A stretch of 64,000 nt of DNA, from contig NZ_CP054916.1 of assembly GCF_013364155.1 (NCBI RefSeq), positions 4,523,001 through 4,587,000 on the forward strand. The letters run 5' to 3'. Positions 1 to 64,000 of this stretch are shown piece by piece. Position numbers and translations under genes: made by a program. This DNA is from Streptomyces sp. NA02950 (GTDB lineage Bacteria; Actinomycetota; Actinomycetes; Streptomycetales; Streptomycetaceae). The notes beneath the pieces were generated by a model. The model was not told where the DNA came from. It did no database searches and saw only the letters and a program-made list of their open reading frames with translations. Within the stretch, counting starts at the first letter, position 1; every line of letters begins with the position of its first letter.

Positions 1-45
1 TGAGACGTACCGCACGACGTCCACGACCCGCTGGGGGGATCCACC

Positions 46-795
46 GTGTCGACCACCACCACCAACGCCCGCACCGTCCGCACCGCCGTCGCGAGCCTGA
101 CCGCGATGGCGGCGGCCATCACCCTCGCCGCCTGCGGCGGCAACGACGCGGACGGGGTCAAGCGGTCCGGCTCCGCCGAGAGTTCGACCGCCGCCCCCGC
201 CACCCAGGGCTCGGACTCCGAGGGCGGGAAGCAGGACACGAACGCGGGGGGTGGCGCCGACGCCGGTGCCCAGGGCGGCGCCCAGGCCGGCGGTGACGGA
301 AAGGGTCCCGGCGGCAGCGGCGGTGGGAAGAACGGCGGCGGCAAGAGCGGCGGCACCTCGGGCGGCTCCGGCGGCTCCGGCGCCAAGACCGGCACCTGTG
401 ATCCGAAAAAGCTGTCGATGAGCGTCAGCTCGGTCCCCCGGCCGGTCAACCACCTGCTACTCAAGGCCACCAACACGTCCGGCGCGACCTGCACCCTCCC
501 GGGCTTCCCCGCGCTGCGGTTCGACGACGCGCAGGCGGCCACCCCGGTGGCCGAGGCGACCAAGCCGCAGGCCGTCGTGACCCTCGCCCCCGGCGAGACC
601 GGCTACGCGGGCGTCCTCACCTCCGGCGCCGACGGCTCGGGAACGAACGGCACCAAGGTCACCAAGCTCGGTGTGTACCTCACCGGCTCCGACGCCGTCA
701 CCTCCGTAGCACTGCCCGGCGGCTCGGTGTACATCGACAGCCGCGCCCAGGTCACCTACTGGCAGAGCGACAGCTCCGACGCGCTGAACTGGTGA
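46..795 (+). CDS. Secreted lipoprotein with DUF4232-like domain
   Basis: The 249-residue product begins at a GTG preceded by a G-rich stretch. Residues 1-30 form a lipoprotein signal peptide (Arg-containing n-region, hydrophobic core, lipobox LAAC with Cys30), so the mature protein should be tethered outside the membrane. Residues about 60-115 are a Gly/Ser/Lys low-complexity linker. From about 116 to the end (GTCDPKKLSMSV...) is a compact domain with two cysteines that resembles the DUF4232 family common in Streptomyces lipoproteins. The role of that family is unknown. A strong hairpin follows the gene. Confidence 0.8.
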   Translation: MSTTTTNARTVRTAVASLTAMAAAITLAACGGNDADGVKRSGSAESSTAAPATQGSDSEGGKQDTNAGGGADAGAQGGAQAGGDGKGPGGSGGGKNGGGKSGGTSGGSGGSGAKTGTCDPKKLSMSVSSVPRPVNHLLLKATNTSGATCTLPGFPALRFDDAQAATPVAEATKPQAVVTLAPGETGYAGVLTSGADGSGTNGTKVTKLGVYLTGSDAVTSVALPGGSVYIDSRAQVTYWQSDSSDALNW

Positions 796-844
796 CGCCC
801 CTTCGGACCCGGGCAGCCGACTCCCCTGCGGCTGCCCGCTGACC

Positions 845-876
845 GACGGCCCCCGGCTCCCCCGCCGGGGGCCGTC
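845..876 (+). terminator. Hairpin terminator after the DUF4232 lipoprotein gene
   Basis: A perfect 13-bp G/C stem (arms 845-857 and 864-876) with a 6-nt loop lies 50 bp past the stop codon. There is no U-tract, as is usual for Streptomyces terminators. A weaker 9-bp hairpin (811-819/829-837) precedes it. Confidence 0.7.
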
Positions 877-918
877 CCGTCATGTCCCGCGCCACCGCCG
901 CCCCCGTCCCGCCCCTGT

Positions 919-982
919 CCGTCCCACGGGATGTCCCAGCAGGTCACGGCGCCGGGCCGGAACGGGACGTCCCATGGGACGG
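919..982. repeat. Inverted repeat in the leader of the NlpC/P60 gene
   Basis: Two 19-nt arms (919-937 and 964-982) are inverted copies with two mismatches. Each contains GGGAYGTCCC and CCCAYGGGA, which are themselves near-palindromes. The pair lies 126-189 bp before the lipoprotein start at 1108. It could be an operator for a dimeric regulator or a leader RNA hairpin; no family was recognised. The rest of the 796-1107 gap shows no gene. Confidence 0.5.
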
Positions 983-1107
983 CAGCGCCCCCGAAACCCC
1001 CTTCCGAGCGGCTGAGAGTGGATCCCGTCGCCGCGGCGAACCGGCCCGGCGGCCTCAACCGACAGGCACCGACGGACGGTCGGCGCTCTGCGAAGGGGGA
1101 TTCCGAA

Positions 1108-2091
1108 ATGACGCACTCCACCGTGCACGGCCCGCGCCGGACCATGCTGCGCAAGGTCCTCCCCACGATCGCCGCGGCGAGCATCGGCGCCGCCGGACTC
1201 GTGGGCTGCTCCGGCGGCGGCGACGGCGACGGCCATGGCGCCAAGGCGGACACGGCGGACAAGGCGGCCGGAAGGAGCGCCCTGAGCCGTGACACCAAGG
1301 TCAAGGCCAAGGACCCGGGTCTGAAGCTGAAGACCACCAGCGGCGAGTTCGGCACCAAGGCCGCTGCCGCCGCCGACTTCCCCACCTGGGGCACACGCTG
1401 GGTGGTCCACCAGACCCCGGACACCGGCTCCGCCTCGGTCGGGATGATCAATCAGGGCGCCGCGGGCCAGGACCGCATCACCGCCGACTACCAGGTCGAC
1501 ACCGGGCACAAGGTGTGCGAGGACGGGTCCTGCTCGACCTACATGGCCCACATCACCAAGCCGGTCAACGGCTTCCTGAGCGTCCTCGCGGTGGACATCC
1601 CGCAGGACTCGCTGCCCGGCGTCCCGGTGCAGAACGGCGGTCAGCCGCCGAAGCCGCCGCAGACCGGCGGCACCCGCGGCGAAGCGCTCCAGCGCGCCTC
1701 CACCTGGCTCACGGCCAACGGCGGCACCCAGGTGCCGTACAGCCAGGCCAAGATCTGGAAGGACGGATACCGGCAGGACTGCTCGGGCTACGTCTCCATG
1801 GCGCTCGGTCTGAAGGCGCCCGGCACCAACACCGTGGGGCTCACCAGCTCCAGCATCACCAAGCCGATATCCCTGAACGAGCTGAAGCCCGGGGATCTGC
1901 TCATCGACGCCGCCGGCAACAACAACACCCGCCATGTGGTGATGTTCGAGAAGTGGAACGACGCCGCCCACACCTCGTACACCTCGTACGAGCAGCGCGG
2001 CGACTTCGGGACGGACCACGCGACCCGTCGTTACGGGCTGGAGCCGGGCAGTGAGTACAAGCCCTACCGCCCGCTGAAGTTCACGGACTGA
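1108..2091 (+). CDS. NlpC/P60-like lipoprotein, probable cell-wall peptidase
   Basis: The ATG at 1108 is chosen because AAGGGGGA sits 8 nt upstream, although the frame is open further 5'. The 327-residue product has a lipoprotein signal peptide (Arg-rich start, lipobox LVGC with Cys34). The C-terminal half carries an NlpC/P60-like fold: QDCSGY with candidate nucleophile Cys225, then GDLLIDA and RHVVMF with His276. Enzymes of this family cleave D-Glu/diaminopimelate peptide bonds in peptidoglycan, which fits a surface lipoprotein. The region between residues 40 and 190 is not recognised. The gene looks monocistronic and ends before a 17-bp hairpin. Confidence 0.75.
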   Translation: MTHSTVHGPRRTMLRKVLPTIAAASIGAAGLVGCSGGGDGDGHGAKADTADKAAGRSALSRDTKVKAKDPGLKLKTTSGEFGTKAAAAADFPTWGTRWVVHQTPDTGSASVGMINQGAAGQDRITADYQVDTGHKVCEDGSCSTYMAHITKPVNGFLSVLAVDIPQDSLPGVPVQNGGQPPKPPQTGGTRGEALQRASTWLTANGGTQVPYSQAKIWKDGYRQDCSGYVSMALGLKAPGTNTVGLTSSSITKPISLNELKPGDLLIDAAGNNNTRHVVMFEKWNDAAHTSYTSYEQRGDFGTDHATRRYGLEPGSEYKPYRPLKFTD

Positions 2092-2135
2092 TGCGCCGGT
2101 TCACGGAGTGATCCGCTTCTGATCCGGTTCCCGTA

Positions 2136-2178
2136 ACGAGCGACACGTCCACCGTGGGGGTGTGGACGTGTCGCTCGT
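2136..2178 (+). terminator. 17-bp perfect hairpin terminator
   Basis: Arms 2136-2152 and 2162-2178 are perfectly complementary around a 9-nt loop, 44 bp after the NlpC/P60 stop. The hairpin ends 24 bp before the next start, so it should separate the two genes. Confidence 0.75.
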
Positions 2179-2202
2179 CATGTCCATGATCCACATGCTC
2201 CA

Positions 2203-3096
2203 ATGGGGTGTGTGCCAGCGCATCCGAATCGCCCCGAGAACCCACGACGAAAGCCGCTCGCCCCGCTCCCCGGCCAGCTCTCCGGTCCGGTGAGAGAATT
2301 CGTGACCGCACTGCGCCATATGCACGGCGAACTGGGGCTGAGCCTGACCGAGTTGGAGAGCAGACTGCCCGCCAGCCGCTCCTCCCTCTCCCGCTATCTA
2401 CGCGGTCAGAGCCTGCCCGATGAACGGCTCCTGGTCCAATGGGGCAAGCTCTCCTTCACCGCCGAGGACCGGCTGCCCGAGCTGGTGGCACTGCTGCACC
2501 GGGCCAACGAGGCCGCCTCGGCCGAGGAAACCGCCACCCCGGAAACCGGCACCGGGGAATCCGCCGACGCCTCCGCTCCGGGGGAGGACACCGCGGCCGC
2601 CCAGCCGCCTCCTTCCGACCGGCCGTTCCGCGGCAGGCTGCGACTGGTCCTCGCGGCTCTCGGCACGGTCGTTGTCATCGCCGGGGCCACGGTCACCACC
2701 CTCGTCCTGCGCTCGTCCGGCGACGACACCTCCGGCGACAAGACGTCCGGGGGCGCACCCGCCGCGTCCTCCGCGGCCCTGGGCAACGCCCGGATCACCG
2801 TCTACAACGCCGAACGCGACTGCCGGACCAAACGCACCCGCTACTGCTCGCTGGGCCTGGCCGAGGATCCGTATCTGGCCTACCGCCCGTCGAACATCGT
2901 GGGCCGGGCCTGGCACGGCGACGTCCTGCGCGCCGACTGCCGGATCGCCAACGGGGTCACGGTCACCGACGAGGCGGGCGGGCACAGCAGCATGTGGTTC
3001 CGGGTCAGCCGGGACGGCAAGCGGGTCTGGGTCCCGGCCATCCGGATCCGCGCCGACCAGGTGCAGTACACCAAGCTGCCCAACTGCCCCGGCTGA
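2203..3096 (+). CDS. Membrane-anchored helix-turn-helix protein
   Basis: The product has 297 residues. Residues about 27-75 form an XRE-like helix-turn-helix (LSLTELESRLPASRSSLSRY followed by LRGQSLP), the N-terminal pattern seen in many Streptomyces HTH proteins. An acidic/Pro linker follows, then one membrane segment at about 147-168, then an outside domain of about 120 residues with four cysteines. The topology suggests a one-component sensor with DNA binding inside and an input domain outside, but no ligand can be named. Starts at 2203 (ATG) and 2212 (GTG) are both possible, and neither has a strong ribosome site. Confidence 0.7.
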   Translation: MGCVPAHPNRPENPRRKPLAPLPGQLSGPVREFVTALRHMHGELGLSLTELESRLPASRSSLSRYLRGQSLPDERLLVQWGKLSFTAEDRLPELVALLHRANEAASAEETATPETGTGESADASAPGEDTAAAQPPPSDRPFRGRLRLVLAALGTVVVIAGATVTTLVLRSSGDDTSGDKTSGGAPAASSAALGNARITVYNAERDCRTKRTRYCSLGLAEDPYLAYRPSNIVGRAWHGDVLRADCRIANGVTVTDEAGGHSSMWFRVSRDGKRVWVPAIRIRADQVQYTKLPNCPG

Positions 3097-3153
3097 CCGG
3101 CGGCCCGTTGGGCCGTTGGGAGGGGCGCCGGCACGGCTCGTCGGGAGGGGGCG

Positions 3154-4971
3154 TCAGGAGGGCTCGTCCATCCCGGCGAGCACCAGCGGCAGCCGTGCCG
3201 CGCCGCCCTCGGCGACCCGGACCGGAACGCCCCAGTCCTGCTGGTGCACATGGCAGGCCGGGTACTCGTTCTCCGGGGCGTCGTCGCAGGACGCGGCCAT
3301 CGCCGAGACATGCAGTACGCCCTCGGTCACCCCGTCCGCCAGCACCAGATCCCGGCTCAGCTCGGTGCCCGCGCCGTCCCCCTCGGCCAGCAGCTCGGGC
3401 GGGGTGGCGGAGACCAGCAGCCGGGTGGAGGGGCCGTAGCGGGTGTCCAGCTTCTGCCCCGAGGGCGCCTGGAAGACCACGTCCAGCCGGAGCGTGCCCG
3501 GGGCGATCTCGGTGGCCGCGCGCTGGGTGCGGTGCGCCACCGCCGCCACCCGTACGGCCTCCTCGGGCAGCCGCAGCCGGGTCAGCCGGTGCCGGGCCGA
3601 CTCCACGACCACGATGTCCCGGTCCACCAGCACCGCGCCGGACGGCTCACGCAGATCGGTGGCGAGGGTGGTCACCTCACCGGTGGCCGGGTCGTAGCGG
3701 CGCAGCGCGTGGTTGTAGGTGTCGGCGACCGCGACCGAGCCGTCGGGCAGCGCGGTGACGCCCAGCGGGTGCTGGAACAGGGCCTGTCCTGCGTCGCCGT
3801 CCCGGTGGCCGAAGTCGAAGAGCCCGGTGCCCACGGCGGTGCGGACCGCGAAGCCCTCGCCGTCCCGCTCCACCCAGCGGACCGCGGAGGTCTCGGAGTC
3901 GGCGACCCACAGCCGGTCCCCGGCCGCGGCGAGCCCGGAGGGCTGGGCGAACCACGCCTCCCGGGCGGGTCCGTCGACCAGGCCCTCGTTGGTGGTTCCG
4001 GCGGCGGCCCGGACCGTCCCGGCCTCCGGGTCGTACGTCCACAGCTGGTGCACACCGGCCATGGCGATCCACAGCCGGCCGGCGAACCAGGCCAGGTCCC
4101 ACGGCGAGGACAGGTCCACCTCGCGGGCGGGCCCCTCGGCCGGTGAGCCCTGCCACCACTGGCGGCCGGTCCCGGCGAGGGTGGTGGTCACGCCGGTCGC
4201 GGGGTCGAAGCGGCGCAGCGCGTGGTTGACGGTGTCGGCGACGGCGACCGTGCCGTCGGGCAGCAGCGCGAGCCCCTGCGGTTCGCTGAAGCGGGCCCGC
4301 TCCGGGGTGCCGTCGGCCAGCCCCCGGGTGCCCTCGCCGACCCGGCGCACCACGCTCTCGCCGTCCGCCGCCAGCTCCACCAGCTGGTGCCGGGTGGTGT
4401 CGGAGACCAGGAAGGTGCCGCCGGGCAGGAGGAGCGCCTTGCCGGGGAAGCGCAGTTCGGTGGGGACCGGCTCGGGGGGTACATAGGGGCCGTCGCCGCG
4501 CCGCAGCGTGCCCTTGGCGGAGTGCTCCGCCTCCAGCTGTCCCACCAGGGTCTCGATGGCGTGGGCATGGCCCTCGCCCGCGTGCTGGGCGACCACATAG
4601 CCCTCGGGGTCGATGACCACGAGGGTGGGCCAGGCGCGGACCGCGTACTGCTTCCAGGTGGCGAGCTCGGGGTCGTCCAGGACCGGGTGGTGCACTCCGT
4701 AGCGCTCGACGGCGTCCACGACGGCCTGGTGATCGGCCTCGTGGACGAACTTCGGCGAGTGCACCCCGACGATCACGACGGTGTCGCGGTGCTTCTCCTC
4801 CAGCTCGCGCAGCTCGTCCAGGACGTGCAGGCAGTTCACACAGCAGAACGTCCAGAAATCCAAGATCAATGTGCGACCTCTGAAGTCCGCAAGGGACAGG
4901 TCCTTGCCACCGGTGTTGATCCAGGCTCGTCCTTGCAGCTCAGGGGCGCGGACGCGGGGACGCTTACTCAT
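3154..4971 (-). CDS. Thioredoxin-like/NHL-repeat protein (NHLRC2-like)
   Basis: The product has 605 residues. Residues 1-150 are a thioredoxin-fold domain with the redox pair C44-V-N-C47 in FWTFCCVNCLHV, typical of TlpA/NHLRC2-type proteins. From about 180 to 480 there are repeated NHL-type beta-propeller blades, seen as recurring PDGTVAVADTVNHALRRFDP and PDGSVAVADTYNHALRRYDP patterns. The C-terminal 110 residues are a further beta-rich domain. There is no signal peptide, so the protein is probably cytoplasmic. The family is conserved from bacteria to animals, with an ill-defined redox or scaffold role. It is monocistronic and convergent with the HTH gene. Confidence 0.85.
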   Translation of the reverse strand: MSKRPRVRAPELQGRAWINTGGKDLSLADFRGRTLILDFWTFCCVNCLHVLDELRELEEKHRDTVVIVGVHSPKFVHEADHQAVVDAVERYGVHHPVLDDPELATWKQYAVRAWPTLVVIDPEGYVVAQHAGEGHAHAIETLVGQLEAEHSAKGTLRRGDGPYVPPEPVPTELRFPGKALLLPGGTFLVSDTTRHQLVELAADGESVVRRVGEGTRGLADGTPERARFSEPQGLALLPDGTVAVADTVNHALRRFDPATGVTTTLAGTGRQWWQGSPAEGPAREVDLSSPWDLAWFAGRLWIAMAGVHQLWTYDPEAGTVRAAAGTTNEGLVDGPAREAWFAQPSGLAAAGDRLWVADSETSAVRWVERDGEGFAVRTAVGTGLFDFGHRDGDAGQALFQHPLGVTALPDGSVAVADTYNHALRRYDPATGEVTTLATDLREPSGAVLVDRDIVVVESARHRLTRLRLPEEAVRVAAVAHRTQRAATEIAPGTLRLDVVFQAPSGQKLDTRYGPSTRLLVSATPPELLAEGDGAGTELSRDLVLADGVTEGVLHVSAMAASCDDAPENEYPACHVHQQDWGVPVRVAEGGAARLPLVLAGMDEPS

Positions 4972-5009
4972 GAGGTCAAGGGTGCCACTCGCGCGACGGG
5001 AGACATCGG

Positions 5010-5240
5010 CTACCCCTCACTGGTCACCCGAGCATGATCGGTCACGACACGTCGGAACAGGTCGTGACCGGTGCGCCCGGTATGCCTCAGCGCCCACTCC
5101 TGCGCCGCTTCCTGCTCATCCCGTGGTCCGGATTCGCCGTCGCAGCCGACTGTGACGCAGAACGCTTCGCAGGTGACGCCATCCTCCGGAGCGCGCCGGA
5201 TGGTGTGGGGCACGTACCGGTACACAGCGCGGCGGCTCAT
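5010..5240 (-). CDS. Small DUF7848-like protein
   Basis: The 76-residue product (MSRRAVYRYVPHTIRR..., with EAFCVTVGCDGESG and EWALRHTGRTGHDLFRR) matches a small protein family that I recall as very common in Streptomyces, often beside XRE regulators. Two cysteines and a conserved WxxxHxxxTGH pattern are visible. Its ATG overlaps the stop of the upstream 65-aa gene (ATGA), so the two are translationally coupled. Function unknown. Confidence 0.7.
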   Translation of the reverse strand: MSRRAVYRYVPHTIRRAPEDGVTCEAFCVTVGCDGESGPRDEQEAAQEWALRHTGRTGHDLFRRVVTDHARVTSEG

Positions 5241-5434
5241 GGGTGGCCCTCCGGGTGTCGCTTCATCAAGACGTCGCAGTCGGTCACCGTGGTCATGTCG
5301 CCAACGGCGCGGGCGCGGACCCTGACGTTGGCGAGTTCAGCGCATCCCGCGCAGCCCTCAACCGGCGTCGGCTCCCGCTCCAAGTGCGGCGGCACGTCGA
5401 TCGGCGTGGTGCGGTTACTGGTGAACTCATCCAT
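5237..5434 (-). CDS. Small CxxC protein, hypothetical
   Basis: The gene encodes 65 residues if the internal ATG at 5434 is used (MDEFTSNRTTP...). The frame stays open to 5488, but that extension has no better start. A CAGC motif near the middle could bind metal. The gene is coupled to the DUF7848-like gene by an ATGA overlap, and both are divergent from the XRE regulator at 5509. Small pairs of this kind are characteristic partners of XRE regulators in Streptomyces. No function can be assigned. Confidence 0.6.
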   Translation of the reverse strand: MDEFTSNRTTPIDVPPHLEREPTPVEGCAGCAELANVRVRARAVGDMTTVTDCDVLMKRHPEGHP

Positions 5435-5478
5435 GCCGTCAGCATCGGACGAGGGTGAATCTCTGGCGAGCGGCCCTG

Positions 5479-5498
5479 TGTCGGCCAACTGTCGGCCA
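5479..5498 (+). promoter_or_regulatory. Tandem TGTCGGCCA repeat before the XRE gene
   Basis: TGTCGGCCA occurs at 5479-5487 and again at 5490-5498, one helical turn (11 bp) apart, ending 10 bp before the XRE start codon at 5509. This fits a two-site operator, possibly for autoregulation. No Shine-Dalgarno sequence lies before the ATG, so the mRNA may be leaderless or nearly so. Confidence 0.45.
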
Positions 5499-5508
5499 CA
5501 CTTGCCTT

Positions 5509-6705
5509 ATGGGCAGCAGCCTCGGGGCCACCATCCGTCGCCTGCGTGAAGAGCGCGGGTGGAGTCAGGCTCGCCTGGCGCGAGAAACCTGCCGTGCTGC
5601 TGGCGTCCACGGCGAGCCGATCGGGCGGCAGGAGATCAGCCGGTACGAGAACGGCAGGCGCACCCCCCGTGAGTGGCTGCCGTTCATCGCTGACGCGCTC
5701 ACTGTGCCCGTGGAAGCCCTGAGGACGTCGTCAGCGCCACCGGAGCCGCCTCCGCCGACACTGGCCGACTATTTACCCGAAGGCGCCCCTCTCGCCCCAC
5801 TCAGCGCGGCTCAGGGGAGACGCGTCGGTTCGGCTGCCGTGGCGGATCTTCAGCAGCGCGTCCACGGGCTCCGACTGGCGGACGACGTGATCGCCGGGGG
5901 GGACTTGCTGCGCCCTGCCCTCCGCGAACTCCGCTCGGCCGTGAAGCTTTTCAGGGAAGGCAGCCATACGGAGGCGATCGGCCGGTCCCTCCTCCAGGCC
6001 ATCGGCGAGCTGGCACAGATTGCCGGATGGATCGCCAGCGATGCCGGGCAGCACGGTGGGGCCGAACGGATCTACCGACTCGGTCTGTCGGCAGCGCACA
6101 CGGCGGGGGACGCGACATTAGCGGGCAACCTGCTGGGCTCTCTGGCCTATCAGCGGACCAACACGGGGGACGTACGAGAAGGGCTCGCCATGGCCCGGGC
6201 AGGGCTGGAGAACGCCCCTGAAGCCCCGCCACGGGCGCGCGCCCTCTCCTTCGACCGCGTCGCATGGGCGCACACCAAAGCCGGGGAAGCTCAGCCCGCC
6301 ATGCGCGCGCTGAACGAAGCGGACGAAGCATTGGCTCGGCTTGGTGACGAGGAAGAGCCTGCCTATCTGTACTGGGTGGACGCCGGGGAACTCCGGGTCA
6401 TGGAGGCCCGCGTCTACACCGAGCTACGCCGTCCCCTCCGTGCCGTCCCGCTCCTCCGGGACGTGCTCAGCCGCTACGACGCGACCCACACGAGGGAACT
6501 GGCGCTGTACCTCTCCTGGCTCGCCGTCGCGCTCGCCGACGCCAACGAACCGGAAGAGGCAGCCATCACGGCGGAGCGAGTCATCAGCCTGTCGAGCGAC
6601 ATCACCAGTGAGCGCACAGCGGAGCGGGCGCGGGTCGTACTCGCACGGCTGGCCGCGTTCCAGGACGTTCCCGAAGTCCGCGCCCTGCTCGACAGCGCGA
6701 CGTAA
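5509..6705 (+). CDS. XRE-family regulator with TPR-like domain (TTA codons)
   Basis: The start at 5509 (MGSSLGATIRRLREERGW...) is chosen because the HTH begins there. The product has 398 residues. Residues 1-70 are an XRE helix-turn-helix with the QEISRYENGRRTP signature. Residues about 120-395 are all-helical and TPR-like (repeated AxxxxRxxLxxA patterns), as in the large Streptomyces family of HTH/TPR regulators. Two in-frame TTA leucine codons (5773-5775 and 6118-6120, codons 89 and 204) make its translation likely to depend on the bldA tRNA, which would restrict it to late growth. It is divergent from two small genes with which it probably forms one unit. Confidence 0.8.
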   Translation: MGSSLGATIRRLREERGWSQARLARETCRAAGVHGEPIGRQEISRYENGRRTPREWLPFIADALTVPVEALRTSSAPPEPPPPTLADYLPEGAPLAPLSAAQGRRVGSAAVADLQQRVHGLRLADDVIAGGDLLRPALRELRSAVKLFREGSHTEAIGRSLLQAIGELAQIAGWIASDAGQHGGAERIYRLGLSAAHTAGDATLAGNLLGSLAYQRTNTGDVREGLAMARAGLENAPEAPPRARALSFDRVAWAHTKAGEAQPAMRALNEADEALARLGDEEEPAYLYWVDAGELRVMEARVYTELRRPLRAVPLLRDVLSRYDATHTRELALYLSWLAVALADANEPEEAAITAERVISLSSDITSERTAERARVVLARLAAFQDVPEVRALLDSAT

Positions 6706-6774
6706 CGGGCGCCATCTGGCGGCCAACTCGGGGGCGCGGACGCGTGCACGGGGAGCCATATTCCCCCTCAGACA

Positions 6775-7599
6775 TCAGCCCCCGGCCGTGGCATTCCCCC
6801 GGGTCCGGGCGGCGGGCTCGGGCAGGCCCAGCATGCGGTCGCGGAGCACCGGGAGGTCGGTGCGGACCTGGGTGACCCGGTCCAGGTCCAGGTCGACGGT
6901 CAGCACCTCCTCGGCGGTGCCCGCCTCGGCGAGCACCTCGCCCCAGGGGTCGATGACCACGCTGTGCCCGGCCTGCTCCACCCCGGCGTGGGTGCCGGTG
7001 GAGCAGCAGCCCAGAACGTACGCCTGGCTCTCCACGGCGCGGGCGCGGAGCAGCAGCCGCCAGTGCTCGCGGCGGCGGGCGGGCCATCCGGCAGGGATCA
7101 CCAGGATCCGCGCCCCGGCCTCGGTCAGCAGCCGGAACAGCTCGGGGAAGCGGAGGTCGTAGCAGATGGCCAGGCCGAGGGTGGCGTCCTGCGGGCCGGT
7201 GGTGACGATCTCCTCGCCCGCGCCCATCATCACCGCCTCCCCCTCGTCGAAGCCGAAGCGGTGGATCTTGCGGTAGGAACTTGTGAGGGCGCCGTCGGGG
7301 GAGAAGACCAGGGCGGTGTTGTAGAGGGTGCCGTCGGGGGCGCGCTCGACGACGGAGCCCGCGTGGAGCCAGACCCCGGCGTCCCGGGCCGCGGCGGACA
7401 TGGCTTGGGCGGTGGGGCCGTCCAGCGGTTCGGCGCCGCTGTCGAAGGAGTCGTAGGCGAAGGCCCCGTGGGTCCACAGTTCGGGCAGCACCACCAGATC
7501 GGAGTCGCTCTGGTCGCGGACGACACCGGCAACGCGGTCGCGGCGACTTTCGGGGGACTCGTCCGGGTCTACGTCGATCTGGACCAAAGAGGCTCGCAC
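6775..7599 (-). CDS. Carbon-nitrogen (nitrilase-superfamily) hydrolase
   Basis: The GTG at 7599 (MRASLVQIDVDP...) gives 274 residues. The frame opens at a TTG at 7632, but the fold starts at RASLVQ. The Glu-Lys-Cys catalytic triad of the superfamily is visible: Glu in VLPELW, Lys in YRKIHRFGF, and Cys in LAICYDLRFPELFR. Length and motif spacing fit amidases of the omega-amidase/Nit type, which hydrolyse small carboxylic amides or deaminated glutathione. The exact substrate cannot be read from sequence. The protein should be cytosolic. The gene is divergent from the DinB-type gene at 7740. Confidence 0.88.
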   Translation of the reverse strand: MRASLVQIDVDPDESPESRRDRVAGVVRDQSDSDLVVLPELWTHGAFAYDSFDSGAEPLDGPTAQAMSAAARDAGVWLHAGSVVERAPDGTLYNTALVFSPDGALTSSYRKIHRFGFDEGEAVMMGAGEEIVTTGPQDATLGLAICYDLRFPELFRLLTEAGARILVIPAGWPARRREHWRLLLRARAVESQAYVLGCCSTGTHAGVEQAGHSVVIDPWGEVLAEAGTAEEVLTVDLDLDRVTQVRTDLPVLRDRMLGLPEPAARTRGNATAGG

Positions 7600-7739
7600 A
7601 CTACCACCGCTCTCAGCCTTGGAGACCGCCAACCGGGCCTACGATCGGACACGAAAGCACTGCCCTGGTGCTCATGGGCAGCGTAACTTGAAGCCACACA
7701 CCAGCACCCAGCCCGCGTACCAACCGCCCGAGGGGTCCC

Positions 7740-8564
7740 GTGACCGTCCATCCCAGCCTTCAGACCTCCATCGACGCCTGGACCCATTCCATTGACGCTA
7801 TATCGGAGTTGGTGAATCCGCTCGTCGAGAACGAGTGGAACCGCCGTACCGAGTGCCCGGGATGGTCGGTGCGGGACGTCGTCTCGCATGTGATCGGACT
7901 CGAGTGCGAGATGCTCGGCGATCCCCGCCCCATCCACACGCTGCCGCGCGACCTGTACCACGTCACCAACGAGACGTCGCGGTACATGGAGGTCCAGGTC
8001 GACGTCCGGCGCTGCCACACGGCGCCCGAGATGACGTCCGAGCTGGAGTACACCGTCATCCGGCGGTCCCGTCAGCTGCGGAACGAGAAGCGGTCGCCGG
8101 ACACCATGGTGCGCTTCCCCGGCGGCGGCGAGCTGTCCCTCGAAGCCGCCCTGGCGCGGCGGGCGTTCGACGTCTGGGTGCATGAGCAGGATCTGCGCCG
8201 GGCGCTGAACCGGCCCGGCAACCTGGACTCCCCGGGCGCCCTGATCTCCCGGGACCTCCTGCTGTCGGCGCTGCCGAAGGTGGTCGCCAAGGACGCGGGC
8301 GCGGCTCCCCATTCGGCGGTGGTCTTCGATGTGCACGGGCCGCTGGAGTTCATGCGGACCGTCCGGGTGGACGCGGACGGCAGGGGCACCATCGACGGCA
8401 GCGTCTCGCTCGGCCCGACCGTGACGCTCACCCTGGACTGGGAGACCTATCTGCGGCTGGCCTGCGGACGGGTACGGCCCGAGGCGGTCAGCGAGCGGCT
8501 GAAGGTCGAGGGCGACCAGCAGCTCGCCGAGGCGATCCTCGACCACTTCGCCGTCACGCCGTAG
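7740..8564 (+). CDS. Maleylpyruvate isomerase/DinB-type mycothiol-dependent enzyme family
   Basis: The product has 274 residues and starts at a GTG with GAGGGG 5 nt upstream. The N-terminal 150 residues form a DinB/MDMPI four-helix domain (TECPGWSVRDVVSHVIGLE with the family His, and later VWVHEQDLRRAL with a second His region). The C-terminal part is an MDMPI-C/SCP2-like domain (VTLTLDWETYLRLACGR). Family members use mycothiol as the thiol cofactor, but the substrate of this group is generally unknown. The gene stands alone between the nitrilase gene and the convergent MFS gene. Confidence 0.82.
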   Translation: MTVHPSLQTSIDAWTHSIDAISELVNPLVENEWNRRTECPGWSVRDVVSHVIGLECEMLGDPRPIHTLPRDLYHVTNETSRYMEVQVDVRRCHTAPEMTSELEYTVIRRSRQLRNEKRSPDTMVRFPGGGELSLEAALARRAFDVWVHEQDLRRALNRPGNLDSPGALISRDLLLSALPKVVAKDAGAAPHSAVVFDVHGPLEFMRTVRVDADGRGTIDGSVSLGPTVTLTLDWETYLRLACGRVRPEAVSERLKVEGDQQLAEAILDHFAVTP

Positions 8565-8620
8565 GAAGCCCGCAGGAAGCCCGGAGGAAGCCGGAAGCCG
8601 TCAAAAGGGGGACGGCGGGT

Positions 8621-9916
8621 TCAGGCCGGTACGTGCACCGCCTCGACGCGGCTCGCGACGACGCGTTCGCGCTCCCGGCGGTGCGCGCGCCCGCGCAGCC
8701 GCAGCACCTGGGAGACGCCCAGCGTCTGGAGGAGGAAGACCGAGGCGAACGCGATCCGGAAGTTGTCGCCGGTCAGGTCGAGCAGCACTCCGACGGCCAG
8801 CAGCGTGGTCATGGAGGCCGTGAAGCCGCCCATGTTGACGATGCCGGAGGCGGTCCCCATCCGCTCGGGCGGGTTGGCGGGGCGGGCGAAGTCGAAGCCG
8901 ATCATCGACGCCGGTCCGCAGGAGCCGAGCACCACGCACAGGGTGACCAGCAGCCACATCGGGGCGTGGGCGGCCGGCCAGGCCAGCACGGTGCCCCACA
9001 GCAGGGCGGTGGTGCCGACCGTGCCGAGGGCCAGCGGGGCGCGGGCGGCGTGGTGGCGGGCGATGACCTGACCGTAGATCAGGCCGATCACCATGTTGGA
9101 GAGCACCACCAGGGTCAGCAGCTCACCCGCCGTGGCACGGGACAGCCCCTCGGCCTCGACCAGGAACGGCATCCCCCACAGCAGCAGGAAGACCATGGCC
9201 GGGAACTGGGTGGTGAAGTGGACCCACATGCCCAGCCGGGTGCCGGGCTCCCGCCAGGCGGCCGCGATCTGACGGCGGACGAAGCCCTCGCCGCCGCGCG
9301 GCGCGGTGACGGGCTCGAACCCCTCGGGGTGGTCCTTGAGGAACACCAGCACCAGGACGAGCACGACCACCCCGCCGACCGCGCTGCCCGCGAAGGTCGG
9401 GGTCCAGCCCGCGCGGTGCAGGGCCTGGGCGATCACCAGGGTGGAGATCAGGTTTCCGGCCATGCCGATCAGCGCGGCGATCTGGCCGATCAGCGGTCCG
9501 CGGCGGGCCGGGAACCAGCGTGAGCCCAGTCGCAGCACGCTGATGAAGGTCATCGCGTCCCCGCAGCCGAGCAGCGCCCGGGCCGCCAGCGCCATCGGGT
9601 ACGAGTGGGAGAGCGCGAAGGCGAACTGCCCGGTGGTGAACAGGGTGGCGCCGAGGGCCAGCACGGTACGGGTGCCGAGCCGGTCCACCAGCAGCCCGAC
9701 GGGTATCTGCATCCCGGCGTAGACCAGCAGCTGGAGGATGGAGAAGCTGGACAGCGCCGAGGCGTTGATGTGGAAGCGCTCGGCGGCGTCGATGCCGGCC
9801 ACCCCGAGGCTGGTGCGATAGGTGATGGCGATGAAGTAGACGCCGACGCCGAGGCCCCAGACGGCGACGGCACGGCGCCCGCCGGGTGGGTCCCCGGGCA
9901 ACCGGGCGGTGGTCAT
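8621..9916 (-). CDS. MFS transporter
   Basis: The product has 431 residues with about twelve hydrophobic segments. A basic loop between segments 2 and 3 (GLLVDRLGTRTVLALGATLF) is the classical MFS motif. The sequence looks like the anion:cation symporter/nitrate-sulfonate type, but no substrate is certain. Its ATG overlaps the stop of the upstream GntR gene (ATGA, 9913-9916), so regulator and transporter form a coupled operon. The usual inference is that the GntR protein senses the transported organic acid or a metabolite of it. Confidence 0.88.
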   Translation of the reverse strand: MTTARLPGDPPGGRRAVAVWGLGVGVYFIAITYRTSLGVAGIDAAERFHINASALSSFSILQLLVYAGMQIPVGLLVDRLGTRTVLALGATLFTTGQFAFALSHSYPMALAARALLGCGDAMTFISVLRLGSRWFPARRGPLIGQIAALIGMAGNLISTLVIAQALHRAGWTPTFAGSAVGGVVVLVLVLVFLKDHPEGFEPVTAPRGGEGFVRRQIAAAWREPGTRLGMWVHFTTQFPAMVFLLLWGMPFLVEAEGLSRATAGELLTLVVLSNMVIGLIYGQVIARHHAARAPLALGTVGTTALLWGTVLAWPAAHAPMWLLVTLCVVLGSCGPASMIGFDFARPANPPERMGTASGIVNMGGFTASMTTLLAVGVLLDLTGDNFRIAFASVFLLQTLGVSQVLRLRGRAHRRERERVVASRVEAVHVPA

Positions 9917-10572
9917 CGTGCCTCACCCCGGGCGAGGTTGTTCACCCAGCTGATGTGGCGCTGCACGGTGGCGGAGGCCGAGAGCGCGTCCCCGGCGCGC
10001 AGGGCGGTCAGGATCTCGGTGTGCTCGGTGATGTTCTTGGCGATGCGGTCCGGTTCGGCGTGCATGGTGGCGACCCCCATCCGCAGCTGCCGGTCCCGCA
10101 GCTGGTCGTACAGCTGGGCCAGGATGCCGTTCCCGGCGGCCTTGACGATCGCGGCGTGGAAGCACCGGTCGGCGGCGGCGAACGCGGCGAGGTCCCCGGC
10201 CGCCGCATGGCCCTTCTGCTCCTCCAGCAGCTCCTCCAGCCGCAGCAGCAGCGGCTCCGCGGCGGGGACGACCTTGGCGACCGCGTGCTGCTCGACCAGC
10301 AGCCGGGTCTCGACCACGTCCGCGATCTCCTGCGCGGAGACCGGCAGCACCAGGGCGCCCTTCTTCGGGTAGAGCTTGAGCAGCCCCTCGGCCTCCAGCC
10401 GCAGCAGCGCCTCCCGCACCGGCGTACGGGAGACCCCGACGGCCTCGGCCAGCTCCCCTTCACTCAGCAGGGTGCCGCCCTCGTAACGGCGGTCGAGGAC
10501 CGCCTGCTTGACATGGATGTAGACACGCTCGGCGGCGGGCGGCGGCTTGGTGGCCGTATCGGTGGGACTCAT
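9913..10572 (-). CDS. GntR-family regulator (FadR/FCD type)
   Basis: The ATG at 10572 (MSPTDTATKPPP...) gives 219 residues; a GTG at 10581 is an alternative. Residues about 15-80 are a GntR winged helix (GGTLLSEGELAEAVGVSRTPVREALLRL). The rest is an all-helical FCD effector domain with spaced Asp/His residues (FAAADRCFHAAIVKAAGN, ITEHTEILTALRAGD) that usually bind a metal and a carboxylate ligand. The gene is coupled to the MFS gene and probably controls it. An ATAC-N5-GTAT dyad lies just upstream. Confidence 0.88.
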   Translation of the reverse strand: MSPTDTATKPPPAAERVYIHVKQAVLDRRYEGGTLLSEGELAEAVGVSRTPVREALLRLEAEGLLKLYPKKGALVLPVSAQEIADVVETRLLVEQHAVAKVVPAAEPLLLRLEELLEEQKGHAAAGDLAAFAAADRCFHAAIVKAAGNGILAQLYDQLRDRQLRMGVATMHAEPDRIAKNITEHTEILTALRAGDALSASATVQRHISWVNNLARGEAR

Positions 10573-10588
10573 GATGCGCACATCATAG

Positions 10589-10601
10589 ATACATCAGGTA
10601 T
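10589..10601. promoter_or_regulatory. Candidate FCD-type GntR operator
   Basis: ATACATCAGGTAT is a spaced palindrome (ATAC-N5-GTAT), 16 bp before the GntR start. FCD-type GntR operators often have GTAT/ATAC-like half-sites, so autoregulation is plausible. Inference only. Confidence 0.4.
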
Positions 10602-10608
10602 GCACAAG

Positions 10609-10639
10609 GATCCCCCGTCCGCGATGCGGACGGGGGATC
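10609..10639 (-). terminator. Terminator of the first bkd operon
   Basis: A perfect 14-bp stem (10609-10622/10626-10639) with a 3-nt loop lies just past the E2 stop on the minus strand and before the GntR promoter. Confidence 0.75.
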
Positions 10640-10654
10640 GGGTCGAGTGCCGGA

Positions 10655-12106
10655 TCAGCCCCAGGTGATGAGGCGCTTGGGGCGCTCCAGGATGGCCGCG
10701 ACATCCGCGAGCACGCGGGAGCCGAGCTCGCCGTCGACCAGCCGGTGGTCGAAGGAGAGCGCGAGCGTGGTCACCTGGCGTGGCTTCACCTCGCCCTTGT
10801 GGACCCACGGCTGGAGCTTGACGGCGCCGAAGGCGAGGATCGCGGACTCACCGGGGTTGAGGATCGGGGTACCGGTGTCCACGCCGAAGACGCCGACGTT
10901 GGTGATGGTCACCGTGCCGCCGGACATCGCCGCCGGGCTGGTCCTGCCCTCGCGGGCGGTGGAGACCAGCTCGCCCAGGGCGGACGCCAGTTCGGGCAGG
11001 GTCTTGGCGCCCGCGTCCTTGATGTTCGGGACGATGAGCCCGCGCGGAGTGGCCGCCGCGATGCCCAGGTTGACGTAGTCCTTGTAGACGATCTCCTGGT
11101 TCTCCTCGTCCCAGGAGGCATTGACGTCCGGGTTGCGCTTGATGGCCACCAGCAGGGCCTTGGCGACCAGCAGCAACGGGTTGACCCGCAGCCCGGCCAG
11201 GTCCGGGTCCTGCTTGAGGTCGGCGACCAGCTTCATGGTGCGGGTGACGTCGACGGTCACGAACTCCGTCACATGCGGCGCGGTGAAGGCGCTGCTGACC
11301 ATGGCCTGCGCGGTGGCCTTCCGGACGCCCTTGATGGGCACCCGGCGCTCCCGGGCCCCCGGGGCCGCGGCCTCGGCGGCGGCGGGGACGGCGGCGGGCG
11401 CCTCGGCCGCGGGCACGGCCTCGGCCGCCGCGTGGACGTCGTCACGGGTGATGATCCCGTCCGGGCCGGTCGGGGTGACCGTGGCCAGGTCGATGCCCAG
11501 GTCCTTGGCCAGCTTGCGGACCGGGGGCTTGGCCAGCGGGCGGGCCGCGCCGGGGCGGGGGCCGTGGCCGTTGAGCTCGGGGCCGGCCGCGGTCTCCACC
11601 GGGGCGGACGCGGGGGCGGGGGCCTGGGCCTTGGGCGCGGCGGGGGCCGCCGGGGCGGCGGGCGCGGTACGCGGCTGCTGCTGGCCCGGCACCGGCTTGC
11701 GCGGACGGCGCTTGGTGGAGGAGGGCGCCGCGCCGTAGCCGACCAGATTGGCCTGGCGGCCCTCCTGTTCGGCGGGCTCGGGGGCGGCCTCGGGGGCCTC
11801 GGGCGCGGTGGCGGTCTCGGGGGCGGGCGCGGGCGCGTCACCGGCGCCCGGCTGGGTGTCCACCGAGATGATCACCGTGCCGACGTCCACCGTGGTGCCC
11901 TCGTCGAAGCGCAGTTCGTGCACCACCCCGTCGAAGGGGATGGGCAGCTCGACGGCGGCCTTGGCGGTCTCGACCTCGCACACCACCTGGCCGTCGGTCA
12001 CGGTGTCGCCCGGGGCCACGAACCACTTGAGGATCTCGGCCTCGGTCAGTCCCTCGCCCACGTCGGGCATCTTGAACTCACGGAAGCGCTGTTCGACTGC
12101 GGTCAT
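10655..12106 (-). CDS. bkdC: Branched-chain 2-oxoacid dehydrogenase E2 (dihydrolipoyl acyltransferase), copy 1
   Basis: The ATG at 12106 has AGGAGAT upstream and gives 483 residues. The order is an N-terminal lipoyl domain with lipoyl-lysine K49 in VETAKAAVEL, a long Ala/Pro linker, a peripheral-subunit-binding domain (PPVRKLAKDLGIDLATVTPTG), then the acyltransferase domain ending with the catalytic SFDHRLVDG motif. The protein moves acyl groups from E1 to CoA, forming isobutyryl-, isovaleryl- or 2-methylbutyryl-CoA, the starters for branched fatty acids and polyketides. It is third in the E1alpha-E1beta-E2 operon, 22 bp after E1beta. No E3 gene is nearby, so a shared lipoamide dehydrogenase is assumed. 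Confidence 0.92.
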   Translation of the reverse strand: MTAVEQRFREFKMPDVGEGLTEAEILKWFVAPGDTVTDGQVVCEVETAKAAVELPIPFDGVVHELRFDEGTTVDVGTVIISVDTQPGAGDAPAPAPETATAPEAPEAAPEPAEQEGRQANLVGYGAAPSSTKRRPRKPVPGQQQPRTAPAAPAAPAAPKAQAPAPASAPVETAAGPELNGHGPRPGAARPLAKPPVRKLAKDLGIDLATVTPTGPDGIITRDDVHAAAEAVPAAEAPAAVPAAAEAAAPGARERRVPIKGVRKATAQAMVSSAFTAPHVTEFVTVDVTRTMKLVADLKQDPDLAGLRVNPLLLVAKALLVAIKRNPDVNASWDEENQEIVYKDYVNLGIAAATPRGLIVPNIKDAGAKTLPELASALGELVSTAREGRTSPAAMSGGTVTITNVGVFGVDTGTPILNPGESAILAFGAVKLQPWVHKGEVKPRQVTTLALSFDHRLVDGELGSRVLADVAAILERPKRLITWG

Positions 12107-12128
12107 CGTCACGATCTCCTCAAGCCCT

Positions 12129-13109
<981 letters not shown>

Positions 13110-13110
13110 G

Positions 13111-14274
13111 TCAGATGCCTTCCTCAGCGGTGACGAACGAAGCCTGGTACGCGGCGAACTGGGCCCGCTCCTCGTCCACGAGGGCGTGGCCGTCGGCGTA
13201 GGTGTGTTCGAACATGGCCAGGTCGTCGGGGTCCGGCATGGCCCGTACCGCGTCCCGGACCCGCTTGGCCAGCGCGTCGCTCTCCCGCTCGAGACCGGCG
13301 AAGAACTCCTCGTCGGCCAGCCCCTGCTTGGTGAGATGGGTGCGCAGCCGCAGGATCGGGTCCTTGGTCTCCCACAGCTCGCGCTCCTCGGCCGAGCGGT
13401 AGCGCGTCGGGTCGTCGGAGGTGGTGTGGGCGCCCATGCGGTAGGTGAACGCCTCGATGAGCATCGGGCCCTGACCGGTGCGCGCCCGCTCCAGCGCGGC
13501 CCTGGTCACGGCGAGACAGGCCAGTACGTCATTGCCGTCCACCCGGACGCCGGGGAAACCGAACCCCTGGGCGCGCTGGTAGAGCGGCACCCGGGTCTGG
13601 CGCTCGGTGGGCTCGGAGATGGCCCACTGGTTGTTCTGGCAGAAGAAGACGACCGGGGCGTTGTAGACCGCGGAGAAGGTGAAGGACTCGGCGACGTCGC
13701 CCTGGCTGGAGGCGCCGTCACCGAAGTAGGCGATCACCGCGGAATCCGCGCCGTCCTTGGCGACACCCATCGCGTAGCCGGTGGCGTGCAGCGTCTGCGA
13801 GCCGATGACGATGGTGTAGAGGTGGAAATTGTTGCTGTTGGGATCCCATCCGCCGTGGTTCACCCCACGGAACATCCCCAGCAGATTGGTCGGGTCGACA
13901 CCCCGGCACCAGGCCACACCGTGTTCGCGGTACGTGGGAAAGACGTAGTCGGAAGTCTGGAGCGCACGGCCGGAGCCGATCTGCGCCGCCTCCTGGCCCA
14001 GCAGCGAGGCCCACAGGCCCAGCTCGCCCTGGCGCTGGAGGGTGGTGGCCTCGGCGTCGAACCGCCGCGTGAGCACCATGTCGCGGTACAGGCCGCGCAG
14101 CTCGTCGGGGGTGGGGTCGATGGAGTACTCGGGGTGTTCGACCCGTTCGCCCTCGGGGGTCAGCAGTTGTACGAGATCGGTCTGGCCCGCCGCCTGCTTC
14201 TTGGCGTTCCCCGCGCTCGTGCGCTTGGCTCCGCTGCGGCGCGGCTTGCGCGCGGCAGTGCTCTCCACGGTCAC
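13111..14274 (-). CDS. bkdA: Branched-chain 2-oxoacid dehydrogenase E1 alpha, copy 1
   Basis: The product has 387 residues. The thiamine-diphosphate motif is clear: GDGASSQGD, then about 20 residues to CQNNQWAIS. RMGAHTTSDDPTRYR is the phosphorylation-loop region typical of E1alpha. The N-terminal 40 residues are basic and low-complexity. This is the first gene of the operon. Its upstream region carries an AT-rich dyad that could bind an Lrp-type regulator. Confidence 0.93.
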   Translation of the reverse strand: MTVESTAARKPRRSGAKRTSAGNAKKQAAGQTDLVQLLTPEGERVEHPEYSIDPTPDELRGLYRDMVLTRRFDAEATTLQRQGELGLWASLLGQEAAQIGSGRALQTSDYVFPTYREHGVAWCRGVDPTNLLGMFRGVNHGGWDPNSNNFHLYTIVIGSQTLHATGYAMGVAKDGADSAVIAYFGDGASSQGDVAESFTFSAVYNAPVVFFCQNNQWAISEPTERQTRVPLYQRAQGFGFPGVRVDGNDVLACLAVTRAALERARTGQGPMLIEAFTYRMGAHTTSDDPTRYRSAEERELWETKDPILRLRTHLTKQGLADEEFFAGLERESDALAKRVRDAVRAMPDPDDLAMFEHTYADGHALVDEERAQFAAYQASFVTAEEGI

Positions 14275-14460
14275 GTTGCTCCTCCGTCTGTCCGGCCTCC
14301 GGGATCCGCCGGCGGCCAGTTGCGGCTCGCCCGTTCACGGCGACGGTGCACGGGGTGGGTGCGCCGAAGCCCGACCGGGCGTGACAGGTTTCCCGGCGGC
14401 TGGCCCTGCAAAAGGCACGTTACCCAGTGCGTCACATGTCTGCGAAACCCCACTTGACCT

Positions 14461-14491
14461 GCAATTTTGCTTGGATTTCCAAGTAAATTGC
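14461..14491. promoter_or_regulatory. AT-rich dyad in the bkd1/response-regulator promoter
   Basis: The left arm GCAATTTTGCTTGG and the right arm CCAAGTAAATTGC form a near-perfect inverted repeat around ATT, with one extra base. It stands out in a 72%-GC genome. It lies 187 bp before bkdA copy 1 and 90 bp before the divergent response regulator. Lrp/AsnC regulators favour such AT-rich dyads, and the Lrp-type gene at 30192 is the obvious candidate. The rest of the 306-bp gap shows no gene. Confidence 0.55.
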
Positions 14492-14580
14492 GCTGATGGG
14501 GACACATCCACTGGTCACAGCCCCGCAGTCCGCCGGACAAGCGCACGGTATCCCGCTGGACAAAGGCACGGGAAGAGTTG

Positions 14581-15261
14581 GTGTGTGAGACTGGATCCGT
14601 GCGCGAGGAAGGAAAAATCAGGATTTTCCTACTCGACGACCATGAAGTCGTACGGCGCGGCGTCCGGGAGCTCCTGGCGAGCGAGCCGGACATGGAAGTG
14701 GTCGGCGAGGCGGGCACCGCGGCCGATGGGCTGGCCCGGATCACGGCCACCCGTCCCGATGTCGCCGTGCTCGACGTCCGGCTGCCGGACCGCAGCGGGG
14801 TCGAGGTCTGCCGGGAGATCCGCTCGCGCGACGAGTCCGTCCACTGCATGATGCTCACCTCCTTCGCGGACGACGAGGCGCTCTTCGACGCCATCATGGC
14901 GGGCGCCTCGGGATATGTGCTCAAGGACATCCGGGGCGGTGAACTGCTCGCCGCGGTGCGGGACGTGGCGGCGGGCCGCTCACTGCTGGACCCGGTGGCC
15001 ACCGCCCGGGTGCTGGACCGGCTGCGCGGCGGCGTCGCCAAGCCCGACGACCGGCTGGCCTCGCTCACCGAACAGGAGCGCCGGATACTGCTGCTGATAG
15101 GGGAGGGGCTGACCAACCGGGCGATCGGCGAGCGGCTCCATCTCGCCGAGAAGACCATCAAGAACTATGTCTCCAGTCTGCTCTCCAAACTGGGCATGGA
15201 GCGCCGCTCGCAGGCCGCGGCGTATGTGGCCCGGATGCAGGCCGAGACCCAGAAGCACTGA
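14581..15261 (+). CDS. NarL/LuxR-family response regulator (orphan)
   Basis: The GTG at 14581 has GGAAGAG upstream; a GTG at 14599 is an alternative. The product has about 226 residues. The receiver domain (1-125) has the acidic pair D19/D20, phospho-acceptor D65 in VAVLDVRLPD, and a late Lys in GYVLKDIRGG. The C-terminal LuxR HTH is ERRILLLIGEGLTNRAIGER followed by LHLAEKTIKNYVSSLLSKLG. It resembles DevR/DosR-type regulators. No histidine kinase is adjacent, so its partner is unknown. It shares its promoter region with the first bkd operon. Confidence 0.88.
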   Translation: MCETGSVREEGKIRIFLLDDHEVVRRGVRELLASEPDMEVVGEAGTAADGLARITATRPDVAVLDVRLPDRSGVEVCREIRSRDESVHCMMLTSFADDEALFDAIMAGASGYVLKDIRGGELLAAVRDVAAGRSLLDPVATARVLDRLRGGVAKPDDRLASLTEQERRILLLIGEGLTNRAIGERLHLAEKTIKNYVSSLLSKLGMERRSQAAAYVARMQAETQKH

Positions 15262-15369
15262 GCCGCCCCGGAGGCACCGGGATTCCCGCCCGCCCCTCAC
15301 CGCACCGACCCGCCCCCGCGTACCACCGCGCGCCCGGGCCGTGACGCCGCGTGATCTAACATCTGGCAA

Positions 15370-16407
15370 GTGCCGCGCTCACATGTCACCTCCGCCGAGG
15401 CCGCTCCCGACGGGGAAACCCTGAGCGCCCTGCTCCGCCGCTACGACCGCGCCGGTGAGGCGCTGTCCTGCCGCCCGCTCACCCAGGGACTGCTCAATCG
15501 CGGCTACCACCTGACCACCACCCGCGGCCGGTTCTTCCTCAAGCACCACCTCGACGGCGACCGCGCCGTCATCACCCGCCAGCACCGGGCCACCCAGCGG
15601 CTGGAGGCGCTCGGACTGCCCGTCGCCCCGCCCGTCCCCGACGCCCACGGGCACACCGTCGCCGTCATCGGCGGGCGCTGCTACGCGCTGCACCCCTGGG
15701 TGGACGGACGGCACCGGGACGGCGGTGAGCTGACCGCCCCCCAGTGCTGGCGACTGGGCGGGCTGCTCGGGGTCGTGCACACCGGTCTGGAGCGGGTCAT
15801 GCGGGCGCGTACGCACGATCGACAGCCCCCGGACCCCTCGGCCGCCCCCGAGGACACCCTCACCGTCATCGACGAGCTGCTGGCACTGGTCCGCCGCCAC
15901 CGCCCGCGCGACAGCTTCGACGAACTCGCCGAACACCGGCTGGTCGAGCGGCGGACCCTGGTCGAGCGGTACGGCCACCGGCGGCCGGAGGCGGACGCCG
16001 TACCGGCCACCGGCTGGGTCCATGGCGACTTCCACCCGCTGAACCTGCTCTACCGCGATACGGAACCGGCGGCCATCGTCGACTGGGACCGCTTAGGGGT
16101 GCAGCCGCGCGCCGAGGAGGCGGTACGCGCCGCCGCGATCTTCTTCGTACGTCCCGGGGGCACCCTGGAGCTCCCCAAGATCCGTTCCTACGCCCGGGCC
16201 TACCGCCGCACGGCGGGCGCGGGAGCCGCCGAGATGGCCGCAGCCGTCCACCGGGTGTGGTGGGAGCGGCTCAATGACTTCTGGATGCTGTGCTGGCGCT
16301 ACCAGCGCGGGGACCGGCGCGCCGATCACCAGTTCCCGGCGGCCGCGGCGCTGGTGGTGTGGTGGACGCGGGAGTACGAGGCGGTCCGGGACGCCTTCTG
16401 CGACTGA
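15370..16407 (+). CDS. Aminoglycoside/choline-kinase-like phosphotransferase
   Basis: The product has 345 residues from a GTG start. The APH fold is supported by an N-terminal Lys-containing strand (RGRFFLKHHLDGDR), the catalytic-loop signature WVHGDFHPLNLLY, and the metal-binding IVDWDRLGV. Such enzymes phosphorylate small hydroxylated substrates such as choline, homoserine, sugars or antibiotics; the substrate here is unknown. Codon 242 (16093-16095) is a rare TTA, so expression may be bldA-dependent. The gene is convergent with the Ser/Thr kinase gene, from which a strong hairpin separates it. Confidence 0.82.
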   Translation: MPRSHVTSAEAAPDGETLSALLRRYDRAGEALSCRPLTQGLLNRGYHLTTTRGRFFLKHHLDGDRAVITRQHRATQRLEALGLPVAPPVPDAHGHTVAVIGGRCYALHPWVDGRHRDGGELTAPQCWRLGGLLGVVHTGLERVMRARTHDRQPPDPSAAPEDTLTVIDELLALVRRHRPRDSFDELAEHRLVERRTLVERYGHRRPEADAVPATGWVHGDFHPLNLLYRDTEPAAIVDWDRLGVQPRAEEAVRAAAIFFVRPGGTLELPKIRSYARAYRRTAGAGAAEMAAAVHRVWWERLNDFWMLCWRYQRGDRRADHQFPAAAALVVWWTREYEAVRDAFCD

Positions 16408-16432
16408 CGGGCCGCCGCGGGGTCCGGACACG

Positions 16433-16468
16433 ACGGACGGCCGGGGCCCGAAGGCCCCGGCCGTCCGT
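16433..16468. terminator. 16-bp bidirectional hairpin terminator
   Basis: A perfect 16-bp stem (16433-16448/16453-16468) with a CGAA loop sits between two convergent genes and can serve both. Confidence 0.85.
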
Positions 16469-16480
16469 GATGTCCCGTGA

Positions 16481-18058
16481 TCAGCCCGCGTCGCTCGCGT
16501 CGTCCGTCGGCACGTCCGACGTCGGCGGAGTGGTCTCCTCGTCCGGCGGCGCAGTGGTCTCCTCACCGCCGGGCGTGGTCTCCTCGCCGGTCGGCTCCTC
16601 GGTGGGCTCGCCCGTCGGCTCCCCGGTCGGCTCCTGCGTGGGGTAGTCGTCCGAGTACGAGGGCGTCGGGCCCTGGCTCGGGGTGTAGTCGTCGTCCGTG
16701 CCGCCGGTGTTCTCGTCGGACGGCGTCGGCTCGGTCGTCTCGTCGGTCGGCTTGTCGCTCGGCCGCGAGGTCTCCTTCTGCTGGTGGGTCGCCGGGGGCT
16801 TGTTCGGCTCGCCCCCGCCGTCCTTCTTCCCCGCCTGGAGGGCGAAGGCGACACCGGCCGCGATGGCGATCACCGCGAGCGCGGCGATCAGCCACAGCCT
16901 GCCGCGGCCCTTGCGGCGTCCGCCGGAGCCGTTGTCGTAGCCACCGCCGTAGCCGTCGTCGTCACCACCCCCGCGGGTGGGGATGATCGGCTGCTGGGAC
17001 GTGTCGCCGTGGCCGGGGTGCGGCAGCGCGGTGGTCCCCGCGACGCCGGGCATGCCCATGGCGGGGGTGGACCCGCCCAGATGCTGGGTGACCGGGCCGG
17101 TGTTCCACATCCCGGTGTGGCCGCCCGCCTCGTGCAGCATCTGGAGCGCGTACTGGACCAGCCCGCGCATCTCCTCGGCGCTCTGGAACCGGTCGTCCGG
17201 GTCCTTGGCGAGGGAGCGCATCACCAGGCCGTCCAGCTCCGGCGGCACCGTGCCGCCGGAGGTCTCCGACGGCGGCACCGGGGTGTCCTGGACGTGCTGG
17301 TAGACGACGGACAGCGGGGTCTCGCCGGTGAACGGAGGGCGCAGCGCCAGCAGCTCGTAGAGCAGACAGCCGGTCGCGTACAGGTCGGAGCGGTGGTCCA
17401 CGGCCTTGCCGAGGGCCTGCTCCGGGGAGAGGTACTGCGGGGTGCCCATGACCATGCCGGTCTGGGTCATCGTGGACTGCGCGCCGTGCAGGGCGCGGGC
17501 GATGCCGAAGTCCATCACCTTGACGGCGCCGCTGTGAGTGATGATCACGTTCGCGGGCTTGATGTCACGGTGCACGATGCCGTGCTGATGGCTGTAGGCG
17601 AGCGCCTCCAGCACCCCGGAGACGATGATCAGCGCCTGGTCGGGCGGCGGTGCCTCGGCGTTGAGCAGCAGATCGCGGATGGTCCGGCCCTCGACCAGCT
17701 CCATGACGATGTACGGCACGGTGTTCTGGCCGATGACGTCTTCGCCGGAGTCGTAGACCGCGACCACCGCGTGGTGGTTCAGCCCGGCGACGGACTGTGC
17801 CTCGCGGGTGAAACGGGCCTTGGACACCGGGTCCTCGGCCAGGTCGGCGCGGAGCAGCTTCACCGCGACCGTCCGGCCGAGCCGGAGGTCCTCGGCGCCG
17901 AACACCTCGGCCATGCCACCGCGGCCGAGGCGGCGGGTAAGGCGATATCGTCCATCGCCGACAAGGCCTCCGTTACCCCACAACTCCGGCGAGTCCGACA
18001 TTCCGGACCCGCTGGCGTCAGGTTCGGAGGGCCCCTGGGCGCTCTGGGTCTGTGCCAT
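16481..18058 (-). CDS. Membrane Ser/Thr protein kinase 1
   Basis: The start is set at 18058 (MAQTQSAQGPSEPD...) because a GAGGA site precedes it; the frame is open to 18292. The product has 525 residues. The Hanks kinase domain spans about 35-300: GRGGMAEVF loop, VAVKLL lysine, HRDIKPANVI catalytic loop, DFG in KVMDFGIAR, and the MGTPQYLSPEQ activation segment. A linker follows, then one transmembrane helix (LWLIAALAVIAIAAGVAFAL), then a Thr/Glu/Pro-rich outer tail without PASTA repeats. Part of the tail reads as PTGEPTGEPTEEPTGEE. It is divergent from kinase 2. Confidence 0.92.
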   Translation of the reverse strand: MAQTQSAQGPSEPDASGSGMSDSPELWGNGGLVGDGRYRLTRRLGRGGMAEVFGAEDLRLGRTVAVKLLRADLAEDPVSKARFTREAQSVAGLNHHAVVAVYDSGEDVIGQNTVPYIVMELVEGRTIRDLLLNAEAPPPDQALIIVSGVLEALAYSHQHGIVHRDIKPANVIITHSGAVKVMDFGIARALHGAQSTMTQTGMVMGTPQYLSPEQALGKAVDHRSDLYATGCLLYELLALRPPFTGETPLSVVYQHVQDTPVPPSETSGGTVPPELDGLVMRSLAKDPDDRFQSAEEMRGLVQYALQMLHEAGGHTGMWNTGPVTQHLGGSTPAMGMPGVAGTTALPHPGHGDTSQQPIIPTRGGGDDDGYGGGYDNGSGGRRKGRGRLWLIAALAVIAIAAGVAFALQAGKKDGGGEPNKPPATHQQKETSRPSDKPTDETTEPTPSDENTGGTDDDYTPSQGPTPSYSDDYPTQEPTGEPTGEPTEEPTGEETTPGGEETTAPPDEETTPPTSDVPTDDASDAG

Positions 18059-18368
18059 CGGTCCTCGCCGTCTCGTTCTCGGTGGGGGTCTGGTCGACAT
18101 CGCCCCGCCCACGGGCGGTACGGTTCCTGCTAGGCACGCTACAGCCTTCGCGCCGCACATCGGTTGTGATGGACCGGCCATCAAACCCGTTGACGGTGAA
18201 GCGATGCAAATCGCGTGACGGGTTCTTGCGCATCCGGTCACGGAACGGGCACGCGGCTTGACGTGTCCGTGGCCTGGGGCAGACTTGGCCACGATATCCA
18301 GAACTTGAAGATCAATGCGTTGAAACGTGCGCGTCAGAACAGTGAGTGCGCCGAGGGGGATGTAGGAA

Positions 18369-20012
18369 ATGAGCCAGCAGGGCGCACCAGGCCGGTACCA
18401 GGGTCAGTCCCTGGCGAACGGCCGCTACGAGCTTCGTGACCTGCTGGGCGAAGGTGGCATGGCCTCCGTGCACCTGGCCTACGACACGGTGCTGGACCGC
18501 CAGGTCGCCATCAAGACCCTCCACACCGAGCTGGGACGTGAGCAGTCCTTCCGGGAGCGTTTCCGCCGCGAGGCGCAGTCTGTTGCGAAGCTCACGCACA
18601 CCAATATCGTCTCGGTATTCGATACGGGCGAGGACTCCGTCGACGGCTCGCTGATGCCGTACATCGTGATGGAGTACGTCGAAGGCCAGCCGCTGCGTTC
18701 GGTTCTGGACGCAGATGTCCGCCAATACGGCGCGATGCCGACCGAAAAGGCGCTGAAAATCACCGCTGACGTGCTGGCGGCCCTGGAGATCAGCCACGAA
18801 ATGGGCCTGGTCCACCGGGACATCAAGCCCGGTAACGTGATGATGACCAAACGTAATGTGGTCAAAGTCATGGACTTCGGCATCGCCCGCGCCATGCAGT
18901 CCGGTGTGACCTCCATGACCCAGACCGGCATGGTCGTGGGCACCCCGCAGTACCTCTCCCCCGAGCAGGCGCTCGGCCGCGGCGTGGACGCCCGCAGCGA
19001 CCTGTACTCGGTCGGCATCATGCTCTTCGAGCTGCTGACCGGGCGGCTGCCCTTCGACGCGGACTCCCCGCTGGCCATCGCCTACGCGCATGTCCAGGAG
19101 GAGCCGGTCGCGCCGTCCACGATCAACCAGTCCATCCCCCCGGCGGTGGACGCCCTGGTCGCCCGTGCGCTGAAGAAGAACCCGAACGAGCGCTTCCCCA
19201 CCGCCGAGGCGATGCGCGACGAATGCGCCCGGGTCTCCCGCACCGGCCAGACCGGCGCCTCGCCGATCATCATCAGCGGCGGCCCGCCGGCCCGCAGCGG
19301 CTCCGGCGTCGGCTCGGCGGTCTTCCCGCCGGTCGACCAGCAGCAGGCCACCGCGGGCCTGGGCGGCGTCCAGACGCCCTACCAGCCGCCGCAGGCACAG
19401 CCCACCGGCCAGTTCGGCGCCTTCGGCCCGTCCACCCCGCCGCCCACCCAGGTGAGCCAGCAGGGCTTCCAGGCTCCGGCACCCGCCTACACCGGCGGTG
19501 CCTCCACCCCGCCGCCGTACAACCTCGGGTCCACCCCGCCCCCGACGCCTTCGGGCGGGGGCGGCGGCAGCAACAAGCGCGTGATCATAGGCTCCGCGGT
19601 CGTCGCGGCGATCGCGGTGCTCGCCCTGGTCCTGGTGATCGCCCTCAGCGGCGGTGGCGGGGGCTCGGAGGACGACGAGAGCAAGAAGCCCAGCAAGAAG
19701 CCCACCGCGACCCCCTCGGGCTTCCGGATGGGCAACAAGAACATGACCATCGACCCCGAGAAGTGCACGGACGCGTACGAGAACTCCGAGGAGAAGGGCA
19801 CCTACTCGGTGCCCGACTTCCAGAACAAGTACATCGACTCCGTCAAGAAGTGCATCCAGAAGGCGGGTTGGAAGTACCGGGTCACCACCGAGGACGAGAA
19901 CCTCTGGGGCAAGGGCACCGTCCTCAACTACACCTTCCGGAACTACGAGCCGTACGACCCGGACACGGACACCATCGAGCTGACCGTCTCCACCGGTATG
20001 CCGGACGACTGA
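18369..20012 (+). CDS. Membrane Ser/Thr protein kinase 2 with PASTA-like tail
   Basis: The product has 547 residues. The kinase domain (about 20-280) has GEGGMASVHLAYD, VAIKTLH, HRDIKPGNVMM, KVMDFGIAR and VVGTPQYLSPEQ. A Pro/Gln-rich linker leads to a transmembrane helix (VIIGSAVVAAIAVLALVLVIAL). The last 65 residues (VPDFQNKYIDSVKKCIQKAGWKY...) resemble a single divergent PASTA domain, which may sense cell-wall fragments. Its paralogue lies divergently at 16481-18058. A 15-bp hairpin follows the gene. Confidence 0.92.
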   Translation: MSQQGAPGRYQGQSLANGRYELRDLLGEGGMASVHLAYDTVLDRQVAIKTLHTELGREQSFRERFRREAQSVAKLTHTNIVSVFDTGEDSVDGSLMPYIVMEYVEGQPLRSVLDADVRQYGAMPTEKALKITADVLAALEISHEMGLVHRDIKPGNVMMTKRNVVKVMDFGIARAMQSGVTSMTQTGMVVGTPQYLSPEQALGRGVDARSDLYSVGIMLFELLTGRLPFDADSPLAIAYAHVQEEPVAPSTINQSIPPAVDALVARALKKNPNERFPTAEAMRDECARVSRTGQTGASPIIISGGPPARSGSGVGSAVFPPVDQQQATAGLGGVQTPYQPPQAQPTGQFGAFGPSTPPPTQVSQQGFQAPAPAYTGGASTPPPYNLGSTPPPTPSGGGGGSNKRVIIGSAVVAAIAVLALVLVIALSGGGGGSEDDESKKPSKKPTATPSGFRMGNKNMTIDPEKCTDAYENSEEKGTYSVPDFQNKYIDSVKKCIQKAGWKYRVTTEDENLWGKGTVLNYTFRNYEPYDPDTDTIELTVSTGMPDD

Positions 20013-20055
20013 TCCCGCTCACCGGCCCGACGGCCGCCTGACAGTCCTCACATCG

Positions 20056-20097
20056 CCGCGAAGCCGGTCCGCCGACCCAGGTGGACCGGCTTCGCGG
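20056..20097 (+). terminator. 15-bp hairpin terminator
   Basis: The perfect stem 20056-20070/20083-20097 has a 12-nt loop and lies 44 bp after the kinase 2 stop. The 20013-20269 gap holds no other recognisable feature. Confidence 0.75.
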
Positions 20098-20269
20098 CCG
20101 TCGGCGCACCGCTCCCGGCCGCGCCCGGGCCGTCAGCTTGGGCACCGCGGCGTCCGGGGCGGCCTTAGCGACCGCCAGGCGCACGCCGCGGCGGCACGGA
20201 CATACGGCGGCGGGCCGCCCCGGGCACTCGTCCCGGGACGGCCCGCCACGCGCTGAGCCGCTGAAACCG

Positions 20270-20833
20270 CTAGAGATACGGGCCGGAACGGGCACCGCCG
20301 TGCTGCGGCCCGACCTCGCCCTCCTCGGGCAGGCCGACACCCGGGGGCAGCGCCCGGCGCATCTGCTCCAGCTGGGCCCGCGCCGCCATCTGCTGGGCGA
20401 AAAGCGTCGTCTGGATGCCGTGGAACAGTCCCTCCAGCCAGCCGACCAACTGCGCCTGGGCGATGCGCAGTTCCGCCTCGGTGGGCACCACCTCGTCCGT
20501 GAACGGCAGCGACAGCCGCTCCAGCTCCTCGATCAGCTCGGGCGCCAGCCCGTCCTCCAGCTCCTTGACCGAACTGGAGTGGATCTCCTTGAGCCGGACC
20601 CGGCTGGCTTCGTCGAGAGGTGCCGCCCGGACTTCCTCCAGAAGCTGCTTGATCATGCTGCCGATCCGCATGACCTTCGCCGGCTGTTCGACCATGTCCG
20701 TCACGGGAACCTCGCGCGACTCGTCGTCATCACTGCCCTCGCCAGGAGTGACACCGCCGAGCGCCATGCCGTCCGGACCGACCACCAGGACGTGCGGGCT
20801 CTCCTGCGAGCGTTCGTTCATCGGCTGGTTCAT
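20270..20833 (-). CDS. bpa: Bacterial proteasome activator (Bpa/PafE, DUF2587)
   Basis: The product has 187 residues from the ATG at 20833 (MNQPMNERSQ...); a frame extension to 20857 and an ATG at 20821 are alternatives. The four-helix region KVMRIGSMIKQLLEEVRAAP through LEGLFHGIQTTLFAQQMAARAQLEQMRRALPPG is the hallmark of Bpa, the ATP-independent ring that opens the actinobacterial 20S proteasome. The C-terminus ends GPYL, close to the GQYL gate-docking motif known for the mycobacterial protein. No proteasome genes are in the window. Confidence 0.9.
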   Translation of the reverse strand: MNQPMNERSQESPHVLVVGPDGMALGGVTPGEGSDDDESREVPVTDMVEQPAKVMRIGSMIKQLLEEVRAAPLDEASRVRLKEIHSSSVKELEDGLAPELIEELERLSLPFTDEVVPTEAELRIAQAQLVGWLEGLFHGIQTTLFAQQMAARAQLEQMRRALPPGVGLPEEGEVGPQHGGARSGPYL

Positions 20834-20909
20834 ACCCCCATTGTTCCGCACCGGCACCCCGGGCGGGGGCAGAGGGGCCCGGTCCGCCGCGGATCCCGGG
20901 GGCGGGCGC

Positions 20910-21362
20910 TCACTGACGGCGCAGCCGCAACCCCAGAAACGCCAGTCCCAGCCCGAGCCCGGTCAGCGCGAGACCGGTGCCCAGCGGCAGCACCCGCATC
21001 GCCCGGTCGCCGGGCTCGGCCGCGGTACGCCGCGTCTCGTAACGGTGCTCCGACGGCGCCAGTTCCCGGGCCATCGGCGGCTCACCCGTCTCCGGGACCG
21101 TCAGGGAGGACGGCGTCCAGCGGGGCACCAGCTGCCACGACGAGGCGCCCTCCCCCTCCTCGCTCACCCCGCCCGGGACGTCCTCGCCCGGGGGCGAGGA
21201 CGCGGGCGGATCGGTCCGGCCCGGATGGGTACGGCCCTCCCCGGCGCGGGTACCCGCCAGCCCGCCGTCGTCGGCCTGCGCCACGGGGGCCGCCGACAGT
21301 ACGGCCCCCGCCAGCAGGAGCGCGGCGGGCAGGGTGCGGAACGCAGGGTTCACGGTCGTCAC
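20910..21362 (-). CDS. Secreted, C-terminally anchored hypothetical protein
   Basis: The product has 150 residues. The N-terminus is a signal peptide (LPAALLLAGAVLSAAPVAQA, cleavage likely after AQA). The middle is Gly/Glu/Pro-rich and disordered. The C-terminus is one hydrophobic helix (GTGLALTGLGLGLAFLGLRL) followed by Arg-Arg-Gln. There is no LPxTG. It looks like a small surface protein held by its C-terminal helix, and no homologous family is recognised. Confidence 0.65.
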   Translation of the reverse strand: MTTVNPAFRTLPAALLLAGAVLSAAPVAQADDGGLAGTRAGEGRTHPGRTDPPASSPPGEDVPGGVSEEGEGASSWQLVPRWTPSSLTVPETGEPPMARELAPSEHRYETRRTAAEPGDRAMRVLPLGTGLALTGLGLGLAFLGLRLRRQ

Positions 21363-21457
21363 TCTCCCGTGCCGAACCAGTGTGCAACGGGTTCAGATTC
21401 ACATGGAGCCATAAACCAGGCATTCCAGGCGCCGCTGTACGGGTCCCCTCCCTGACC

Positions 21458-22435
21458 TCAGACCGTGAGCAGCACCTTGCCCACATGCTCACTGGAGTCC
21501 AGCAGCCGGTGGGCCTCCGCGGCCTCCCGCATCGGGATCGTCCGGTCCACGATCGGACGGACCCGGCCACCGCTGATCAGCGGCCAGACATGCTCCCGCA
21601 CCGCCGCGACGATCGCCGCCTTCTGCGCCAGCGAGCGGCCCCGCAGCCCGGTGGCCATCACCGCACAGCTCTTGGCCAGCAGGGTGGCGAGGTTCAGCTC
21701 GGCCTTCACCCCGCCCTGCAAGCCGATGATCGCCAACCGGCCGTTCACGGCGAGCGTCTCCACGTTCCGGGCGAGGTACTTGGCGCCGACGATGTCCAGG
21801 ATGACGTCCGCCCCCGCGCCGTCGGTGCCCCGGCGCACCTCCTCCACGAAGTCCTGCTCGCGGTAGTTGATGAGGATGTCGGCCCCCAGCTCACCGCAGG
21901 CCGCCAGCTTCTCCGCACTCCCCGCGGTCGCGGCGACCCGCGCCCCGACCGCCTTGGCGAGCTGGATCGCCATGGTGCCGATTCCGCTGGAACCACCGTG
22001 CACCAACAGCGTCTCGCCGGGCCGCAGATGGGAGATCATGAAGACGTTCGACCAAACGGTGGCGGTCACTTCGGGCAGCGCCGCCGCGGTGACCAGGTCG
22101 ACCTCCTCCGGCACCGGCAGCACCTGCCCCGACGGGACCACCACCCGCTCCGCGTATCCGCCGCCCGCGAGCAGTGCGCACACCTCGTCCCCCACCGCCC
22201 ATCCGGTGGCCCCGGGGCCCACCGCGGCGATCCGGCCCGAGCACTCGAGACCGGGGTGGAGCGAGGCACCGGGCGGCGGCGGATAGACGCCCTGACGTTG
22301 CAACAGATCGGCACGGTTGACACCACTGGCCACCACATCGATGAGGACTTCCCCCTCACCGGGTTCCGGATCGGGCACCTCCGCCCATACGAGTGCTTCC
22401 GGGCCCCCGGGTTCAGGAATCGTGATCGCATGCAT
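21458..22435 (-). CDS. Zinc-type alcohol dehydrogenase-like/quinone oxidoreductase (MDR)
   Basis: The ATG at 22435 (MHAITIPEPGGPEALVW...) gives 325 residues. A GTG at 22462, overlapping the upstream stop (GTGA), is an alternative. The order is a GroES-like domain with SGVNRADLLQRQG, then a Rossmann domain with VHGGSSGIGTMAIQLAKAVGA. It lacks the Cys/His set of zinc ADHs and matches the quinone oxidoreductase/PIG3 group (NADPH:quinone reductase-like). It is coupled to the K+ channel gene, and the order channel-oxidoreductase may reflect membrane or redox homeostasis. Confidence 0.85.
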   Translation of the reverse strand: MHAITIPEPGGPEALVWAEVPDPEPGEGEVLIDVVASGVNRADLLQRQGVYPPPPGASLHPGLECSGRIAAVGPGATGWAVGDEVCALLAGGGYAERVVVPSGQVLPVPEEVDLVTAAALPEVTATVWSNVFMISHLRPGETLLVHGGSSGIGTMAIQLAKAVGARVAATAGSAEKLAACGELGADILINYREQDFVEEVRRGTDGAGADVILDIVGAKYLARNVETLAVNGRLAIIGLQGGVKAELNLATLLAKSCAVMATGLRGRSLAQKAAIVAAVREHVWPLISGGRVRPIVDRTIPMREAAEAHRLLDSSEHVGKVLLTV

Positions 22436-22458
22436 GGCCGCGAGGCTACTCCCGCCGC

Positions 22459-23517
22459 TCACTCCTCCGGCGGCGTCGGCGCGCGCACGATCGTGATCAG
22501 CCGGTCGGCCGCCTGGAGCGGACTCGCGTCCGGGTCGTCGTACGCCAGCAGCCGATGGCCGCGCCGCACCGACACCACCAGGTCGTCCGTGTCCCGCACC
22601 GAACGGCCCACCTCCGCCTTGACCACCGTCCGCTCCACCAGGTCAAGACCGCTGCCCTGCTGGATCAGATCCTCGATGACCGCGCCCGCGGTCGGACTCT
22701 GCACGCTCATCCCCAGCAGCCGGCCCGCCGCGCTCGCGCTCGTGATCACCGCGTCGGCGCCCGACTGGCGCAGCAGCGGAGCGTTCTCCTCCTCCCGCAC
22801 CGCCGCCACGATGTTGGCACGCTTGTTGAGCTGCCGGGCGGTGAGCGTGACCAGCACCGCGGTGTCGTCCCGCTGCGTCGCGATCACGAACTGCCGGGCA
22901 CGCTGCGCCTCCGCCCGCAACAGCACATCGCTGCGCGTCGCATCGCCCACCACCCCCGCGAATCCGTCCGCGTTGGCCGCCTCGATCACCTTGTGGTTGG
23001 GGTCGACCACCACCACCTGGTCCTTGCGCAGCCCGGTCGCGCAGAGCGTCTGCACGGCGGACCGCCCCTTCGTCCCGAAGCCCACGACAACGGTGTGATC
23101 GCGCAAGGCGGACCTCCAGCGGTTCAAGCGGTACTGCTCGCGGGTGCGTTCGGCCAGGACCTCGAGCGTGGTGCCGACCAGGATGATCAGGAAGATCACG
23201 CGGAGCGGGGTGACCAGCAGGATGTTGCTGAGCCGTGCGCTGTCGCTGTACGGGACGATGTCGCCGTAACCGGTGGTGGACAGCGTGACGGTCGAGTAGT
23301 ACACGGCGTCCAGGAAGTCGACGTGCTCATCGGAGTTGTCGTGGTACCCGGCGCGGTCGGTGTACACGATGACCACGGTCAGCACCATCACGAACAGCGC
23401 GAGCAGCAGTCTGCGGACGACCTGGCGCAGCGGGCCCGCGGGGAAGTGGGGCAGGCGGACCCGGTGACTGGCGTCCTCGGGGGTGCGGGCGGCCGCGTCC
23501 TGGCTGGGCAGCTTCAC
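22459..23517 (-). CDS. Potassium channel with TrkA-N (RCK) domain
   Basis: The product has 352 residues. An N-terminal membrane helix, a pore loop with selectivity filter TLSTTGYGD, and a second helix form a two-TM K+ channel. From about residue 125 onward, an RCK/TrkA-N Rossmann domain begins with TVVVGFGTKGRSAVQTL, followed by a TrkA-C-like end. Such channels gate on NAD(H), Ca2+ or nucleotides. The GTG start overlaps the moeA stop and its own stop overlaps the next frame, so it lies in a tightly coupled four-gene run (mobA-moeA-channel-oxidoreductase). Confidence 0.88.
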   Translation of the reverse strand: MKLPSQDAAARTPEDASHRVRLPHFPAGPLRQVVRRLLLALFVMVLTVVIVYTDRAGYHDNSDEHVDFLDAVYYSTVTLSTTGYGDIVPYSDSARLSNILLVTPLRVIFLIILVGTTLEVLAERTREQYRLNRWRSALRDHTVVVGFGTKGRSAVQTLCATGLRKDQVVVVDPNHKVIEAANADGFAGVVGDATRSDVLLRAEAQRARQFVIATQRDDTAVLVTLTARQLNKRANIVAAVREEENAPLLRQSGADAVITSASAAGRLLGMSVQSPTAGAVIEDLIQQGSGLDLVERTVVKAEVGRSVRDTDDLVVSVRRGHRLLAYDDPDASPLQAADRLITIVRAPTPPEE

Positions 23518-25214
23518 GCGGGGGCCTCCGGGGTGGGTATGCCGTCTTCGTCATCGGATGCGCCGCTGGCTCGGGTCCCGGCGGGTGTGCCGCCGTACCC
23601 TCCCGGCCAGGGCAGCGCCAGCACCTCCGCCTCGTCGTCGCGCTCCGCACCGCCCGGCGGGATCACCGCGAGACCGTCCGCCGCGGCGATACCGCGCAGC
23701 ATCGCCGGACCGTTGAACCGGAGCGGAAGCGCCGCCCCGCGCCGGAACGCCACGGGCACCAGCCGGGTGTCCACCGGATGCCCGTGCACGGCGGCGGCCA
23801 GCGGCATCCGGCGCGGCTCGACCGCCGGGCGCGCCCCGAGCGTGCGCAGCAGCGGCTCGGCGAGCGTCAGCAGACCGGAGACGGCGGCCAGCGGATTGCC
23901 CGGCAGACCGACCAGATGCCGCCCGGGCGCGAGCCGCGCCAGCAGCATCGGATGACCGGGGCGTACCCGCACCCCGTCCACCAGCAGCTTCGCGCCCAGA
24001 CGGCGCAGCGTGGGGTGCACATGGTCCACCGGTCCGGCCGCGGTGCCGCCGGTCGTGACGATCACGTCGGCGGTCGACTCCGCCACGGCCGCGTGGACCG
24101 TGTCGGCGTCGTCGGCCAGTCGGCGGGTCTCCGACACCTCGGCGCCGAGCGCCCGCAGCCACGGGCCGACCATGGGGCCCAGCGCGTCCCGGATCCTGTC
24201 GTCCCGGGGGCGCCCCTCGGCCAGCAGTTCGTCGCCGAGAACCAGCACCTCGACGCGCGGGCCGCGGACGGTGGCCAGCTCGTCGTAGCCGGAGGCGGCC
24301 GCGAGCCCCAGCACGGCGGGGGTGATCGGGGTGCCCGGGGACAGCAGATGATCGCCGCTGCGGCACTCCTGGCCACGGGTCCGGATGTCCTGGCCGAGGC
24401 CGACGGGGTGGGCGGGGGCTGCGTGGAGCCAGCCGTCGCCGGTGTCGGTGCCGTACTCGGAGCGCAGGACGGCGGTGGTGCCGGGCGGGATCCGGGCGCC
24501 GGTGGCGATGCGGACGGCGTGCCCGTCGGGGAGCGGGGCGGCTTCGGCGTGCCCGGCGAGTATCCCGTGCTCGCCGTGTTCCCGCGGGTGCGCGGACTCG
24601 GGGGTGGGAAGCCGCCAGGGCCCGGGACCGGCGAGGGCCCAGCCGTCCATGGCGGAGGTGTCGAACGGCGGGAGGTCGGTGAGGGCGGCGAGGGGCTCGG
24701 CGAGGACATGCCCGAGGGCCTCACCGAGCGGCCGTACGACCGTGACGGGCGCGGTGGCAGCGGCGGCGGCACCCGCGGTGGCGCGGGCGTCGGACCAGGT
24801 ACGGGGGGTGGTGGGGGTATCGGGGTTGTCTTCCGCGCGCGGGTCCGGGGCCTCCGCGGCGGGGGTCCTGGACCGTCTGTCTCTGGCGCCGGTGCCCTCG
24901 GACGCGGGGTCGTCCGGAGACTGGCGCCACACAGGTACGAGAGCGTCCAGGACCCCCGCCCCTGCGTCCCCGTCCCCTCCCGACGACTGGCGGCCGCGCC
25001 CCGGTGGCGGCTTCCGGTGCCGGGCGGATGGGGTCTCGCGGTCCGGGGGCGTACGTCCCTGGGCGAGGTCGAGGGCGGGGCTGGCCCAGTCGCGTTCCGC
25101 GTGGTCGTCCTCGGCCGCGGCCGCGGTCGTCTCACGCTCGTTGGCCAGCGCCAGCGCCTCGTCGACCTCGCGGTCGAGCGCCTCGTCGTCCCCCGCCCGG
25201 TCGCGCCGCGTCAT
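23514..25214 (-). CDS. moeA: MoeA-like molybdopterin molybdotransferase with long N-terminal extension
   Basis: The product has 566 residues, against about 400 for typical MoeA. The catalytic part starts near 155 and has DTSAMDGWALAG, then VLVLGDELLAEG with VTTGGTAAGPVDHV (the MoCF domain) and VGLPGNPLAAVSG. It should insert molybdate into adenylylated molybdopterin. The first 150 residues are charged low-complexity sequence (EREDTAAAAEDDHAERDW-like, PDRETPSARHRKPPPG) with no visible fold. Its ATG overlaps the mobA-like stop (ATGA), consistent with a shared Moco role. The upstream extension could be partly mis-annotated, but no better start is evident. Confidence 0.82.
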   Translation of the reverse strand: MTRRDRAGDDEALDREVDEALALANERETTAAAAEDDHAERDWASPALDLAQGRTPPDRETPSARHRKPPPGRGRQSSGGDGDAGAGVLDALVPVWRQSPDDPASEGTGARDRRSRTPAAEAPDPRAEDNPDTPTTPRTWSDARATAGAAAAATAPVTVVRPLGEALGHVLAEPLAALTDLPPFDTSAMDGWALAGPGPWRLPTPESAHPREHGEHGILAGHAEAAPLPDGHAVRIATGARIPPGTTAVLRSEYGTDTGDGWLHAAPAHPVGLGQDIRTRGQECRSGDHLLSPGTPITPAVLGLAAASGYDELATVRGPRVEVLVLGDELLAEGRPRDDRIRDALGPMVGPWLRALGAEVSETRRLADDADTVHAAVAESTADVIVTTGGTAAGPVDHVHPTLRRLGAKLLVDGVRVRPGHPMLLARLAPGRHLVGLPGNPLAAVSGLLTLAEPLLRTLGARPAVEPRRMPLAAAVHGHPVDTRLVPVAFRRGAALPLRFNGPAMLRGIAAADGLAVIPPGGAERDDEAEVLALPWPGGYGGTPAGTRASGASDDEDGIPTPEAPA

Positions 25215-26062
25215 CCCGCCGACTGCTCCGGTGTCCCGGCCTCATCGGCCCAACGAGCGGCCAGCGCCGACGCCTTGCGCATCGCGTCGGCCAGCGCCTC
25301 GGATCCGCCGCCCCGCTGGGCCGCGGCATAGCCGACGAGGAAGGTGGTCAGGGGGGCGGCGGGCCGGGCCACTCCGTGCGCGGCGTCCCGGGCCAGGTCG
25401 AGCAGGGCGGTGGTGTCGACATCGAGGTCGACCCCGAGTTCGGCCTTGACCGCGGCGATCCATTCATCCAACACGACTCCATGCTCCCTGATCCGCGCGC
25501 GGGCTGTTGTGATGTCTTCCCAGGTGTCGCAGTCGAAGGAAGCGGTGGGGTGGTGGACGAGGCCGAGCGACAGCTCGGAGGTGAGCAGACGGAGCGGAAG
25601 GCCGGAGAGACCGCCGTGCTCGGCCGCGAGGAGCGCGATCTCGCGCCGCAGCGGCTCGGCGCGGTAGGCGGCGACCAGGGGCTGCTCACGTCCGCCGGAG
25701 TCGGTGAGCACCGCGCCATCGGCCTCCTCGGCGCCGGTGAGCAGGGCTTTTACGGTCTCGGAGGTGAGGAACGGCAGATCGGCGGAGAGGACGAGGACAA
25801 CGGGTGCGGTGGTCTGCCGTACGCCCGCGTCAAGGGCGGCGACCGGTCCGCCGCCCGGCGGCTCCTCCCGCGCCCAGCGGACGGGGCGGGCGGTCGGCCT
25901 GCGCGGTCCGACGACCACGGTCTCCCCCGCCTCCCGGCAGACGGCCAGCACCCGGTCGAGCAGAGCCCGTCCACCCACCCGCAAGGCGGGCTTGTCCGCC
26001 CCACCGAGCCGCCGCGCGGCGCCCCCGGCCAGGATCACAGCGTCATACGCACCTGGAGTCAC
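25211..26062 (-). CDS. mobA: MobA-like NTP transferase fused to a DUF6457-type domain
   Basis: The product has 283 residues from a GTG. Residues 1-195 have the MobA nucleotidyltransferase signatures: VILAGGAARRLGGADKPALRVGG (nucleotide loop and Lys), VVVGPRRP and VLSADLPFL. The C-terminal 85 residues (LDEWIAAVKAELGVD..., TTFLVGYAAAQRGGG) are a helical domain found in actinobacteria as DUF6457, alone or fused as here. MobA attaches GMP to Mo-molybdopterin. It is coupled to moeA. Confidence 0.85.
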   Translation of the reverse strand: MTPGAYDAVILAGGAARRLGGADKPALRVGGRALLDRVLAVCREAGETVVVGPRRPTARPVRWAREEPPGGGPVAALDAGVRQTTAPVVLVLSADLPFLTSETVKALLTGAEEADGAVLTDSGGREQPLVAAYRAEPLRREIALLAAEHGGLSGLPLRLLTSELSLGLVHHPTASFDCDTWEDITTARARIREHGVVLDEWIAAVKAELGVDLDVDTTALLDLARDAAHGVARPAAPLTTFLVGYAAAQRGGGSEALADAMRKASALAARWADEAGTPEQSAG

Positions 26063-26183
26063 CCCACGAGTATCGCCCGATCAGCCCTCGCCGCCCCCAC
26101 CCCCACCGGCGCACAGGCGCACCGGGCAGGACAGCCGACCCGGAGGGGCGACCGCCGACGAGCCGTGAGGGGACCGGGTCGCG

Positions 26184-26227
26184 GCGGTGGGGTCCTGGAC
26201 GCTGTCAACGGTCCAGGGCCCCGCCGC
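26184..26227 (-). terminator. Terminator of the second bkd operon
   Basis: A 17-bp stem with two G-U pairs (26184-26200/26211-26227) and a 10-nt loop lies 65 bp past the E2 stop on the minus strand. The rest of the 26063-26291 gap has no recognisable feature apart from the mobA promoter, which must lie there. Confidence 0.6.
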
Positions 26228-26291
26228 GGAGGCCCCGGACCCGCACCCGAACCACGGACCCACCGCGCACCCACGCCCACCCGCACCCCGG

Positions 26292-27704
26292 CTACAGCCC
26301 CCGCAGCAGCACCATCGGCCGCTCCACGCAATCGGCCACATACCGCAGGAACCCCCCGGCCGTCCCTCCGTCGCACACCCGGTGGTCGAACGTGAACGAC
26401 AGCTGCACCACGTGCCGCACCGCGAGCTCCCCCTCGTGCACCCACGGCTTCGGGACGATCCGGCCGACGCCGAGCATCGCCGCCTCCGGGTGGTTGATGA
26501 TCGGCGTCGATCCGTCGACCCCGAAGACGCCGTAGTTGTTGAGGGTGAACGTGCCCCCCGTCAGCTCGGCCGGGGCGAGCGAACCCGCGCGGGCGGCCTC
26601 GGTCAGCCGGGCGATCTCCGCGGAGAGCCCTTCGACGCTGCGGGCATGCGCAGTGCGGACGACCGGTACGACCAGCCCCCGATCCGTCTGCGCCGCGAAG
26701 CCGAGGTGCACATCGGCGAGCCGGACGATCTCCCGGCTCTCCATGTCCACCGTGGCGTTGAGCTCGGGGTAACGGGCAAGCGCCGCCGTGCAGATACGGG
26801 CCAGGACGGCGAGCAGGGAGACCTTGGGGCCACCGGCGGCGTTCATGGCGGCACGGGCGGCGAGCAGTTCCGTGGCGTCGGCGTCCACCCAGCAGGTGGC
26901 GTCGGGGATCTCCCGACGGCTCCGCGCCAGCTTGTCGGCGGCCAGGCCCCGCACACCCCGCAGCGGAACGCGCTCCTCCCGCACCGCGGGACCCGAGGTC
27001 ACGTCCGGACCGTCCGCGACAACGCCGCCCACCGCGGCGCCGTCCGCAGCAAGGCCGTCCTCCGCAAGGCCGTCCGCCGCCGGCCCCCGCACCGCCCGCT
27101 CGACGTCGGCACGCATGATGAGCCCATCGGGCCCGGAGCCGGTGAGCCCGCGCAGATCGAGACCGTGTTCCCGGGCGAGCCGCCGCACCAGCGGCGAGAT
27201 CACAGGGATGGGCCCTTGGAGACGCCGCTCATCCCCCACGACGACCGGCCGGGAAACGGCATCGGCACCGGCACCGGCGGAGACGGCGGCCGAGGGGACG
27301 GCGCCGGGCCGTACCCGGCGGCGGCGCGCGGCCGGGGCGGTCGTGCCGTACCCGACGAGCACATTGCCCGACCCACCCTCAGAGGCGGCCCCACCGGAGC
27401 CAGAACCACCGCCCGCAGAACCACCGGAAACCGCGGAACCACCACCCGTATCCGCCCCCTCCGGAACGGCGACGGTGAGCAGCGGCGCCCCCACCGGCAT
27501 CTCGGTGCCCTCCTCGCCGAAGCGGGCGGTGACCACCCCGCCGTACGGGCAGGGCACATCCACCATGGCCTTGGCGGTCTCGACCTCAACGACCGGCTGG
27601 TCGATGGCGACAACATCGCCGACCTGCACCAGCCACCGCACGATCTCCGCTCCGGTGAGCCCCTCCCCCAGATCCGGAAGGGTGAACTCCCGCACCACAG
27701 CCAT
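26292..27704 (-). CDS. bkdC: Branched-chain 2-oxoacid dehydrogenase E2, copy 2
   Basis: The ATG at 27704 overlaps the E1beta stop (TGATG) and gives 470 residues; the longer frame to 27869 is not used. The order is a lipoyl domain with K45 in VETAKAMVDV, a Gly/Ala/Ser linker, a subunit-binding domain (SPLVRRLAREHGLDLRGLTGSG), then a catalytic domain with FTFDHRVCDGGTAGG. It differs clearly from copy 1, so this is an old paralogue rather than a recent duplication. Substrate preference cannot be read from sequence. The promoter context links it to phenylacetate genes. Confidence 0.92.
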   Translation of the reverse strand: MAVVREFTLPDLGEGLTGAEIVRWLVQVGDVVAIDQPVVEVETAKAMVDVPCPYGGVVTARFGEEGTEMPVGAPLLTVAVPEGADTGGGSAVSGGSAGGGSGSGGAASEGGSGNVLVGYGTTAPAARRRRVRPGAVPSAAVSAGAGADAVSRPVVVGDERRLQGPIPVISPLVRRLAREHGLDLRGLTGSGPDGLIMRADVERAVRGPAADGLAEDGLAADGAAVGGVVADGPDVTSGPAVREERVPLRGVRGLAADKLARSRREIPDATCWVDADATELLAARAAMNAAGGPKVSLLAVLARICTAALARYPELNATVDMESREIVRLADVHLGFAAQTDRGLVVPVVRTAHARSVEGLSAEIARLTEAARAGSLAPAELTGGTFTLNNYGVFGVDGSTPIINHPEAAMLGVGRIVPKPWVHEGELAVRHVVQLSFTFDHRVCDGGTAGGFLRYVADCVERPMVLLRGL

Positions 27705-28810
27705 CAGACGGCCCTCCCCTCGGTGAACTCCGATTCCCACTGGAGGCGGGCGACGGCGTCCAGCACCCGGTCCACACCGGGCAGATGGTGCCGCTCGAGC
27801 ATGGGCGGCGGGTAGGGAATGTCGAACCCGGTGACCCTGAGCACCGGCGCCTCGAGGTGGTGGAAGCACCGCTCGGTGACCCGGGCGGCGATCTCCCCGC
27901 CGGGGCCGCCGAAGCCGGTGGCCTCGTGGACCACCACGGCGCGGCCGGTGCGGCGGACGGAGGCGCAGACCGTCTCGTCGTCGAAGGGCACGAGCGAGCG
28001 CAGATCGACGACCTCGAGGTCCCAGCCCTCCGCGCGGGCCGCCTCGGCGGCCTCGAGGCAGACGGGGACGGACGGCCCGTAGGAGATGAGCGTGGCACTC
28101 CGGCCGCCCCGGCCGGCTCCGGAACCGGCCACCGGACCACCAGCCGCCGCGGCGGACGGCGCACCGGACGGCCTCCGGACCACGGCCCGCCCGATGGGCG
28201 GGACCTCGTCCGGCCGGTCGGGCGACCAGTCGCCCTTGGACCAGTAGAGCCGCTTGGGCTCGAGGAAGACGACGGGGTCGTCGGAGGCGATGGCGGCGCG
28301 CAGCAGCCCGTAGGCGTCGGCGATGGTCGCGGGGGCGACGACATGGAGGCCGGGGGTGGCCATGTAGTAGATCTCGGAGGAGTCGCTGTGGTGCTCGACC
28401 CCGCCGATGCCGCCGCCGTACGGCACCCGCACGGTGAGCGGCAGCGGCATGGTGCCGCGCGTGCGGTTGCGCATCCGCGAGACATGGCTGACGAGCTGCT
28501 CGAAGGACGGGTACGCGAAGGCGTCGAACTGCATCTCGACGACGGGCCGCAGCCCGTACATCGCCATGCCGACGGCGGTGCCGAGGATGCCCGCCTCGGC
28601 CAGCGGCGTATCGGTGCAGCGGCCGTCGCCGAACTCCTTGGCGAGCCCGTCGGTGATGCGGAAGACGCCACCGAGGGTGCCGACGTCCTCGCCGAGGACA
28701 TGGACGCAGGGGTCGGCGGCCATGGCGTCACGCAGGGCGCGGCCGAGGGCCTGGGCCATGGTGGCGGGCTTGCGGGCGGTGCCGGTCCCGGTGGCTGTGG
28801 CGGTGGTCAT
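27704..28810 (-). CDS. bkdB: Branched-chain 2-oxoacid dehydrogenase E1 beta, copy 2
   Basis: The product has 368 residues, about 40 longer than copy 1 because of an Ala/Gly/Ser-rich insert near residue 200-225 (RPSGAPSAAAAGGPVAGSGA). The family segments CVHVLGEDVGTLGGVFRITDG, TPLAEAGILGTAVGMAMYG and VRVPYGGGIGGVEHHSDSSE are intact. It starts in an ATGA overlap with E1alpha and ends in a TGATG overlap with E2. Confidence 0.93.
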   Translation of the reverse strand: MTTATATGTGTARKPATMAQALGRALRDAMAADPCVHVLGEDVGTLGGVFRITDGLAKEFGDGRCTDTPLAEAGILGTAVGMAMYGLRPVVEMQFDAFAYPSFEQLVSHVSRMRNRTRGTMPLPLTVRVPYGGGIGGVEHHSDSSEIYYMATPGLHVVAPATIADAYGLLRAAIASDDPVVFLEPKRLYWSKGDWSPDRPDEVPPIGRAVVRRPSGAPSAAAAGGPVAGSGAGRGGRSATLISYGPSVPVCLEAAEAARAEGWDLEVVDLRSLVPFDDETVCASVRRTGRAVVVHEATGFGGPGGEIAARVTERCFHHLEAPVLRVTGFDIPYPPPMLERHHLPGVDRVLDAVARLQWESEFTEGRAV

Positions 28811-29958
28811 CGTGCACCCTTTTCGGACTCGTCGGCCCCGGTCTCGGCGTCGAGCTCGGCGCGCAGCTGGGCCGCCTGCTCGCGGAGCTGGCTGGTCTTG
28901 TCGGCGTAGATGTGCTCGAAGAGCTCCATGGGGTCGACGACCGGGTCCTGGTTCATCCGCTCGCGCAGATCGGCGGCGAGCCGCTCCGCGGACTCGCGCA
29001 CGGCTTCCACGCTCTGGTCGTCGAGCAGATCGCGGTCCCGCATGGCGTCCTCCAGGAGCGCTATCGGGTCATGTGCCCGCCATGCCTCGACCTCGGCTTC
29101 GGTCCGGTAGCGGGTGGCGTCGTCGGCGTTGGTGTGGGCCTCGATGCGGTAGGTGATGGCCTCGACGAGGGTGGGGCCTCCGCCGCGGCGGGCCCTGCGC
29201 ACGGCCTCGTCGAGGACCTGGTGGACGGCGACCGCGTCATTGCCGTCGACGAGGCGGCCGGGCATGCCGTAGCCGACGGCCTTGTGGGCGAGGGAGGGCG
29301 CGGCGGTCTGCTTGGCGAGCGGGACGGAGATCGCGAAGCCGTTGTTCTGGACGAGGAAGACCACCGGGGCCTGCCAGACGGCGGCGAAGTTGAGGGCCTC
29401 GTGGAAGTCGCCCTCGCTGGTGCCGCCGTCGCCGACGAGGGCGAGCGCGACCACGTCGTCACCCTTGAGGCGGGCGGCGTGGGCCAGTCCGACGGCGTGC
29501 GGCAGCTGGGTGGCGAGCGGGGTGCACAGGGGGGCGACGCGATGGGTGCGGGGGTCGTAGCCGGAGTGCCAGTCGCCGCGCAGCAGGGTGAGGGCCTGGA
29601 CCGGGTCGAGGCCACGGACGACGGCGGCGAGGGTGTCGCGGTAGCTGGGGAAGAGCCAGTCGGGCTCCTCGAGCACAAGACCGGCGGCGACCTGGCAGGC
29701 CTCCTGGCCGGTGGAGGAGGGGTAGACGGCCAGTCGGCCCTGCCGGGTGAGGGCGGTGGCCTGCGCGTTGTACCGGCGGCCGTGCACCAGCTCGCGGTGG
29801 AGCCTGGTGAGCAGGTCGGCGGCGACGTCGGCGGCAGCGGCGGTGCCCAGCAGGCGGTACGGCTCGGCGTCGGGCAGCAGGGGCGCGGCGTCGACGCGGG
29901 GCCGCCAGGCGGGCGGGGGAGTGGGCCGGTAGGCACCGGGCTGCTCAAGGACCGTCAT
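28807..29958 (-). CDS. bkdA: Branched-chain 2-oxoacid dehydrogenase E1 alpha, copy 2
   Basis: The product has 383 residues. The thiamine-diphosphate motif runs from GDGGTSEGDFHEALNFAAV to VQNNGFAIS, and RIEAHTNADDATRYR marks the C-terminal loop. It is the first gene of the fully overlapping E1alpha-E1beta-E2 operon and is divergent from the Lrp regulator. The 233-bp promoter gap carries a PaaR-like dyad at 30073 and a TTGTCCACAGG box at 30123. Confidence 0.93.
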   Translation of the reverse strand: MTVLEQPGAYRPTPPPAWRPRVDAAPLLPDAEPYRLLGTAAAADVAADLLTRLHRELVHGRRYNAQATALTRQGRLAVYPSSTGQEACQVAAGLVLEEPDWLFPSYRDTLAAVVRGLDPVQALTLLRGDWHSGYDPRTHRVAPLCTPLATQLPHAVGLAHAARLKGDDVVALALVGDGGTSEGDFHEALNFAAVWQAPVVFLVQNNGFAISVPLAKQTAAPSLAHKAVGYGMPGRLVDGNDAVAVHQVLDEAVRRARRGGGPTLVEAITYRIEAHTNADDATRYRTEAEVEAWRAHDPIALLEDAMRDRDLLDDQSVEAVRESAERLAADLRERMNQDPVVDPMELFEHIYADKTSQLREQAAQLRAELDAETGADESEKGAR

Positions 29959-30072
29959 GACGCGACCTCCGGGACTTGAGGGAGGTGGTGCTCAGCACCT
30001 CGCTCGAGGGTGGTAGGTGGAAGACAGGCGGGCGGACAGCTGGAACGTGAGGCAGGCCACAGCGGCACCCCT

Positions 30073-30090
30073 CCCTACCGATTGTTCGGT
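30073..30090. promoter_or_regulatory. PaaR-like operator 1 (bkd2/bkdR promoter)
   Basis: ACCGATTGTTCGGT (30076-30089) matches ACCGNNCGNNCGGT with one mismatch. It lies between the second bkd operon and the Lrp regulator. Within the 18-nt window it agrees with the two other sites (33074, 38565) at 15 positions. Confidence 0.55.
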
Positions 30091-30122
30091 CGCTGACGCA
30101 TTTTGGCTACAGGCGACCCCAG

Positions 30123-30133
30123 CCTGTGGACAA
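30123..30133 (-). promoter_or_regulatory. TTGTCCACAGG box near operator 1
   Basis: On the minus strand this reads TTGTCCACAGG, 32 bp from operator 1. The same box in the form TTATCCACAGG accompanies the other two operators. It resembles a DnaA box (TTGTCCACA). Confidence 0.45.
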
Positions 30134-30191
30134 ACGGTTCCGCACCCCCTGAGATGAAGACAGGATGTCCATGAAGGGGAGGCGGGGCGGC

Positions 30192-30680
30192 ATGCGGGAC
30201 GAACAGATGGCCCATTCGGACGGCAAACCGCCCGCACGGCCACTGGACTCCATCGACCGCGACATCCTCCGGCTGCTCCGGGCGGACGGCCGGGCCTCGA
30301 TACGCTCCGTGGCCGATCAGGTGCATGTGTCACGGGCGAATGCCTACGCGCGGATCAACCGTCTGATCGACGACGGGGTGATCCGCGGCTTCAGTGCCCG
30401 GGTGGACCAGGAGCGGGCCGGGCAGGGCGCGTCCGCGTACATCACGCTGAAGATCGTCCAGAACTCCTGGCGCACGGTGCGCGAGCAGCTCAGGGAGCTT
30501 CCGGGAGCGGCCCATATCGCCCTGGTCAGCGGGGACTTCGATGTGCTGCTGCTGGTGCACACCTCGGACAACCGCTCGCTGCGCGAGCTGGTCCTCACCC
30601 GGATCCAGGCGATACCGGAGGTGCTGAGCACCCGGACACTGCTGGTGTTCGAGGAGACGGACCTCGATTCGGAGCCGTGA
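30192..30680 (+). CDS. bkdR: Lrp/AsnC-family regulator (BkdR-like)
   Basis: The ATG at 30192 (MRDEQMAHSDGK...) has GGGGAGG 8-10 nt upstream; the frame extends to 30165. The product has 162 residues. The N-terminal HTH is LDSIDRDILRLLRADGRASI followed by RSVADQVHVSRANAYARINRL. The C-terminal RAM ligand-binding domain is HIALVSGDFDVLLLVHTSDN. An Lrp-type gene in this exact position beside a bkd operon is known in Streptomyces as bkdR, a regulator of branched-chain oxoacid dehydrogenase expression. Here it may act on both bkd operons. Confidence 0.85.
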   Translation: MRDEQMAHSDGKPPARPLDSIDRDILRLLRADGRASIRSVADQVHVSRANAYARINRLIDDGVIRGFSARVDQERAGQGASAYITLKIVQNSWRTVREQLRELPGAAHIALVSGDFDVLLLVHTSDNRSLRELVLTRIQAIPEVLSTRTLLVFEETDLDSEP

Positions 30681-30698
30681 CCGGCCCCGCACGGGGCC

Positions 30699-30888
30699 AA
30701 GGGCTGTCCCGTCATCCCCAGCGGGCTCCCGACGCCGGCTACGGCGGCCCCCAGGCTTCGCCCGGGAGGTGCCCCTGCCGCGTTGTCGGGATCGCCCGAG
30801 TACGCCCGGTACGAGGACGACCCTCCGCCTTGCGATTGACCGCATCGGCGCCGCTCGCTGATCCACTGGGGATGACGGGACAGCCCTT
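30699..30888. mobile_element. MITE-like element with 23-bp perfect terminal inverted repeats
   Basis: A 190-bp non-coding element lies between bkdR and the TetR gene. The ends 30699-30721 (AAGGGCTGTCCCGTC... start) and 30866-30888 are exact 23-nt inverse complements. There is no open frame of interest, and no certain target duplication was found. The element stops only 10 bp from the TetR stop codon, so it may also act as a terminator or alter mRNA 3' ends. Confidence 0.7.
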
Positions 30889-30897
30889 AGGCGTCCC

Positions 30898-31500
30898 TTA
30901 GGCGCCCTCGCCCTGGGTGCGCAGACCGGCGAATGCGGTGCGGACCACGGCGTCGGCGACCTCGTCGGAGGTCGCGGCGCCGCCGCGGCCCGGCCGGTAC
31001 CACTCGACAATCGAGTTGATCATGCCGAAGAGCAGCCGGGTGGCCAGCCGTGCGTCCACGTCGGCCCGCAGGTCGCCGTCGGCCGCGGCCTGCTTGAGCA
31101 GCTCGGCGACCTGGTGGTCGAACTCCCGGCGGCGCTCCATGGCCCAGCGCTCGGTGTCCGTGTTGCCCCGGACGCGCAGCAGCAGCGTGACGTAGGGCAG
31201 CTCCGCCATCAGCACCTCGGTGGTGCGCCGGACCACGTGCTCCAGCCGCTCCACCGCCCGGCCCTCGCGCGCCCCCGGCTCCTGGAGGATGTGGAACAGG
31301 CCGTCCAGCGCACGGCTTATGGCCAGCCGGAGGAGCTCTTCCTTGCCCTTGACGTGGTGGTAGATCGACGATTTGGAGATTCCGGCGGCGCGGGACAGAT
31401 GCTCCATGGAGGTGCCGTCGTAGCCGCGCTCGTTGAACACCTCGACGGCAACCGCGAGCAGCGATTCGGGCGTGTAGGTGTCGCGCTTGGCCATGGTCAT
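30898..31500 (-). CDS. TetR-family regulator, probable PaaR-type repressor
   Basis: The product has 200 residues; starts at 31500 or 31494 (MAKRDTYTPESLL...). The HTH is ESLLAVAVEVFNERGYDG followed by TSMEHLSRAAGISKSSIYHHVKG, a typical TetR N-terminus. The remaining 150 residues form the helical ligand domain. It lies 2 bp after 3-hydroxyacyl-CoA dehydrogenase and is cotranscribed with it. Being the only TetR gene in the paa region, it is the natural reader of the ACCGNNCGNNCGGT dyads at 30073, 33074 and 38565. In the related PaaR proteins the inducer is phenylacetyl-CoA; that is inference here. Confidence 0.85.
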   Translation of the reverse strand: MTMAKRDTYTPESLLAVAVEVFNERGYDGTSMEHLSRAAGISKSSIYHHVKGKEELLRLAISRALDGLFHILQEPGAREGRAVERLEHVVRRTTEVLMAELPYVTLLLRVRGNTDTERWAMERRREFDHQVAELLKQAAADGDLRADVDARLATRLLFGMINSIVEWYRPGRGGAATSDEVADAVVRTAFAGLRTQGEGA

Positions 31501-31502
31501 GA

Positions 31503-33020
31503 TTAGAGCAGTTTTTCCTGGACGGCGGCACGCCGGACCAGCGCCTGGGAGGGCGCGTAGCGGCCGGTGGGGCAGGAGTCGTGGAGGTTGCGCAGGGTGT
31601 CGCGCACCCAGCGGGCGCCGAGGTCATCTCCCCACTGGACCGGGCCGCGCGGGTAGTTGACGCCGGACCGCATGGCGGTGTCGATGTCCTCCGGGCTCGC
31701 CACCTCGCGGGCGGCGGCGTCCAGGGCGAAGTCCACGAGCATCGCGACGGTGCGGGCCACGATCATGCCGGGGACGTCCCGGGTGACGCTCACCTCCTTG
31801 CCGAGTGCCTGGAACAGCCCGATCGCGGTCCGCACGGACTCCGGGGAGGCGGCCTCGGACGGGGCGAGGGCGATCCGCCCGGCGGTGCGGTAGTCCAGGG
31901 CGAGGTCGAAGCGGATGGTGACGGCGGAGGGGTCGGTGGTGGCGGGTGAGCCGTCGGTCAGCGACAGGCGGGTGCCGTCGGGCAGCGCGAGATGGCCCCC
32001 GGTGGGCTCGCGGGCAACGGTGATCCCGGCCTCCTCGATGAGCTCGACGAGCGCGGCGGCGGGCCCCAGATCCCCGTGCAGGACGACCTTCTCAGGGGCC
32101 TCGCAGGGTTCGGCGGTGTGCGGGGCGGGGCGCTGGGCGCCCTCGGTGTGGTCGAACCAGCCGTGGCCGGACTTGCGCCCGTGGCGCCCGGAATCGACGA
32201 GCTGCCGCTGCGCGAGGGAGGGGGTGAATTTCGGATCGTGGAAGAAGGCTTCCCAGACCGAGCGGGTGACGGCCTCGTTGACGTCCTGGCCGATCAGATC
32301 GGTCAGCTCGAAGGGACCCATCCGGAAGCCGCCGGACTCGCGCAGTACGGCGTCGATGGTGGCGGGTTCGGCGGCGCGCTCCTCAAGGACCCGGAAGGCC
32401 TCGGCGTAGAAGGGGCGGGCGAGCCGGTTGACGATGAAGCCCGGGGTGTCGGAGCAGCGCACCGGGGTCTTCCCCCAGGCGGCGACGGTGTCGTACGCGC
32501 GGTCGGCGGCGTCCTCGTCCGTGGCGGCGCCGCGGACGACCTCGACCAGCGGCAGCAGCGGGGCGGGGTTGAAGAAGTGCAGGCCGACGAGGCGGCCGGG
32601 CAGACGCAGGGCGCCCGCGACGGCCGTGACGGAGAGCGAGGAGGTGTTGGTGGCCAGCAGACAGCGGTCGGAGACGACGGACTCCAGGGCGGTGAACAGC
32701 TGCTGTTTGGCGCCCAGTTCCTCGAGGATCGCCTCGATGGCCAGATCCGCGTCGGCCAGGTCCTCGATCGCGGCGACTGGCGTGAGGCGGCCGAGGGCCG
32801 CGTCGCGGTCGGCCGCGGGGAGGCGGCCCTTGTCGACCAGCCGCCCGAGCCGGGCGGCGATGGCCTCCACCGCCTGGCAGGCGCGCCCGGGCGCGGCGTC
32901 GTAGAGCCGTACGGGATGTCCGGCCACCAACGCCACCTGGGCGATTCCCTGGCCCATGGTGCCGGTGCCGATGACGGCAACGGTGCTGGTGTACGCCGGT
33001 CCCCGGTCGATCGCAGTCAT
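31503..33020 (-). CDS. paaH: 3-hydroxyacyl-CoA dehydrogenase (PaaH-type)
   Basis: The product has 505 residues. The Rossmann NAD site is VAVIGTGTMGQGIAQVALVAG. The catalytic core includes LVGLHFFNPAPLLPLVEVV (His) and GFIVNRLARPFYAEAFRVLEE. A second 3HCDH-C domain is fused at the C-terminus (VARTVAMLVDFALDAAAREV), as in PaaH proteins. It would oxidise 3-hydroxyadipyl-CoA in phenylacetate degradation, although general fatty-acid beta-oxidation is possible. It leads the bicistronic dehydrogenase-tetR operon and is divergent from paaN across operator 2. Confidence 0.85.
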   Translation of the reverse strand: MTAIDRGPAYTSTVAVIGTGTMGQGIAQVALVAGHPVRLYDAAPGRACQAVEAIAARLGRLVDKGRLPAADRDAALGRLTPVAAIEDLADADLAIEAILEELGAKQQLFTALESVVSDRCLLATNTSSLSVTAVAGALRLPGRLVGLHFFNPAPLLPLVEVVRGAATDEDAADRAYDTVAAWGKTPVRCSDTPGFIVNRLARPFYAEAFRVLEERAAEPATIDAVLRESGGFRMGPFELTDLIGQDVNEAVTRSVWEAFFHDPKFTPSLAQRQLVDSGRHGRKSGHGWFDHTEGAQRPAPHTAEPCEAPEKVVLHGDLGPAAALVELIEEAGITVAREPTGGHLALPDGTRLSLTDGSPATTDPSAVTIRFDLALDYRTAGRIALAPSEAASPESVRTAIGLFQALGKEVSVTRDVPGMIVARTVAMLVDFALDAAAREVASPEDIDTAMRSGVNYPRGPVQWGDDLGARWVRDTLRNLHDSCPTGRYAPSQALVRRAAVQEKLL

Positions 33021-33043
33021 GCCGCTGATCCTCTCGGACGAAG

Positions 33044-33054
33044 TTATCCACAGG
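33044..33054 (+). promoter_or_regulatory. TTATCCACAGG box near operator 2
   Basis: TTATCCACAGG lies 19 bp from operator 2, on the dehydrogenase side of the divergent promoter. The same 11-mer is found before paaA at 38521. Confidence 0.5.
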
Positions 33055-33073
33055 TTCGCCAGGCCCTCTTGTC

Positions 33074-33091
33074 CCGACCGATCGTTCGGTT
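33074..33091. promoter_or_regulatory. PaaR-like operator 2 (paaH/paaN divergent promoter)
   Basis: CCGACCGATCGTTCGGTT contains ACCGATCGTTCGGT, a full match to ACCGNNCGNNCGGT. The exact reverse complement of all 18 bases is found upstream of paaA (38565-38582). Confidence 0.7.
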
Positions 33092-33154
33092 AATCTAACT
33101 CTGTCGACCATTCCAGCCCAGCTCAATCCCAGCTCGACGAGGAGTTGGTCAGTC

Positions 33155-34876
33155 GTGACCACCGGACTCACCACAGCGCAGTTGACCGAGATGCACCGCC
33201 CCACCCTCGACCAGGCACTGGAGGCGATCCGTACCCGCGCGTACTGGTCCCCGCACCCCGAGCACCCCAAGGCTTACGGCCCGGACGGCAAAACGGGCCG
33301 CCCGAGCCTGGGCATCCCCGAGGGCCTGGCCGCGTTCGAAGCGCTGCGCGGCACCCGCTTCGACCTGGACCAGCCGGGCACCGACGGCTGGACGGGCTCC
33401 GAGGTCTCGCCCTACGGCGCGGAGATGGGCATGGAGTATCCGCACCCGGATATCGATGTGCTCCTCCCGGCGATGAAGGCGGCGATGCCCGCCTGGCGGG
33501 ACGCCGGTCCGGAGGCGCGCGCCATGGTCTGCCTGGAGATCCTGGCCCGGATCAGCGCCCGCTCCCATGAGTTCGCCCAGGCCGTGATGCACACCAGTGG
33601 CCAGGCGTACATGATGGCGTTCCAGGCGGGCGGCCCCCACGCCCAGGACCGCGGCCTGGAGGCGGTGGCCTATGCCTTCGCCGAGCAGGTGCGCACCCCG
33701 GAGGCGGTGGAGTGGTCCAAGCCGCAGGGCAAGCGTGACCCGCTGCGGCTGAACAAGACGTTCACCGCCGTCCCGCGCGGTATCGCGCTGCTGATCGGCT
33801 GCAACACCTTCCCCACCTGGAACGGCTACCCCGGGCTGTTCGCCTCGCTGGCCACCGGCAATCCGGTGCTGGTCAAGCCCCATCCGCAGGCCGTGCTGCC
33901 GCTGGCGCTGACCGTCCGGACAGCGCGTGAGGTGCTGCGCGAGGCGGGCTTCGACCCCAATCTGGTGGCGCTGGCCGCGGAGCGGCCGGACGAGGGCATC
34001 GCCAAGGTCCTCGCGGTGCGGCCCGAGATCCGTGTGATCGACTACACGGGCTCCACCGCCTTCGGCGACTGGCTGGAGACCCACGCCCGCCAGGCCCAGG
34101 TCTTCACCGAGAAGGCCGGGGTCAACACGGTCGTCCTCCACTCCACCGACGACTACCAGGGCATGCTGGCCAATCTGGCGTTCTCGCTGTCCCTCTACAG
34201 CGGCCAGATGTGCACCACCCCGCAGAATCTGCTCATCCCCCGGGACGGCATCACCACCGACGCCGGGCCCAAGTCGTACGACGAGGTGGTGGCCGACCTC
34301 GGGGCGGCGGTCGAGGGGCTGCTGGGCGACGACGCCCGCGCGAGCGCGCTGCTCGGCGCGATCGTGGGTCCCCGGGTGCAGGAGCGGCTGGAGGCCGCGC
34401 CGGGTCTCGGCGGTGTCGCGCTGGCCTCGCGCGCGGTGACCCACCCCGAGTTCCCGGACGCCACGGTCCGTACGCCGCTGATGGTGAAGGCGGACGGGGC
34501 GCGGAAGTTCTGGGAGGCGGCGGACGCGGACGCGCCCTATCTGGCCGAATGCTTCGGCCCGGTGTCCTTCGCCGTCGCGGTCGACTCCGCGGAGGACGCG
34601 GTCGCCCTGCTGCGGCGGACCACCCGGGACAAGGGCGCGATGACCGTCGGCGCGTACACCACCTCACCGGAGGTGGAGCGGCTGGTCGAGGAGGCGTGTC
34701 TGGAGGAGTGCGCCCAGCTGTCGCTGAATCTGACCGGCGGGGTCTATGTGAACCAGACCGCGGCCTTCTCCGACTTCCACGGCTCCGGCGGCAATCCGTC
34801 GGCCAATGCCGCGCTGTGCGACGGCGCCTTTGTGGCGAGCCGCTTCCGGATGATCGAGGTGCGGCGCCAGGCGTAG
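33155..34876 (+). CDS. paaN: Phenylacetate-degradation aldehyde dehydrogenase PaaN
   Basis: The product has 573 residues from a GTG with GAGGAG about 10 nt upstream. It is an aldehyde-dehydrogenase fold of PaaN length. The NAD-binding segment is VIDYTGSTAFGDWLETHA, with catalytic Glu in FTEKAGVNTVV and catalytic Cys in LYSGQMCTTPQNLL. PaaN-type enzymes are taken to oxidise the ring-cleavage semialdehyde in phenylacetyl-CoA catabolism where the bifunctional PaaZ is absent. Its promoter is shared with paaH and carries operator 2. Confidence 0.88.
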   Translation: MTTGLTTAQLTEMHRPTLDQALEAIRTRAYWSPHPEHPKAYGPDGKTGRPSLGIPEGLAAFEALRGTRFDLDQPGTDGWTGSEVSPYGAEMGMEYPHPDIDVLLPAMKAAMPAWRDAGPEARAMVCLEILARISARSHEFAQAVMHTSGQAYMMAFQAGGPHAQDRGLEAVAYAFAEQVRTPEAVEWSKPQGKRDPLRLNKTFTAVPRGIALLIGCNTFPTWNGYPGLFASLATGNPVLVKPHPQAVLPLALTVRTAREVLREAGFDPNLVALAAERPDEGIAKVLAVRPEIRVIDYTGSTAFGDWLETHARQAQVFTEKAGVNTVVLHSTDDYQGMLANLAFSLSLYSGQMCTTPQNLLIPRDGITTDAGPKSYDEVVADLGAAVEGLLGDDARASALLGAIVGPRVQERLEAAPGLGGVALASRAVTHPEFPDATVRTPLMVKADGARKFWEAADADAPYLAECFGPVSFAVAVDSAEDAVALLRRTTRDKGAMTVGAYTTSPEVERLVEEACLEECAQLSLNLTGGVYVNQTAAFSDFHGSGGNPSANAALCDGAFVASRFRMIEVRRQA

Positions 34877-34900
34877 CGCCGGGCGGGTCCGCGCGGCGGC

Positions 34901-35311
34901 TCAGCCGGCCGCCGCGTGGACCCGCACCCAGCTGTGCATCGCGATGGCCGCCGCCGCACCCGCGTTGATCGAGCGGGTGGAGCCGAACTGCGCGATCGAG
35001 CACACCATGGCCGCGTGACGGCGGGCCTGCTCCGTCAGCCCCGGCCCCTCCTGTCCGAAGAGCAGCACACAGCGGCGCGGCAGTTCGGTGGTCTCCAGCG
35101 GCACCGCCCCGGGGAGGTTGTCGATCCCGGTCACCGGCAGCCCCTCGGCGGCCGCCCAGGCGGTGAGACCGGCGGTGTCCGGGTGGTGGCGGACATGCTG
35201 ATAGCGGTCGGTGACCATGGCCCCGCGCCGGTTCCAGCGGCGCCGCCCCACAATATGGATCTCCTTCGCCAGGAACGCGTTGGCCGTGCGCACCACGCTC
35301 CCGAAGTTGAA
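34901..35311 (-). pseudogene. 5'-truncated TrmH/SpoU rRNA methyltransferase
   Basis: From NFGSVVRTANAFLAKEIHIVG to the end (GQEGPGLTEQARRH, then IAQFGSTRSINAGAAAAIAM) this is the C-terminal two thirds of a SpoU-type methyltransferase, including the knot motifs that bind S-adenosylmethionine. About 135 residues remain; members usually have about 70 more at the N-terminus. Upstream of residue Asn (35308) the frame runs antisense through the neighbouring TrmH gene and is unrelated, and no sensible start codon with a ribosome site exists. A deletion joined it to the stop region of the intact TrmH gene at 35319. Confidence 0.75.
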
Positions 35312-35318
35312 GTATCGG

Positions 35319-36290
35319 CTACATAACGGTTCTGGAGGATGGGGCGTCGTCCTGACCGCTCTGGGCCGGGGGCGGCGGACCTCCCCAATGGAAAAGAGCC
35401 ATGGCCACGCTCGTGGCGAGGTTGTAGCTGGACACCTGGGGGCGCATGGGGAGTGCCACCAGCTTGGTCGCCCGCTCTCGGACCTCCGGCGAGATCCCGT
35501 GTCGCTCAGAGCCGAACGCCAGCAGCGCGTCATCCGGGAGCACTACGGACCTGATGTCCTCACCCTCCGGGTCAAGCGCATACAGGGGGCCTGGCGGCAG
35601 GTCTTCGAGGGGAAGCCGTTCCACTGCGGTCGCGTAGTGAAGACCCGCACCCGCCCGGACCACGCTGGGGTGCCATGGGTCCATGTCACCCGTAGTGACC
35701 ACCCCTGTAGCCCCGAAACCGGCGGCAAGACGGACCACAGCGCCGACATTCCCCAGGTTGCGCGGGTTGTCCAGGACGACGACCGGCGCCGACCGCGGAA
35801 GCCTCGACAGGTGGTCCAGGTTCGCGCGGCGCCTGGGCCTGACAGCCAGGGCAGCGACCTGCGTGGGGTGCACCCTGGGAACGAGATCTCGGAAGATCTG
35901 CGCTGGTACCTCGGTCACGAGATCGCTGATCCGGACCGTAAGGTCATCGGCCAGTTCATCTGCCAGTGCCAAGGCGGAGCCCTTGTCACTGGAGATCGCG
36001 ACACGGACATCTGCCCCGAAGCGAAGCGCGTGCTTCAACGCATGGAATCCGTCCACCAGCACCGCATCCGGCATAGCCTCTCGCCACTGCCGTATGACCC
36101 TCGTGACCTCGACATTGCGGCGGTCACCGTGCTCGAGCAGCTCCGGGTCGTAGCGGTCCCCGGCCGGCCAGGGGCGGGGGTGCGGGCCGACGCCGACCTC
36201 GGGGGTGAAGCCCTCGTCGTACTGGACCGGTTCCTGGGGCTGGACCGGCTCCTGGGGGCGGATGTCGCCGGGGTGGATTTCGCTGCTCAC
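35319..36290 (-). CDS. TrmH-family RNA 2'-O-methyltransferase
   Basis: The product has 323 residues from a GTG overlapping the HTTM stop (GTGA). A substrate-binding N-terminal part (DAVLVDGFHALKHALRFGADV) is followed by the SpoU fold: PVVVLDNPRNLGNVGAVVRLA, LLAFGSERHGISPEV, and PMRPQVSSYNLATSVAMALFHW. It should methylate a ribose in rRNA or tRNA; the site cannot be predicted. Its stop abuts the remnant of a second SpoU gene. The last 25 residues (GPPPPAQSGQDDAPSS...) are unlike the family, so the end may be affected by the same rearrangement. Confidence 0.83.
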   Translation of the reverse strand: MSSEIHPGDIRPQEPVQPQEPVQYDEGFTPEVGVGPHPRPWPAGDRYDPELLEHGDRRNVEVTRVIRQWREAMPDAVLVDGFHALKHALRFGADVRVAISSDKGSALALADELADDLTVRISDLVTEVPAQIFRDLVPRVHPTQVAALAVRPRRRANLDHLSRLPRSAPVVVLDNPRNLGNVGAVVRLAAGFGATGVVTTGDMDPWHPSVVRAGAGLHYATAVERLPLEDLPPGPLYALDPEGEDIRSVVLPDDALLAFGSERHGISPEVRERATKLVALPMRPQVSSYNLATSVAMALFHWGGPPPPAQSGQDDAPSSRTVM

Positions 36291-37723
36291 CCGATGAGCG
36301 TACGGGCCCGGGGCTCCTCATCGCGCTCCGGAGCCCGTGGCCCGCGCAACCGCCGGACCCGGGTCACCACGCGGTCCCGGACCCGGGCCGCCCTCGCGCC
36401 GCCCCAGAGCAGAAAGGCCGTCGGCAGGAACACCGCGTCGGCGGCGATCGCGGCGAGTGAGAAGAAGGGCAGCCCCAGCATGATCGCTATGCCGAGGTGC
36501 TCCATCATCAGCAGGACGAGCATCACATTCTTGGCCCGCCGGTTGAGCAGGGTGAACGGGAAGGCGACCTGCACGATGACCGTGCCGTAGGTCAGCACCA
36601 TCACCAGCGTGCCGTTGGACGCCATGAAGTCGGCGAGGCCGGGCCAGGGCGAGAAGTAGTCCAAATGCAGCGGGTAGTAGAGGGCGGTGCCGTCCTGCCA
36701 GCGCGAGCCCTGGATCTTGTACCAGCCGGCCGAGGCGTAGAGCAGACACACCTCGCCCATGATCACCAACAGGGTGCCGTTGTGCGCCAGATTGGCGAGC
36801 ACATCCATGATGGTGCGCGGCTCCCCCGGTGCGTAGCGCCGCACCAGCCACCAGCCGGCCTGGACGAGCCACAGCCCCCACAGAACCGTGGCCCAGCCGA
36901 CCCCGGGCAGCGGCCCGTCGGCCATCAGGGAGAGCCGGGCGTCGGTGAACAGCTGGGCCCAGAGCAGCACCAGCCCCAGGACGGCCCAGAGCACGATGCC
37001 CGTCGTATCGCGGGAGGGCTGAGAGGGCTGGGGGGCTTGAGAGGGCTGGGAGAGAGCCTTCTGCCGCGCCGCCCGGCGGGCGTCCAGCGACCACACCTGC
37101 CCGCACCGGGTCAGTGCCAGATAGGTCGCCATCAGATGGACGAGGTTGTCGCCGCCGTCCCCGATGAAGATGCTGCGGTTCTGGAGCGACAGGACTCCGA
37201 GCATGAACAGCATGGACATGGTGCGGGTGCGCCAGCCGAGCAGCAGCAGCACGCTCGAGACGATGCCGAGGGTGTAGACGGTCTCGAACCAGACGGTGCT
37301 GTCGGTCCATATCAGCGCGCTGAAGGCACGGTTGGTGTCCAGCAGCCGGTTGGCCATGTCCCAGTTCATGGGGCCGTCGGGTCCGTACAGCTCCCGGCGG
37401 TGGGGCCATTCGCGCAGCAGGAAGAGCAGCCAGGTGAAGGAGAAGCCGATCCGGACGATCGCGGTCTGGCACGGGCCGAGCGCGGAGCCGCTGACGCGGG
37501 CGTGACCGCGGGCCACGGCGGAATGGAGCCGGGCTGCCAGCGGGGCGCGGGCGCCGGGGCGGGCGGACTGCCGCGGCGGCGGGGGCGGGGGTACGGCGCC
37601 GGGGCCGAACTCGGTTCCGTCGGCGGGCTCGGTTGCGTGGGCGGACTCGGATCCGGAGCCGGACGCGGGGTCGCGCTCGGGGTCGGGTTCGGGGGAGTGC
37701 GAGGGGGCAGCGGGCCCGGTCAC
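36287..37723 (-). CDS. HTTM-domain membrane protein
   Basis: The GTG at 37723 overlaps the DUF5819 stop (GTGA), giving 478 residues; the frame is open to 37816. After a Pro/Ser/Glu-rich N-terminus come at least six hydrophobic helices beginning with TAIVRIGFSFTWLLFLLREW. Recognisable HTTM (horizontally transferred transmembrane, vitamin-K-carboxylase-like) segments are LQNRSIFIGDGGDNLVHLMATYL and YASAGWYKIQGSRWQDGTALYYPL. Activity in bacteria is unknown. It is coupled to the DUF5819 gene and to TrmH on either side. Confidence 0.87.
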   Translation of the reverse strand: MTGPAAPSHSPEPDPERDPASGSGSESAHATEPADGTEFGPGAVPPPPPPRQSARPGARAPLAARLHSAVARGHARVSGSALGPCQTAIVRIGFSFTWLLFLLREWPHRRELYGPDGPMNWDMANRLLDTNRAFSALIWTDSTVWFETVYTLGIVSSVLLLLGWRTRTMSMLFMLGVLSLQNRSIFIGDGGDNLVHLMATYLALTRCGQVWSLDARRAARQKALSQPSQAPQPSQPSRDTTGIVLWAVLGLVLLWAQLFTDARLSLMADGPLPGVGWATVLWGLWLVQAGWWLVRRYAPGEPRTIMDVLANLAHNGTLLVIMGEVCLLYASAGWYKIQGSRWQDGTALYYPLHLDYFSPWPGLADFMASNGTLVMVLTYGTVIVQVAFPFTLLNRRAKNVMLVLLMMEHLGIAIMLGLPFFSLAAIAADAVFLPTAFLLWGGARAARVRDRVVTRVRRLRGPRAPERDEEPRARTLIG

Positions 37724-38391
37724 CGGTTCTTCGCCTCCGGAAGGTCGTCGCCGGTCACCGTCCACCACGGCAGTACGCGGTAGAACACCTTGGTGTCGAT
37801 CTTCTCGTCGCTCCACGGCGGTGCGGCCAGGGGTGTGGTCGCGGATCGCACCTGCACCCGCTCGACGGTGCCGCCGCCCTCCTCCCGGCCGAAGCGGAGC
37901 ATCACGATCCGGCGCATGTACTGCTCGAAGAGCGGGCCGCGAGCCCCGATCGACCGGTCCTGCTCGTCATGTGAGGAGACATAGAACTCCCACGCCCTCC
38001 GCAGCTCGTTCTGCTGGGTGTGGCTGGGCAGCGGATTGTGGCGGATGGCCGCGCCGTCCTCTGCTGAGAGGTTTCTCCACCCGGTGGTCGCGGTGCCACC
38101 GTCGGCCGTGCGGATTTCGGCGCGGGCCTGAACGGCGATGTTCTGCTGGAGCGGGTTGGGGGCGAACAGCTTCCAGTTCCGCTCGAACTCCGGATAGATG
38201 TAGTCGTCGATGGCCGCACCATGCTGCTTGCTGAGCGTATTGGGCGGCGAGACGTTCAGAAACGCCATCCCAAGGTGGATGACGGCCGCGACGGCCGCGA
38301 CCGCGGTGGCCACCGCGACGACCAGCTGAGCGGGGAGGGAGAGCGCGGCGAGCCGTCCCGCCGTCTCGTCGTCCGTCTCCGAGTCCGCCAT
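37720..38391 (-). CDS. DUF5819-family membrane-anchored protein
   Basis: The product has 223 residues. One N-terminal membrane helix (LVVAVATAVAAVAAVIHLGMAFL) precedes an outer domain with LNVSPPNTLSK, YIYPEFERNWKLFAPNPLQQN and a late REYRRIVML-like stretch, the typical pattern of DUF5819 proteins that accompany HTTM genes. It probably works with the HTTM protein as a membrane pair. It is divergent from paaA. Confidence 0.85.
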   Translation of the reverse strand: MADSETDDETAGRLAALSLPAQLVVAVATAVAAVAAVIHLGMAFLNVSPPNTLSKQHGAAIDDYIYPEFERNWKLFAPNPLQQNIAVQARAEIRTADGGTATTGWRNLSAEDGAAIRHNPLPSHTQQNELRRAWEFYVSSHDEQDRSIGARGPLFEQYMRRIVMLRFGREEGGGTVERVQVRSATTPLAAPPWSDEKIDTKVFYRVLPWWTVTGDDLPEAKNR

Positions 38392-38520
38392 ACCGCCCCG
38401 CTCCCGATGGTGTCCGGTGCTCCCGCCCGCCCGCCCGCCCGTCCGTCCGGCCGCGCGCTCCGCGGCCCCTACGCCCCGGAACGGTACCCATGCGGAACCC
38501 CTGGCACAGGGCCCTCGGCG

Positions 38521-38531
38521 TTATCCACAGG
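38521..38531 (+). promoter_or_regulatory. TTATCCACAGG box upstream of paaA
   Basis: TTATCCACAGG is followed directly by CTTGACAC, which could be a -35 element (TTGACA, 38533-38538). Operator 3 begins 33 bp after the box. Confidence 0.5.
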
Positions 38532-38564
38532 CTTGACACCCTACGTTCCCGCGGCACACCATTG

Positions 38565-38582
38565 AACCGAACGATCGGTCGG
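38565..38582. promoter_or_regulatory. PaaR-like operator 3 (paaA promoter)
   Basis: AACCGAACGATCGGTCGG contains ACCGAACGATCGGT, a full match to ACCGNNCGNNCGGT. It ends 43 bp before the paaA start, in the place where a repressor would block transcription. Confidence 0.7.
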
Positions 38583-38625
38583 TCGGCTCGCCGGTCGGCG
38601 GGGACGGATGGCGAAGGGGCTTCGC

Positions 38626-39572
<947 letters not shown>

Positions 39573-39576
<4 letters not shown>

Positions 39577-39869
39577 GTGGTGGCCAGAGCGGTGCGTGGC
39601 CGCTGTGGGAGGTGTTCGTCCGCAGCAGGCGCGGACTCTCCCACACCCACGCCGGAAGTCTGCACGCGCCGGACGCCGAGATGGCCCTGCGCAATGCCCG
39701 CGATCTGTACACCCGCCGCTCGGAAGGGGTGTCGATCTGGGTGGTGCCCTCCACCGCGGTCACCGCGTCGTCGCCGGACGAGAAGGACCCGTTCTTCGAG
39801 CCGTCCGCCGACAAGCCCTACCGCCACCCCACCTTCTACGAGATCCCGGAAGGGGTGCGGCACCTGTGA
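39573..39869 (+). CDS. paaB: Phenylacetyl-CoA epoxidase subunit PaaB
   Basis: The product has 98 residues, the normal size. [20 protein letters not shown] and the [20 protein letters not shown] segment are diagnostic. It is a structural bridging subunit without cofactor. It starts in an ATGA overlap with paaA and ends in a GTGA overlap with paaC, which suggests fixed stoichiometry by translational coupling. Confidence 0.94.
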
Positions 39870-40567
39870 CCGCGGCCCTCGCCCTGGGCGATGACGCACT
39901 GGTGCTCTCCCACCGGCTGGGGGAGTGGGCGGGCCACGCCCCCGTGCTGGAGGAGGAGGTGGCGCTCGCCAATATCGCCCTCGACCTGCTCGGTCAGGCC
40001 CGGGTCCTGCTCTCCCTGGCCGGGGACGAGGACGAGCTCGCCTATCTGCGCGAGGAGCGGGCGTTCCGCAATGCGCAGCTCGTCGAGCAGCCCAATGGGG
40101 ATTTCGCCCACACCATCGCCCGCCAGCTCTACTTCTCCACCTATCAGGAGCTGCTGTACGAGCGGCTGGCGCGGGGCGGCGGCCCCTTCGCCCCGCTCGC
40201 CGCCAAGGCGGTCAAGGAGGTCGCCTACCACCGCGACCATGCCGAGCACTGGACGCTGCGGCTCGGCGACGGCACCGCCGAAAGCCATGAGCGGATGCGG
40301 GTGGCGCTGGATGCCCTGTGGCGCTTCACCGGCGAGCTGTTCGAGCCGGTGGAGGGGTGCGAGGTGGAGTGGGACACCCTGCACACCGACTGGCTGACCC
40401 GGCTCACCTCGGTCCTGGACCGCGCCACCCTGGCCGTGCCCGAGGGGCCGCGGCGGGGTGCGTGGGCGGCGGGCGCCGGACGGCAGGGCGTCCACACCGA
40501 ATCGTTCGGCCGGATGCTCGCGGAGATGCAGCATCTGCACCGCAGCCACCCGGGGGCGACATGGTGA
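39866..40567 (+). CDS. paaC: Phenylacetyl-CoA epoxidase subunit PaaC
   Basis: The GTG at 39866, in the overlap with paaB, gives 233 residues; the frame itself opens much earlier, inside paaA. It is a ferritin-like helical subunit with LSHRLGEWAGHAPVLEEEVA, LDLLGQARVLL and KEVAYHRDHAEHWTLRLGDG. PaaC partners PaaA structurally but has lost the active diiron site in this family. Its stop overlaps the paaD start region by 7 bases. Confidence 0.93.
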   Translation: MTAALALGDDALVLSHRLGEWAGHAPVLEEEVALANIALDLLGQARVLLSLAGDEDELAYLREERAFRNAQLVEQPNGDFAHTIARQLYFSTYQELLYERLARGGGPFAPLAAKAVKEVAYHRDHAEHWTLRLGDGTAESHERMRVALDALWRFTGELFEPVEGCEVEWDTLHTDWLTRLTSVLDRATLAVPEGPRRGAWAAGAGRQGVHTESFGRMLAEMQHLHRSHPGATW

Positions 40568-41082
40568 CCCCGGCAGCCCACGCGTCCGGCACCACCGCGC
40601 TCGAGGAGGAGCTGCGGCAGCTGGCGGGATCCGTGCCGGATCCCGAGCTGCCGATGGTCTCCCTGGCGGAGCTGGGTGTGGTGCGCGGGCTGCGGGTACT
40701 GGCGCCGGGCCGGGTCGAGGTCGAGCTGACCCCCACCTACACCGGCTGCCCGGCGCTGGAGTCGATGAGCGCCGATATCGAGCGGGTGCTGCATGACCGG
40801 GGGATCCCCGAGGTGGCCGTCCGTACGGTGCTCTCCCCGCCCTGGTCCACGGACGCGATCAGCCCCGAGGGCCGCCGCAAACTGGCCGAGGCCGGGATAG
40901 CGCCGCCCTCACCGCGGCGGGCGGAGGCGGGTGGGCCGGTCACCGTCGACCTGGCGGTGCGCTGCCCGCACTGCGGCTCCACCGAGACCAAGCTGCTCAG
41001 CCGCTTCTCCTCCACCGCGTGCAAGGCGCTGCGCCGTTGCGAGACATGCCGTGAACCGTTCGACCACTTCAAGGAGTTGTGA
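40561..41082 (+). CDS. paaD: PaaD, iron-sulfur/maturation protein of the epoxidase
   Basis: The product has 173 residues from the ATG at 40561; the next codon, a GTG at 40564, is an alternative. The N-terminal DUF59/MIP18 domain has VPDPELPMVSLAELGVVRGL and LTPTYTGCPALESM. The C-terminal zinc ribbon has CPHCGSTETKLLSRFSSTAC followed by CRRC-like KALRRCETC. PaaD is needed for epoxidase maturation, probably Fe-S or diiron assembly. The stop overlaps paaE (TGATG). Confidence 0.93.
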   Translation: MVTPAAHASGTTALEEELRQLAGSVPDPELPMVSLAELGVVRGLRVLAPGRVEVELTPTYTGCPALESMSADIERVLHDRGIPEVAVRTVLSPPWSTDAISPEGRRKLAEAGIAPPSPRRAEAGGPVTVDLAVRCPHCGSTETKLLSRFSSTACKALRRCETCREPFDHFKEL

Positions 41083-42188
41083 TGGCCGCGGAAGCGGTGG
41101 TCGAGGCCACCACACACCATGGCGCGTTCCATCCGCTGCGAGTGGTGGCGGTCGAGCGGCTCACCGATGACGCGGTGGCCGTCACCCTGCGGGTGCCGCC
41201 CGCGCTGAGGGACACCTTCCGCTTCGTCCCCGGACAGCACATCGCGGTGCGGCGGTTCGTGAACGGCGCCGAGATCCGACGGACGTACTCGATCTGCACC
41301 CCGGCCCCGGACGCGGCGGGTCCGGAGTTGCTGCGGGTAGGGGTGCGGCTGGTCGAGGGCGGCGAGTTCTCGACCTACGCCCTCAAGGAGCTGGCGGTCG
41401 GCGAGGTCATGGAGGTGATGGCGCCCGCGGGCCGGTTTGTGCTGGCTCCCCGGCCGGGCCACTTCGCCGCGGTCGTCGGCGGCAGCGGTATCACCCCGGT
41501 GCTATCCATCGTCGCGACGCTGCTGGAGCGGCAGCCCGGGGCCCGTTTCTGTCTGATCCGCAGCGACCGCACCGCCGCGTCGACGATGTTCCTGGAGGAG
41601 GTCGCCGACCTCAAGGACCGCTGGCCCGACCGGTTCCAGCTGGTCTGCGCGCTCTCCCGGGAGGAGCAGCAGACCGGGCTGGTCTCCGGGCGGCTGGACG
41701 AGGAGCGGCTGACCGGGCTGCTGCCCGCGCTGCTGCCGGTGGAGTCGGTGGACGGCTGGTTCCTGTGCGGTCCGTACGGGCTGGTGAGCGCCGCCGAGCG
41801 GGCGCTGCGCGGCCTCGGGGTGGCCCGCGGCCGGGTCCATCAGGAGATCTTCCATGTCGACACCGCAGGGGAGACGGGCTCGGCCGTGCCGGGTCCGGTC
41901 GGTACCGCGTCGCACAGTTCGGTGACGGCGACGCTGGACGGCCGCTCGGGCACCTGGCCGGTGCAGGACGGGGAAGCGCTGCTGGAAACCGTGCTGCGCA
42001 ACCGCGCTGACGCACCGTATGCCTGCAAGGGCGGGGTGTGCGGCACCTGCCGGGCGTTCCTGGTCTCCGGTGAGGTGCGGATGGACCGGAATTTCGCGCT
42101 GGAGCCGGACGAGGTGGAGGCGGGCTATGTGCTGGCCTGTCAGTCCCATCCGGTCGGTGAGCGGGTGGAGTTGGACTTCGACCGCTGA
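41082..42188 (+). CDS. paaE: PaaE, NADPH-dependent oxidoreductase of the epoxidase
   Basis: The product has 368 residues from the ATG at 41082, with AAGGAG 5 nt upstream. The order is an FAD domain (FVPGQHIAVRRFVNGAEIRRTYSIC, where RxYS binds FAD), an NAD(P) domain (AVVGGSGITPVLSI) and a C-terminal plant-type 2Fe-2S ferredoxin domain (CKGGVCGTCRAFL ... CQSHP). It passes electrons from NADPH to PaaA. Last gene of paaABCDE. Confidence 0.95.
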   Translation: MAAEAVVEATTHHGAFHPLRVVAVERLTDDAVAVTLRVPPALRDTFRFVPGQHIAVRRFVNGAEIRRTYSICTPAPDAAGPELLRVGVRLVEGGEFSTYALKELAVGEVMEVMAPAGRFVLAPRPGHFAAVVGGSGITPVLSIVATLLERQPGARFCLIRSDRTAASTMFLEEVADLKDRWPDRFQLVCALSREEQQTGLVSGRLDEERLTGLLPALLPVESVDGWFLCGPYGLVSAAERALRGLGVARGRVHQEIFHVDTAGETGSAVPGPVGTASHSSVTATLDGRSGTWPVQDGEALLETVLRNRADAPYACKGGVCGTCRAFLVSGEVRMDRNFALEPDEVEAGYVLACQSHPVGERVELDFDR

Positions 42189-42215
42189 AGCGCGGTGGTG
42201 ACCGTTCCCTTCGTG

Positions 42216-42229
42216 TAGAACCTGTTCTA
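42216..42229. promoter_or_regulatory. KstR-type operator (TNNAACNNGTTNNA)
   Basis: TAGAACCTGTTCTA is a perfect match to the published KstR consensus TnnAACnnGTTnnA and is a 14-bp perfect palindrome. It lies 45 bp before the acyl-CoA dehydrogenase start, between it and paaE. KstR is a TetR-family repressor of sterol and lipid catabolism genes; no kstR gene is in the window. Confidence 0.65.
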
Positions 42230-42274
42230 TCTTGACCGGCCGTCGGACAGAGCCGCGGCGCGGGAGGACGAACA

Positions 42275-43423
42275 GTGGACTTCACCTTCACCGAGGAGCA
42301 GCAGGCGGCCGTCGAGGCGGCGAAGGCCGTCTTCACCTCCGTCGAACCGGACAGCGTGCCCAGCCCCGCACTGATCCGCGGGGCCGTGGCCGAGGACTTC
42401 GACCGTGTGCTGTGGCAGCGGCTCGCCGAAGGCGATCTGCTCGGCCTGACGCTGGACCCGCGCCACGGCGGTTCGGGGCTGGACCTCATCGCCCTATGCC
42501 TGGTGCTGCGGGAGTCCGCCCGGGTGCTGGCCCGGGTGCCGCTGCTGGAGTCGGGTGCGGCGGCCCTGGCTGTGCAGAGGTATGGCTGCGCCGAGTTGTG
42601 CGCCGATGTGCTGCCCCGGGTGGTGCGCGGGGAGCTGGTACTCACCGTCGCGCCGAACGGCCGCACCGGCCATGACCCGGCCGAACTCGCCGTCCAGGGC
42701 CACCGGGACGGCGACGTGTGGGTGCTGGACGGCGTCCAGACCGGCGTCCCCTGGGCCCACGGCGCCGACCGGGTGCTGGTCCCCGCCCACACCGGCGCGG
42801 GCCGTACCGTCCTCGCACTGGTCCCCCGCCGCCAGAGCGGTGTTGTCCTCGACGAGCAGGTATCCACCAGCGGTGAGCGGCAGGCCGAGATCCGCCTCGG
42901 CGGTGTGCGGCTGTCCGCCGCCGAGGTACTGACCGCGGACGGCGCCTGGGAGTGGCTGCGGCACCTCCTCACCACCGGCACCTGTGCCCTCGCGCTGGGC
43001 CTCGGCTCGGCGGTGCTGGAGATGACCAGCTCCTATGTCAGCGGGCGCGAACAGTTCGGGTATCCGCTCGCCACCTTCCAAACGGTCGCCGTCCAGGCCG
43101 CCGACCGCTATATCGATCTGCGGGCGATGGAGGCCACGCTCTGGCAGGCCGCCTGGCGGCTCGGCATGGAGGAGGAACGGCCGACGGCGGTCGGTGCCCT
43201 TCCGGTCGCCGGGGATGTGGCCGTCGCCAAGATGTGGGCCGCCGAGGGGGTACGGCGCGTGGTGCAGACCGCGCAGCATCTGCACGGCGGCTTCGGCGCG
43301 GTCACCGACTATCCGCTGCACCGCTATCACGCCTGGGCCAAGCAGCTGGAGCTGTCGCTCGGCCCGGCCGCCGCCCACGAGGAAGCCCTCGGCACCCTCC
43401 TCGCCACCCACCCCGTCGCCTGA
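42275..43423 (+). CDS. Acyl-CoA dehydrogenase (FadE-type)
   Basis: The product has 382 residues from a GTG with GGAGGA upstream. The N-terminal helical domain starts MDFTFTEEQQAAVEAAKAVF. The C-terminal flavin domain has SYVSGREQFGYPLATFQTVAVQAADRY and HLHGGFGAVTDYPLHRYHAWAKQ, typical of FAD acyl-CoA dehydrogenases. The variant resembles actinobacterial FadE proteins used on CoA-linked side chains or rings. The KstR-type site upstream points to sterol or fatty-acid related control rather than membership of the paa operon. Confidence 0.88.
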   Translation: MDFTFTEEQQAAVEAAKAVFTSVEPDSVPSPALIRGAVAEDFDRVLWQRLAEGDLLGLTLDPRHGGSGLDLIALCLVLRESARVLARVPLLESGAAALAVQRYGCAELCADVLPRVVRGELVLTVAPNGRTGHDPAELAVQGHRDGDVWVLDGVQTGVPWAHGADRVLVPAHTGAGRTVLALVPRRQSGVVLDEQVSTSGERQAEIRLGGVRLSAAEVLTADGAWEWLRHLLTTGTCALALGLGSAVLEMTSSYVSGREQFGYPLATFQTVAVQAADRYIDLRAMEATLWQAAWRLGMEEERPTAVGALPVAGDVAVAKMWAAEGVRRVVQTAQHLHGGFGAVTDYPLHRYHAWAKQLELSLGPAAAHEEALGTLLATHPVA

Positions 43424-43426
43424 AAA

Positions 43427-43464
43427 GGCCCGCCCGGCTCCCAGGGGCCGGGCCCCGGCGGGCC
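43427..43464 (+). terminator. Hairpin terminator after the acyl-CoA dehydrogenase gene
   Basis: An 8-bp outer stem (43427-43434/43457-43464) with further inner G/C pairing begins 3 bp past the stop codon. Confidence 0.55.
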
Positions 43465-43581
43465 GGAGCCCGCGAGCGAACGTGTGATGCGGCCCGCCGG
43501 GGCAGACGGGCCGCGCCACACAACGAACTCCAGCGGGGCGGGTGCCGAGCGCGGGCCGGGTCAGCGGGGTCCTGTCGCCGG

Positions 43582-43935
43582 TTACAGAACGAACGCGCCG
43601 TCGGGGGTGTTGTCCTGGCCGGAGACCATGGGGCGGCCCGCCGCGTGCCAGGCGAGCATGCCGCCGTCCACATTCACCGCGTCCAGGCCCTGCGCCACCA
43701 GATACTGCGTCACCTGCGCGGAGCGGCCGCCGACCCGGCACATCACATGCACCCGCCGACCGTCGCCCACCGCCTCGATCAGTTCACCGAACCGGGCGAC
43801 GAGCCCGCCCATGGGAATGTGCAGCGCGCCCTCGACGTGCCCGGCCGCCCATTCGTCGTCCTCCCGGACGTCCAGCAGAAAGCCGTCGGCGGGTACGGCC
43901 GCGGCCTCCACCTGGGGAAGCTGGGCAAAATGCAT
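43582..43935 (-). CDS. Rhodanese-domain protein
   Basis: The ATG at 43935 has GAGAGG 8 nt upstream and gives 117 residues. It is a single rhodanese domain: LLDVREDDEWAAGHVEGALHIPM and the active loop VMCRVGGRSAQ with catalytic Cys in a CRVGGRS loop. It should carry persulfide sulfur (thiosulfate sulfurtransferase-like). Monocistronic, convergent with acyl-CoA dehydrogenase. Confidence 0.88.
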   Translation of the reverse strand: MHFAQLPQVEAAAVPADGFLLDVREDDEWAAGHVEGALHIPMGGLVARFGELIEAVGDGRRVHVMCRVGGRSAQVTQYLVAQGLDAVNVDGGMLAWHAAGRPMVSGQDNTPDGAFVL

Positions 43936-43987
43936 CACACACACCTCTCACACAACATCGCGGCATCATCAGCCGACGGAAAACCTA

Positions 43988-44866
43988 CTACCGCGCCAGC
44001 TCCGCCAGCCGAGCCTCCTTCTCGGAGACCTGGGTGAGCAGCTGCTCGGCGATCTCGTCCAGCAGCCCGTCCGGATCCTCCGGCGCCATCTTGATCATCG
44101 CGCCGATCGCGCTGGACTCCAGCTCGGCGGCGACGGCGGCCAGCATCTCCTTGCGCTCGGCCAGCCACTCCAGCCGGGCGTAGAGCTCCTCGCTGCGGCT
44201 CGCCCGCCGCTCCGGCGGCGGAGGTCCGGCCGCCCACTCCTCGGCCAGCGCCCGCAGGGTCTCCACGTCCCCGGCCGCATAGGCGGCGTTGACCCGCACG
44301 ATGAACGCCCCGCGCCGCTCCCGCTCGGCCTCCTCCTCGGCCAGGTCCGGATGGGCCTTGCGGGCCAGCTCCCGGTAGATCCGGCGGGCCTCCTCGCTCG
44401 GCCGCACCCGCGGCGGCGGCTGCACCGGCTTCTCGGTCAGCATCGCGGTCGCCTCCGGCGAGAGGCCCTCGGAGTCGAGCCACCCGTGGAACAGCTCCTC
44501 CACGCCCGGCATCGGCTGCACCAGCCCCCGCGCCTCCCGCGCCCTGCGCAGATCCTCGGGGTCGCCGGTGCGCTGCGCGACCGCCTCCGCGATCAGTGCG
44601 TCCAGTTCGTCGAGGCGCGAGTACATCGGCCCGAGCCGCTGGTGGTGCAGCCGGGAGAAGTTCTCCACCTCCACCCGGAAGGTCTCCACCGCGATCTCGA
44701 ACTCGATCAGCGCCTGCTCGGCCGCCCGCACCGCCCGCTCGAGGCGCTCGGTGGCCTGCGCCTCTTCGGCCGACCGGGCCTCCTCGGACCGGTCCTGCGA
44801 TTCAGCCTGGGGCTCGGCTTCGGACACCGACTGCTGTGCCTGCTGCTGCGCTTCCGGGTTCGTCAC
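43988..44866 (-). CDS. J-domain-containing coiled-coil protein
   Basis: The product has 292 residues from a GTG. The N-terminal 170 residues are long charged helices (coiled coil, Glu/Gln/Arg-rich). A J-like domain follows with ARRIYRELARKAHPDLAEEE, which carries the HPD tripeptide needed to stimulate DnaK. The C-terminus is another helical stretch (RLEWLAERKEMLAAVAAELE). It is probably a DnaK co-chaperone with an unknown client. It lies 53 bp upstream of the rhodanese gene on the same strand and may be cotranscribed with it. Confidence 0.78.
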   Translation of the reverse strand: MTNPEAQQQAQQSVSEAEPQAESQDRSEEARSAEEAQATERLERAVRAAEQALIEFEIAVETFRVEVENFSRLHHQRLGPMYSRLDELDALIAEAVAQRTGDPEDLRRAREARGLVQPMPGVEELFHGWLDSEGLSPEATAMLTEKPVQPPPRVRPSEEARRIYRELARKAHPDLAEEEAERERRGAFIVRVNAAYAAGDVETLRALAEEWAAGPPPPERRASRSEELYARLEWLAERKEMLAAVAAELESSAIGAMIKMAPEDPDGLLDEIAEQLLTQVSEKEARLAELAR

Positions 44867-44905
44867 CCGCTCAGCCTACGTCCGGCACCCGGCCCCGCCC
44901 GAACC

Positions 44906-46438
44906 TCACACCCCCAGCTCGGCCGCGACCCGCCCGGAGCGCACCGCCGCGACCAGCTCCGCGTGGTCGGCCTCGGTGCGGTCCGCGTACGCCACCGCGA
45001 AGGCGGCAACCGCCTCGTCCAGCTCCTCGCCCTTGCCGCAGTAACCGGCCAGCAGCCTCGGGTCGGCGCTGTGAGTGTGCGCCCGCGCCAGCAGCGCCCC
45101 GGTCATCCGCCCGTAGTCGTCCATCTGGTCGGCGGCCAGCGCCGCCGGGTCCACACTCCCCTTGCGGTTCCGGAACTGCCGCACCTGGTACGGCCGCCCC
45201 CGCACCGTGGTCCAGCCCAGCAGGATGTCGCTCACCACCTGCATCCGCTTCTGGCCGAGGACCACACGCCGCCCCTCGTGCCCGGCCTCGGGTACCGCGA
45301 ACCCGGCCGCCCTCACATGCGGCAGCAGCACGGACGGACGGGCCTCCTTCACCTGCAGCACCAGCGGCTCGCCCCGGTGGTCGAGCAGCAGCACCACATA
45401 CGACCGCGTGCCCACGCTGCCCGTCCCGACGACGCGGAACGCCACGTCGTGCACCTCGTACCGGGCGAGCAGCGGCAGCCGGTCCTCGGGCAGCGTCTCC
45501 AGATACTCGCCGAGCGCCGACGCCACCGCCGCTGCCTCGTCGTCCGGCACCCGCCGCAGCACCGGCGGGGCGTCCACGAAGCGGCGGGCCCCGGTCCTGC
45601 CCGACGCGCCCTTCTCCCTCGGCACGGCTTCCGTGGCCCGGGCGGCGTAGCGCGCGCTGGTGTTCCGCCGGGCCTTCTCGGCCACCCGCTCCAGCGTCCC
45701 CGCCAGATCCTTGGCGTCCGTGTGCGAGACCAGCTCCTCGTCCGCGATCGCGTTCCACGCGTCCGCCGCGGGCAGCTTGGCCAGCAGCCGCACCGTGCGG
45801 CGATAGGCCCCCACCGCGTCATGCGCCGCGGCCCGGCAGACGTCCTCGTCGGCTCCGGCCTCCCGCCCGGCCAGGACCAGTGAGGTCGCGAGCCGCTTCA
45901 CATCCCACTCCCACGGGCCGTGCACGGTCTCGTCGAAGTCGTTGAGATCGATGATCAGGCCGCCGCGGGCGTCTCCGTAGAGCCCGAAGTTCGCGGCGTG
46001 GGCGTCCCCGCACAGCTGGGCGCCTATGCCCGTCACCGGTGTGGCCGCGAGATCGTGCGCCATCAGCCCGGCCGAGCCACGGAGAAAGGAGAAGGGGGTG
46101 GCGGCCATCCGCCCCACCCGTATCGGGGTCAGCTCCGGCAGCCGTCCGGCGCTGGACCGCTCGACCGCCGTCACCGCGTCCGGCCGGCCGACGATGGGCG
46201 GCGCCTCGGCGTGCGCCGAGCGCGGCACCCGCTTCCGCAGCGCCTTTCCCTCATGCTTGGACGACGGCCCGTCCCCGCGCCAGGCGGCGAAGCCCGGCAC
46301 CGGCGGCAGTCGGCGGACCGCTCCGCCCGCCCGCGCACCGCCGCCGTCCCCGGCGCCGCCCTCCGCACCGACCGTGCCTCTGCCGCCTCCGCCGCTTCCG
46401 GTGCCTGTGCTGCTCCCGGTGCTCTCATCACCCGTCAT
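44906..46438 (-). CDS. DUF2252-family protein
   Basis: The product has 510 residues. After a Gly/Ser-rich N-terminus, the DUF2252 core is seen as PFSFLRGSAGLMAHDLA, CGDAHAANFGLYGDARGGLIIDLNDFDETVHGPWEWDVKRLATSL and GTRSYVVLLLDHRGEPLVLQ. The core resembles a kinase/APH fold with GDAHAxNFG in place of the catalytic loop and DFDE as the metal motif. The family is widespread in actinobacteria with no established substrate. The 46439-46656 gap upstream shows no gene. Confidence 0.87.
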   Translation of the reverse strand: MTGDESTGSSTGTGSGGGGRGTVGAEGGAGDGGGARAGGAVRRLPPVPGFAAWRGDGPSSKHEGKALRKRVPRSAHAEAPPIVGRPDAVTAVERSSAGRLPELTPIRVGRMAATPFSFLRGSAGLMAHDLAATPVTGIGAQLCGDAHAANFGLYGDARGGLIIDLNDFDETVHGPWEWDVKRLATSLVLAGREAGADEDVCRAAAHDAVGAYRRTVRLLAKLPAADAWNAIADEELVSHTDAKDLAGTLERVAEKARRNTSARYAARATEAVPREKGASGRTGARRFVDAPPVLRRVPDDEAAAVASALGEYLETLPEDRLPLLARYEVHDVAFRVVGTGSVGTRSYVVLLLDHRGEPLVLQVKEARPSVLLPHVRAAGFAVPEAGHEGRRVVLGQKRMQVVSDILLGWTTVRGRPYQVRQFRNRKGSVDPAALAADQMDDYGRMTGALLARAHTHSADPRLLAGYCGKGEELDEAVAAFAVAYADRTEADHAELVAAVRSGRVAAELGV

Positions 46439-46656
46439 GGCGCCCCCGCTTCCCCTCGTCGTCGGCCACCCAACGGCGGCGTCCGACCCACCCCGACATT
46501 CGAAGGGACCGAGGCGACCGACTCCGGTGACCGGACGACATCGACTGCCCAGACCGTACCGCCTGCCGTCCCGGCCCGTCAGAGCCTGTGGAAAACCTTC
46601 TCGGAGCCGACGAACCCCCAGCTCACACGCTCAACCGGGGCACAACGCCAGAACTC

Positions 46657-47037
46657 TCAGCGCCGGAACTGCTCGGGACAGCCACCGCCCTCGGGCAGAT
46701 GGTCCTCCGCCCACCGCGACAGCTCCTTCAGCGCGGGCTCCAGCGCCCGGCCCGCGTCCGTCAGCCGGTAGGCCACCCGCAGCGGCGGTCCCGCGTCGAC
46801 CTCCCGCACCACCAGCCCCGCGGCGGCCAGTTCGGTGAGCCGGTCCGACAGCATCCGCTCGCTGATCCCGGGGATCGCCCTCCGCAGCTCGGCGAAGTAC
46901 GCCCCCTGCTCGGTCAGCACCGCGACGATCAGCCCGGTCCATCGCTTGCCGAACAGCTCGAAGACCCGGGTCATCGAGGAATCGACCTGCTTGCACGTCT
47001 GCTCGCTGTGCTGCTCGTACCCCACGCCGTCCGCCAT
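46657..47037 (-). CDS. HxlR-family winged-helix regulator
   Basis: The product has 126 residues. The HxlR core is MTRVFELFGKRWTGLIVAVL followed by YFAELRRAIPGISERMLSDRLTELAAAGLV. A Cys near the N-terminus (EQTCKQVDSS) fits the thiol- or quinone-sensing type of HxlR (YodB/HypR-like). It is divergent from an azoreductase, the usual target of such regulators, with a dyad between them at 47079. Confidence 0.87.
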   Translation of the reverse strand: MADGVGYEQHSEQTCKQVDSSMTRVFELFGKRWTGLIVAVLTEQGAYFAELRRAIPGISERMLSDRLTELAAAGLVVREVDAGPPLRVAYRLTDAGRALEPALKELSRWAEDHLPEGGGCPEQFRR

Positions 47038-47078
47038 GGAATACAGCGTACTGCGCTCTCGTTGGGGACTGCGAAAAA

Positions 47079-47105
47079 GTAAGCTAGTGTGCTATCAGTA
47101 GTTAC
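47079..47105. promoter_or_regulatory. Candidate HxlR operator between the regulator and azoR
   Basis: GTAAGCTA (47079-47086) and TAGTTAC (47099-47105) are inverted with one extra base in the left arm. GTAA/TTAC half-sites are typical for HxlR regulators. The site is 42 bp before the regulator start and 48 bp before azoR. Confidence 0.45.
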
Positions 47106-47152
47106 GTAGAAATGAGCGGTATCCCACCGCCCCCATGACACGGAGACACCCC

Positions 47153-47806
47153 ATGCCCACGCTTCTGCACATCGACTCGTCCGTCTTCCCCGGCGACGCC
47201 TCCGCTTCCCGCGCCGTCACCGCCACCTTCCGCAAGGAATGGGAGGCCCAGCATCCGAACGGCACGGTGATCTACCGCGATCTGGCCGCCGAGCCGCTGC
47301 CCCACCTCGACGGCGCCGCCGCTCACGCCGCGTTCGTGCCCGCCGATGACCGCACCCCTGAGCAGCACGGCGCCTTCGCCCTGCGCGAGACCCTGGCCAG
47401 TGAGCTGGAGCGGGCCGACGCGGTCCTGATCGGCGCCCCCATGTACAACTTCACGATCCCCTCCACGCTCAAGGCATGGCTGGACCACGTGATCATCATG
47501 GGCCGCACCTCGGGCGCGGAGCAGACCACCACCTCGGGCACCCCAACGGTCGTCGTCGCCAGCCGTGGCGGCGGCTACGGCCCCGGCACCCCGCGGGAGA
47601 GCTTCGAATTCGTCACGACCTACCTGGACAAGGCGCTGAACGGTGCGCTCGGCCTCGACGTCGAGTTCGTTGTGCCGGAGCTCACGTTGGCCCGCACCAA
47701 TCCGGCCATGGCCGACCTGGTCGAGCTGGCGGACGCCTCGAAGGCGCAGGCCCACGAGGCCGCGGCCACCAAGGCCAAGGCGCTCGCCTCCCGCTTCACC
47801 GCCTGA
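47153..47806 (+). CDS. azoR: FMN-dependent NADH azoreductase/quinone reductase
   Basis: The ATG at 47153 has CGGAGA upstream and gives 217 residues. It has a flavodoxin-like fold with the FMN phosphate loop HIDSSVFPGDASASRAV, APMYNFTIPSTLKAWLDHVI and VVASRGGGYGPGTP, all diagnostic for AzoR. It reduces quinones and azo compounds with NADH, which protects against electrophile stress sensed by the divergent HxlR protein. A group II intron is inserted just past its stop in the opposite orientation. Confidence 0.9.
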   Translation: MPTLLHIDSSVFPGDASASRAVTATFRKEWEAQHPNGTVIYRDLAAEPLPHLDGAAAHAAFVPADDRTPEQHGAFALRETLASELERADAVLIGAPMYNFTIPSTLKAWLDHVIIMGRTSGAEQTTTSGTPTVVVASRGGGYGPGTPRESFEFVTTYLDKALNGALGLDVEFVVPELTLARTNPAMADLVELADASKAQAHEAAATKAKALASRFTA

Positions 47807-47841
47807 GCCGGTCCGGCCACACAACAACGCGGCAGGGACGA

Positions 47842-47913
47842 ATCGAGTAGGAGGGACGGGTCGCCCGTCCCTCCTCTCACACCACCGGACATGCGGGCCA
47901 CGCATCCGGCGGT
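47842..47913 (-). ncRNA. Group II intron domains V and VI
   Basis: Domain V (47913-47881, minus) folds as a 9-bp lower stem with a CGC catalytic triad whose middle G pairs with U. A 2-nt bulge (UG) and a 4-bp upper stem follow, 33 nt in total. Domain VI (47880-47842) is a 12-bp stem AGGAGGGACGGG/CCCGTCCCTCCT followed by an unpaired A (47848, the branch point) and a GAG/CTC clamp. The A is 6 nt from the 3' end. Both domains start directly after the maturase stop codon. Confidence 0.85.
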
Positions 47914-49329
47914 TCATCCAGCTGATCTCAACCGTTGCCAGGTCGGCTTGAGCGTGCGCAGACCAAGATCGTCCCAGTAGGCATTGGGCAGTGCCCGCGC
48001 AAGGACGGGAGACCCCGCGACCCGCCAGTAGCCCTTGCTGGTGCCTCCCCATTCACGGGAGAGCCGCTCGCTGATGCCGAGCTTTCGCAGCATGGCCTGG
48101 CGCGTCCTGGGACGCTTCCATTCCTTCCAGCGGATCTGCCGCATCCTGCGGCGGAACCACTCGTCCAGGTCCCGGAACGCCCTGGAGGCATCCGAGATCC
48201 GGAAGTAGCCCATCCACCCGGTCATGAACCGGTCGATCTTCGCGATCCGTTCGTCCATCGCGATGCTCCACCGGCGTGAGGTCAGCTCCCGGATCTTCGC
48301 CTTCCAGCGCGCCAGCGCCTTCGGGTCAATCCGGATCCTGACCCCGTTCCGGGTGAAGTAGAAGCCGAACCCCAGCAGCATGGCGGCGGACGCTCGGACA
48401 ACTCTTGACTTCTCCCGGTTGACCTTCAGTTTCAACCGCTGCTCGACCACGGCCGTGACCGAGGCAAGCACCCTGTGGGCGGCCCGTTCGCTCCGCACGA
48501 AGACGCGCACATCGTCGGCGTAACGCACGAACCGGTGACCGCGCCTGAACAGCTCCCGGTCCAGGTCGTCGAGCATGACGTTCGACAAGACGGGCGAAAG
48601 CGGCGACCCCTGCGGGGTTCCCTCCGCACTCGGCATCTTCACGCCGTCCACCATGATCCCGGCTTCCAGGTACCTGCGGATCAACTTCAAGACCCTGCGG
48701 TCACTGACTTTCCGCGCGACCCGCGCCATCAGGACATCGTGCTGAACCCGGTCGAAGAACCGGTCCAGATCAAGGTCCACGACCCACCGGTGGCCGTCCT
48801 CGATCGCCCGCCTCGCGACCCTGACCGCCTGATGAGCGGACCGGCCGGGACGGAACCCGAAGGACGACCCCGAAAACTGCGGGTCGAAAACGGGCACGAG
48901 CACTTGCGCGATAGCCTGCTGGATCAAGCGGTCCAGCACCCGCGGCACCCCCAGCATCCGCTCACCGCCGCCAGGCTTCGGGATGATCACCTGACGGACC
49001 GGCGCCGGCCGGTAAGTGCCCGCATCGAGCTCAGCCCGGACAACGGGCCAGTGCACCAGCAACCACGGACGAAGCTCCGCCGTGGTCATCCCGTCCACCC
49101 CGGGAGCCCCCCGGTTCGCTTCGACGCGGTTGAGCGCCGCGAGCAGGTTCTCCTTCGAGAGCATCAACTCCCACAAGGCGGGTTCCTGTTCGCGGTGAAC
49201 GTCTTCCGTGAGACGCGCCGACCGGACACTACGCTCCGCCAGGACATCGCCGGAATGCACCGGTCCCTCCCCGGACGGCACCACTGACGCGGACTTGCTG
49301 CGGTCATCGTGCCCGGCACGAGCAGACAT
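47914..49329 (-). CDS. ltrA: Group II intron reverse transcriptase/maturase
   Basis: The ATG at 49329 (MSARAGHDDRSKS...) gives 471 residues; the frame is open to a GTG at 49377. Reverse-transcriptase blocks are complete: NRGAPGVDGMT, VIIPKPGGGERMLGVP, FGFRPGRSAHQAV, DLDLDRFFDRVQHD, GTPQGSPLSPVLSN, and the catalytic FVRYADDVRVFV. The maturase X domain follows (WMGYFRISDASRAFRDLDEW, RRRMRQIRWKEWKRP). There is no C-terminal HNH endonuclease, so mobility would use existing breaks or replication forks. The gene itself is intact even though the intron RNA is split upstream. Confidence 0.93.
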   Translation of the reverse strand: MSARAGHDDRSKSASVVPSGEGPVHSGDVLAERSVRSARLTEDVHREQEPALWELMLSKENLLAALNRVEANRGAPGVDGMTTAELRPWLLVHWPVVRAELDAGTYRPAPVRQVIIPKPGGGERMLGVPRVLDRLIQQAIAQVLVPVFDPQFSGSSFGFRPGRSAHQAVRVARRAIEDGHRWVVDLDLDRFFDRVQHDVLMARVARKVSDRRVLKLIRRYLEAGIMVDGVKMPSAEGTPQGSPLSPVLSNVMLDDLDRELFRRGHRFVRYADDVRVFVRSERAAHRVLASVTAVVEQRLKLKVNREKSRVVRASAAMLLGFGFYFTRNGVRIRIDPKALARWKAKIRELTSRRWSIAMDERIAKIDRFMTGWMGYFRISDASRAFRDLDEWFRRRMRQIRWKEWKRPRTRQAMLRKLGISERLSREWGGTSKGYWRVAGSPVLARALPNAYWDDLGLRTLKPTWQRLRSAG

Positions 49330-49706
49330 CACATCACCCGTTCCACTCGATGTTCGGCCCTTCCCAGCCCGCCGCACTCACGGCCACCCCGGCTGGTACT
49401 ACGACCTCTGCTGACTTCTGCCCGGTCAGCCCGCACCTTCCAGTGCGGACCGTCGGCGCGGCGGCACCTCAGCACAACCGACACCCGGACAGACCTCCCC
49501 GGATAAGAACGATCACTGTCCCTGGACCGCTGCCGCGTTTACGCACTGGCCTTCTTGGCAGTGACGGGCTTCACCCTCGTCGGCGGGCTCACCCGACCAG
49601 CACGCCTCATACACGGTTCGTGTTCCTCAGTGCCCAGGTCTCGCCTCGGGCTTCCTCCCGACCCCACCTCACGATGACGCCGTTGCCTCCGGCTCGGGGT
49701 TACCGG

Positions 49707-51236
49707 TAGTTCGTTAAATCCGGCGGTAGAGGTCAATGCCGTGTCCGGTGGTGACCGCGTCGATCAGGGCCTGGAGCTCTGAGGGTGGGTCTGTGTCCGT
49801 CCAGGCTCGCCACCACCGGGTGAGGGTGATGGCGGGGGTGAGCCAGGACCGGATGGCCCGTAAGGCCCTGGGCCAGCAGGGCTGTTGGGGCTGGTGGGGT
49901 TCGGTTGATCCCCCTCTCTGGCCCGTCGTCGGGGCATGGGTCCGGCGCGGTGGCATCCAGGGGTCCCGGTGGGGCGAACCACTGGTCCCAGCAGAAGGAG
50001 AAGGCGCAGTTGACCAGGGTCTGGTGGCGGCGGATGGCGCGGTCGGAGCGGACTTGGAAGTCGGCCCAGCCGAGTTCGTCCTTGATCTGTTTGTAGCTCT
50101 GCTCGATCCAGGGCCGCAGTCCGTAGAGGTGGACGATCTCGGCGAGGCCCGCCGGCGGGTGCGGGCCGGTGGCAGCGTGGGGTGTGTCGGGGTGGGGCAG
50201 GCTGGTGGCCAGGTACCAGGTGGCCTTCTCCGGCAGGCTGCCCGGATCGGTGGTGGCCACGACCAGCCGGCAGGGAGAGTCGGGGCCGTAGCCGCCCAGG
50301 CGGGCATCAGCCGCCCACCAGGTCTCGGTGTGCCCGTCACGGAAGTGACGTTCCACGGGCATCCAGTCGCCTGGATGCCTGGCATCGCGCCAGGCCAGTG
50401 AGTGTGCGGCTTCGATGGGGGTGTGCGGCTGGTCGGCCGGAGCCCAGGTGCCGCGGTGCGGCTTGAGCGCGACCACGTAGGCCAGGCCGGCCTCGCGCAG
50501 TGCGAGGTACCAGTCGTCGCTGACCGAGTAGGCGCAGTCGGCGACCACCGCCCGGCAGCCGAAGCCGGCCTCCTTCCCTCGGGCCGCGAGGGCAGCGGCC
50601 AGCTGTGGTTTCGTGCGGAAGTCCGGGTCGGAGCGGCTGCGGGTGAAGTGGTGGGCGGGGGTGTAGGGAGCCGCGTGCAGCGGGTAGTACACACGGCCGT
50701 CGGTCCACACCGTGGTCACCGTGACGATGCCGTTGTCCGTCTTGCCGTACCGGCCCAGCCACTGTCGGCCCACGTGCGCGGTGGCCGTGCCGTCCTTACG
50801 GTCCCCGGAATCGTCGATCACGATGACCCCGCCGTCGTGCGGAGCCGTCGCCGACTGCTCACGCAGCAGCTCAAGCCGCCGGTCGTTGACCTGCTCGGCC
50901 TCCCAAGGGGACTCGGACAGGAAGAACTGCAGCCGCTGCACCCCCGCCGTCCCCGCACCCGCCACCGGCTCCGCCCCTGCCAGGCATGTGATCGTCTTGT
51001 TCCGCTCCCGTGGTGCCAGCAGTCCCGTCAGGTACTCGCGAAACCCCCGCCGCTGAGCCAGACTGAAGAAGAGGTCGTCGAACCGCGCCGCATAGTCCTC
51101 CAACGGCCCCGGCGCAGGCGGACACGGACGGCGAGCGGTCATCTTCAGCCCCCAGCCAGGTAGTTGACTCCTACCACCGGCCTACGACCAACCCGGCCTG
51201 CCGTCAACCCGCACCACCGCCGGATTTAACGAACTA
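49707..51236 (-). mobile_element. IS701-family insertion sequence, copy 1 (1530 bp)
   Basis: The ends are perfect inverted repeats of 20 or more bp beginning TAGTTCGTTAAATCCGGCGG. The outer flanks of the copy 1-copy 2 block both read CCGG, and the palindrome TACCGGTA can be read across each junction, so the target duplication is 4 bp (up to 8 if the terminal TA is counted as target). The element is identical over its full length to copy 2 at 52412-53941 as far as line-by-line reading shows. Confidence 0.88.
49733..51142 (-). CDS. IS701-family transposase, copy 1
   Basis: The product has 469 residues. It is a DDE transposase of the IS701 type: GGVIVIDDSGDRKDGTATAHVGRQWLG holds the first Asp region, FGCRAVVADCAYSVSDDWYLAL the second, and LRPWIEQSYKQIKDELGWADF the Glu with the conserved YKQIKDELGWADF motif. 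Start to stop fits inside the inverted repeats (26 bp inside the left end). No frameshift is seen, so it should be functional. Confidence 0.92.
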   Translation of the reverse strand: MTARRPCPPAPGPLEDYAARFDDLFFSLAQRRGFREYLTGLLAPRERNKTITCLAGAEPVAGAGTAGVQRLQFFLSESPWEAEQVNDRRLELLREQSATAPHDGGVIVIDDSGDRKDGTATAHVGRQWLGRYGKTDNGIVTVTTVWTDGRVYYPLHAAPYTPAHHFTRSRSDPDFRTKPQLAAALAARGKEAGFGCRAVVADCAYSVSDDWYLALREAGLAYVVALKPHRGTWAPADQPHTPIEAAHSLAWRDARHPGDWMPVERHFRDGHTETWWAADARLGGYGPDSPCRLVVATTDPGSLPEKATWYLATSLPHPDTPHAATGPHPPAGLAEIVHLYGLRPWIEQSYKQIKDELGWADFQVRSDRAIRRHQTLVNCAFSFCWDQWFAPPGPLDATAPDPCPDDGPERGINRTPPAPTALLAQGLTGHPVLAHPRHHPHPVVASLDGHRPTLRAPGPDRRGHHRTRH

Positions 51237-51306
51237 CCGTTACTGAGGTTGAACTCGTGGTGTCGTAGGGGCTGACGGCTCGTCGTCTGTGCGGTATCAC
51301 CAGGAC

Positions 51307-51801
51307 ATGCGGTATCCACAAGGGGGCGGGCTGACCGCCGAACGGCAGCAGTTCCGCGAGGAGTTACGGCTGAAGGCGGCTGAGAGGTTCGCCCAGGGTG
51401 AGGCGAGCTCGGTGATCGCCAAGGACTTGCGCGTCAGCGTCCGCTCGGTACAGCGGTGGCGGCAGGTGTGGGACGAGGGCGGTCCGCGGGCTCTGCGGTC
51501 GCAGGGGCCGGCGTCGCTGCCGCGACTGAGCGATAAGCAGTTCGCCCAGTTGGAGGCAGAGCTGGCCAAAGGGGCGGCCGCTCACGGCTGGGAAGACCAG
51601 CGGTGGACCCTGAGCCGCGTGAAGACGGTGATCGGCCGCCGCTTCCACCTGACCTACACGGTCCAGGGCGTGCGCAAGCTGCTGGTCCGTAACGGATGGT
51701 CCTGCCAGGTCCCGGCCCGACGGGCGATGGAGCGGGACGACGATGCGGTGGCCGGGTGGGTCAAGGAGGTGTGGCCCTGCGCGGAAGGCTCGCGGCGGTG
51801 A
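51307..51801 (+). CDS. IS630 transposase, upstream frame (OrfA)
   Basis: The ATG at 51307 gives 164 residues; an upstream GTG at 51289 is possible. It carries the N-terminal DNA-binding part: helix-turn-helix AERFAQGEASSVIAKDLRVS with VRSVQRWRQVW, then a second winged helix (WTLSRVKTVIGRRFHLTYTV). It contains a TTA codon (51364). The reading continues in the -1 frame from about 51770-51800 into OrfB, so the full enzyme needs programmed frameshifting or coupled translation. Confidence 0.85.
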   Translation: MRYPQGGGLTAERQQFREELRLKAAERFAQGEASSVIAKDLRVSVRSVQRWRQVWDEGGPRALRSQGPASLPRLSDKQFAQLEAELAKGAAAHGWEDQRWTLSRVKTVIGRRFHLTYTVQGVRKLLVRNGWSCQVPARRAMERDDDAVAGWVKEVWPCAEGSRR

Positions 51802-52373
51802 GTGGAGCCTGGCTGGTCTTTGAGGACGAAGCCGGATTCTCCATGACGCCGCCGCAGGCGAAAACCTGGTCCCAGCGCGGCCGGACCCCGGTGGTGCGGG
51901 TCCGCGGCCGTTCGCGCAGACGGATATCGATCGCTGCGCTGACCTGCTACAAACCCGGCCACCGGTCCCGGCTGATCTACCGGCCGCGCCGGGACGACGG
52001 CCCGCGCGACGGACGCAAAAGCTTCTCCTGGCGCGAGTACCGGGACCTGCTGATCGCCGCCCACCAGCAGCTCGGCGGCCCGATCGTTCTCGTCTGGGAC
52101 AACCTGAACGTCCACAAAGCCGCCGACCTGCGGGAATGGGCGGCAGTCCGGGACTGGCTGACCATTTACTACCTGCCGCCCTACGCACCCGACCTCAACC
52201 CCGTCGAAGGGATCTGGTCACTGCTGCGGCGCGGTTGGCTTTCCAACGTCGCCTTCAGCACTCCCGAACACCTCGTCCACCGCATCCGACGCGGCTTACG
52301 GCACATCCAGTACCGCAGCGACCTCATAGACGGCTGCCTCGCCGAGACCGGCCTGACCATCCGACCCGCCTGA
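51798..52373 (+). CDS. IS630 transposase, downstream frame (OrfB, DDE domain)
   Basis: The product has 191 residues counted from the GTG that overlaps the OrfA stop (GTGA). The catalytic triad is visible: Asp in LVFEDEAGFSM, Asp in IVLVWDNLNVH, and Glu in LPPYAPDLNPVEGIWSLLRR. It corresponds to the C-terminal half of an IS630 DDE transposase. The overlap with OrfA in a -1 frame is the usual two-frame arrangement of this family and not a chance mutation. Confidence 0.87.
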   Translation: MSGAWLVFEDEAGFSMTPPQAKTWSQRGRTPVVRVRGRSRRRISIAALTCYKPGHRSRLIYRPRRDDGPRDGRKSFSWREYRDLLIAAHQQLGGPIVLVWDNLNVHKAADLREWAAVRDWLTIYYLPPYAPDLNPVEGIWSLLRRGWLSNVAFSTPEHLVHRIRRGLRHIQYRSDLIDGCLAETGLTIRPA

Positions 52374-52411
52374 GCACCCCAGCGACATCACGAGTTCAAC
52401 CTCAGTAGCGG

Positions 52412-53941
52412 TAGTTCGTTAAATCCGGCGGTAGAGGTCAATGCCGTGTCCGGTGGTGACCGCGTCGATCAGGGCCTGGAGCTCTGAGGGTGGGTCTGTG
52501 TCCGTCCAGGCTCGCCACCACCGGGTGAGGGTGATGGCGGGGGTGAGCCAGGACCGGATGGCCCGTAAGGCCCTGGGCCAGCAGGGCTGTTGGGGCTGGT
52601 GGGGTTCGGTTGATCCCCCTCTCTGGCCCGTCGTCGGGGCATGGGTCCGGCGCGGTGGCATCCAGGGGTCCCGGTGGGGCGAACCACTGGTCCCAGCAGA
52701 AGGAGAAGGCGCAGTTGACCAGGGTCTGGTGGCGGCGGATGGCGCGGTCGGAGCGGACTTGGAAGTCGGCCCAGCCGAGTTCGTCCTTGATCTGTTTGTA
52801 GCTCTGCTCGATCCAGGGCCGCAGTCCGTAGAGGTGGACGATCTCGGCGAGGCCCGCCGGCGGGTGCGGGCCGGTGGCAGCGTGGGGTGTGTCGGGGTGG
52901 GGCAGGCTGGTGGCCAGGTACCAGGTGGCCTTCTCCGGCAGGCTGCCCGGATCGGTGGTGGCCACGACCAGCCGGCAGGGAGAGTCGGGGCCGTAGCCGC
53001 CCAGGCGGGCATCAGCCGCCCACCAGGTCTCGGTGTGCCCGTCACGGAAGTGACGTTCCACGGGCATCCAGTCGCCTGGATGCCTGGCATCGCGCCAGGC
53101 CAGTGAGTGTGCGGCTTCGATGGGGGTGTGCGGCTGGTCGGCCGGAGCCCAGGTGCCGCGGTGCGGCTTGAGCGCGACCACGTAGGCCAGGCCGGCCTCG
53201 CGCAGTGCGAGGTACCAGTCGTCGCTGACCGAGTAGGCGCAGTCGGCGACCACCGCCCGGCAGCCGAAGCCGGCCTCCTTCCCTCGGGCCGCGAGGGCAG
53301 CGGCCAGCTGTGGTTTCGTGCGGAAGTCCGGGTCGGAGCGGCTGCGGGTGAAGTGGTGGGCGGGGGTGTAGGGAGCCGCGTGCAGCGGGTAGTACACACG
53401 GCCGTCGGTCCACACCGTGGTCACCGTGACGATGCCGTTGTCCGTCTTGCCGTACCGGCCCAGCCACTGTCGGCCCACGTGCGCGGTGGCCGTGCCGTCC
53501 TTACGGTCCCCGGAATCGTCGATCACGATGACCCCGCCGTCGTGCGGAGCCGTCGCCGACTGCTCACGCAGCAGCTCAAGCCGCCGGTCGTTGACCTGCT
53601 CGGCCTCCCAAGGGGACTCGGACAGGAAGAACTGCAGCCGCTGCACCCCCGCCGTCCCCGCACCCGCCACCGGCTCCGCCCCTGCCAGGCATGTGATCGT
53701 CTTGTTCCGCTCCCGTGGTGCCAGCAGTCCCGTCAGGTACTCGCGAAACCCCCGCCGCTGAGCCAGACTGAAGAAGAGGTCGTCGAACCGCGCCGCATAG
53801 TCCTCCAACGGCCCCGGCGCAGGCGGACACGGACGGCGAGCGGTCATCTTCAGCCCCCAGCCAGGTAGTTGACTCCTACCACCGGCCTACGACCAACCCG
53901 GCCTGCCGTCAACCCGCACCACCGCCGGATTTAACGAACTA
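52412..53941 (-). mobile_element. IS701-family insertion sequence, copy 2 (1530 bp)
   Basis: This is a direct copy of 49707-51236, with the same length, orientation and inverted repeats (offset exactly 2705 bp). Its right end abuts CCGGTAGCACC of the intron, the other side of the target duplication seen at the left end of copy 1. Confidence 0.88.
52438..53847 (-). CDS. IS701-family transposase, copy 2
   Basis: The 469-residue product is identical in sequence to the transposase at 49733-51142, with all DDE motifs intact (VIDDSGDRKDG, VVADCAYS, YKQIKDELGWADF). Two intact identical copies mean a very recent duplication. Together they could mobilise everything between them, which here is only the IS630 element. 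Confidence 0.92.
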   Translation of the reverse strand: MTARRPCPPAPGPLEDYAARFDDLFFSLAQRRGFREYLTGLLAPRERNKTITCLAGAEPVAGAGTAGVQRLQFFLSESPWEAEQVNDRRLELLREQSATAPHDGGVIVIDDSGDRKDGTATAHVGRQWLGRYGKTDNGIVTVTTVWTDGRVYYPLHAAPYTPAHHFTRSRSDPDFRTKPQLAAALAARGKEAGFGCRAVVADCAYSVSDDWYLALREAGLAYVVALKPHRGTWAPADQPHTPIEAAHSLAWRDARHPGDWMPVERHFRDGHTETWWAADARLGGYGPDSPCRLVVATTDPGSLPEKATWYLATSLPHPDTPHAATGPHPPAGLAEIVHLYGLRPWIEQSYKQIKDELGWADFQVRSDRAIRRHQTLVNCAFSFCWDQWFAPPGPLDATAPDPCPDDGPERGINRTPPAPTALLAQGLTGHPVLAHPRHHPHPVVASLDGHRPTLRAPGPDRRGHHRTRH

Positions 53942-54058
53942 CCGGTAGCACCACCTCTTCCCCCAGGGGACTTCCACCCCCAAGCAATCGCCCATGCCGG
54001 GCATACCAACAAGGGCCTCCCCACCTGGGGAGGCCCTTCGGTCCTTCCGTCAGCACAC

Positions 54059-54486
54059 TGCCGGCACATCCGCAGTCAAACGCGAAGCGGACCCCTCCCG
54101 AGCGACTTTTGTCACTCCGAAGAGGCCCGCTCCGACTGGCTGGTGGGCCACCGACGAAAATGCCCTGATCAGGGCCGACGCCGACTCAGCAGGTAACGCT
54201 TCCCGCGATCATGATGATCGTTTCCCGCCGAGCTGGTCAGCCTATGCGCGGGAGCAGGCACGGACCGATTCTGGCACGGGACCAAGAGGTTTGCTGGGCC
54301 GGAACCGGCTGCGGTCCGCGACGGTTGACGCCTTTCTGGAGCCATACACGTCCCACAGCCACAGCTGACTGGTCACCACCACAGACACCGGGAAGAACCA
54401 GAGGTACGGACGGCAGCGCGCACGAGGCTCTCACCGTGCTGTCCGGGGGTCATGATGGGGCTTCGGGCTCGGTGACGCTGACGTAG
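54059..54486. other. Non-coding or degraded stretch beyond the intron
   Basis: This 5'-exon side of the intron has no gene I can support. Short open frames exist on both strands but lack family motifs and ribosome sites. CGATCATGATGATCG near 54208 is a local palindrome-like sequence. The last in-frame codons before 54487 (...SGGHDGASGSVTLT, then TAG) run into the TetR-like remnant below and may belong to the same dead gene. Confidence 0.4.
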
Positions 54487-54654
54487 TGGATCCAGGAATG
54501 GACGTCGCTGGCGGTCAGGCTCCCGAAAGCCGATATCGCGCTGACCGTTCTCGACCCGGAAACCTACGATCTCCTCCTCACCCGCCGCGGCTGGTCTCCC
54601 TCAGGCTGGGAGCAGTGGGCCGCAGACGCGCTGGTACGCCAACTCCTTCCCTGA
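54487..54654 (+). pseudogene. C-terminal remnant of a TetR-like or other helical regulator
   Basis: The frame directly after the TAG at 54484 reads WIQEWTSLAVRLPKADIALT and VLDPETYDLLLTRRGWSPSG, ending WAADALVRQLLP and a stop. Codon use is normal for the genome, and the text looks like the end of a TetR-type ligand domain (PETYDLLxxRxGW...W). About 55 codons remain, with no start. The assignment is tentative; what is clear is that it reads as former coding DNA. Confidence 0.4.
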
Positions 54655-54766
54655 CGCGGGACGGAATGTCTCGGCAGCCCGGTGAGCAGCTGAACCTTCG
54701 ACACGCTCGTGTCCCGGGCGCTGCGGCCAAGCAGTGTGGAGAGCGGAAGCAACGTGAACGGCTGTT

Positions 54767-55222
54767 CTAAACAAGCGAGAGCTCCCCATCGGGCAGCCAC
54801 CCCTCCCAGTAGCCATCGACAAGGTCGATCACCTGGATGGGCTTCACCAGGACTACCCCCGTACGGAGGGCAGTCGGCGCCCACCAGCGGGCGGCGGGCC
54901 CGAGTATCTGGCCTGCCCTGCGGCTCCACTCACCAGTTGCGGGCAATACGAGGACGATGTATCCGGGCTTCTCCACATCATCGATCGCGAAAAGCCGCCC
55001 GATGACGGGAGCGATGCGAACCGGCGGCAACTGCAGCCGCCGTCGCAGATAGCGCACCGCTGCTCGGCGGCAGGTCACGTCCGCGTGCATCCGCACTCTG
55101 GGCACGGTCCAGGAAGCGCTCGAACCACCGCAGGTCCGCACGAGCAGGATCCGCCGCGTACACGGATCGAGCATTACCGGGAGCACAAACCGGCGCGCTT
55201 CGGCGTGCGGTGAGGCAGTCAT
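54767..55222 (-). CDS. NUDIX-like protein without catalytic Nudix box
   Basis: The product has 151 residues. RRFVLPVMLDPCTRRILLVR, then SWTVPRVRMHADVTCRRAAVRYLRRRLQLP and the later GYIVLVLPATGEW resemble the order of a NUDIX fold (beta strand, W-x-P-x-G loop, helix). However, the GX5EX7REUXEEXGU residues are missing: RYLRRRL stands where RELxEE is expected. It may bind a nucleotide without hydrolysing it, or be decaying. It is divergent from the TniQ gene, 162 bp away, and no ribosome site precedes the ATG. Confidence 0.55.
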   Translation of the reverse strand: MTASPHAEARRFVLPVMLDPCTRRILLVRTCGGSSASWTVPRVRMHADVTCRRAAVRYLRRRLQLPPVRIAPVIGRLFAIDDVEKPGYIVLVLPATGEWSRRAGQILGPAARWWAPTALRTGVVLVKPIQVIDLVDGYWEGWLPDGELSLV

Positions 55223-55384
55223 GGTCTAACGATGCGGTTGTGCTATTCGAATTGCACCTCGTGACGACTGTCTGGATTACGGCGCTCATTGAAAAGTCAG
55301 TAGCTTCCGGGGAGCCGTCACTCACACCGGTGGTGTCACGTCGACGGGGGGTTCGGCACTGCCGCGGCGCTCCAGGATCTGCGT

Positions 55385-56476
55385 ATGGGACCTTCCACCC
55401 CACGAACCCGACGGGCCGCGGTACCGGGTCAGCGCACCGCCGACACGGCCTTTCAGCCACTTGCGGACGAATCCCTGGCCAGCTGGATCAACGCCATGGC
55501 ACGGCACTCGGGCGTGGAAACCCGGGCACTCCTAAGAGAGTTTCAGCTCAGCCGGGACGGCGCGTTGACCATGGCTCAGACCAGGCTCTCCGAGCAGTCC
55601 GTACGTCGCCTGAGCAGAAAAACGGGTATCAGCGAGGCCGTCCTCCATGGCATGACTCTCGCCCGCTACGCGGGCAATGCCCTGCCGCACCTGCCGGTCT
55701 CCCCTTGGGTTGACGGTGCGGCCGTCCGGCAGTGGAGCTCGTCCGCCTGGCTTATGGACCACGAGGCCCGCTGGTGTGCACGGTGCCTGCGTGAGGACGA
55801 CATGCGCTGGCCGCTGCGCTGGATGCTCCCCTGGAACTTCGCCTGTCTCCGGCATCGCGTCTACATGGCCACCGAGTGCGTCCGCTGTCTGTCCCCGGTG
55901 CGCTTCGGCCGACACCTCTCGCTCGACCGCTCCTGCGATGCCCGAGTGGAAGACGCACGGCGCAGGTACGGGCACGACGGGCCCTGCGCATATCCGATCA
56001 CTATGCACCGTCCACTGCCTGTCAGCGATGAAGCGGTGCTCGGGCTGCAGACGAGAATCAGCACATGGCTCGACGGAAGCGCGACCGTCGACGACAGACA
56101 GCTCGTTTCCCTGACCGCGGTCATGATCATGCTGGTGACGCCCGTCATGCTCCGCCGCAGCGGAGAGGACCCGGCGCTGCTGTGCAATCTGCGGTCGCGC
56201 CGGTATGTAGGCCGGATGGCGGAACGAAGACTGTGGGCCGACCCGCTGAGGGTTGCCGCGGCCGCCTCAGTGGCACAACGGGTACTGAGCAGCCGCCCCT
56301 CAGCCGCCGAAGTAGCCAGGCATGTGGCGGATCTCCGGTCTCTGGACTACCGCGATGCCCCGTGGCGACTGGACGTCATGGAGTGGGCCTACGGGGCGGC
56401 CTTGCGGCCGAATCCCTACGTGGAGGAGTTGGTGCGCCAGGGAGTGATCACGATCGGGTCGTACAAGCAGGCCTGA
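55385..56476 (+). CDS. TniQ-family protein (orphan)
   Basis: The product has 363 residues, with AGGATC upstream of the ATG. The TniQ pattern is clear: DESLASWINAMARHSGVETR near the start, SRKTGISEAVLHGMTLARY, then a zinc-finger-like stretch at about 130-170 with WCARCLREDD, WNFACLRHRVYM and CVRC. TniQ/TnsD proteins choose target sites for Tn7-like and Tn5053-like transposons. Here no TnsA/B/C, TniA/B or Cas gene is within the window, so this is an orphan: a remnant or a repurposed DNA-binding protein. Confidence 0.8.
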   Translation: MGPSTPRTRRAAVPGQRTADTAFQPLADESLASWINAMARHSGVETRALLREFQLSRDGALTMAQTRLSEQSVRRLSRKTGISEAVLHGMTLARYAGNALPHLPVSPWVDGAAVRQWSSSAWLMDHEARWCARCLREDDMRWPLRWMLPWNFACLRHRVYMATECVRCLSPVRFGRHLSLDRSCDARVEDARRRYGHDGPCAYPITMHRPLPVSDEAVLGLQTRISTWLDGSATVDDRQLVSLTAVMIMLVTPVMLRRSGEDPALLCNLRSRRYVGRMAERRLWADPLRVAAAASVAQRVLSSRPSAAEVARHVADLRSLDYRDAPWRLDVMEWAYGAALRPNPYVEELVRQGVITIGSYKQA

Positions 56477-56568
56477 TCGCCGCAGGGGGGCATCACGTAA
56501 CGGCCCGAAGAGAGAGCAGCCCGGGACCTGCGGCGCGAACCGTGCGGCACACTGGCGACACTCACTAG

Positions 56569-56700
56569 AACGCCGCCTACTCCGCGCTACTTCTCAACGC
56601 TCTCGCGGACGGCTGGACAACCGCGGAGGTCGAGCGCGGACCCCACCGCATGGATCGGTTCGCGCTCATGCCCTCCGATCCCCGGGGCGGCCGGCAGTGA
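56569..56700 (+). pseudogene. C-terminal remnant of an unknown gene
   Basis: After a TAG at 56566, the frame reads NAAYSALLLNALADGWTTAE, then VERGPHRMDRFALMPSDPRG and a stop. It has normal codon bias but no start or ribosome site. Similar short endings are found in Streptomyces hypothetical proteins, but I cannot name one. The remainder of the 56477-56946 gap, apart from the BlaI promoter, shows nothing. Confidence 0.3.
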
Positions 56701-56946
56701 CCAGCCATGCGACACTGCGTAGCGCTTCTGCTGCTCCGCTCCCGCCTGGTCGGGCATGTGACGTCCGGGACCTGAGCTCAACCTGAACGCCGCCGCGTCC
56801 TCTGGATGAGCACCGTGCTCGCTGTACGGGGCACGACTCAGATTCCTTCCCGCCCCATGGAACGTGATCGGGGTGTTCGGGGGGTGACTCAGTACGATGG
56901 GCTGGCTAACTGTCCGGGCTCCACGGTTCGGGCGGAGGGAGACGGG

Positions 56947-57345
56947 GTGAGAGATCAGGGACGGCAGGACCCGCGACCGCGCCGCCGCGGCCAGGGAGAG
57001 TTGGAAGCGCAGGTGCTGGGGGCGCTGTGGGAGGCGCCGGGCCCGGTCGCGGCCGTGTGGGTGCAGGAACGGCTCGGCGGAGATCTCGCTTATACGACAG
57101 TGATGACCATCCTCTCCCGGTTGCACGTCAAGAAGGCCGTGACCCGTGAACGAGTCGGCCGTTCGTTCCTGTGGCAAGCCGCGTCGGACGAGGCAGGGAT
57201 GGCCGCCTCGCGGATGCATCGCGTCCTGGACGGACAGAACGATCGGGAAGCCGTACTGGCGAGCTTCTTCACCACTCTGACTCCGGAGGACGAGCGACTC
57301 GTGCGTGATCTGCTGGGCGATGCGAAGGCCGATCCGAAGGACTGA
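56947..57345 (+). CDS. BlaI/MecI/CopY-family repressor
   Basis: The GTG at 56947 has GGAGGGAG just upstream and gives 132 residues; the frame extends to 56806 but is not coding there. The winged helix is GELEAQVLGALWEAPGPVAA followed by VWVQERLGGDLAYTTVMTIL and SRLHVKKAVTRERVGRSFLW. It lies 3 bp before an M56 protease gene, the classical repressor/sensor-protease pair. In the known pairs, sensing leads to cleavage of the repressor. No beta-lactamase gene is nearby, so its targets are open; the ter-region dyads 2.4-5.1 kb away are one candidate. Confidence 0.88.
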   Translation: MRDQGRQDPRPRRRGQGELEAQVLGALWEAPGPVAAVWVQERLGGDLAYTTVMTILSRLHVKKAVTRERVGRSFLWQAASDEAGMAASRMHRVLDGQNDREAVLASFFTTLTPEDERLVRDLLGDAKADPKD

Positions 57346-57348
57346 CCG

Positions 57349-58293
57349 ATGGGCATCTTCGTCTTTCTGCCGCTCGTCCTGCCCTTAACAGCGCTGCCGA
57401 TCGCCCGCTTGGCGGAGCTGCACTTGCACCCCCGAAGCGCTACCCGGCTGCTGACGGCCGTCGGCGGCGTGCTCGCTCTGTGCAGCACGCTGTGCCTGAT
57501 GCTGCTGGTGGTCGTCGGCACCGCGCAGCTCCCGGGGAACCCGCTGCCGGACGGGTGGTCGGACCCGGAGGTGCGCGCCGCGGTGCCCTACGACGAGGTC
57601 GCGGGGAAGTCTGCCATCGGGGCCCTGGCCGTCGTGGGTGCCACGTGCGGAGCGTTGTTGCGGAGGCATTTTCGGGTACGGCGGGAGGCTCACCGCGCGC
57701 TGTCCGGCATGCCGGACGCGCCCGTGGCAGTTCTCCCCGATACCCGGGTGTACGCCTACGCGCTTCCTGGCGGCGCCCATACCGGGGGTGTGCCGGGACG
57801 GATCGTGGTCTCCAAAGCGATGCTGGCCTGTCTGGATTCCGGGGAGCGCGCGGCGTTGATCGCCCATGAGCGGGCTCACCTCCTCGCGCGCCACCACCGC
57901 CATCTGCTGCTGGCGCAGCTGGCGGCGCGGGCCAATCCGTTGCTGGTCCCCTTGCGGGATGCGGTGGCGTACAGCGCTGAGCGCTGGGCGGACGAGGAGG
58001 CGGCGCTGGCGGTCGGCGACCGGAAAGCCGTGGCGCGTGCCGTCGGCAAGGCCGCACTGGTGTCGCACGGCACGCCGGTGGCGACGCTGCTGGGGTTCGC
58101 CGTGCCGGGGCCGGTGCCCCGGCGGGTGGCTGCCCTGCTCGGCCCTGTGCCGCCCAGCGGGTGGCCGCCGGTGTTCACGGCGGTGGGTCTTGCGGCCTGG
58201 ACGGCGGCGGCCGGTACGGCGGCCTCCGCCTTCTCGTCCGCGAACGCGGCGGTCGCGCTGTTCGTCGTCCTGGCGGCGGCGACCCCGCTCTGA
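57349..58293 (+). CDS. M56-family (BlaR1/HtpX-like) membrane metallopeptidase
   Basis: The product has 314 residues with membrane helices near residues 1-20, 34-58, 84-104 and at the C-terminus. The zinc motif is H173-E-R-A-H177 in LIAHERAHLLARHHRHL, followed by ERWADEEAAL, which supplies the third ligand. There is no penicillin-binding sensor domain, unlike BlaR1. The gene contains a TTA codon at 57385-57387 (codon 13), so the protease may be made only when bldA tRNA is available. It is cotranscribed with the BlaI-type gene. Confidence 0.87.
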   Translation: MGIFVFLPLVLPLTALPIARLAELHLHPRSATRLLTAVGGVLALCSTLCLMLLVVVGTAQLPGNPLPDGWSDPEVRAAVPYDEVAGKSAIGALAVVGATCGALLRRHFRVRREAHRALSGMPDAPVAVLPDTRVYAYALPGGAHTGGVPGRIVVSKAMLACLDSGERAALIAHERAHLLARHHRHLLLAQLAARANPLLVPLRDAVAYSAERWADEEAALAVGDRKAVARAVGKAALVSHGTPVATLLGFAVPGPVPRRVAALLGPVPPSGWPPVFTAVGLAAWTAAAGTAASAFSSANAAVALFVVLAAATPL

Positions 58294-58339
58294 GGCATCC
58301 GGGGGCTACTGACTCGCCGCCCACCGGTGCCCGATCGTT

Positions 58340-59347
58340 CTACTCTTCCTCTTCCTCGTCCTCGAAGGCGTCCCCGATCTCGTCGACGACCTCAGCCGCG
58401 ACGATGCCGCCGACGACACCCACCGCGACACCCGCAGCCACACCCGCCACGACGGCGCCGGTGCTGGGGCCGGAGCGGTGATGGGGGTCGTGGTGCGGCT
58501 CGTGGGAGTGGCCGTGGCCGCCCATGTCGTGTCCGTAGGCCGGGGCGTATGGAGTACCGTGACCCGCCGCGGGGCCGTGCCGTTCCACCAACTGACGGAT
58601 CCAGCCGTCCACTTCGGCGTTCCAGTCGGTGTGGGCGACGCTGTCGTGGGTGACGGTGAAGTGCGTGAGGGCGTCGTGGCCGTCGGAGAACAGACCGCCG
58701 CGCTTGTCCGCCTCCAGGACGACCTCCATGCCGGCGGGGGTGGCGAGGAAGGTCACCTCGATCTCGTTGACGGCGTGGGCGTACTGCGGGGCCGGGGCGA
58801 GCTCGATCTCCTGGTAGAATGGGAGCGTCTGCCCGGTGCCATGGATGTGGCCGAACTCCAGGTCGACGGAGCGGAAGCCGAACCCGAGCTGTCCAAGCGC
58901 TTCCAGGACCGCCTCCTGTACGGGCAGGGGACCCACCCGCAGCGGGTCCAGGTCGCCTTTGTCCTTCGCCCCGGTGACCTCCAGCTCGGTTCGCACCCCC
59001 AGGACCACCCCCAGCGGCTGTCCGTGCAGCTCGGTGACCGGGGTCTCCCAGGGAAGGGACAGCGTGAACGGCACGCTGCGCCGCTCGCCTTCGGCGAGCC
59101 GGAAGCCGCCGCCGACCGTCGTGCGGTCGAAGATGACGACACCTTCGCTCTCGCCGTCCTCGTGCTCGGCCTCGACCCGGGCGACCAGCTCCAGCGTGAT
59201 GTGCTCGATCTCCACATCCGTCCGGCCGCCTTCGATGTGGACCTGACCGGAAAGGGTGCCGCCGGGCAGGGCGGGGCCTTCGTCGAGGACTGTGTCGACC
59301 GACGGGGCGCCCACGCCGATCGCTCCGAGCAGCCGTTTGAACACCAT
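58340..59347 (-). CDS. Spo0M-family protein
   Basis: The ATG at 59347 (MVFKRLLGAIGVGAPSVDTV...) has GGAG upstream and gives 335 residues. It has an arrestin-like Spo0M fold: LPGGTLSGQVHIEGGRTDVEIEHITLELVARVE and GEREHSVPFTLSLPWETPVT-like strands, then a second beta domain. The C-terminus has a His-rich segment (GHDMGGHGHSHEPHHDPHH), a Gly/Val hydrophobic helix (AVVAGVAAGVAVGVVGGIVAA) and an acidic tail ending EDEEEEE. The His-rich part could bind metal. The family is linked to sporulation and stress control and often lies with ter genes. Confidence 0.85.
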   Translation of the reverse strand: MVFKRLLGAIGVGAPSVDTVLDEGPALPGGTLSGQVHIEGGRTDVEIEHITLELVARVEAEHEDGESEGVVIFDRTTVGGGFRLAEGERRSVPFTLSLPWETPVTELHGQPLGVVLGVRTELEVTGAKDKGDLDPLRVGPLPVQEAVLEALGQLGFGFRSVDLEFGHIHGTGQTLPFYQEIELAPAPQYAHAVNEIEVTFLATPAGMEVVLEADKRGGLFSDGHDALTHFTVTHDSVAHTDWNAEVDGWIRQLVERHGPAAGHGTPYAPAYGHDMGGHGHSHEPHHDPHHRSGPSTGAVVAGVAAGVAVGVVGGIVAAEVVDEIGDAFEDEEEEE

Positions 59348-59388
59348 CGTGGCGTTCTCTCCTTCGTGAGTTCGTCGTCCGGTACGAC

Positions 59389-59430
59389 GGCCGCGGTGGC
59401 GGTCCGGGCCAGCCGGGCACCACCGCGGCC
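59389..59430 (-). terminator. Hairpin between the 73-aa gene and spo0M
   Basis: An 11-bp perfect stem (59389-59399/59420-59430) with a 20-nt loop lies 9 bp past the stop of the small gene. It could attenuate read-through into spo0M. Confidence 0.45.
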
Positions 59431-59439
59431 ACGCACGGA

Positions 59440-59661
59440 CTACTTGGTGGCGTTGTCCAGCGAGGCGAGTACGGACGCCCACTGGAAGTACTTGAGGTTG
59501 GCCAGATCAGCGACCGTCTTGATGCCGAATGCCTCATTCAGCAGCTCGCCATGACGGTCCGACACGCCCTTGAGGGCCGAGACGGGTGCAGCAAGGATCT
59601 CCGGGAGCTCCTTGTCCGCCCACGCCTTGTCCACCATCGTGCCGAGGTCTATCGAAGCCAT
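59440..59661 (-). CDS. Small HhH-like protein of the ter region
   Basis: The ATG at 59661 (MASIDLGTMVDKAWADKELP...) has GGAGGA upstream and gives 73 residues. The second half, GVSDRHGELLNEAFGIKTVADLANLKYFQWA, looks like a helix-hairpin-helix unit of the pattern in which a chain end is scanned (GIKTVADLANL). No exact family is recognised. It has its own CTACA-N4-TGTAG dyad 70 bp upstream, so it belongs to the same regulon as the terD and terB genes, and it lies in front of spo0M. Confidence 0.65.
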   Translation of the reverse strand: MASIDLGTMVDKAWADKELPEILAAPVSALKGVSDRHGELLNEAFGIKTVADLANLKYFQWASVLASLDNATK

Positions 59662-59730
59662 TTCGTCCTCCGGATACTGGCCGGCCCGCCATGGCGGGCC
59701 GGTGGCCGCGCCCGCGGCCGACCGCAAGAA

Positions 59731-59744
59731 CTACACCACTGTAG
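59731..59744. promoter_or_regulatory. ter-region dyad 1 (CTACACCACTGTAG)
   Basis: CTACA-CCAC-TGTAG lies 70 bp before the 73-aa gene. It is the same spaced palindrome as at 61091 and 62083. Confidence 0.65.
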
Positions 59745-59791
59745 AGAAAGTTCCCCCAGCAGACGAGAACCGGCGTTTTTCGGCCGGGCCG

Positions 59792-60376
59792 CTACAGCTG
59801 GGTGACGATGTCGGGGAGGAGGTCTTCGAATGTCCGGCCGTGGGAGGGCGCGCCGATAGCCGCCATCTGCCAGCCGCTGTCCGACCGGAAGACCTTGGCC
59901 ATGATCATCGCCGTGTACTGACCGCCACCGGTCAGGGTGTAGCGGGCCAGCTCCTGGTCGGTGTTCTCGTCGACCAGGCGACAGAAGGCGTTCTGGACCT
60001 CCTGGAACTTCTGGCCGGTGAAGGAGTTCACCGTGAAGACGATCTGGTTGACCTTTGGGGGGACGCGTTGAAGATCTACGATGACGCTCTCGTCGTCACC
60101 TCCCTGGCCCGCCCCGCCGACCAGGTTGTCCCCGTCGTGGCGTACGGATCCGTCATCGCTTCGCAGGTGCTGGAAGAAGACGACATCGGCCATCTTGCGG
60201 TCGATGAAGAGCAGCGCGGAGGCGTCGAGATCTATGTCGCGTGCGCCGATCAACCTGCCGAGAAGACCCTTGCGTCGGGCAGCCTGCCACCCGAGGCCCA
60301 TCCGGACCACGCCGAGGGCTTCTCCGTCGGACTTGCTGAGGCTGATCTGCTGTCCTTTGGACAGGTTCACGGTCAC
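59792..60376 (-). CDS. TerD-family protein 2
   Basis: The product has 194 residues from a GTG. TerD features: [63 protein letters not shown] (Ca2+-binding Asp/Gly loop) and QELARYTLTG. TerD proteins are Ca2+-binding beta-sandwich proteins linked to tellurite and other stress resistance. It is the second gene after the other terD gene (100-bp gap with no dyad), so the two probably share the promoter at 61091. Confidence 0.9.
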   Translation of the reverse strand: MTVNLSKGQQISLSKSDGEALGVVRMGLGWQAARRKGLLGRLIGARDIDLDASALLFIDRKMADVVFFQHLRSDDGSVRHDGDNLVGGAGQGGDDESVIVDLQRVPPKVNQIVFTVNSFTGQKFQEVQNAFCRLVDENTDQELARYTLTGGGQYTAMIMAKVFRSDSGWQMAAIGAPSHGRTFEDLLPDIVTQL

Positions 60377-60476
60377 GTACGGATGCTCCTTGGATGAGAA
60401 GCGGGTCCTGCGTCCCCGGTCGGAAACGGAGGTGCCCGGCCGCGCTGCGGGCGGCCGGGCCAGGCGGTCGGGCAGT

Positions 60477-61052
60477 TCAGACGCTGACGCCGAAGTCCTG
60501 GGCGATGCCGCGCAGACCCGAGGCGTAGCCCTGCCCCACGGCGCGGAACTTCCAATCCGCCCCGTGCCGGTACAGTTCGCCGAAGACCATGGCGGTCTCG
60601 GTCGAGGCGTCCTCGGTCAAGTCGTAGCGGGCGATCTCGGTGCCGTCAGCCTGGTTGACCACGCGGATGAAGGCGTTGCGGACTTGACCGAAGCTCTGCC
60701 CGCGTGCCTCGGCGTCGTGGATCGAGACCGGGAACGCGATCGTGGTGATGTCCGCTGGAACGGCGGCCAGGTTGACCTTGATGGCCTCGTCGTCGCCCTC
60801 GCCCTCACCGGTGAGGTTGTCACCGGTGTGTTCCACCGAACCGTCCGGACTGGTGAGGTTGTTGTAGAAGACGAAGTGTTTGTCGGACACAACCTTGCCG
60901 GATCCGCCGCACAGCAGCGCGCTGGCGTCCAAGTCGTAGTCAGTGCCCGTCGTCGTCCGTACGTCCCAGCCCAGACCGACGATGACGGCAGTGAGACCCG
61001 GCGCCTCCTTGCTGAGTGAGACGTTGCCGCCCTTGGCCAGGGAAACTCCCAT
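60477..61052 (-). CDS. terD: TerD-family protein 1
   Basis: The product has 191 residues. It is canonical Ter[77 protein letters not shown] and [27 protein letters not shown]. The DxDxxxxxG-type acidic loops should bind Ca2+. AGGAG lies before the ATG. The dyad at 61091 is 39 bp upstream of the start. Confidence 0.93.
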
Positions 61053-61090
61053 GTTTCTCCTCCTGGGCCCTCCGTTGAGCCGAACGCAAT

Positions 61091-61104
61091 CTACACAAGT
61101 GTAG
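61091..61104. promoter_or_regulatory. ter-region dyad 2 (CTACACAAGTGTAG)
   Basis: CTACA-CAAG-TGTAG lies 39 bp before terD. Its minus-strand context TTCTACA-N4-TGTAGATT is identical to that of dyad 3. Confidence 0.7.
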
Positions 61105-61113
61105 AAGTGAGTC

Positions 61114-61485
61114 TCAGGGGTGCAAGTGGCGTGAAGGGGGCGCGTCTCGCGGCTCGGGGGAGCTCAAAAGGTATGCCTGGAGCTCGCCGAGGAGATGGGT
61201 GATGCCTTCCTTGTCGGTGCGGTAGCGCACGAGTTTGCCGTCACGGGTCGACTGGAGGAGTCCTCCGCGCCGGAGAACGGCCAGGTGCTCAGAGGTGGTC
61301 GAACGGCCGATCCCTGCCTGCTCGGCGACCTCGCCGACCGTCAGCTCGGCACCTTCGGCGAAGTGCCGCAGCAGCTGCTGCCTGGTACTGCTGGCCAGCG
61401 CTTTCAGGAAGACCTGAAGGTGGTGGCCGGGAATGTCGGCACCTGGGTCTATCTGTTGCTCCACCTTGGAAATCCCCCCTGCCAT
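61114..61485 (-). CDS. ArsR-family winged-helix regulator
   Basis: The product has 123 residues; the ATG at 61485 has only a weak ribosome site. ArsR fold: [20 protein letters not shown], then [30 protein letters not shown] and KLVRYRTD for the wing. No CxC metal site of the classical ArsR type is seen, so the signal is not obviously a thiophilic metal. It lies upstream of terD in the same direction and, with the BlaI-type protein, is a candidate reader of the ter dyads. Confidence 0.87.
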
Positions 61486-61563
61486 GCCTTCGGTCAGTGT
61501 TCCGCAGCCCTGGCGGCAGGCCCGGCCGTCAGTCGCCGGACCCGCCGCCGTCAGGGGTGCCGC

Positions 61564-62019
61564 TCAGAGGTCGAACTGGGCGGGCGGAATGTCCAGCGCG
61601 AAGCACGCCTCCTTGACGACGGCCCGCTCATTCTCGTCGAAGTGGCCGTCGGCGCCGCCGATGACGATTCCGATCTGCACGACAGCCCATGCCTCGGTGG
61701 GCTTCTTCTTCGCCTTACCGATCTCCTGCATGACGCCGACCTTGCCGAGGGCGAAGTCCGCGGTCAGCTTGTTGACGTTCTCTTCGAAGCGGCGATGCAG
61801 GTCCTCCGGGGGAAAGTTCTGCAGCACGTCGTTGGTGGCGATGAGCTGGGCCACCCGCTGCCGCTCGGACGGGTCGATCGAACCGTCGGCCGCGGCGACC
61901 AGGGCGCACATCGCCATGCTCGCGTCCCGGAACGCCCCGCTCTTGAGTTCGTTCTTCTTCGCCATGAGCTGACCCTGCATCTGCTGGGCCGAGTCCTTGA
62001 ACCGGTCCCACAGTCCCAT
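61564..62019 (-). CDS. terB: TerB-family protein
   Basis: The ATG at 62019 (MGLWDRFKDSAQQMQ...) is chosen because AGGAG lies 6 nt upstream; this gives 151 residues. The TerB helical fold with acidic metal residues is seen in MAMCALVAAADGSIDPSERQRV and GADGHFDENERAVVKEAC. These two pseudo-repeats with AAADGxIDxxE/GADGxFDxxE are the hallmark of TerB. It is upstream of the ArsR gene on the same strand, with its own dyad at 62083, 64 bp before the start. Confidence 0.92.
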   Translation of the reverse strand: MGLWDRFKDSAQQMQGQLMAKKNELKSGAFRDASMAMCALVAAADGSIDPSERQRVAQLIATNDVLQNFPPEDLHRRFEENVNKLTADFALGKVGVMQEIGKAKKKPTEAWAVVQIGIVIGGADGHFDENERAVVKEACFALDIPPAQFDL

Positions 62020-62082
62020 GTCCATCTCCTTCTCGCTGTTGCGTGGCATGTGTTGCGTGTTAGAGGGGCGCAGCTCCCGAAT

Positions 62083-62096
62083 CTACAGGCTTGTAG
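62083..62096. promoter_or_regulatory. ter-region dyad 3 (CTACAGGCTTGTAG)
   Basis: CTACA-GGCT-TGTAG lies 64 bp before terB and 200 bp before the divergent DUF21/CBS gene, so it might also act on the latter. Confidence 0.65.
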
Positions 62097-62297
62097 AATC
62101 CTACGCGTGGTGGTGGTCAAGATTCCGTGGGGGCTAGGCCGGACGGACGCGCGGCGGGGGGTTACGCTCACCCCTCAAGAACGTGGCTTGGAAGAGGAGT
62201 GCTCTTTGTCCGGCAGTACGACGGACTCCCCGGGGCATAGTCCCCGACCATCCCGCCCGCTCGCTGTTGACTGCGGCACTCGGCGAGGTGGTGTTCG

Positions 62298-63662
62298 ATG
62301 AATGCCGCACTCAGTCTGCTGGCCGTTCTGGTCCTGACCGCTGGCACGGGCTACTTCGTGGCCCAGGAGTTCGCCTACGTGGCCGCTGACCGGCTGGCCC
62401 TCACCCGCGAGGCGGAAGCCGGTGACAAACGAGCCGCGCGTGCTCTGCAGGTGCTGGAGCGCCTCTCCTTCATGCTCTCCGGGGCCCAGCTCGGCATCAC
62501 GGTCACCGGGCTGGTCGTCGGTTTCCTCGCCGAGCCCTCCGTCTCCGCACTGCTCGAACCGCTGCTGATCGGGATGGGAATTTCCGAGGGCGTCGTCGAT
62601 GCTGTCTCGGTGGCTCTCGGCTTCGTTGTGGCCATGGTGCTCCAGATGGTTGTGGGCGAGCTGGCGCCGAAGAACCTGGCGCTCGCTGTCCCGGAAAGAC
62701 TGGCCAAGTCCTTGGCTTCCTCCACCCTGGTCTACTTGAAGATCGTGGGGCCAGTGGTGCGGGTCTTCGACGGTGTCGCGGCCAAGATGCTGCGTGGCGT
62801 CGGCATCGAGCCGGTGGAGGAGCTTCACCACGGCGCGACGCTGGAGGAGCTCGGCCACCTCGTCAGCGCCTCCCATCAGGGCGGTCACCTGCCATCCGAC
62901 ACCGCCGAGCTGCTCGATCACGCGATGGAGTTCTCCGACCGCACCCTGGACGAGGTCATGGTGCCGCGTGTGGACGTGACGTTCGTACGGGCCGAATCCG
63001 CGGCATCCGAGGCTGTCGAACTGATCGCCCGTTACGGCCACTCGAACTACCCCGTCCTCGGGGAGCGCCTGGACGACATCGTGGGCGTCGTGGGTGTACG
63101 GGAATTGATGCGGCTGGCTGCCACCCGGATCGAATGCGCCACCACCGCCGAACTGGCCCGCCAACCGCTCCTGCTGCCGGCCACCCTGGCGCTGCCCCAG
63201 GCCGTCGAGCAGATGCGCGCGCAAGATGAGGAGTTCGCCCTTGTCCTGGACGAGTACGGCGGCCTGGCAGGAATCGTCACCTTCGAGGACATCGCCGAGG
63301 AGCTGATCGGCGATATCGCCGACGAATCCGACCGCGTCGTCGAAATTGCCGTCGCCGACGGTGCGGGCTGGCTGGTGAACGCCGGTTGTCGAACGGACGA
63401 GGTCGAGAAGGCCACCGGCATTGGGCTCCCTGAGGGCGAGGTTTACGCCACCGTCGCCGGACTGGTCGTCGACCGTCTCGGCCGCTTCCCCGCCATCGGT
63501 GACCGCTTGACCCTCGATCTGCCCCACGGAGACGCAGTGGTAATCGAGGTCAGGTCCCTCGACCGGCATGTGCCCGAACGGGTCCGGATGGAGCGCCTGA
63601 CCGGCGACGGCACGGCCGCCATGACCACCACGACGGGTGAGCACGAGGACGGACACGCATGA
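62298..63662 (+). CDS. DUF21/CBS/CorC-HlyC membrane protein 1 (CNNM type)
   Basis: The product has 454 residues. The DUF21 membrane domain (about 1-190) has AGTGYFVAQEFAYVAADRLAL, LSFMLSGAQLGITVTGLVVG and VGELAPKNLALAVPERLAK. Paired CBS domains follow (EFSDRTLDEVMVPRVDVTFV ... EEFALVLDEYGGLAGIVTFED), then the CorC-HlyC domain (DLPHGDAVVIEVRSLDR). CNNM/CorC proteins handle Mg2+ or Co2+ efflux and bind ATP at the CBS pair. It overlaps the next paralogue (ATGA), and such tandem pairs may form heterodimers. Confidence 0.9.
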   Translation: MNAALSLLAVLVLTAGTGYFVAQEFAYVAADRLALTREAEAGDKRAARALQVLERLSFMLSGAQLGITVTGLVVGFLAEPSVSALLEPLLIGMGISEGVVDAVSVALGFVVAMVLQMVVGELAPKNLALAVPERLAKSLASSTLVYLKIVGPVVRVFDGVAAKMLRGVGIEPVEELHHGATLEELGHLVSASHQGGHLPSDTAELLDHAMEFSDRTLDEVMVPRVDVTFVRAESAASEAVELIARYGHSNYPVLGERLDDIVGVVGVRELMRLAATRIECATTAELARQPLLLPATLALPQAVEQMRAQDEEFALVLDEYGGLAGIVTFEDIAEELIGDIADESDRVVEIAVADGAGWLVNAGCRTDEVEKATGIGLPEGEVYATVAGLVVDRLGRFPAIGDRLTLDLPHGDAVVIEVRSLDRHVPERVRMERLTGDGTAAMTTTTGEHEDGHA

Positions 63663-64000
63663 GTCTCCCGGTAGCCCTCTTCATCACCGTTCTGCTGCTC
63701 ATCGGCAGTGGATTCTTCGTCGCAGCCGAGTTCGCACTCGTTGCTGCCAAGCATCACCGCATCGACCAGGCCGCAGCGCAAGGCCGGCGCGGCGCCCGCG
63801 CTGCGCTCGCCGGAATGCGTGAGCTGTCGATGATGCTGGCCGGCGCCCAGCTCGGCATCACCGTCTGCACCCTGGGTCTGGGCAGCATCTCCGAACCGGC
63901 CATCTCCCACCAGATCGACCCGATACTGCACGAAGTGGGCCTTCCCAGCGGACTCAGCTACGCCATCGGCTTCGCCGTCGCGCTGGTCGTCGTGGTCTTT
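63659..64000 (+). CDS. DUF21/CBS membrane protein 2 (CNNM type), partial
   Basis: The window ends after 114 codons. The visible part (MSLPVALFITVLLLIGSGFF, VAAEFALVAAKHHRID, LSMMLAGAQLGITVCTLGLGSISEPA) is the start of a DUF21 domain, parallel to the upstream gene. The ATG overlaps the preceding stop. The rest of the gene, presumably CBS and CorC domains, lies outside the window. Confidence 0.88.
   Translation, partial: MSLPVALFITVLLLIGSGFFVAAEFALVAAKHHRIDQAAAQGRRGARAALAGMRELSMMLAGAQLGITVCTLGLGSISEPAISHQIDPILHEVGLPSGLSYAIGFAVALVVVVF

Follow-up and report, generated by a model that had tools for sequence, protein, structure and literature searches.

A group II intron of Streptomyces sp. NA02950 with nested mobile elements: IS701 family elements at both ends of an IS630 family element

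In Streptomyces sp. NA02950 (GCF_013364155.1, contig NZ_CP054916.1), a group II intron whose maturase gene is intact contains three insertion sequences, which raises the question of the order in which they arrived and of why they lie end to end. The DNA studied, hereafter the window, was a stretch of 64,000 nt (contig positions 4,523,001–4,587,000), with the feature of interest at window positions 47842..54058. That mobile elements are nested in the intron, as the initial annotation had it, is supported, whereas its 5′ boundary, target site and order of events had to be replaced. The intron was delimited as follows, in window positions.

47842..54006, minus strand: group II (IIC-type) intron, interrupted; boundaries common to seven copies
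47914..49377, minus strand: intron-encoded reverse transcriptase/maturase, 487 aa, intact (PF00078 RVT_1, PF08388 GIIM, TIGR04416)
49357..49452, minus strand: intron core, Rfam group-II-D1D4-1 (61.6 bits, gathering score 35)
49508..49678, minus strand: intron core, Rfam group-II-D1D4-3 (126.9 bits, gathering score 32)
54011..54038, minus strand: terminator-like hairpin in the 5′ exon, directly upstream of the intron (read from sequence, fold)

Maturase domains and Rfam core matches bear out a minus-strand group II intron with one continuous, intact maturase gene, both annotated initially. The protein scored 398 bits against TIGR04416 (cut-off 300), and its closest solved structure was the GsI-IIC RT (6ar1, 506 bits). 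Seven intron copies were found in the genome, the interrupted window copy and six uninterrupted ones of 1,920 nt. The window pieces (58 + 1,858 nt), taken together with CTAA, are identical to five of the six and differ by one base from the sixth, so that the total of about 1.98 kb given initially was too long. Across the seven copies, the common sequence begins at about GGTATG (54007, ± few bases); the sequence farther upstream differs from copy to copy and resembles a terminator hairpin in each; the 5′ end was therefore moved from GTGTG at 54058 to about 54006, with a margin of a few nt (GTATG or GGTATG by the shared boundary). At the 3′ end (…CGAT at 47842), the domain V/VI terminus was upheld: the stretch folded with z −6.8, and RF00029 reached 39.0 bits in the intact copy L032 (E 1.5e-5), slightly below its gathering score of 40, at which the window gave no match. 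The interruption was also placed correctly in domain I, for which folding gave no signal (z 0.06).

A hairpin was seen by eye upstream of all seven copies, three of which were folded; the window region 54004–54056 gave an MFE of −30.9 (z −3.8), and a consensus terminator scan did not pick the hairpin at 54011–54038. Maturase type, insertion after terminator-like hairpins and a 3′ domain V/VI are shared with group IIC introns such as GsI-IIC. Such introns usually begin with GTGYG (GUGYG in RNA); this one appears to begin with GTATG, and its window copy is split in domain I and most likely no longer splices. The elements that split it were read as follows.

49700..49703: TTAC, 4-bp duplication of the left IS701, outer copy (junction reading)
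49704..51239, minus strand: left one of the two IS701 family elements, 1,536 nt (NF033540, IRs; transposase 49733–51142)
51240..51243: TTAC, inner copy; its last base is the first IS630 base
51241..51242: TA flank (duplication) left of IS630; single TA in intact copies
51243..52405, plus strand: IS630 family element, 1,163 nt, IR CTGAGGTTGAACTCG (NF033545, length, ends)
52405..52408: GTAG, 4-bp duplication of the right IS701, inner copy; its first base is the last IS630 base
52406..52407: TA flank (duplication) right of IS630; single TA in intact copies
52409..53944, minus strand: IS701 family element, right copy, identical to the left (copy comparison)
53945..53948: GTAG, outer copy (junction reading)

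Profile searches and copy comparison upheld the initial count of a single IS630 and two IS701 elements, which do not differ from each other. The IS701 transposase scored 384.6 bits against NF033540 (cut-off 150). IS630 carries two overlapping ORFs, 51289–51801 (ORF1) and 51696–52373 (ORF2); ORF2 scored 104.7 bits against NF033545 (cut-off 100) and contains PF13358 (DDE_3), and ORF1 alone scored 66.7, below the cut-off.

In the six uninterrupted introns the broken site reads GGTGC-TA-ACCCC, with a single TA where the window copy has two. IS630 entered domain I first and duplicated this TA, as follows from the uninterrupted copies together with the separate duplications TTAC/TTAC and GTAG/GTAG; the two IS701 elements inserted independently, one per IS630 end. 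Each generated a separate 4-bp duplication, made up of the terminal base of IS630, the adjoining TA and one further base. The join given by the intact copies is GGTGCTAACCCC and not GGTGCTACCGGTAACCCC as initially reconstructed. CCGG, formerly taken for the target, is therefore absent from the uninterrupted site, its bases being the IS701 end plus the duplication. TA duplication was likewise seen at a second locus of this genome, L039, for which a related genome (L207) holds the empty site, gapless across the junction: it reads CTAA, the site predicted for L039 if one TA is kept (L208 and L209 read CTAT). An empty-site search at the five own loci besides the window, L039 among them, met mostly repeated flanks, and a spanning match was obtained at L039 only.

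All six full-length IS630 copies of the genome carry IS701 at both ends (a DDE_3 search gave six full and two partial matches, one partial below cut-off). Twelve of the 15 own IS701 copies lie on an IS630 end and three in tandem behind such a copy; exact 4-bp duplications were found in 12 of the 15, and all 15 used GTAN/NTAC at IS630 ends. The IS701 family target is YTAR/CTAG, which these copies do not use; this target is a habit and no family hallmark, so that the transposase decides membership. Of the 12 IS630-adjacent copies, nine have equal inner and outer bases and three unequal ones (L035 left, both of L037); the latter pair would fit a later inversion between the inverted IS701s of L037, and L035 would require a recombination event. 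Two further schemes were rejected. IS701 arriving first, with IS630 entering its flank, predicts, as the outer base beside IS701, the other base of the target (TTAG-like), where C was observed; for IS701 with CCGG ends plus TA duplication, the IS630-proximal base of IS630-adjacent copies should be C/G, but mostly matches the outer base.

The survey that took in other genomes covered 71 unique IS701 elements in all (75 reduced to 67 by merging eight duplicates, then four plasmid elements added); ends were located with fixed mismatch limits, by which very divergent ends were dropped, and the tree comprised 48 of 79 named loci, hand-chosen for length or readable end, plus the window. The bin with 75% identity or more contains 52 unique non-own elements. 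IS630-type ends of many kinds adjoin 19 of them, 22 are solitary in an IS630-like footprint (NTAC-IS701-GTAN), one abuts an IS701-like end and ten fit neither class. A detectable IS630 ORF, in some cases partial, lies beside 17 of the 19, L074 and L146 being assigned by end motif only. Exact 4-bp duplications occur in 14 of these 19, and five were flagged unequal, L138 only because its contig ends. The far IS630 end was found for ten partners, with TA beside it in 10/10. YTAC…GTAR flanks were present in 20 of the 22 solitary copies. Plasmid records, examined after the rule had been formed, gave four new distinct IS701 elements (at least 75% identity, both ends), three on IS630 ends (L246 with unequal 4-mers) and one in a footprint. 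Four of the ten misfits have ordinary 4-bp duplications and no IS neighbour (L089, L119, L120 and L151, the last placed outside the IS701 group by the tree), and six have irregular flanks; given the unequal copies and these ten of 52, the preference for IS630 ends is strong but not absolute. In a neighbouring set of IS701s the flanked sequence is CTAG. Some distant relatives also show TAC/GTA-type ends (L144, L155, L159, L183, L188, L257), so that the group has no sharp limit. As the pairing recurs in many Streptomyces, IS701 seems to use other transposons as landing sites. We are largely confident of the account as a whole, namely IS630 into the TA of intron domain I, IS701 separately into each IS630 end, and IS630-family ends as habitual target of this IS701 group.

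The course of events is read as follows. A group IIC-type intron is present at seven genome sites, each directly downstream of a terminator-like hairpin; IS630 entered the TA in domain I of the window copy, as the intact copies show, and IS701 entered each end of IS630 independently, with duplication of 4 bp, as the junctions show. This duplication rebuilds the IS630 end completely, TA included, so that the host ends stay intact and insertion can be repeated at the same place. The IS701 transposase may recognise the IS630 terminus itself. On the best reading, the Streptomyces IS701 group appears to target the ends of IS630, which stay unbroken, and frequently to take the place of IS630. A broader proposal, to which we lean slightly less than to its negation, is that the group might be specialised on the termini of many IS630-family elements, recognising the end or bound IS630 transposase, inserting harmlessly and replacing IS630 via both ends, most copies thus lying on IS630 or former IS630 sites.

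Solitary copies bear on this replacement, in which an IS701 on one IS630 end would have attacked the other end, leaving YTAC…GTAR flanks. One genome has two identical elements (1536/1536), of which L078 lies on an IS630 end and L079 is solitary. Another solitary copy lies within a CRISPR array whose units are 61 nt long and lengthens it by its own size plus 4 nt (1602 = 1537 + 61 + 4), which would fit a YTAR empty site. Three of eight joined sites were searched in 382 genomes; ten genomes, including the two source genomes, gave a match with an E value of at most 1e-20, and none of the matches spanned a junction. An open-frame test of solitary sites was noisy, with weak or no result.

Solitary copies might also stem from homologous recombination between the IS701s on either side of an IS630. 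This would yield exactly the observed flanks, and this genome does contain two-sided composites. Outside it, however, none of the ten IS630s with a found far end carries IS701 on both sides. About half of two-sided composites would moreover be inverted and unable to collapse, insertion orientation being even (21 ends, 11 toward and 10 away), yet no inverted two-sided composite was met among the fetched outside loci; we consider this origin unlikely, though not negligible. Much the same, rather low probability is given to movement in trans by IS630 transposase, with C-IS701-G treated as an IS630-like element and TA duplicated. The flanks bear the marks of IS630, with a duplicated TA, a terminal C and G and, for the most part, YTAR sites; the unequal 4-mers of L099, L128 and L246 would be expected if IS701 and IS630 had moved together.

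Replacement by targeted insertion is the preferred, though inferred, origin of the solitary copies. A further rival is IS701-IS630-IS701 as a composite transposon moving as one unit with no end targeting. In its favour, the 2,705-nt spacing is the same in all six IS630 copies, both IS701s being present, and L037 has in common with the window its inner T..G and an IS630 SNP, but has outer C..A. Relative IS701–IS630 orientation, however, varies from locus to locus, and the composites are therefore not copies of a single unit; the agreement of inner and outer bases in nine of 12, and single IS701s on one end of many different IS630s elsewhere, point the same way, and the left and right outer duplications, which a composite should share, differ in 6/6 own loci. 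We regard such a unit as improbable in general, although some copies may have moved in this way.

The order proposed initially, IS701 into the intron at CCGG, tandem duplication and then IS630 into the 4-bp spacer, drew on identical IS701 copies in the same orientation with CCGG at both outer borders, but is practically untenable: it is contradicted by the uninterrupted introns, by an intact join lacking CCGG, by a separate duplication for each IS701 (which also removes the tandem duplication), by oppositely oriented flanking pairs in three of six own loci (L036, L037, L039) and by left and right outer 4-mers that differ in every one of the six.

Preference for transposon ends is known from IS231A in Tn4430 ends and IS30 in IS30-like ends, which resemble this IS701 in target but belong to different families. 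IS4321/IS5075 (IS1111 group) insert in the terminal inverted repeats of Tn21-type transposons, a "safe harbour" according to PMC8269217; the preferred target is there, too, the end of another transposon, but transposase family and hosts (Tn3 family) differ, and on IS630 the 4-bp duplication of IS701 rebuilds the host end. For the IS701 family, ISGka1/2 are described to make 4–9 bp repeats (PMC8024623). Transposase (NF033540) and 4-bp duplication are common to the family and this group, and several distant relatives flank CTAG; the present group differs in mostly using GTAN beside an IS630 end and not a free YTAR/CTAG site. Searches of open-licence literature listed no report of IS701 together with IS630 or of the target of IS701, nor of an IS-interrupted Streptomyces group II intron. 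A random-looking pile-up of mobile elements hereby becomes a rule, one transposon family landing on the ends of another. It helps explain nested IS islands in Streptomyces, offers a tractable case in which to study how a DDE transposase picks the end of a transposon as its target, and cautions that nests of this kind should not be taken for tandem duplications or composite transposons.

As to the maturase, it is 100% identical in the seven genome copies. The window protein is thus probably redundant with those of the other six copies; that it now acts only in trans, as initially suggested, is possible but would add little, because six uninterrupted introns encode the same 487-aa protein.

The group II intron was delimited by comparison with its other copies in the genome (9.77 Mb, two contigs), in which the window covers positions 4,523,001–4,587,000 of contig 1.

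Features of the window intron (window positions)
ca. 54006 to 47842, minus strand: group II intron, interrupted
49508–49678 and 49357–49452, minus strand: intron parts matched by Rfam
47914–49377, minus strand: maturase gene, intact, 487 aa, matching group II reverse transcriptase/maturase

A maturase search of the genome returned an identical maturase encoded at seven sites and, as eighth match, a distant reverse transcriptase (34%); the closest solved relative of the intron maturase was the GsI-IIC enzyme. Six of the seven intron copies were uninterrupted and, over 1,920 nt, five of these were identical, the sixth having one base changed. The Rfam model Intron_gpII matched the 3′ end of an intact copy, scoring one bit below gathering. 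The sequence shared by all seven copies starts at about GGTATG, and ahead of every copy lies a GC-rich hairpin that differs from copy to copy (by eye in 7/7, folded for three); insertion after such hairpins is reportedly a habit of IIC introns. The GTGTG at 54058, which the initial annotation took as the 5′ end, falls in the upstream exon; GTATG at 54006 was chosen as exact first base, guided by the 5′ consensus of group II introns, GUGYG. The 3′ end at 47842 and the continuous maturase gene of the initial annotation were both confirmed. One intact copy (L032, 1900–2293) lies immediately 3′ of the tmRNA gene and its hairpin.

The interruption in domain I of the window intron amounts to 4,241 nt of IS DNA and a further 4 nt. 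At the break position intact copies read AGGTGGTGCTAACCCCGAGC, and the window intron comprises 58 nt ahead of the break and 1,858 nt beyond it, which together with CTAA give 1,920. Read on the plus strand, TTAC stands on both sides of the left IS701, GTAG on both sides of the right IS701, and TA on both sides of the IS630 between them. Subtraction of both IS701s with one duplication each yielded T-TA-[IS630]-TA-G, and subsequent subtraction of IS630 with one TA yielded TTAG, the site as in the intact copies. IS630 therefore arrived first, which reverses the order initially proposed; the supposed CCGG target is the final duplication base C joined to the IS701 start CGG, and is mirrored at the other border. 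Since domain I is split by IS DNA, the interrupted intron would be unlikely to splice any longer; folding of domain I gave no signal. The window maturase could act on the other intron copies, each of which encodes the same maturase.

Searching the own genome with the terminal repeats gave 15 IS701 elements (30 ends) and, at zero mismatch, six IS630 elements; three extra single IS630 repeat matches with two mismatches were unpaired, and a family-level search for the catalytic domain of IS630 returned the same six and two partial matches, one under the cut-off. IS701 was present at both ends of all six IS630 copies, in varying relative orientation, and three of the six loci had an additional IS701 behind the first one, likewise flanked by a 4-bp duplication. 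For an insertion free to use any GTAN/NTAC, at the site density of the window, the probability of striking one of the 12 IS630 ends would be ~1.5 × 10−4. Exact 4-bp duplications flanked 12/15 IS701s. At the exceptional locus L037, the outer bases are C..A and the inner (IS630-side) bases T..G, the pattern expected had the IS630 segment been inverted between the two oppositely oriented IS701s; an IS630 SNP shared with the window locus makes gene conversion from there a possible alternative. At the left IS701 of L035 (outer T, inner G), a SNP otherwise found only in L036 suggests recombination behind the mismatch. A second empty site was obtained for the own locus L039: the comparison locus L207 aligns without gaps across the junction (~30 nt, one mismatch) and reads CTAA, as expected with TA duplicated by IS630, and L208 and L209 have CTAT at the equivalent site. 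From 8540 onward, the right flank of the L035 composite matches many places in related genomes and is probably another IS.

For the survey, 392 genomes of the genus were scanned (IS701 ends in 37, own genome included) and all listed places outside the own genome were fetched; 79 named loci from the species collection and 13 plasmid-record loci (one place per record) were added, the plasmid records being looked at after the rule had been formed. Merging of duplicates left 71 elements with both ends: 15 from the own genome, 52 from elsewhere with identity of 75% or more, and 4 more distant.

Situation of the 52 elements of other genomes
19: at IS630-type ends (4-bp duplication exact in 14, flagged as unequal in 5, including one contig end)
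1: abutting an IS701-like end
22: solitary, NTAC-IS701-GTAN (20 of these YTAC...GTAR)
4: ordinary 4-bp duplication away from IS ends
6: irregular

An IS630 ORF, whole or partial, lay beside 17 of the 19, and the partners were diverse (protein identity to the window IS630 from >90% down to ~34%). TA adjoined the far IS630 end in all ten loci where it was located, with a second IS701 there in none of the ten. The plasmid records contributed four new distinct members with both ends, three at IS630 ends (L249, L250 and, with unequal 4-mers, L246) and one solitary footprint (L248); L247 duplicated L246, L251 was already in the genus scan, and the remaining seven loci did not qualify, being truncated, too divergent or incomplete at the ends. 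In a tree of 48 of the 79 named loci and the window, the IS701 group formed a supported set of 29 rows, adjoined by six Streptomyces IS701s with CTAG or CTAT at readable ends. Its border is not sharp, TAC/GTA-type ends occurring in distant relatives (L144, L155, L159, L183, L188, L257); the more distant L147 (69%) also adjoins an IS630 end.

In a recurrent trio, with the junction ...GAGGAAnnnAGCA-YTAC-IS701, IS701 abuts at fixed spacing the 3′ terminus of another, second gene for an IS630-type transposase; on the opposite side, L128, L147 and L246 have an IS630 end whose 4-mer is unequal.

Trio junctions
L128: 3903
L147: 3921
L246/L247: 3000
L157: 1468 (an end similar to that of IS701)

Solitary copies have TA on both sides, with C and G adjoining IS701, and mostly YTAR after subtraction, flanks that look like what IS630 leaves. 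In locus L077 (1–4000) a solitary IS701 lies inside a CRISPR array, a usable ruler for net insertion length: 34 of 38 ordinary units measure 61 nt and the interrupted unit 1,602 (1,537 + 61 + 4), hence the net gain is the element plus 4 nt. L078, on an IS630 end, and L079, solitary in the same genome, are identical over 1,536 nt, thus one element yields both kinds. Three routes fit. Replacement is favoured, in which an IS701 sitting on one IS630 end would attack the opposite end, its preferred target, whereby IS630 would be deleted. Mobilisation by the IS630 transposase fits as well. Recombinational collapse is less likely: the loci fetched from other genomes included not one inverted composite with IS701 on both sides, despite even insertion orientation there (11 toward, 10 away, 21 ends).

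Searches of an open-licence literature library for IS701 together with IS630, or with its target, brought up no report of this pairing. A preference for transposon ends is described for IS4321/IS5075 in PMC8269217 and is shared by the window IS701 group, so that IS701 on IS630 is a variant of known behaviour.

The IS630 transposase is encoded by two ORFs overlapping at 51696–51801, of which ORF2 lies in the −1 frame with respect to ORF1. A frameshift probably yields the full protein; a slippery site was not detected. Near the intron, a TniQ-domain protein gene is located at 55385–56476 (plus strand), and 56806–58293 contains a BlaI-type repressor gene followed by an ORF that, by eye, resembles a membrane metallopeptidase.
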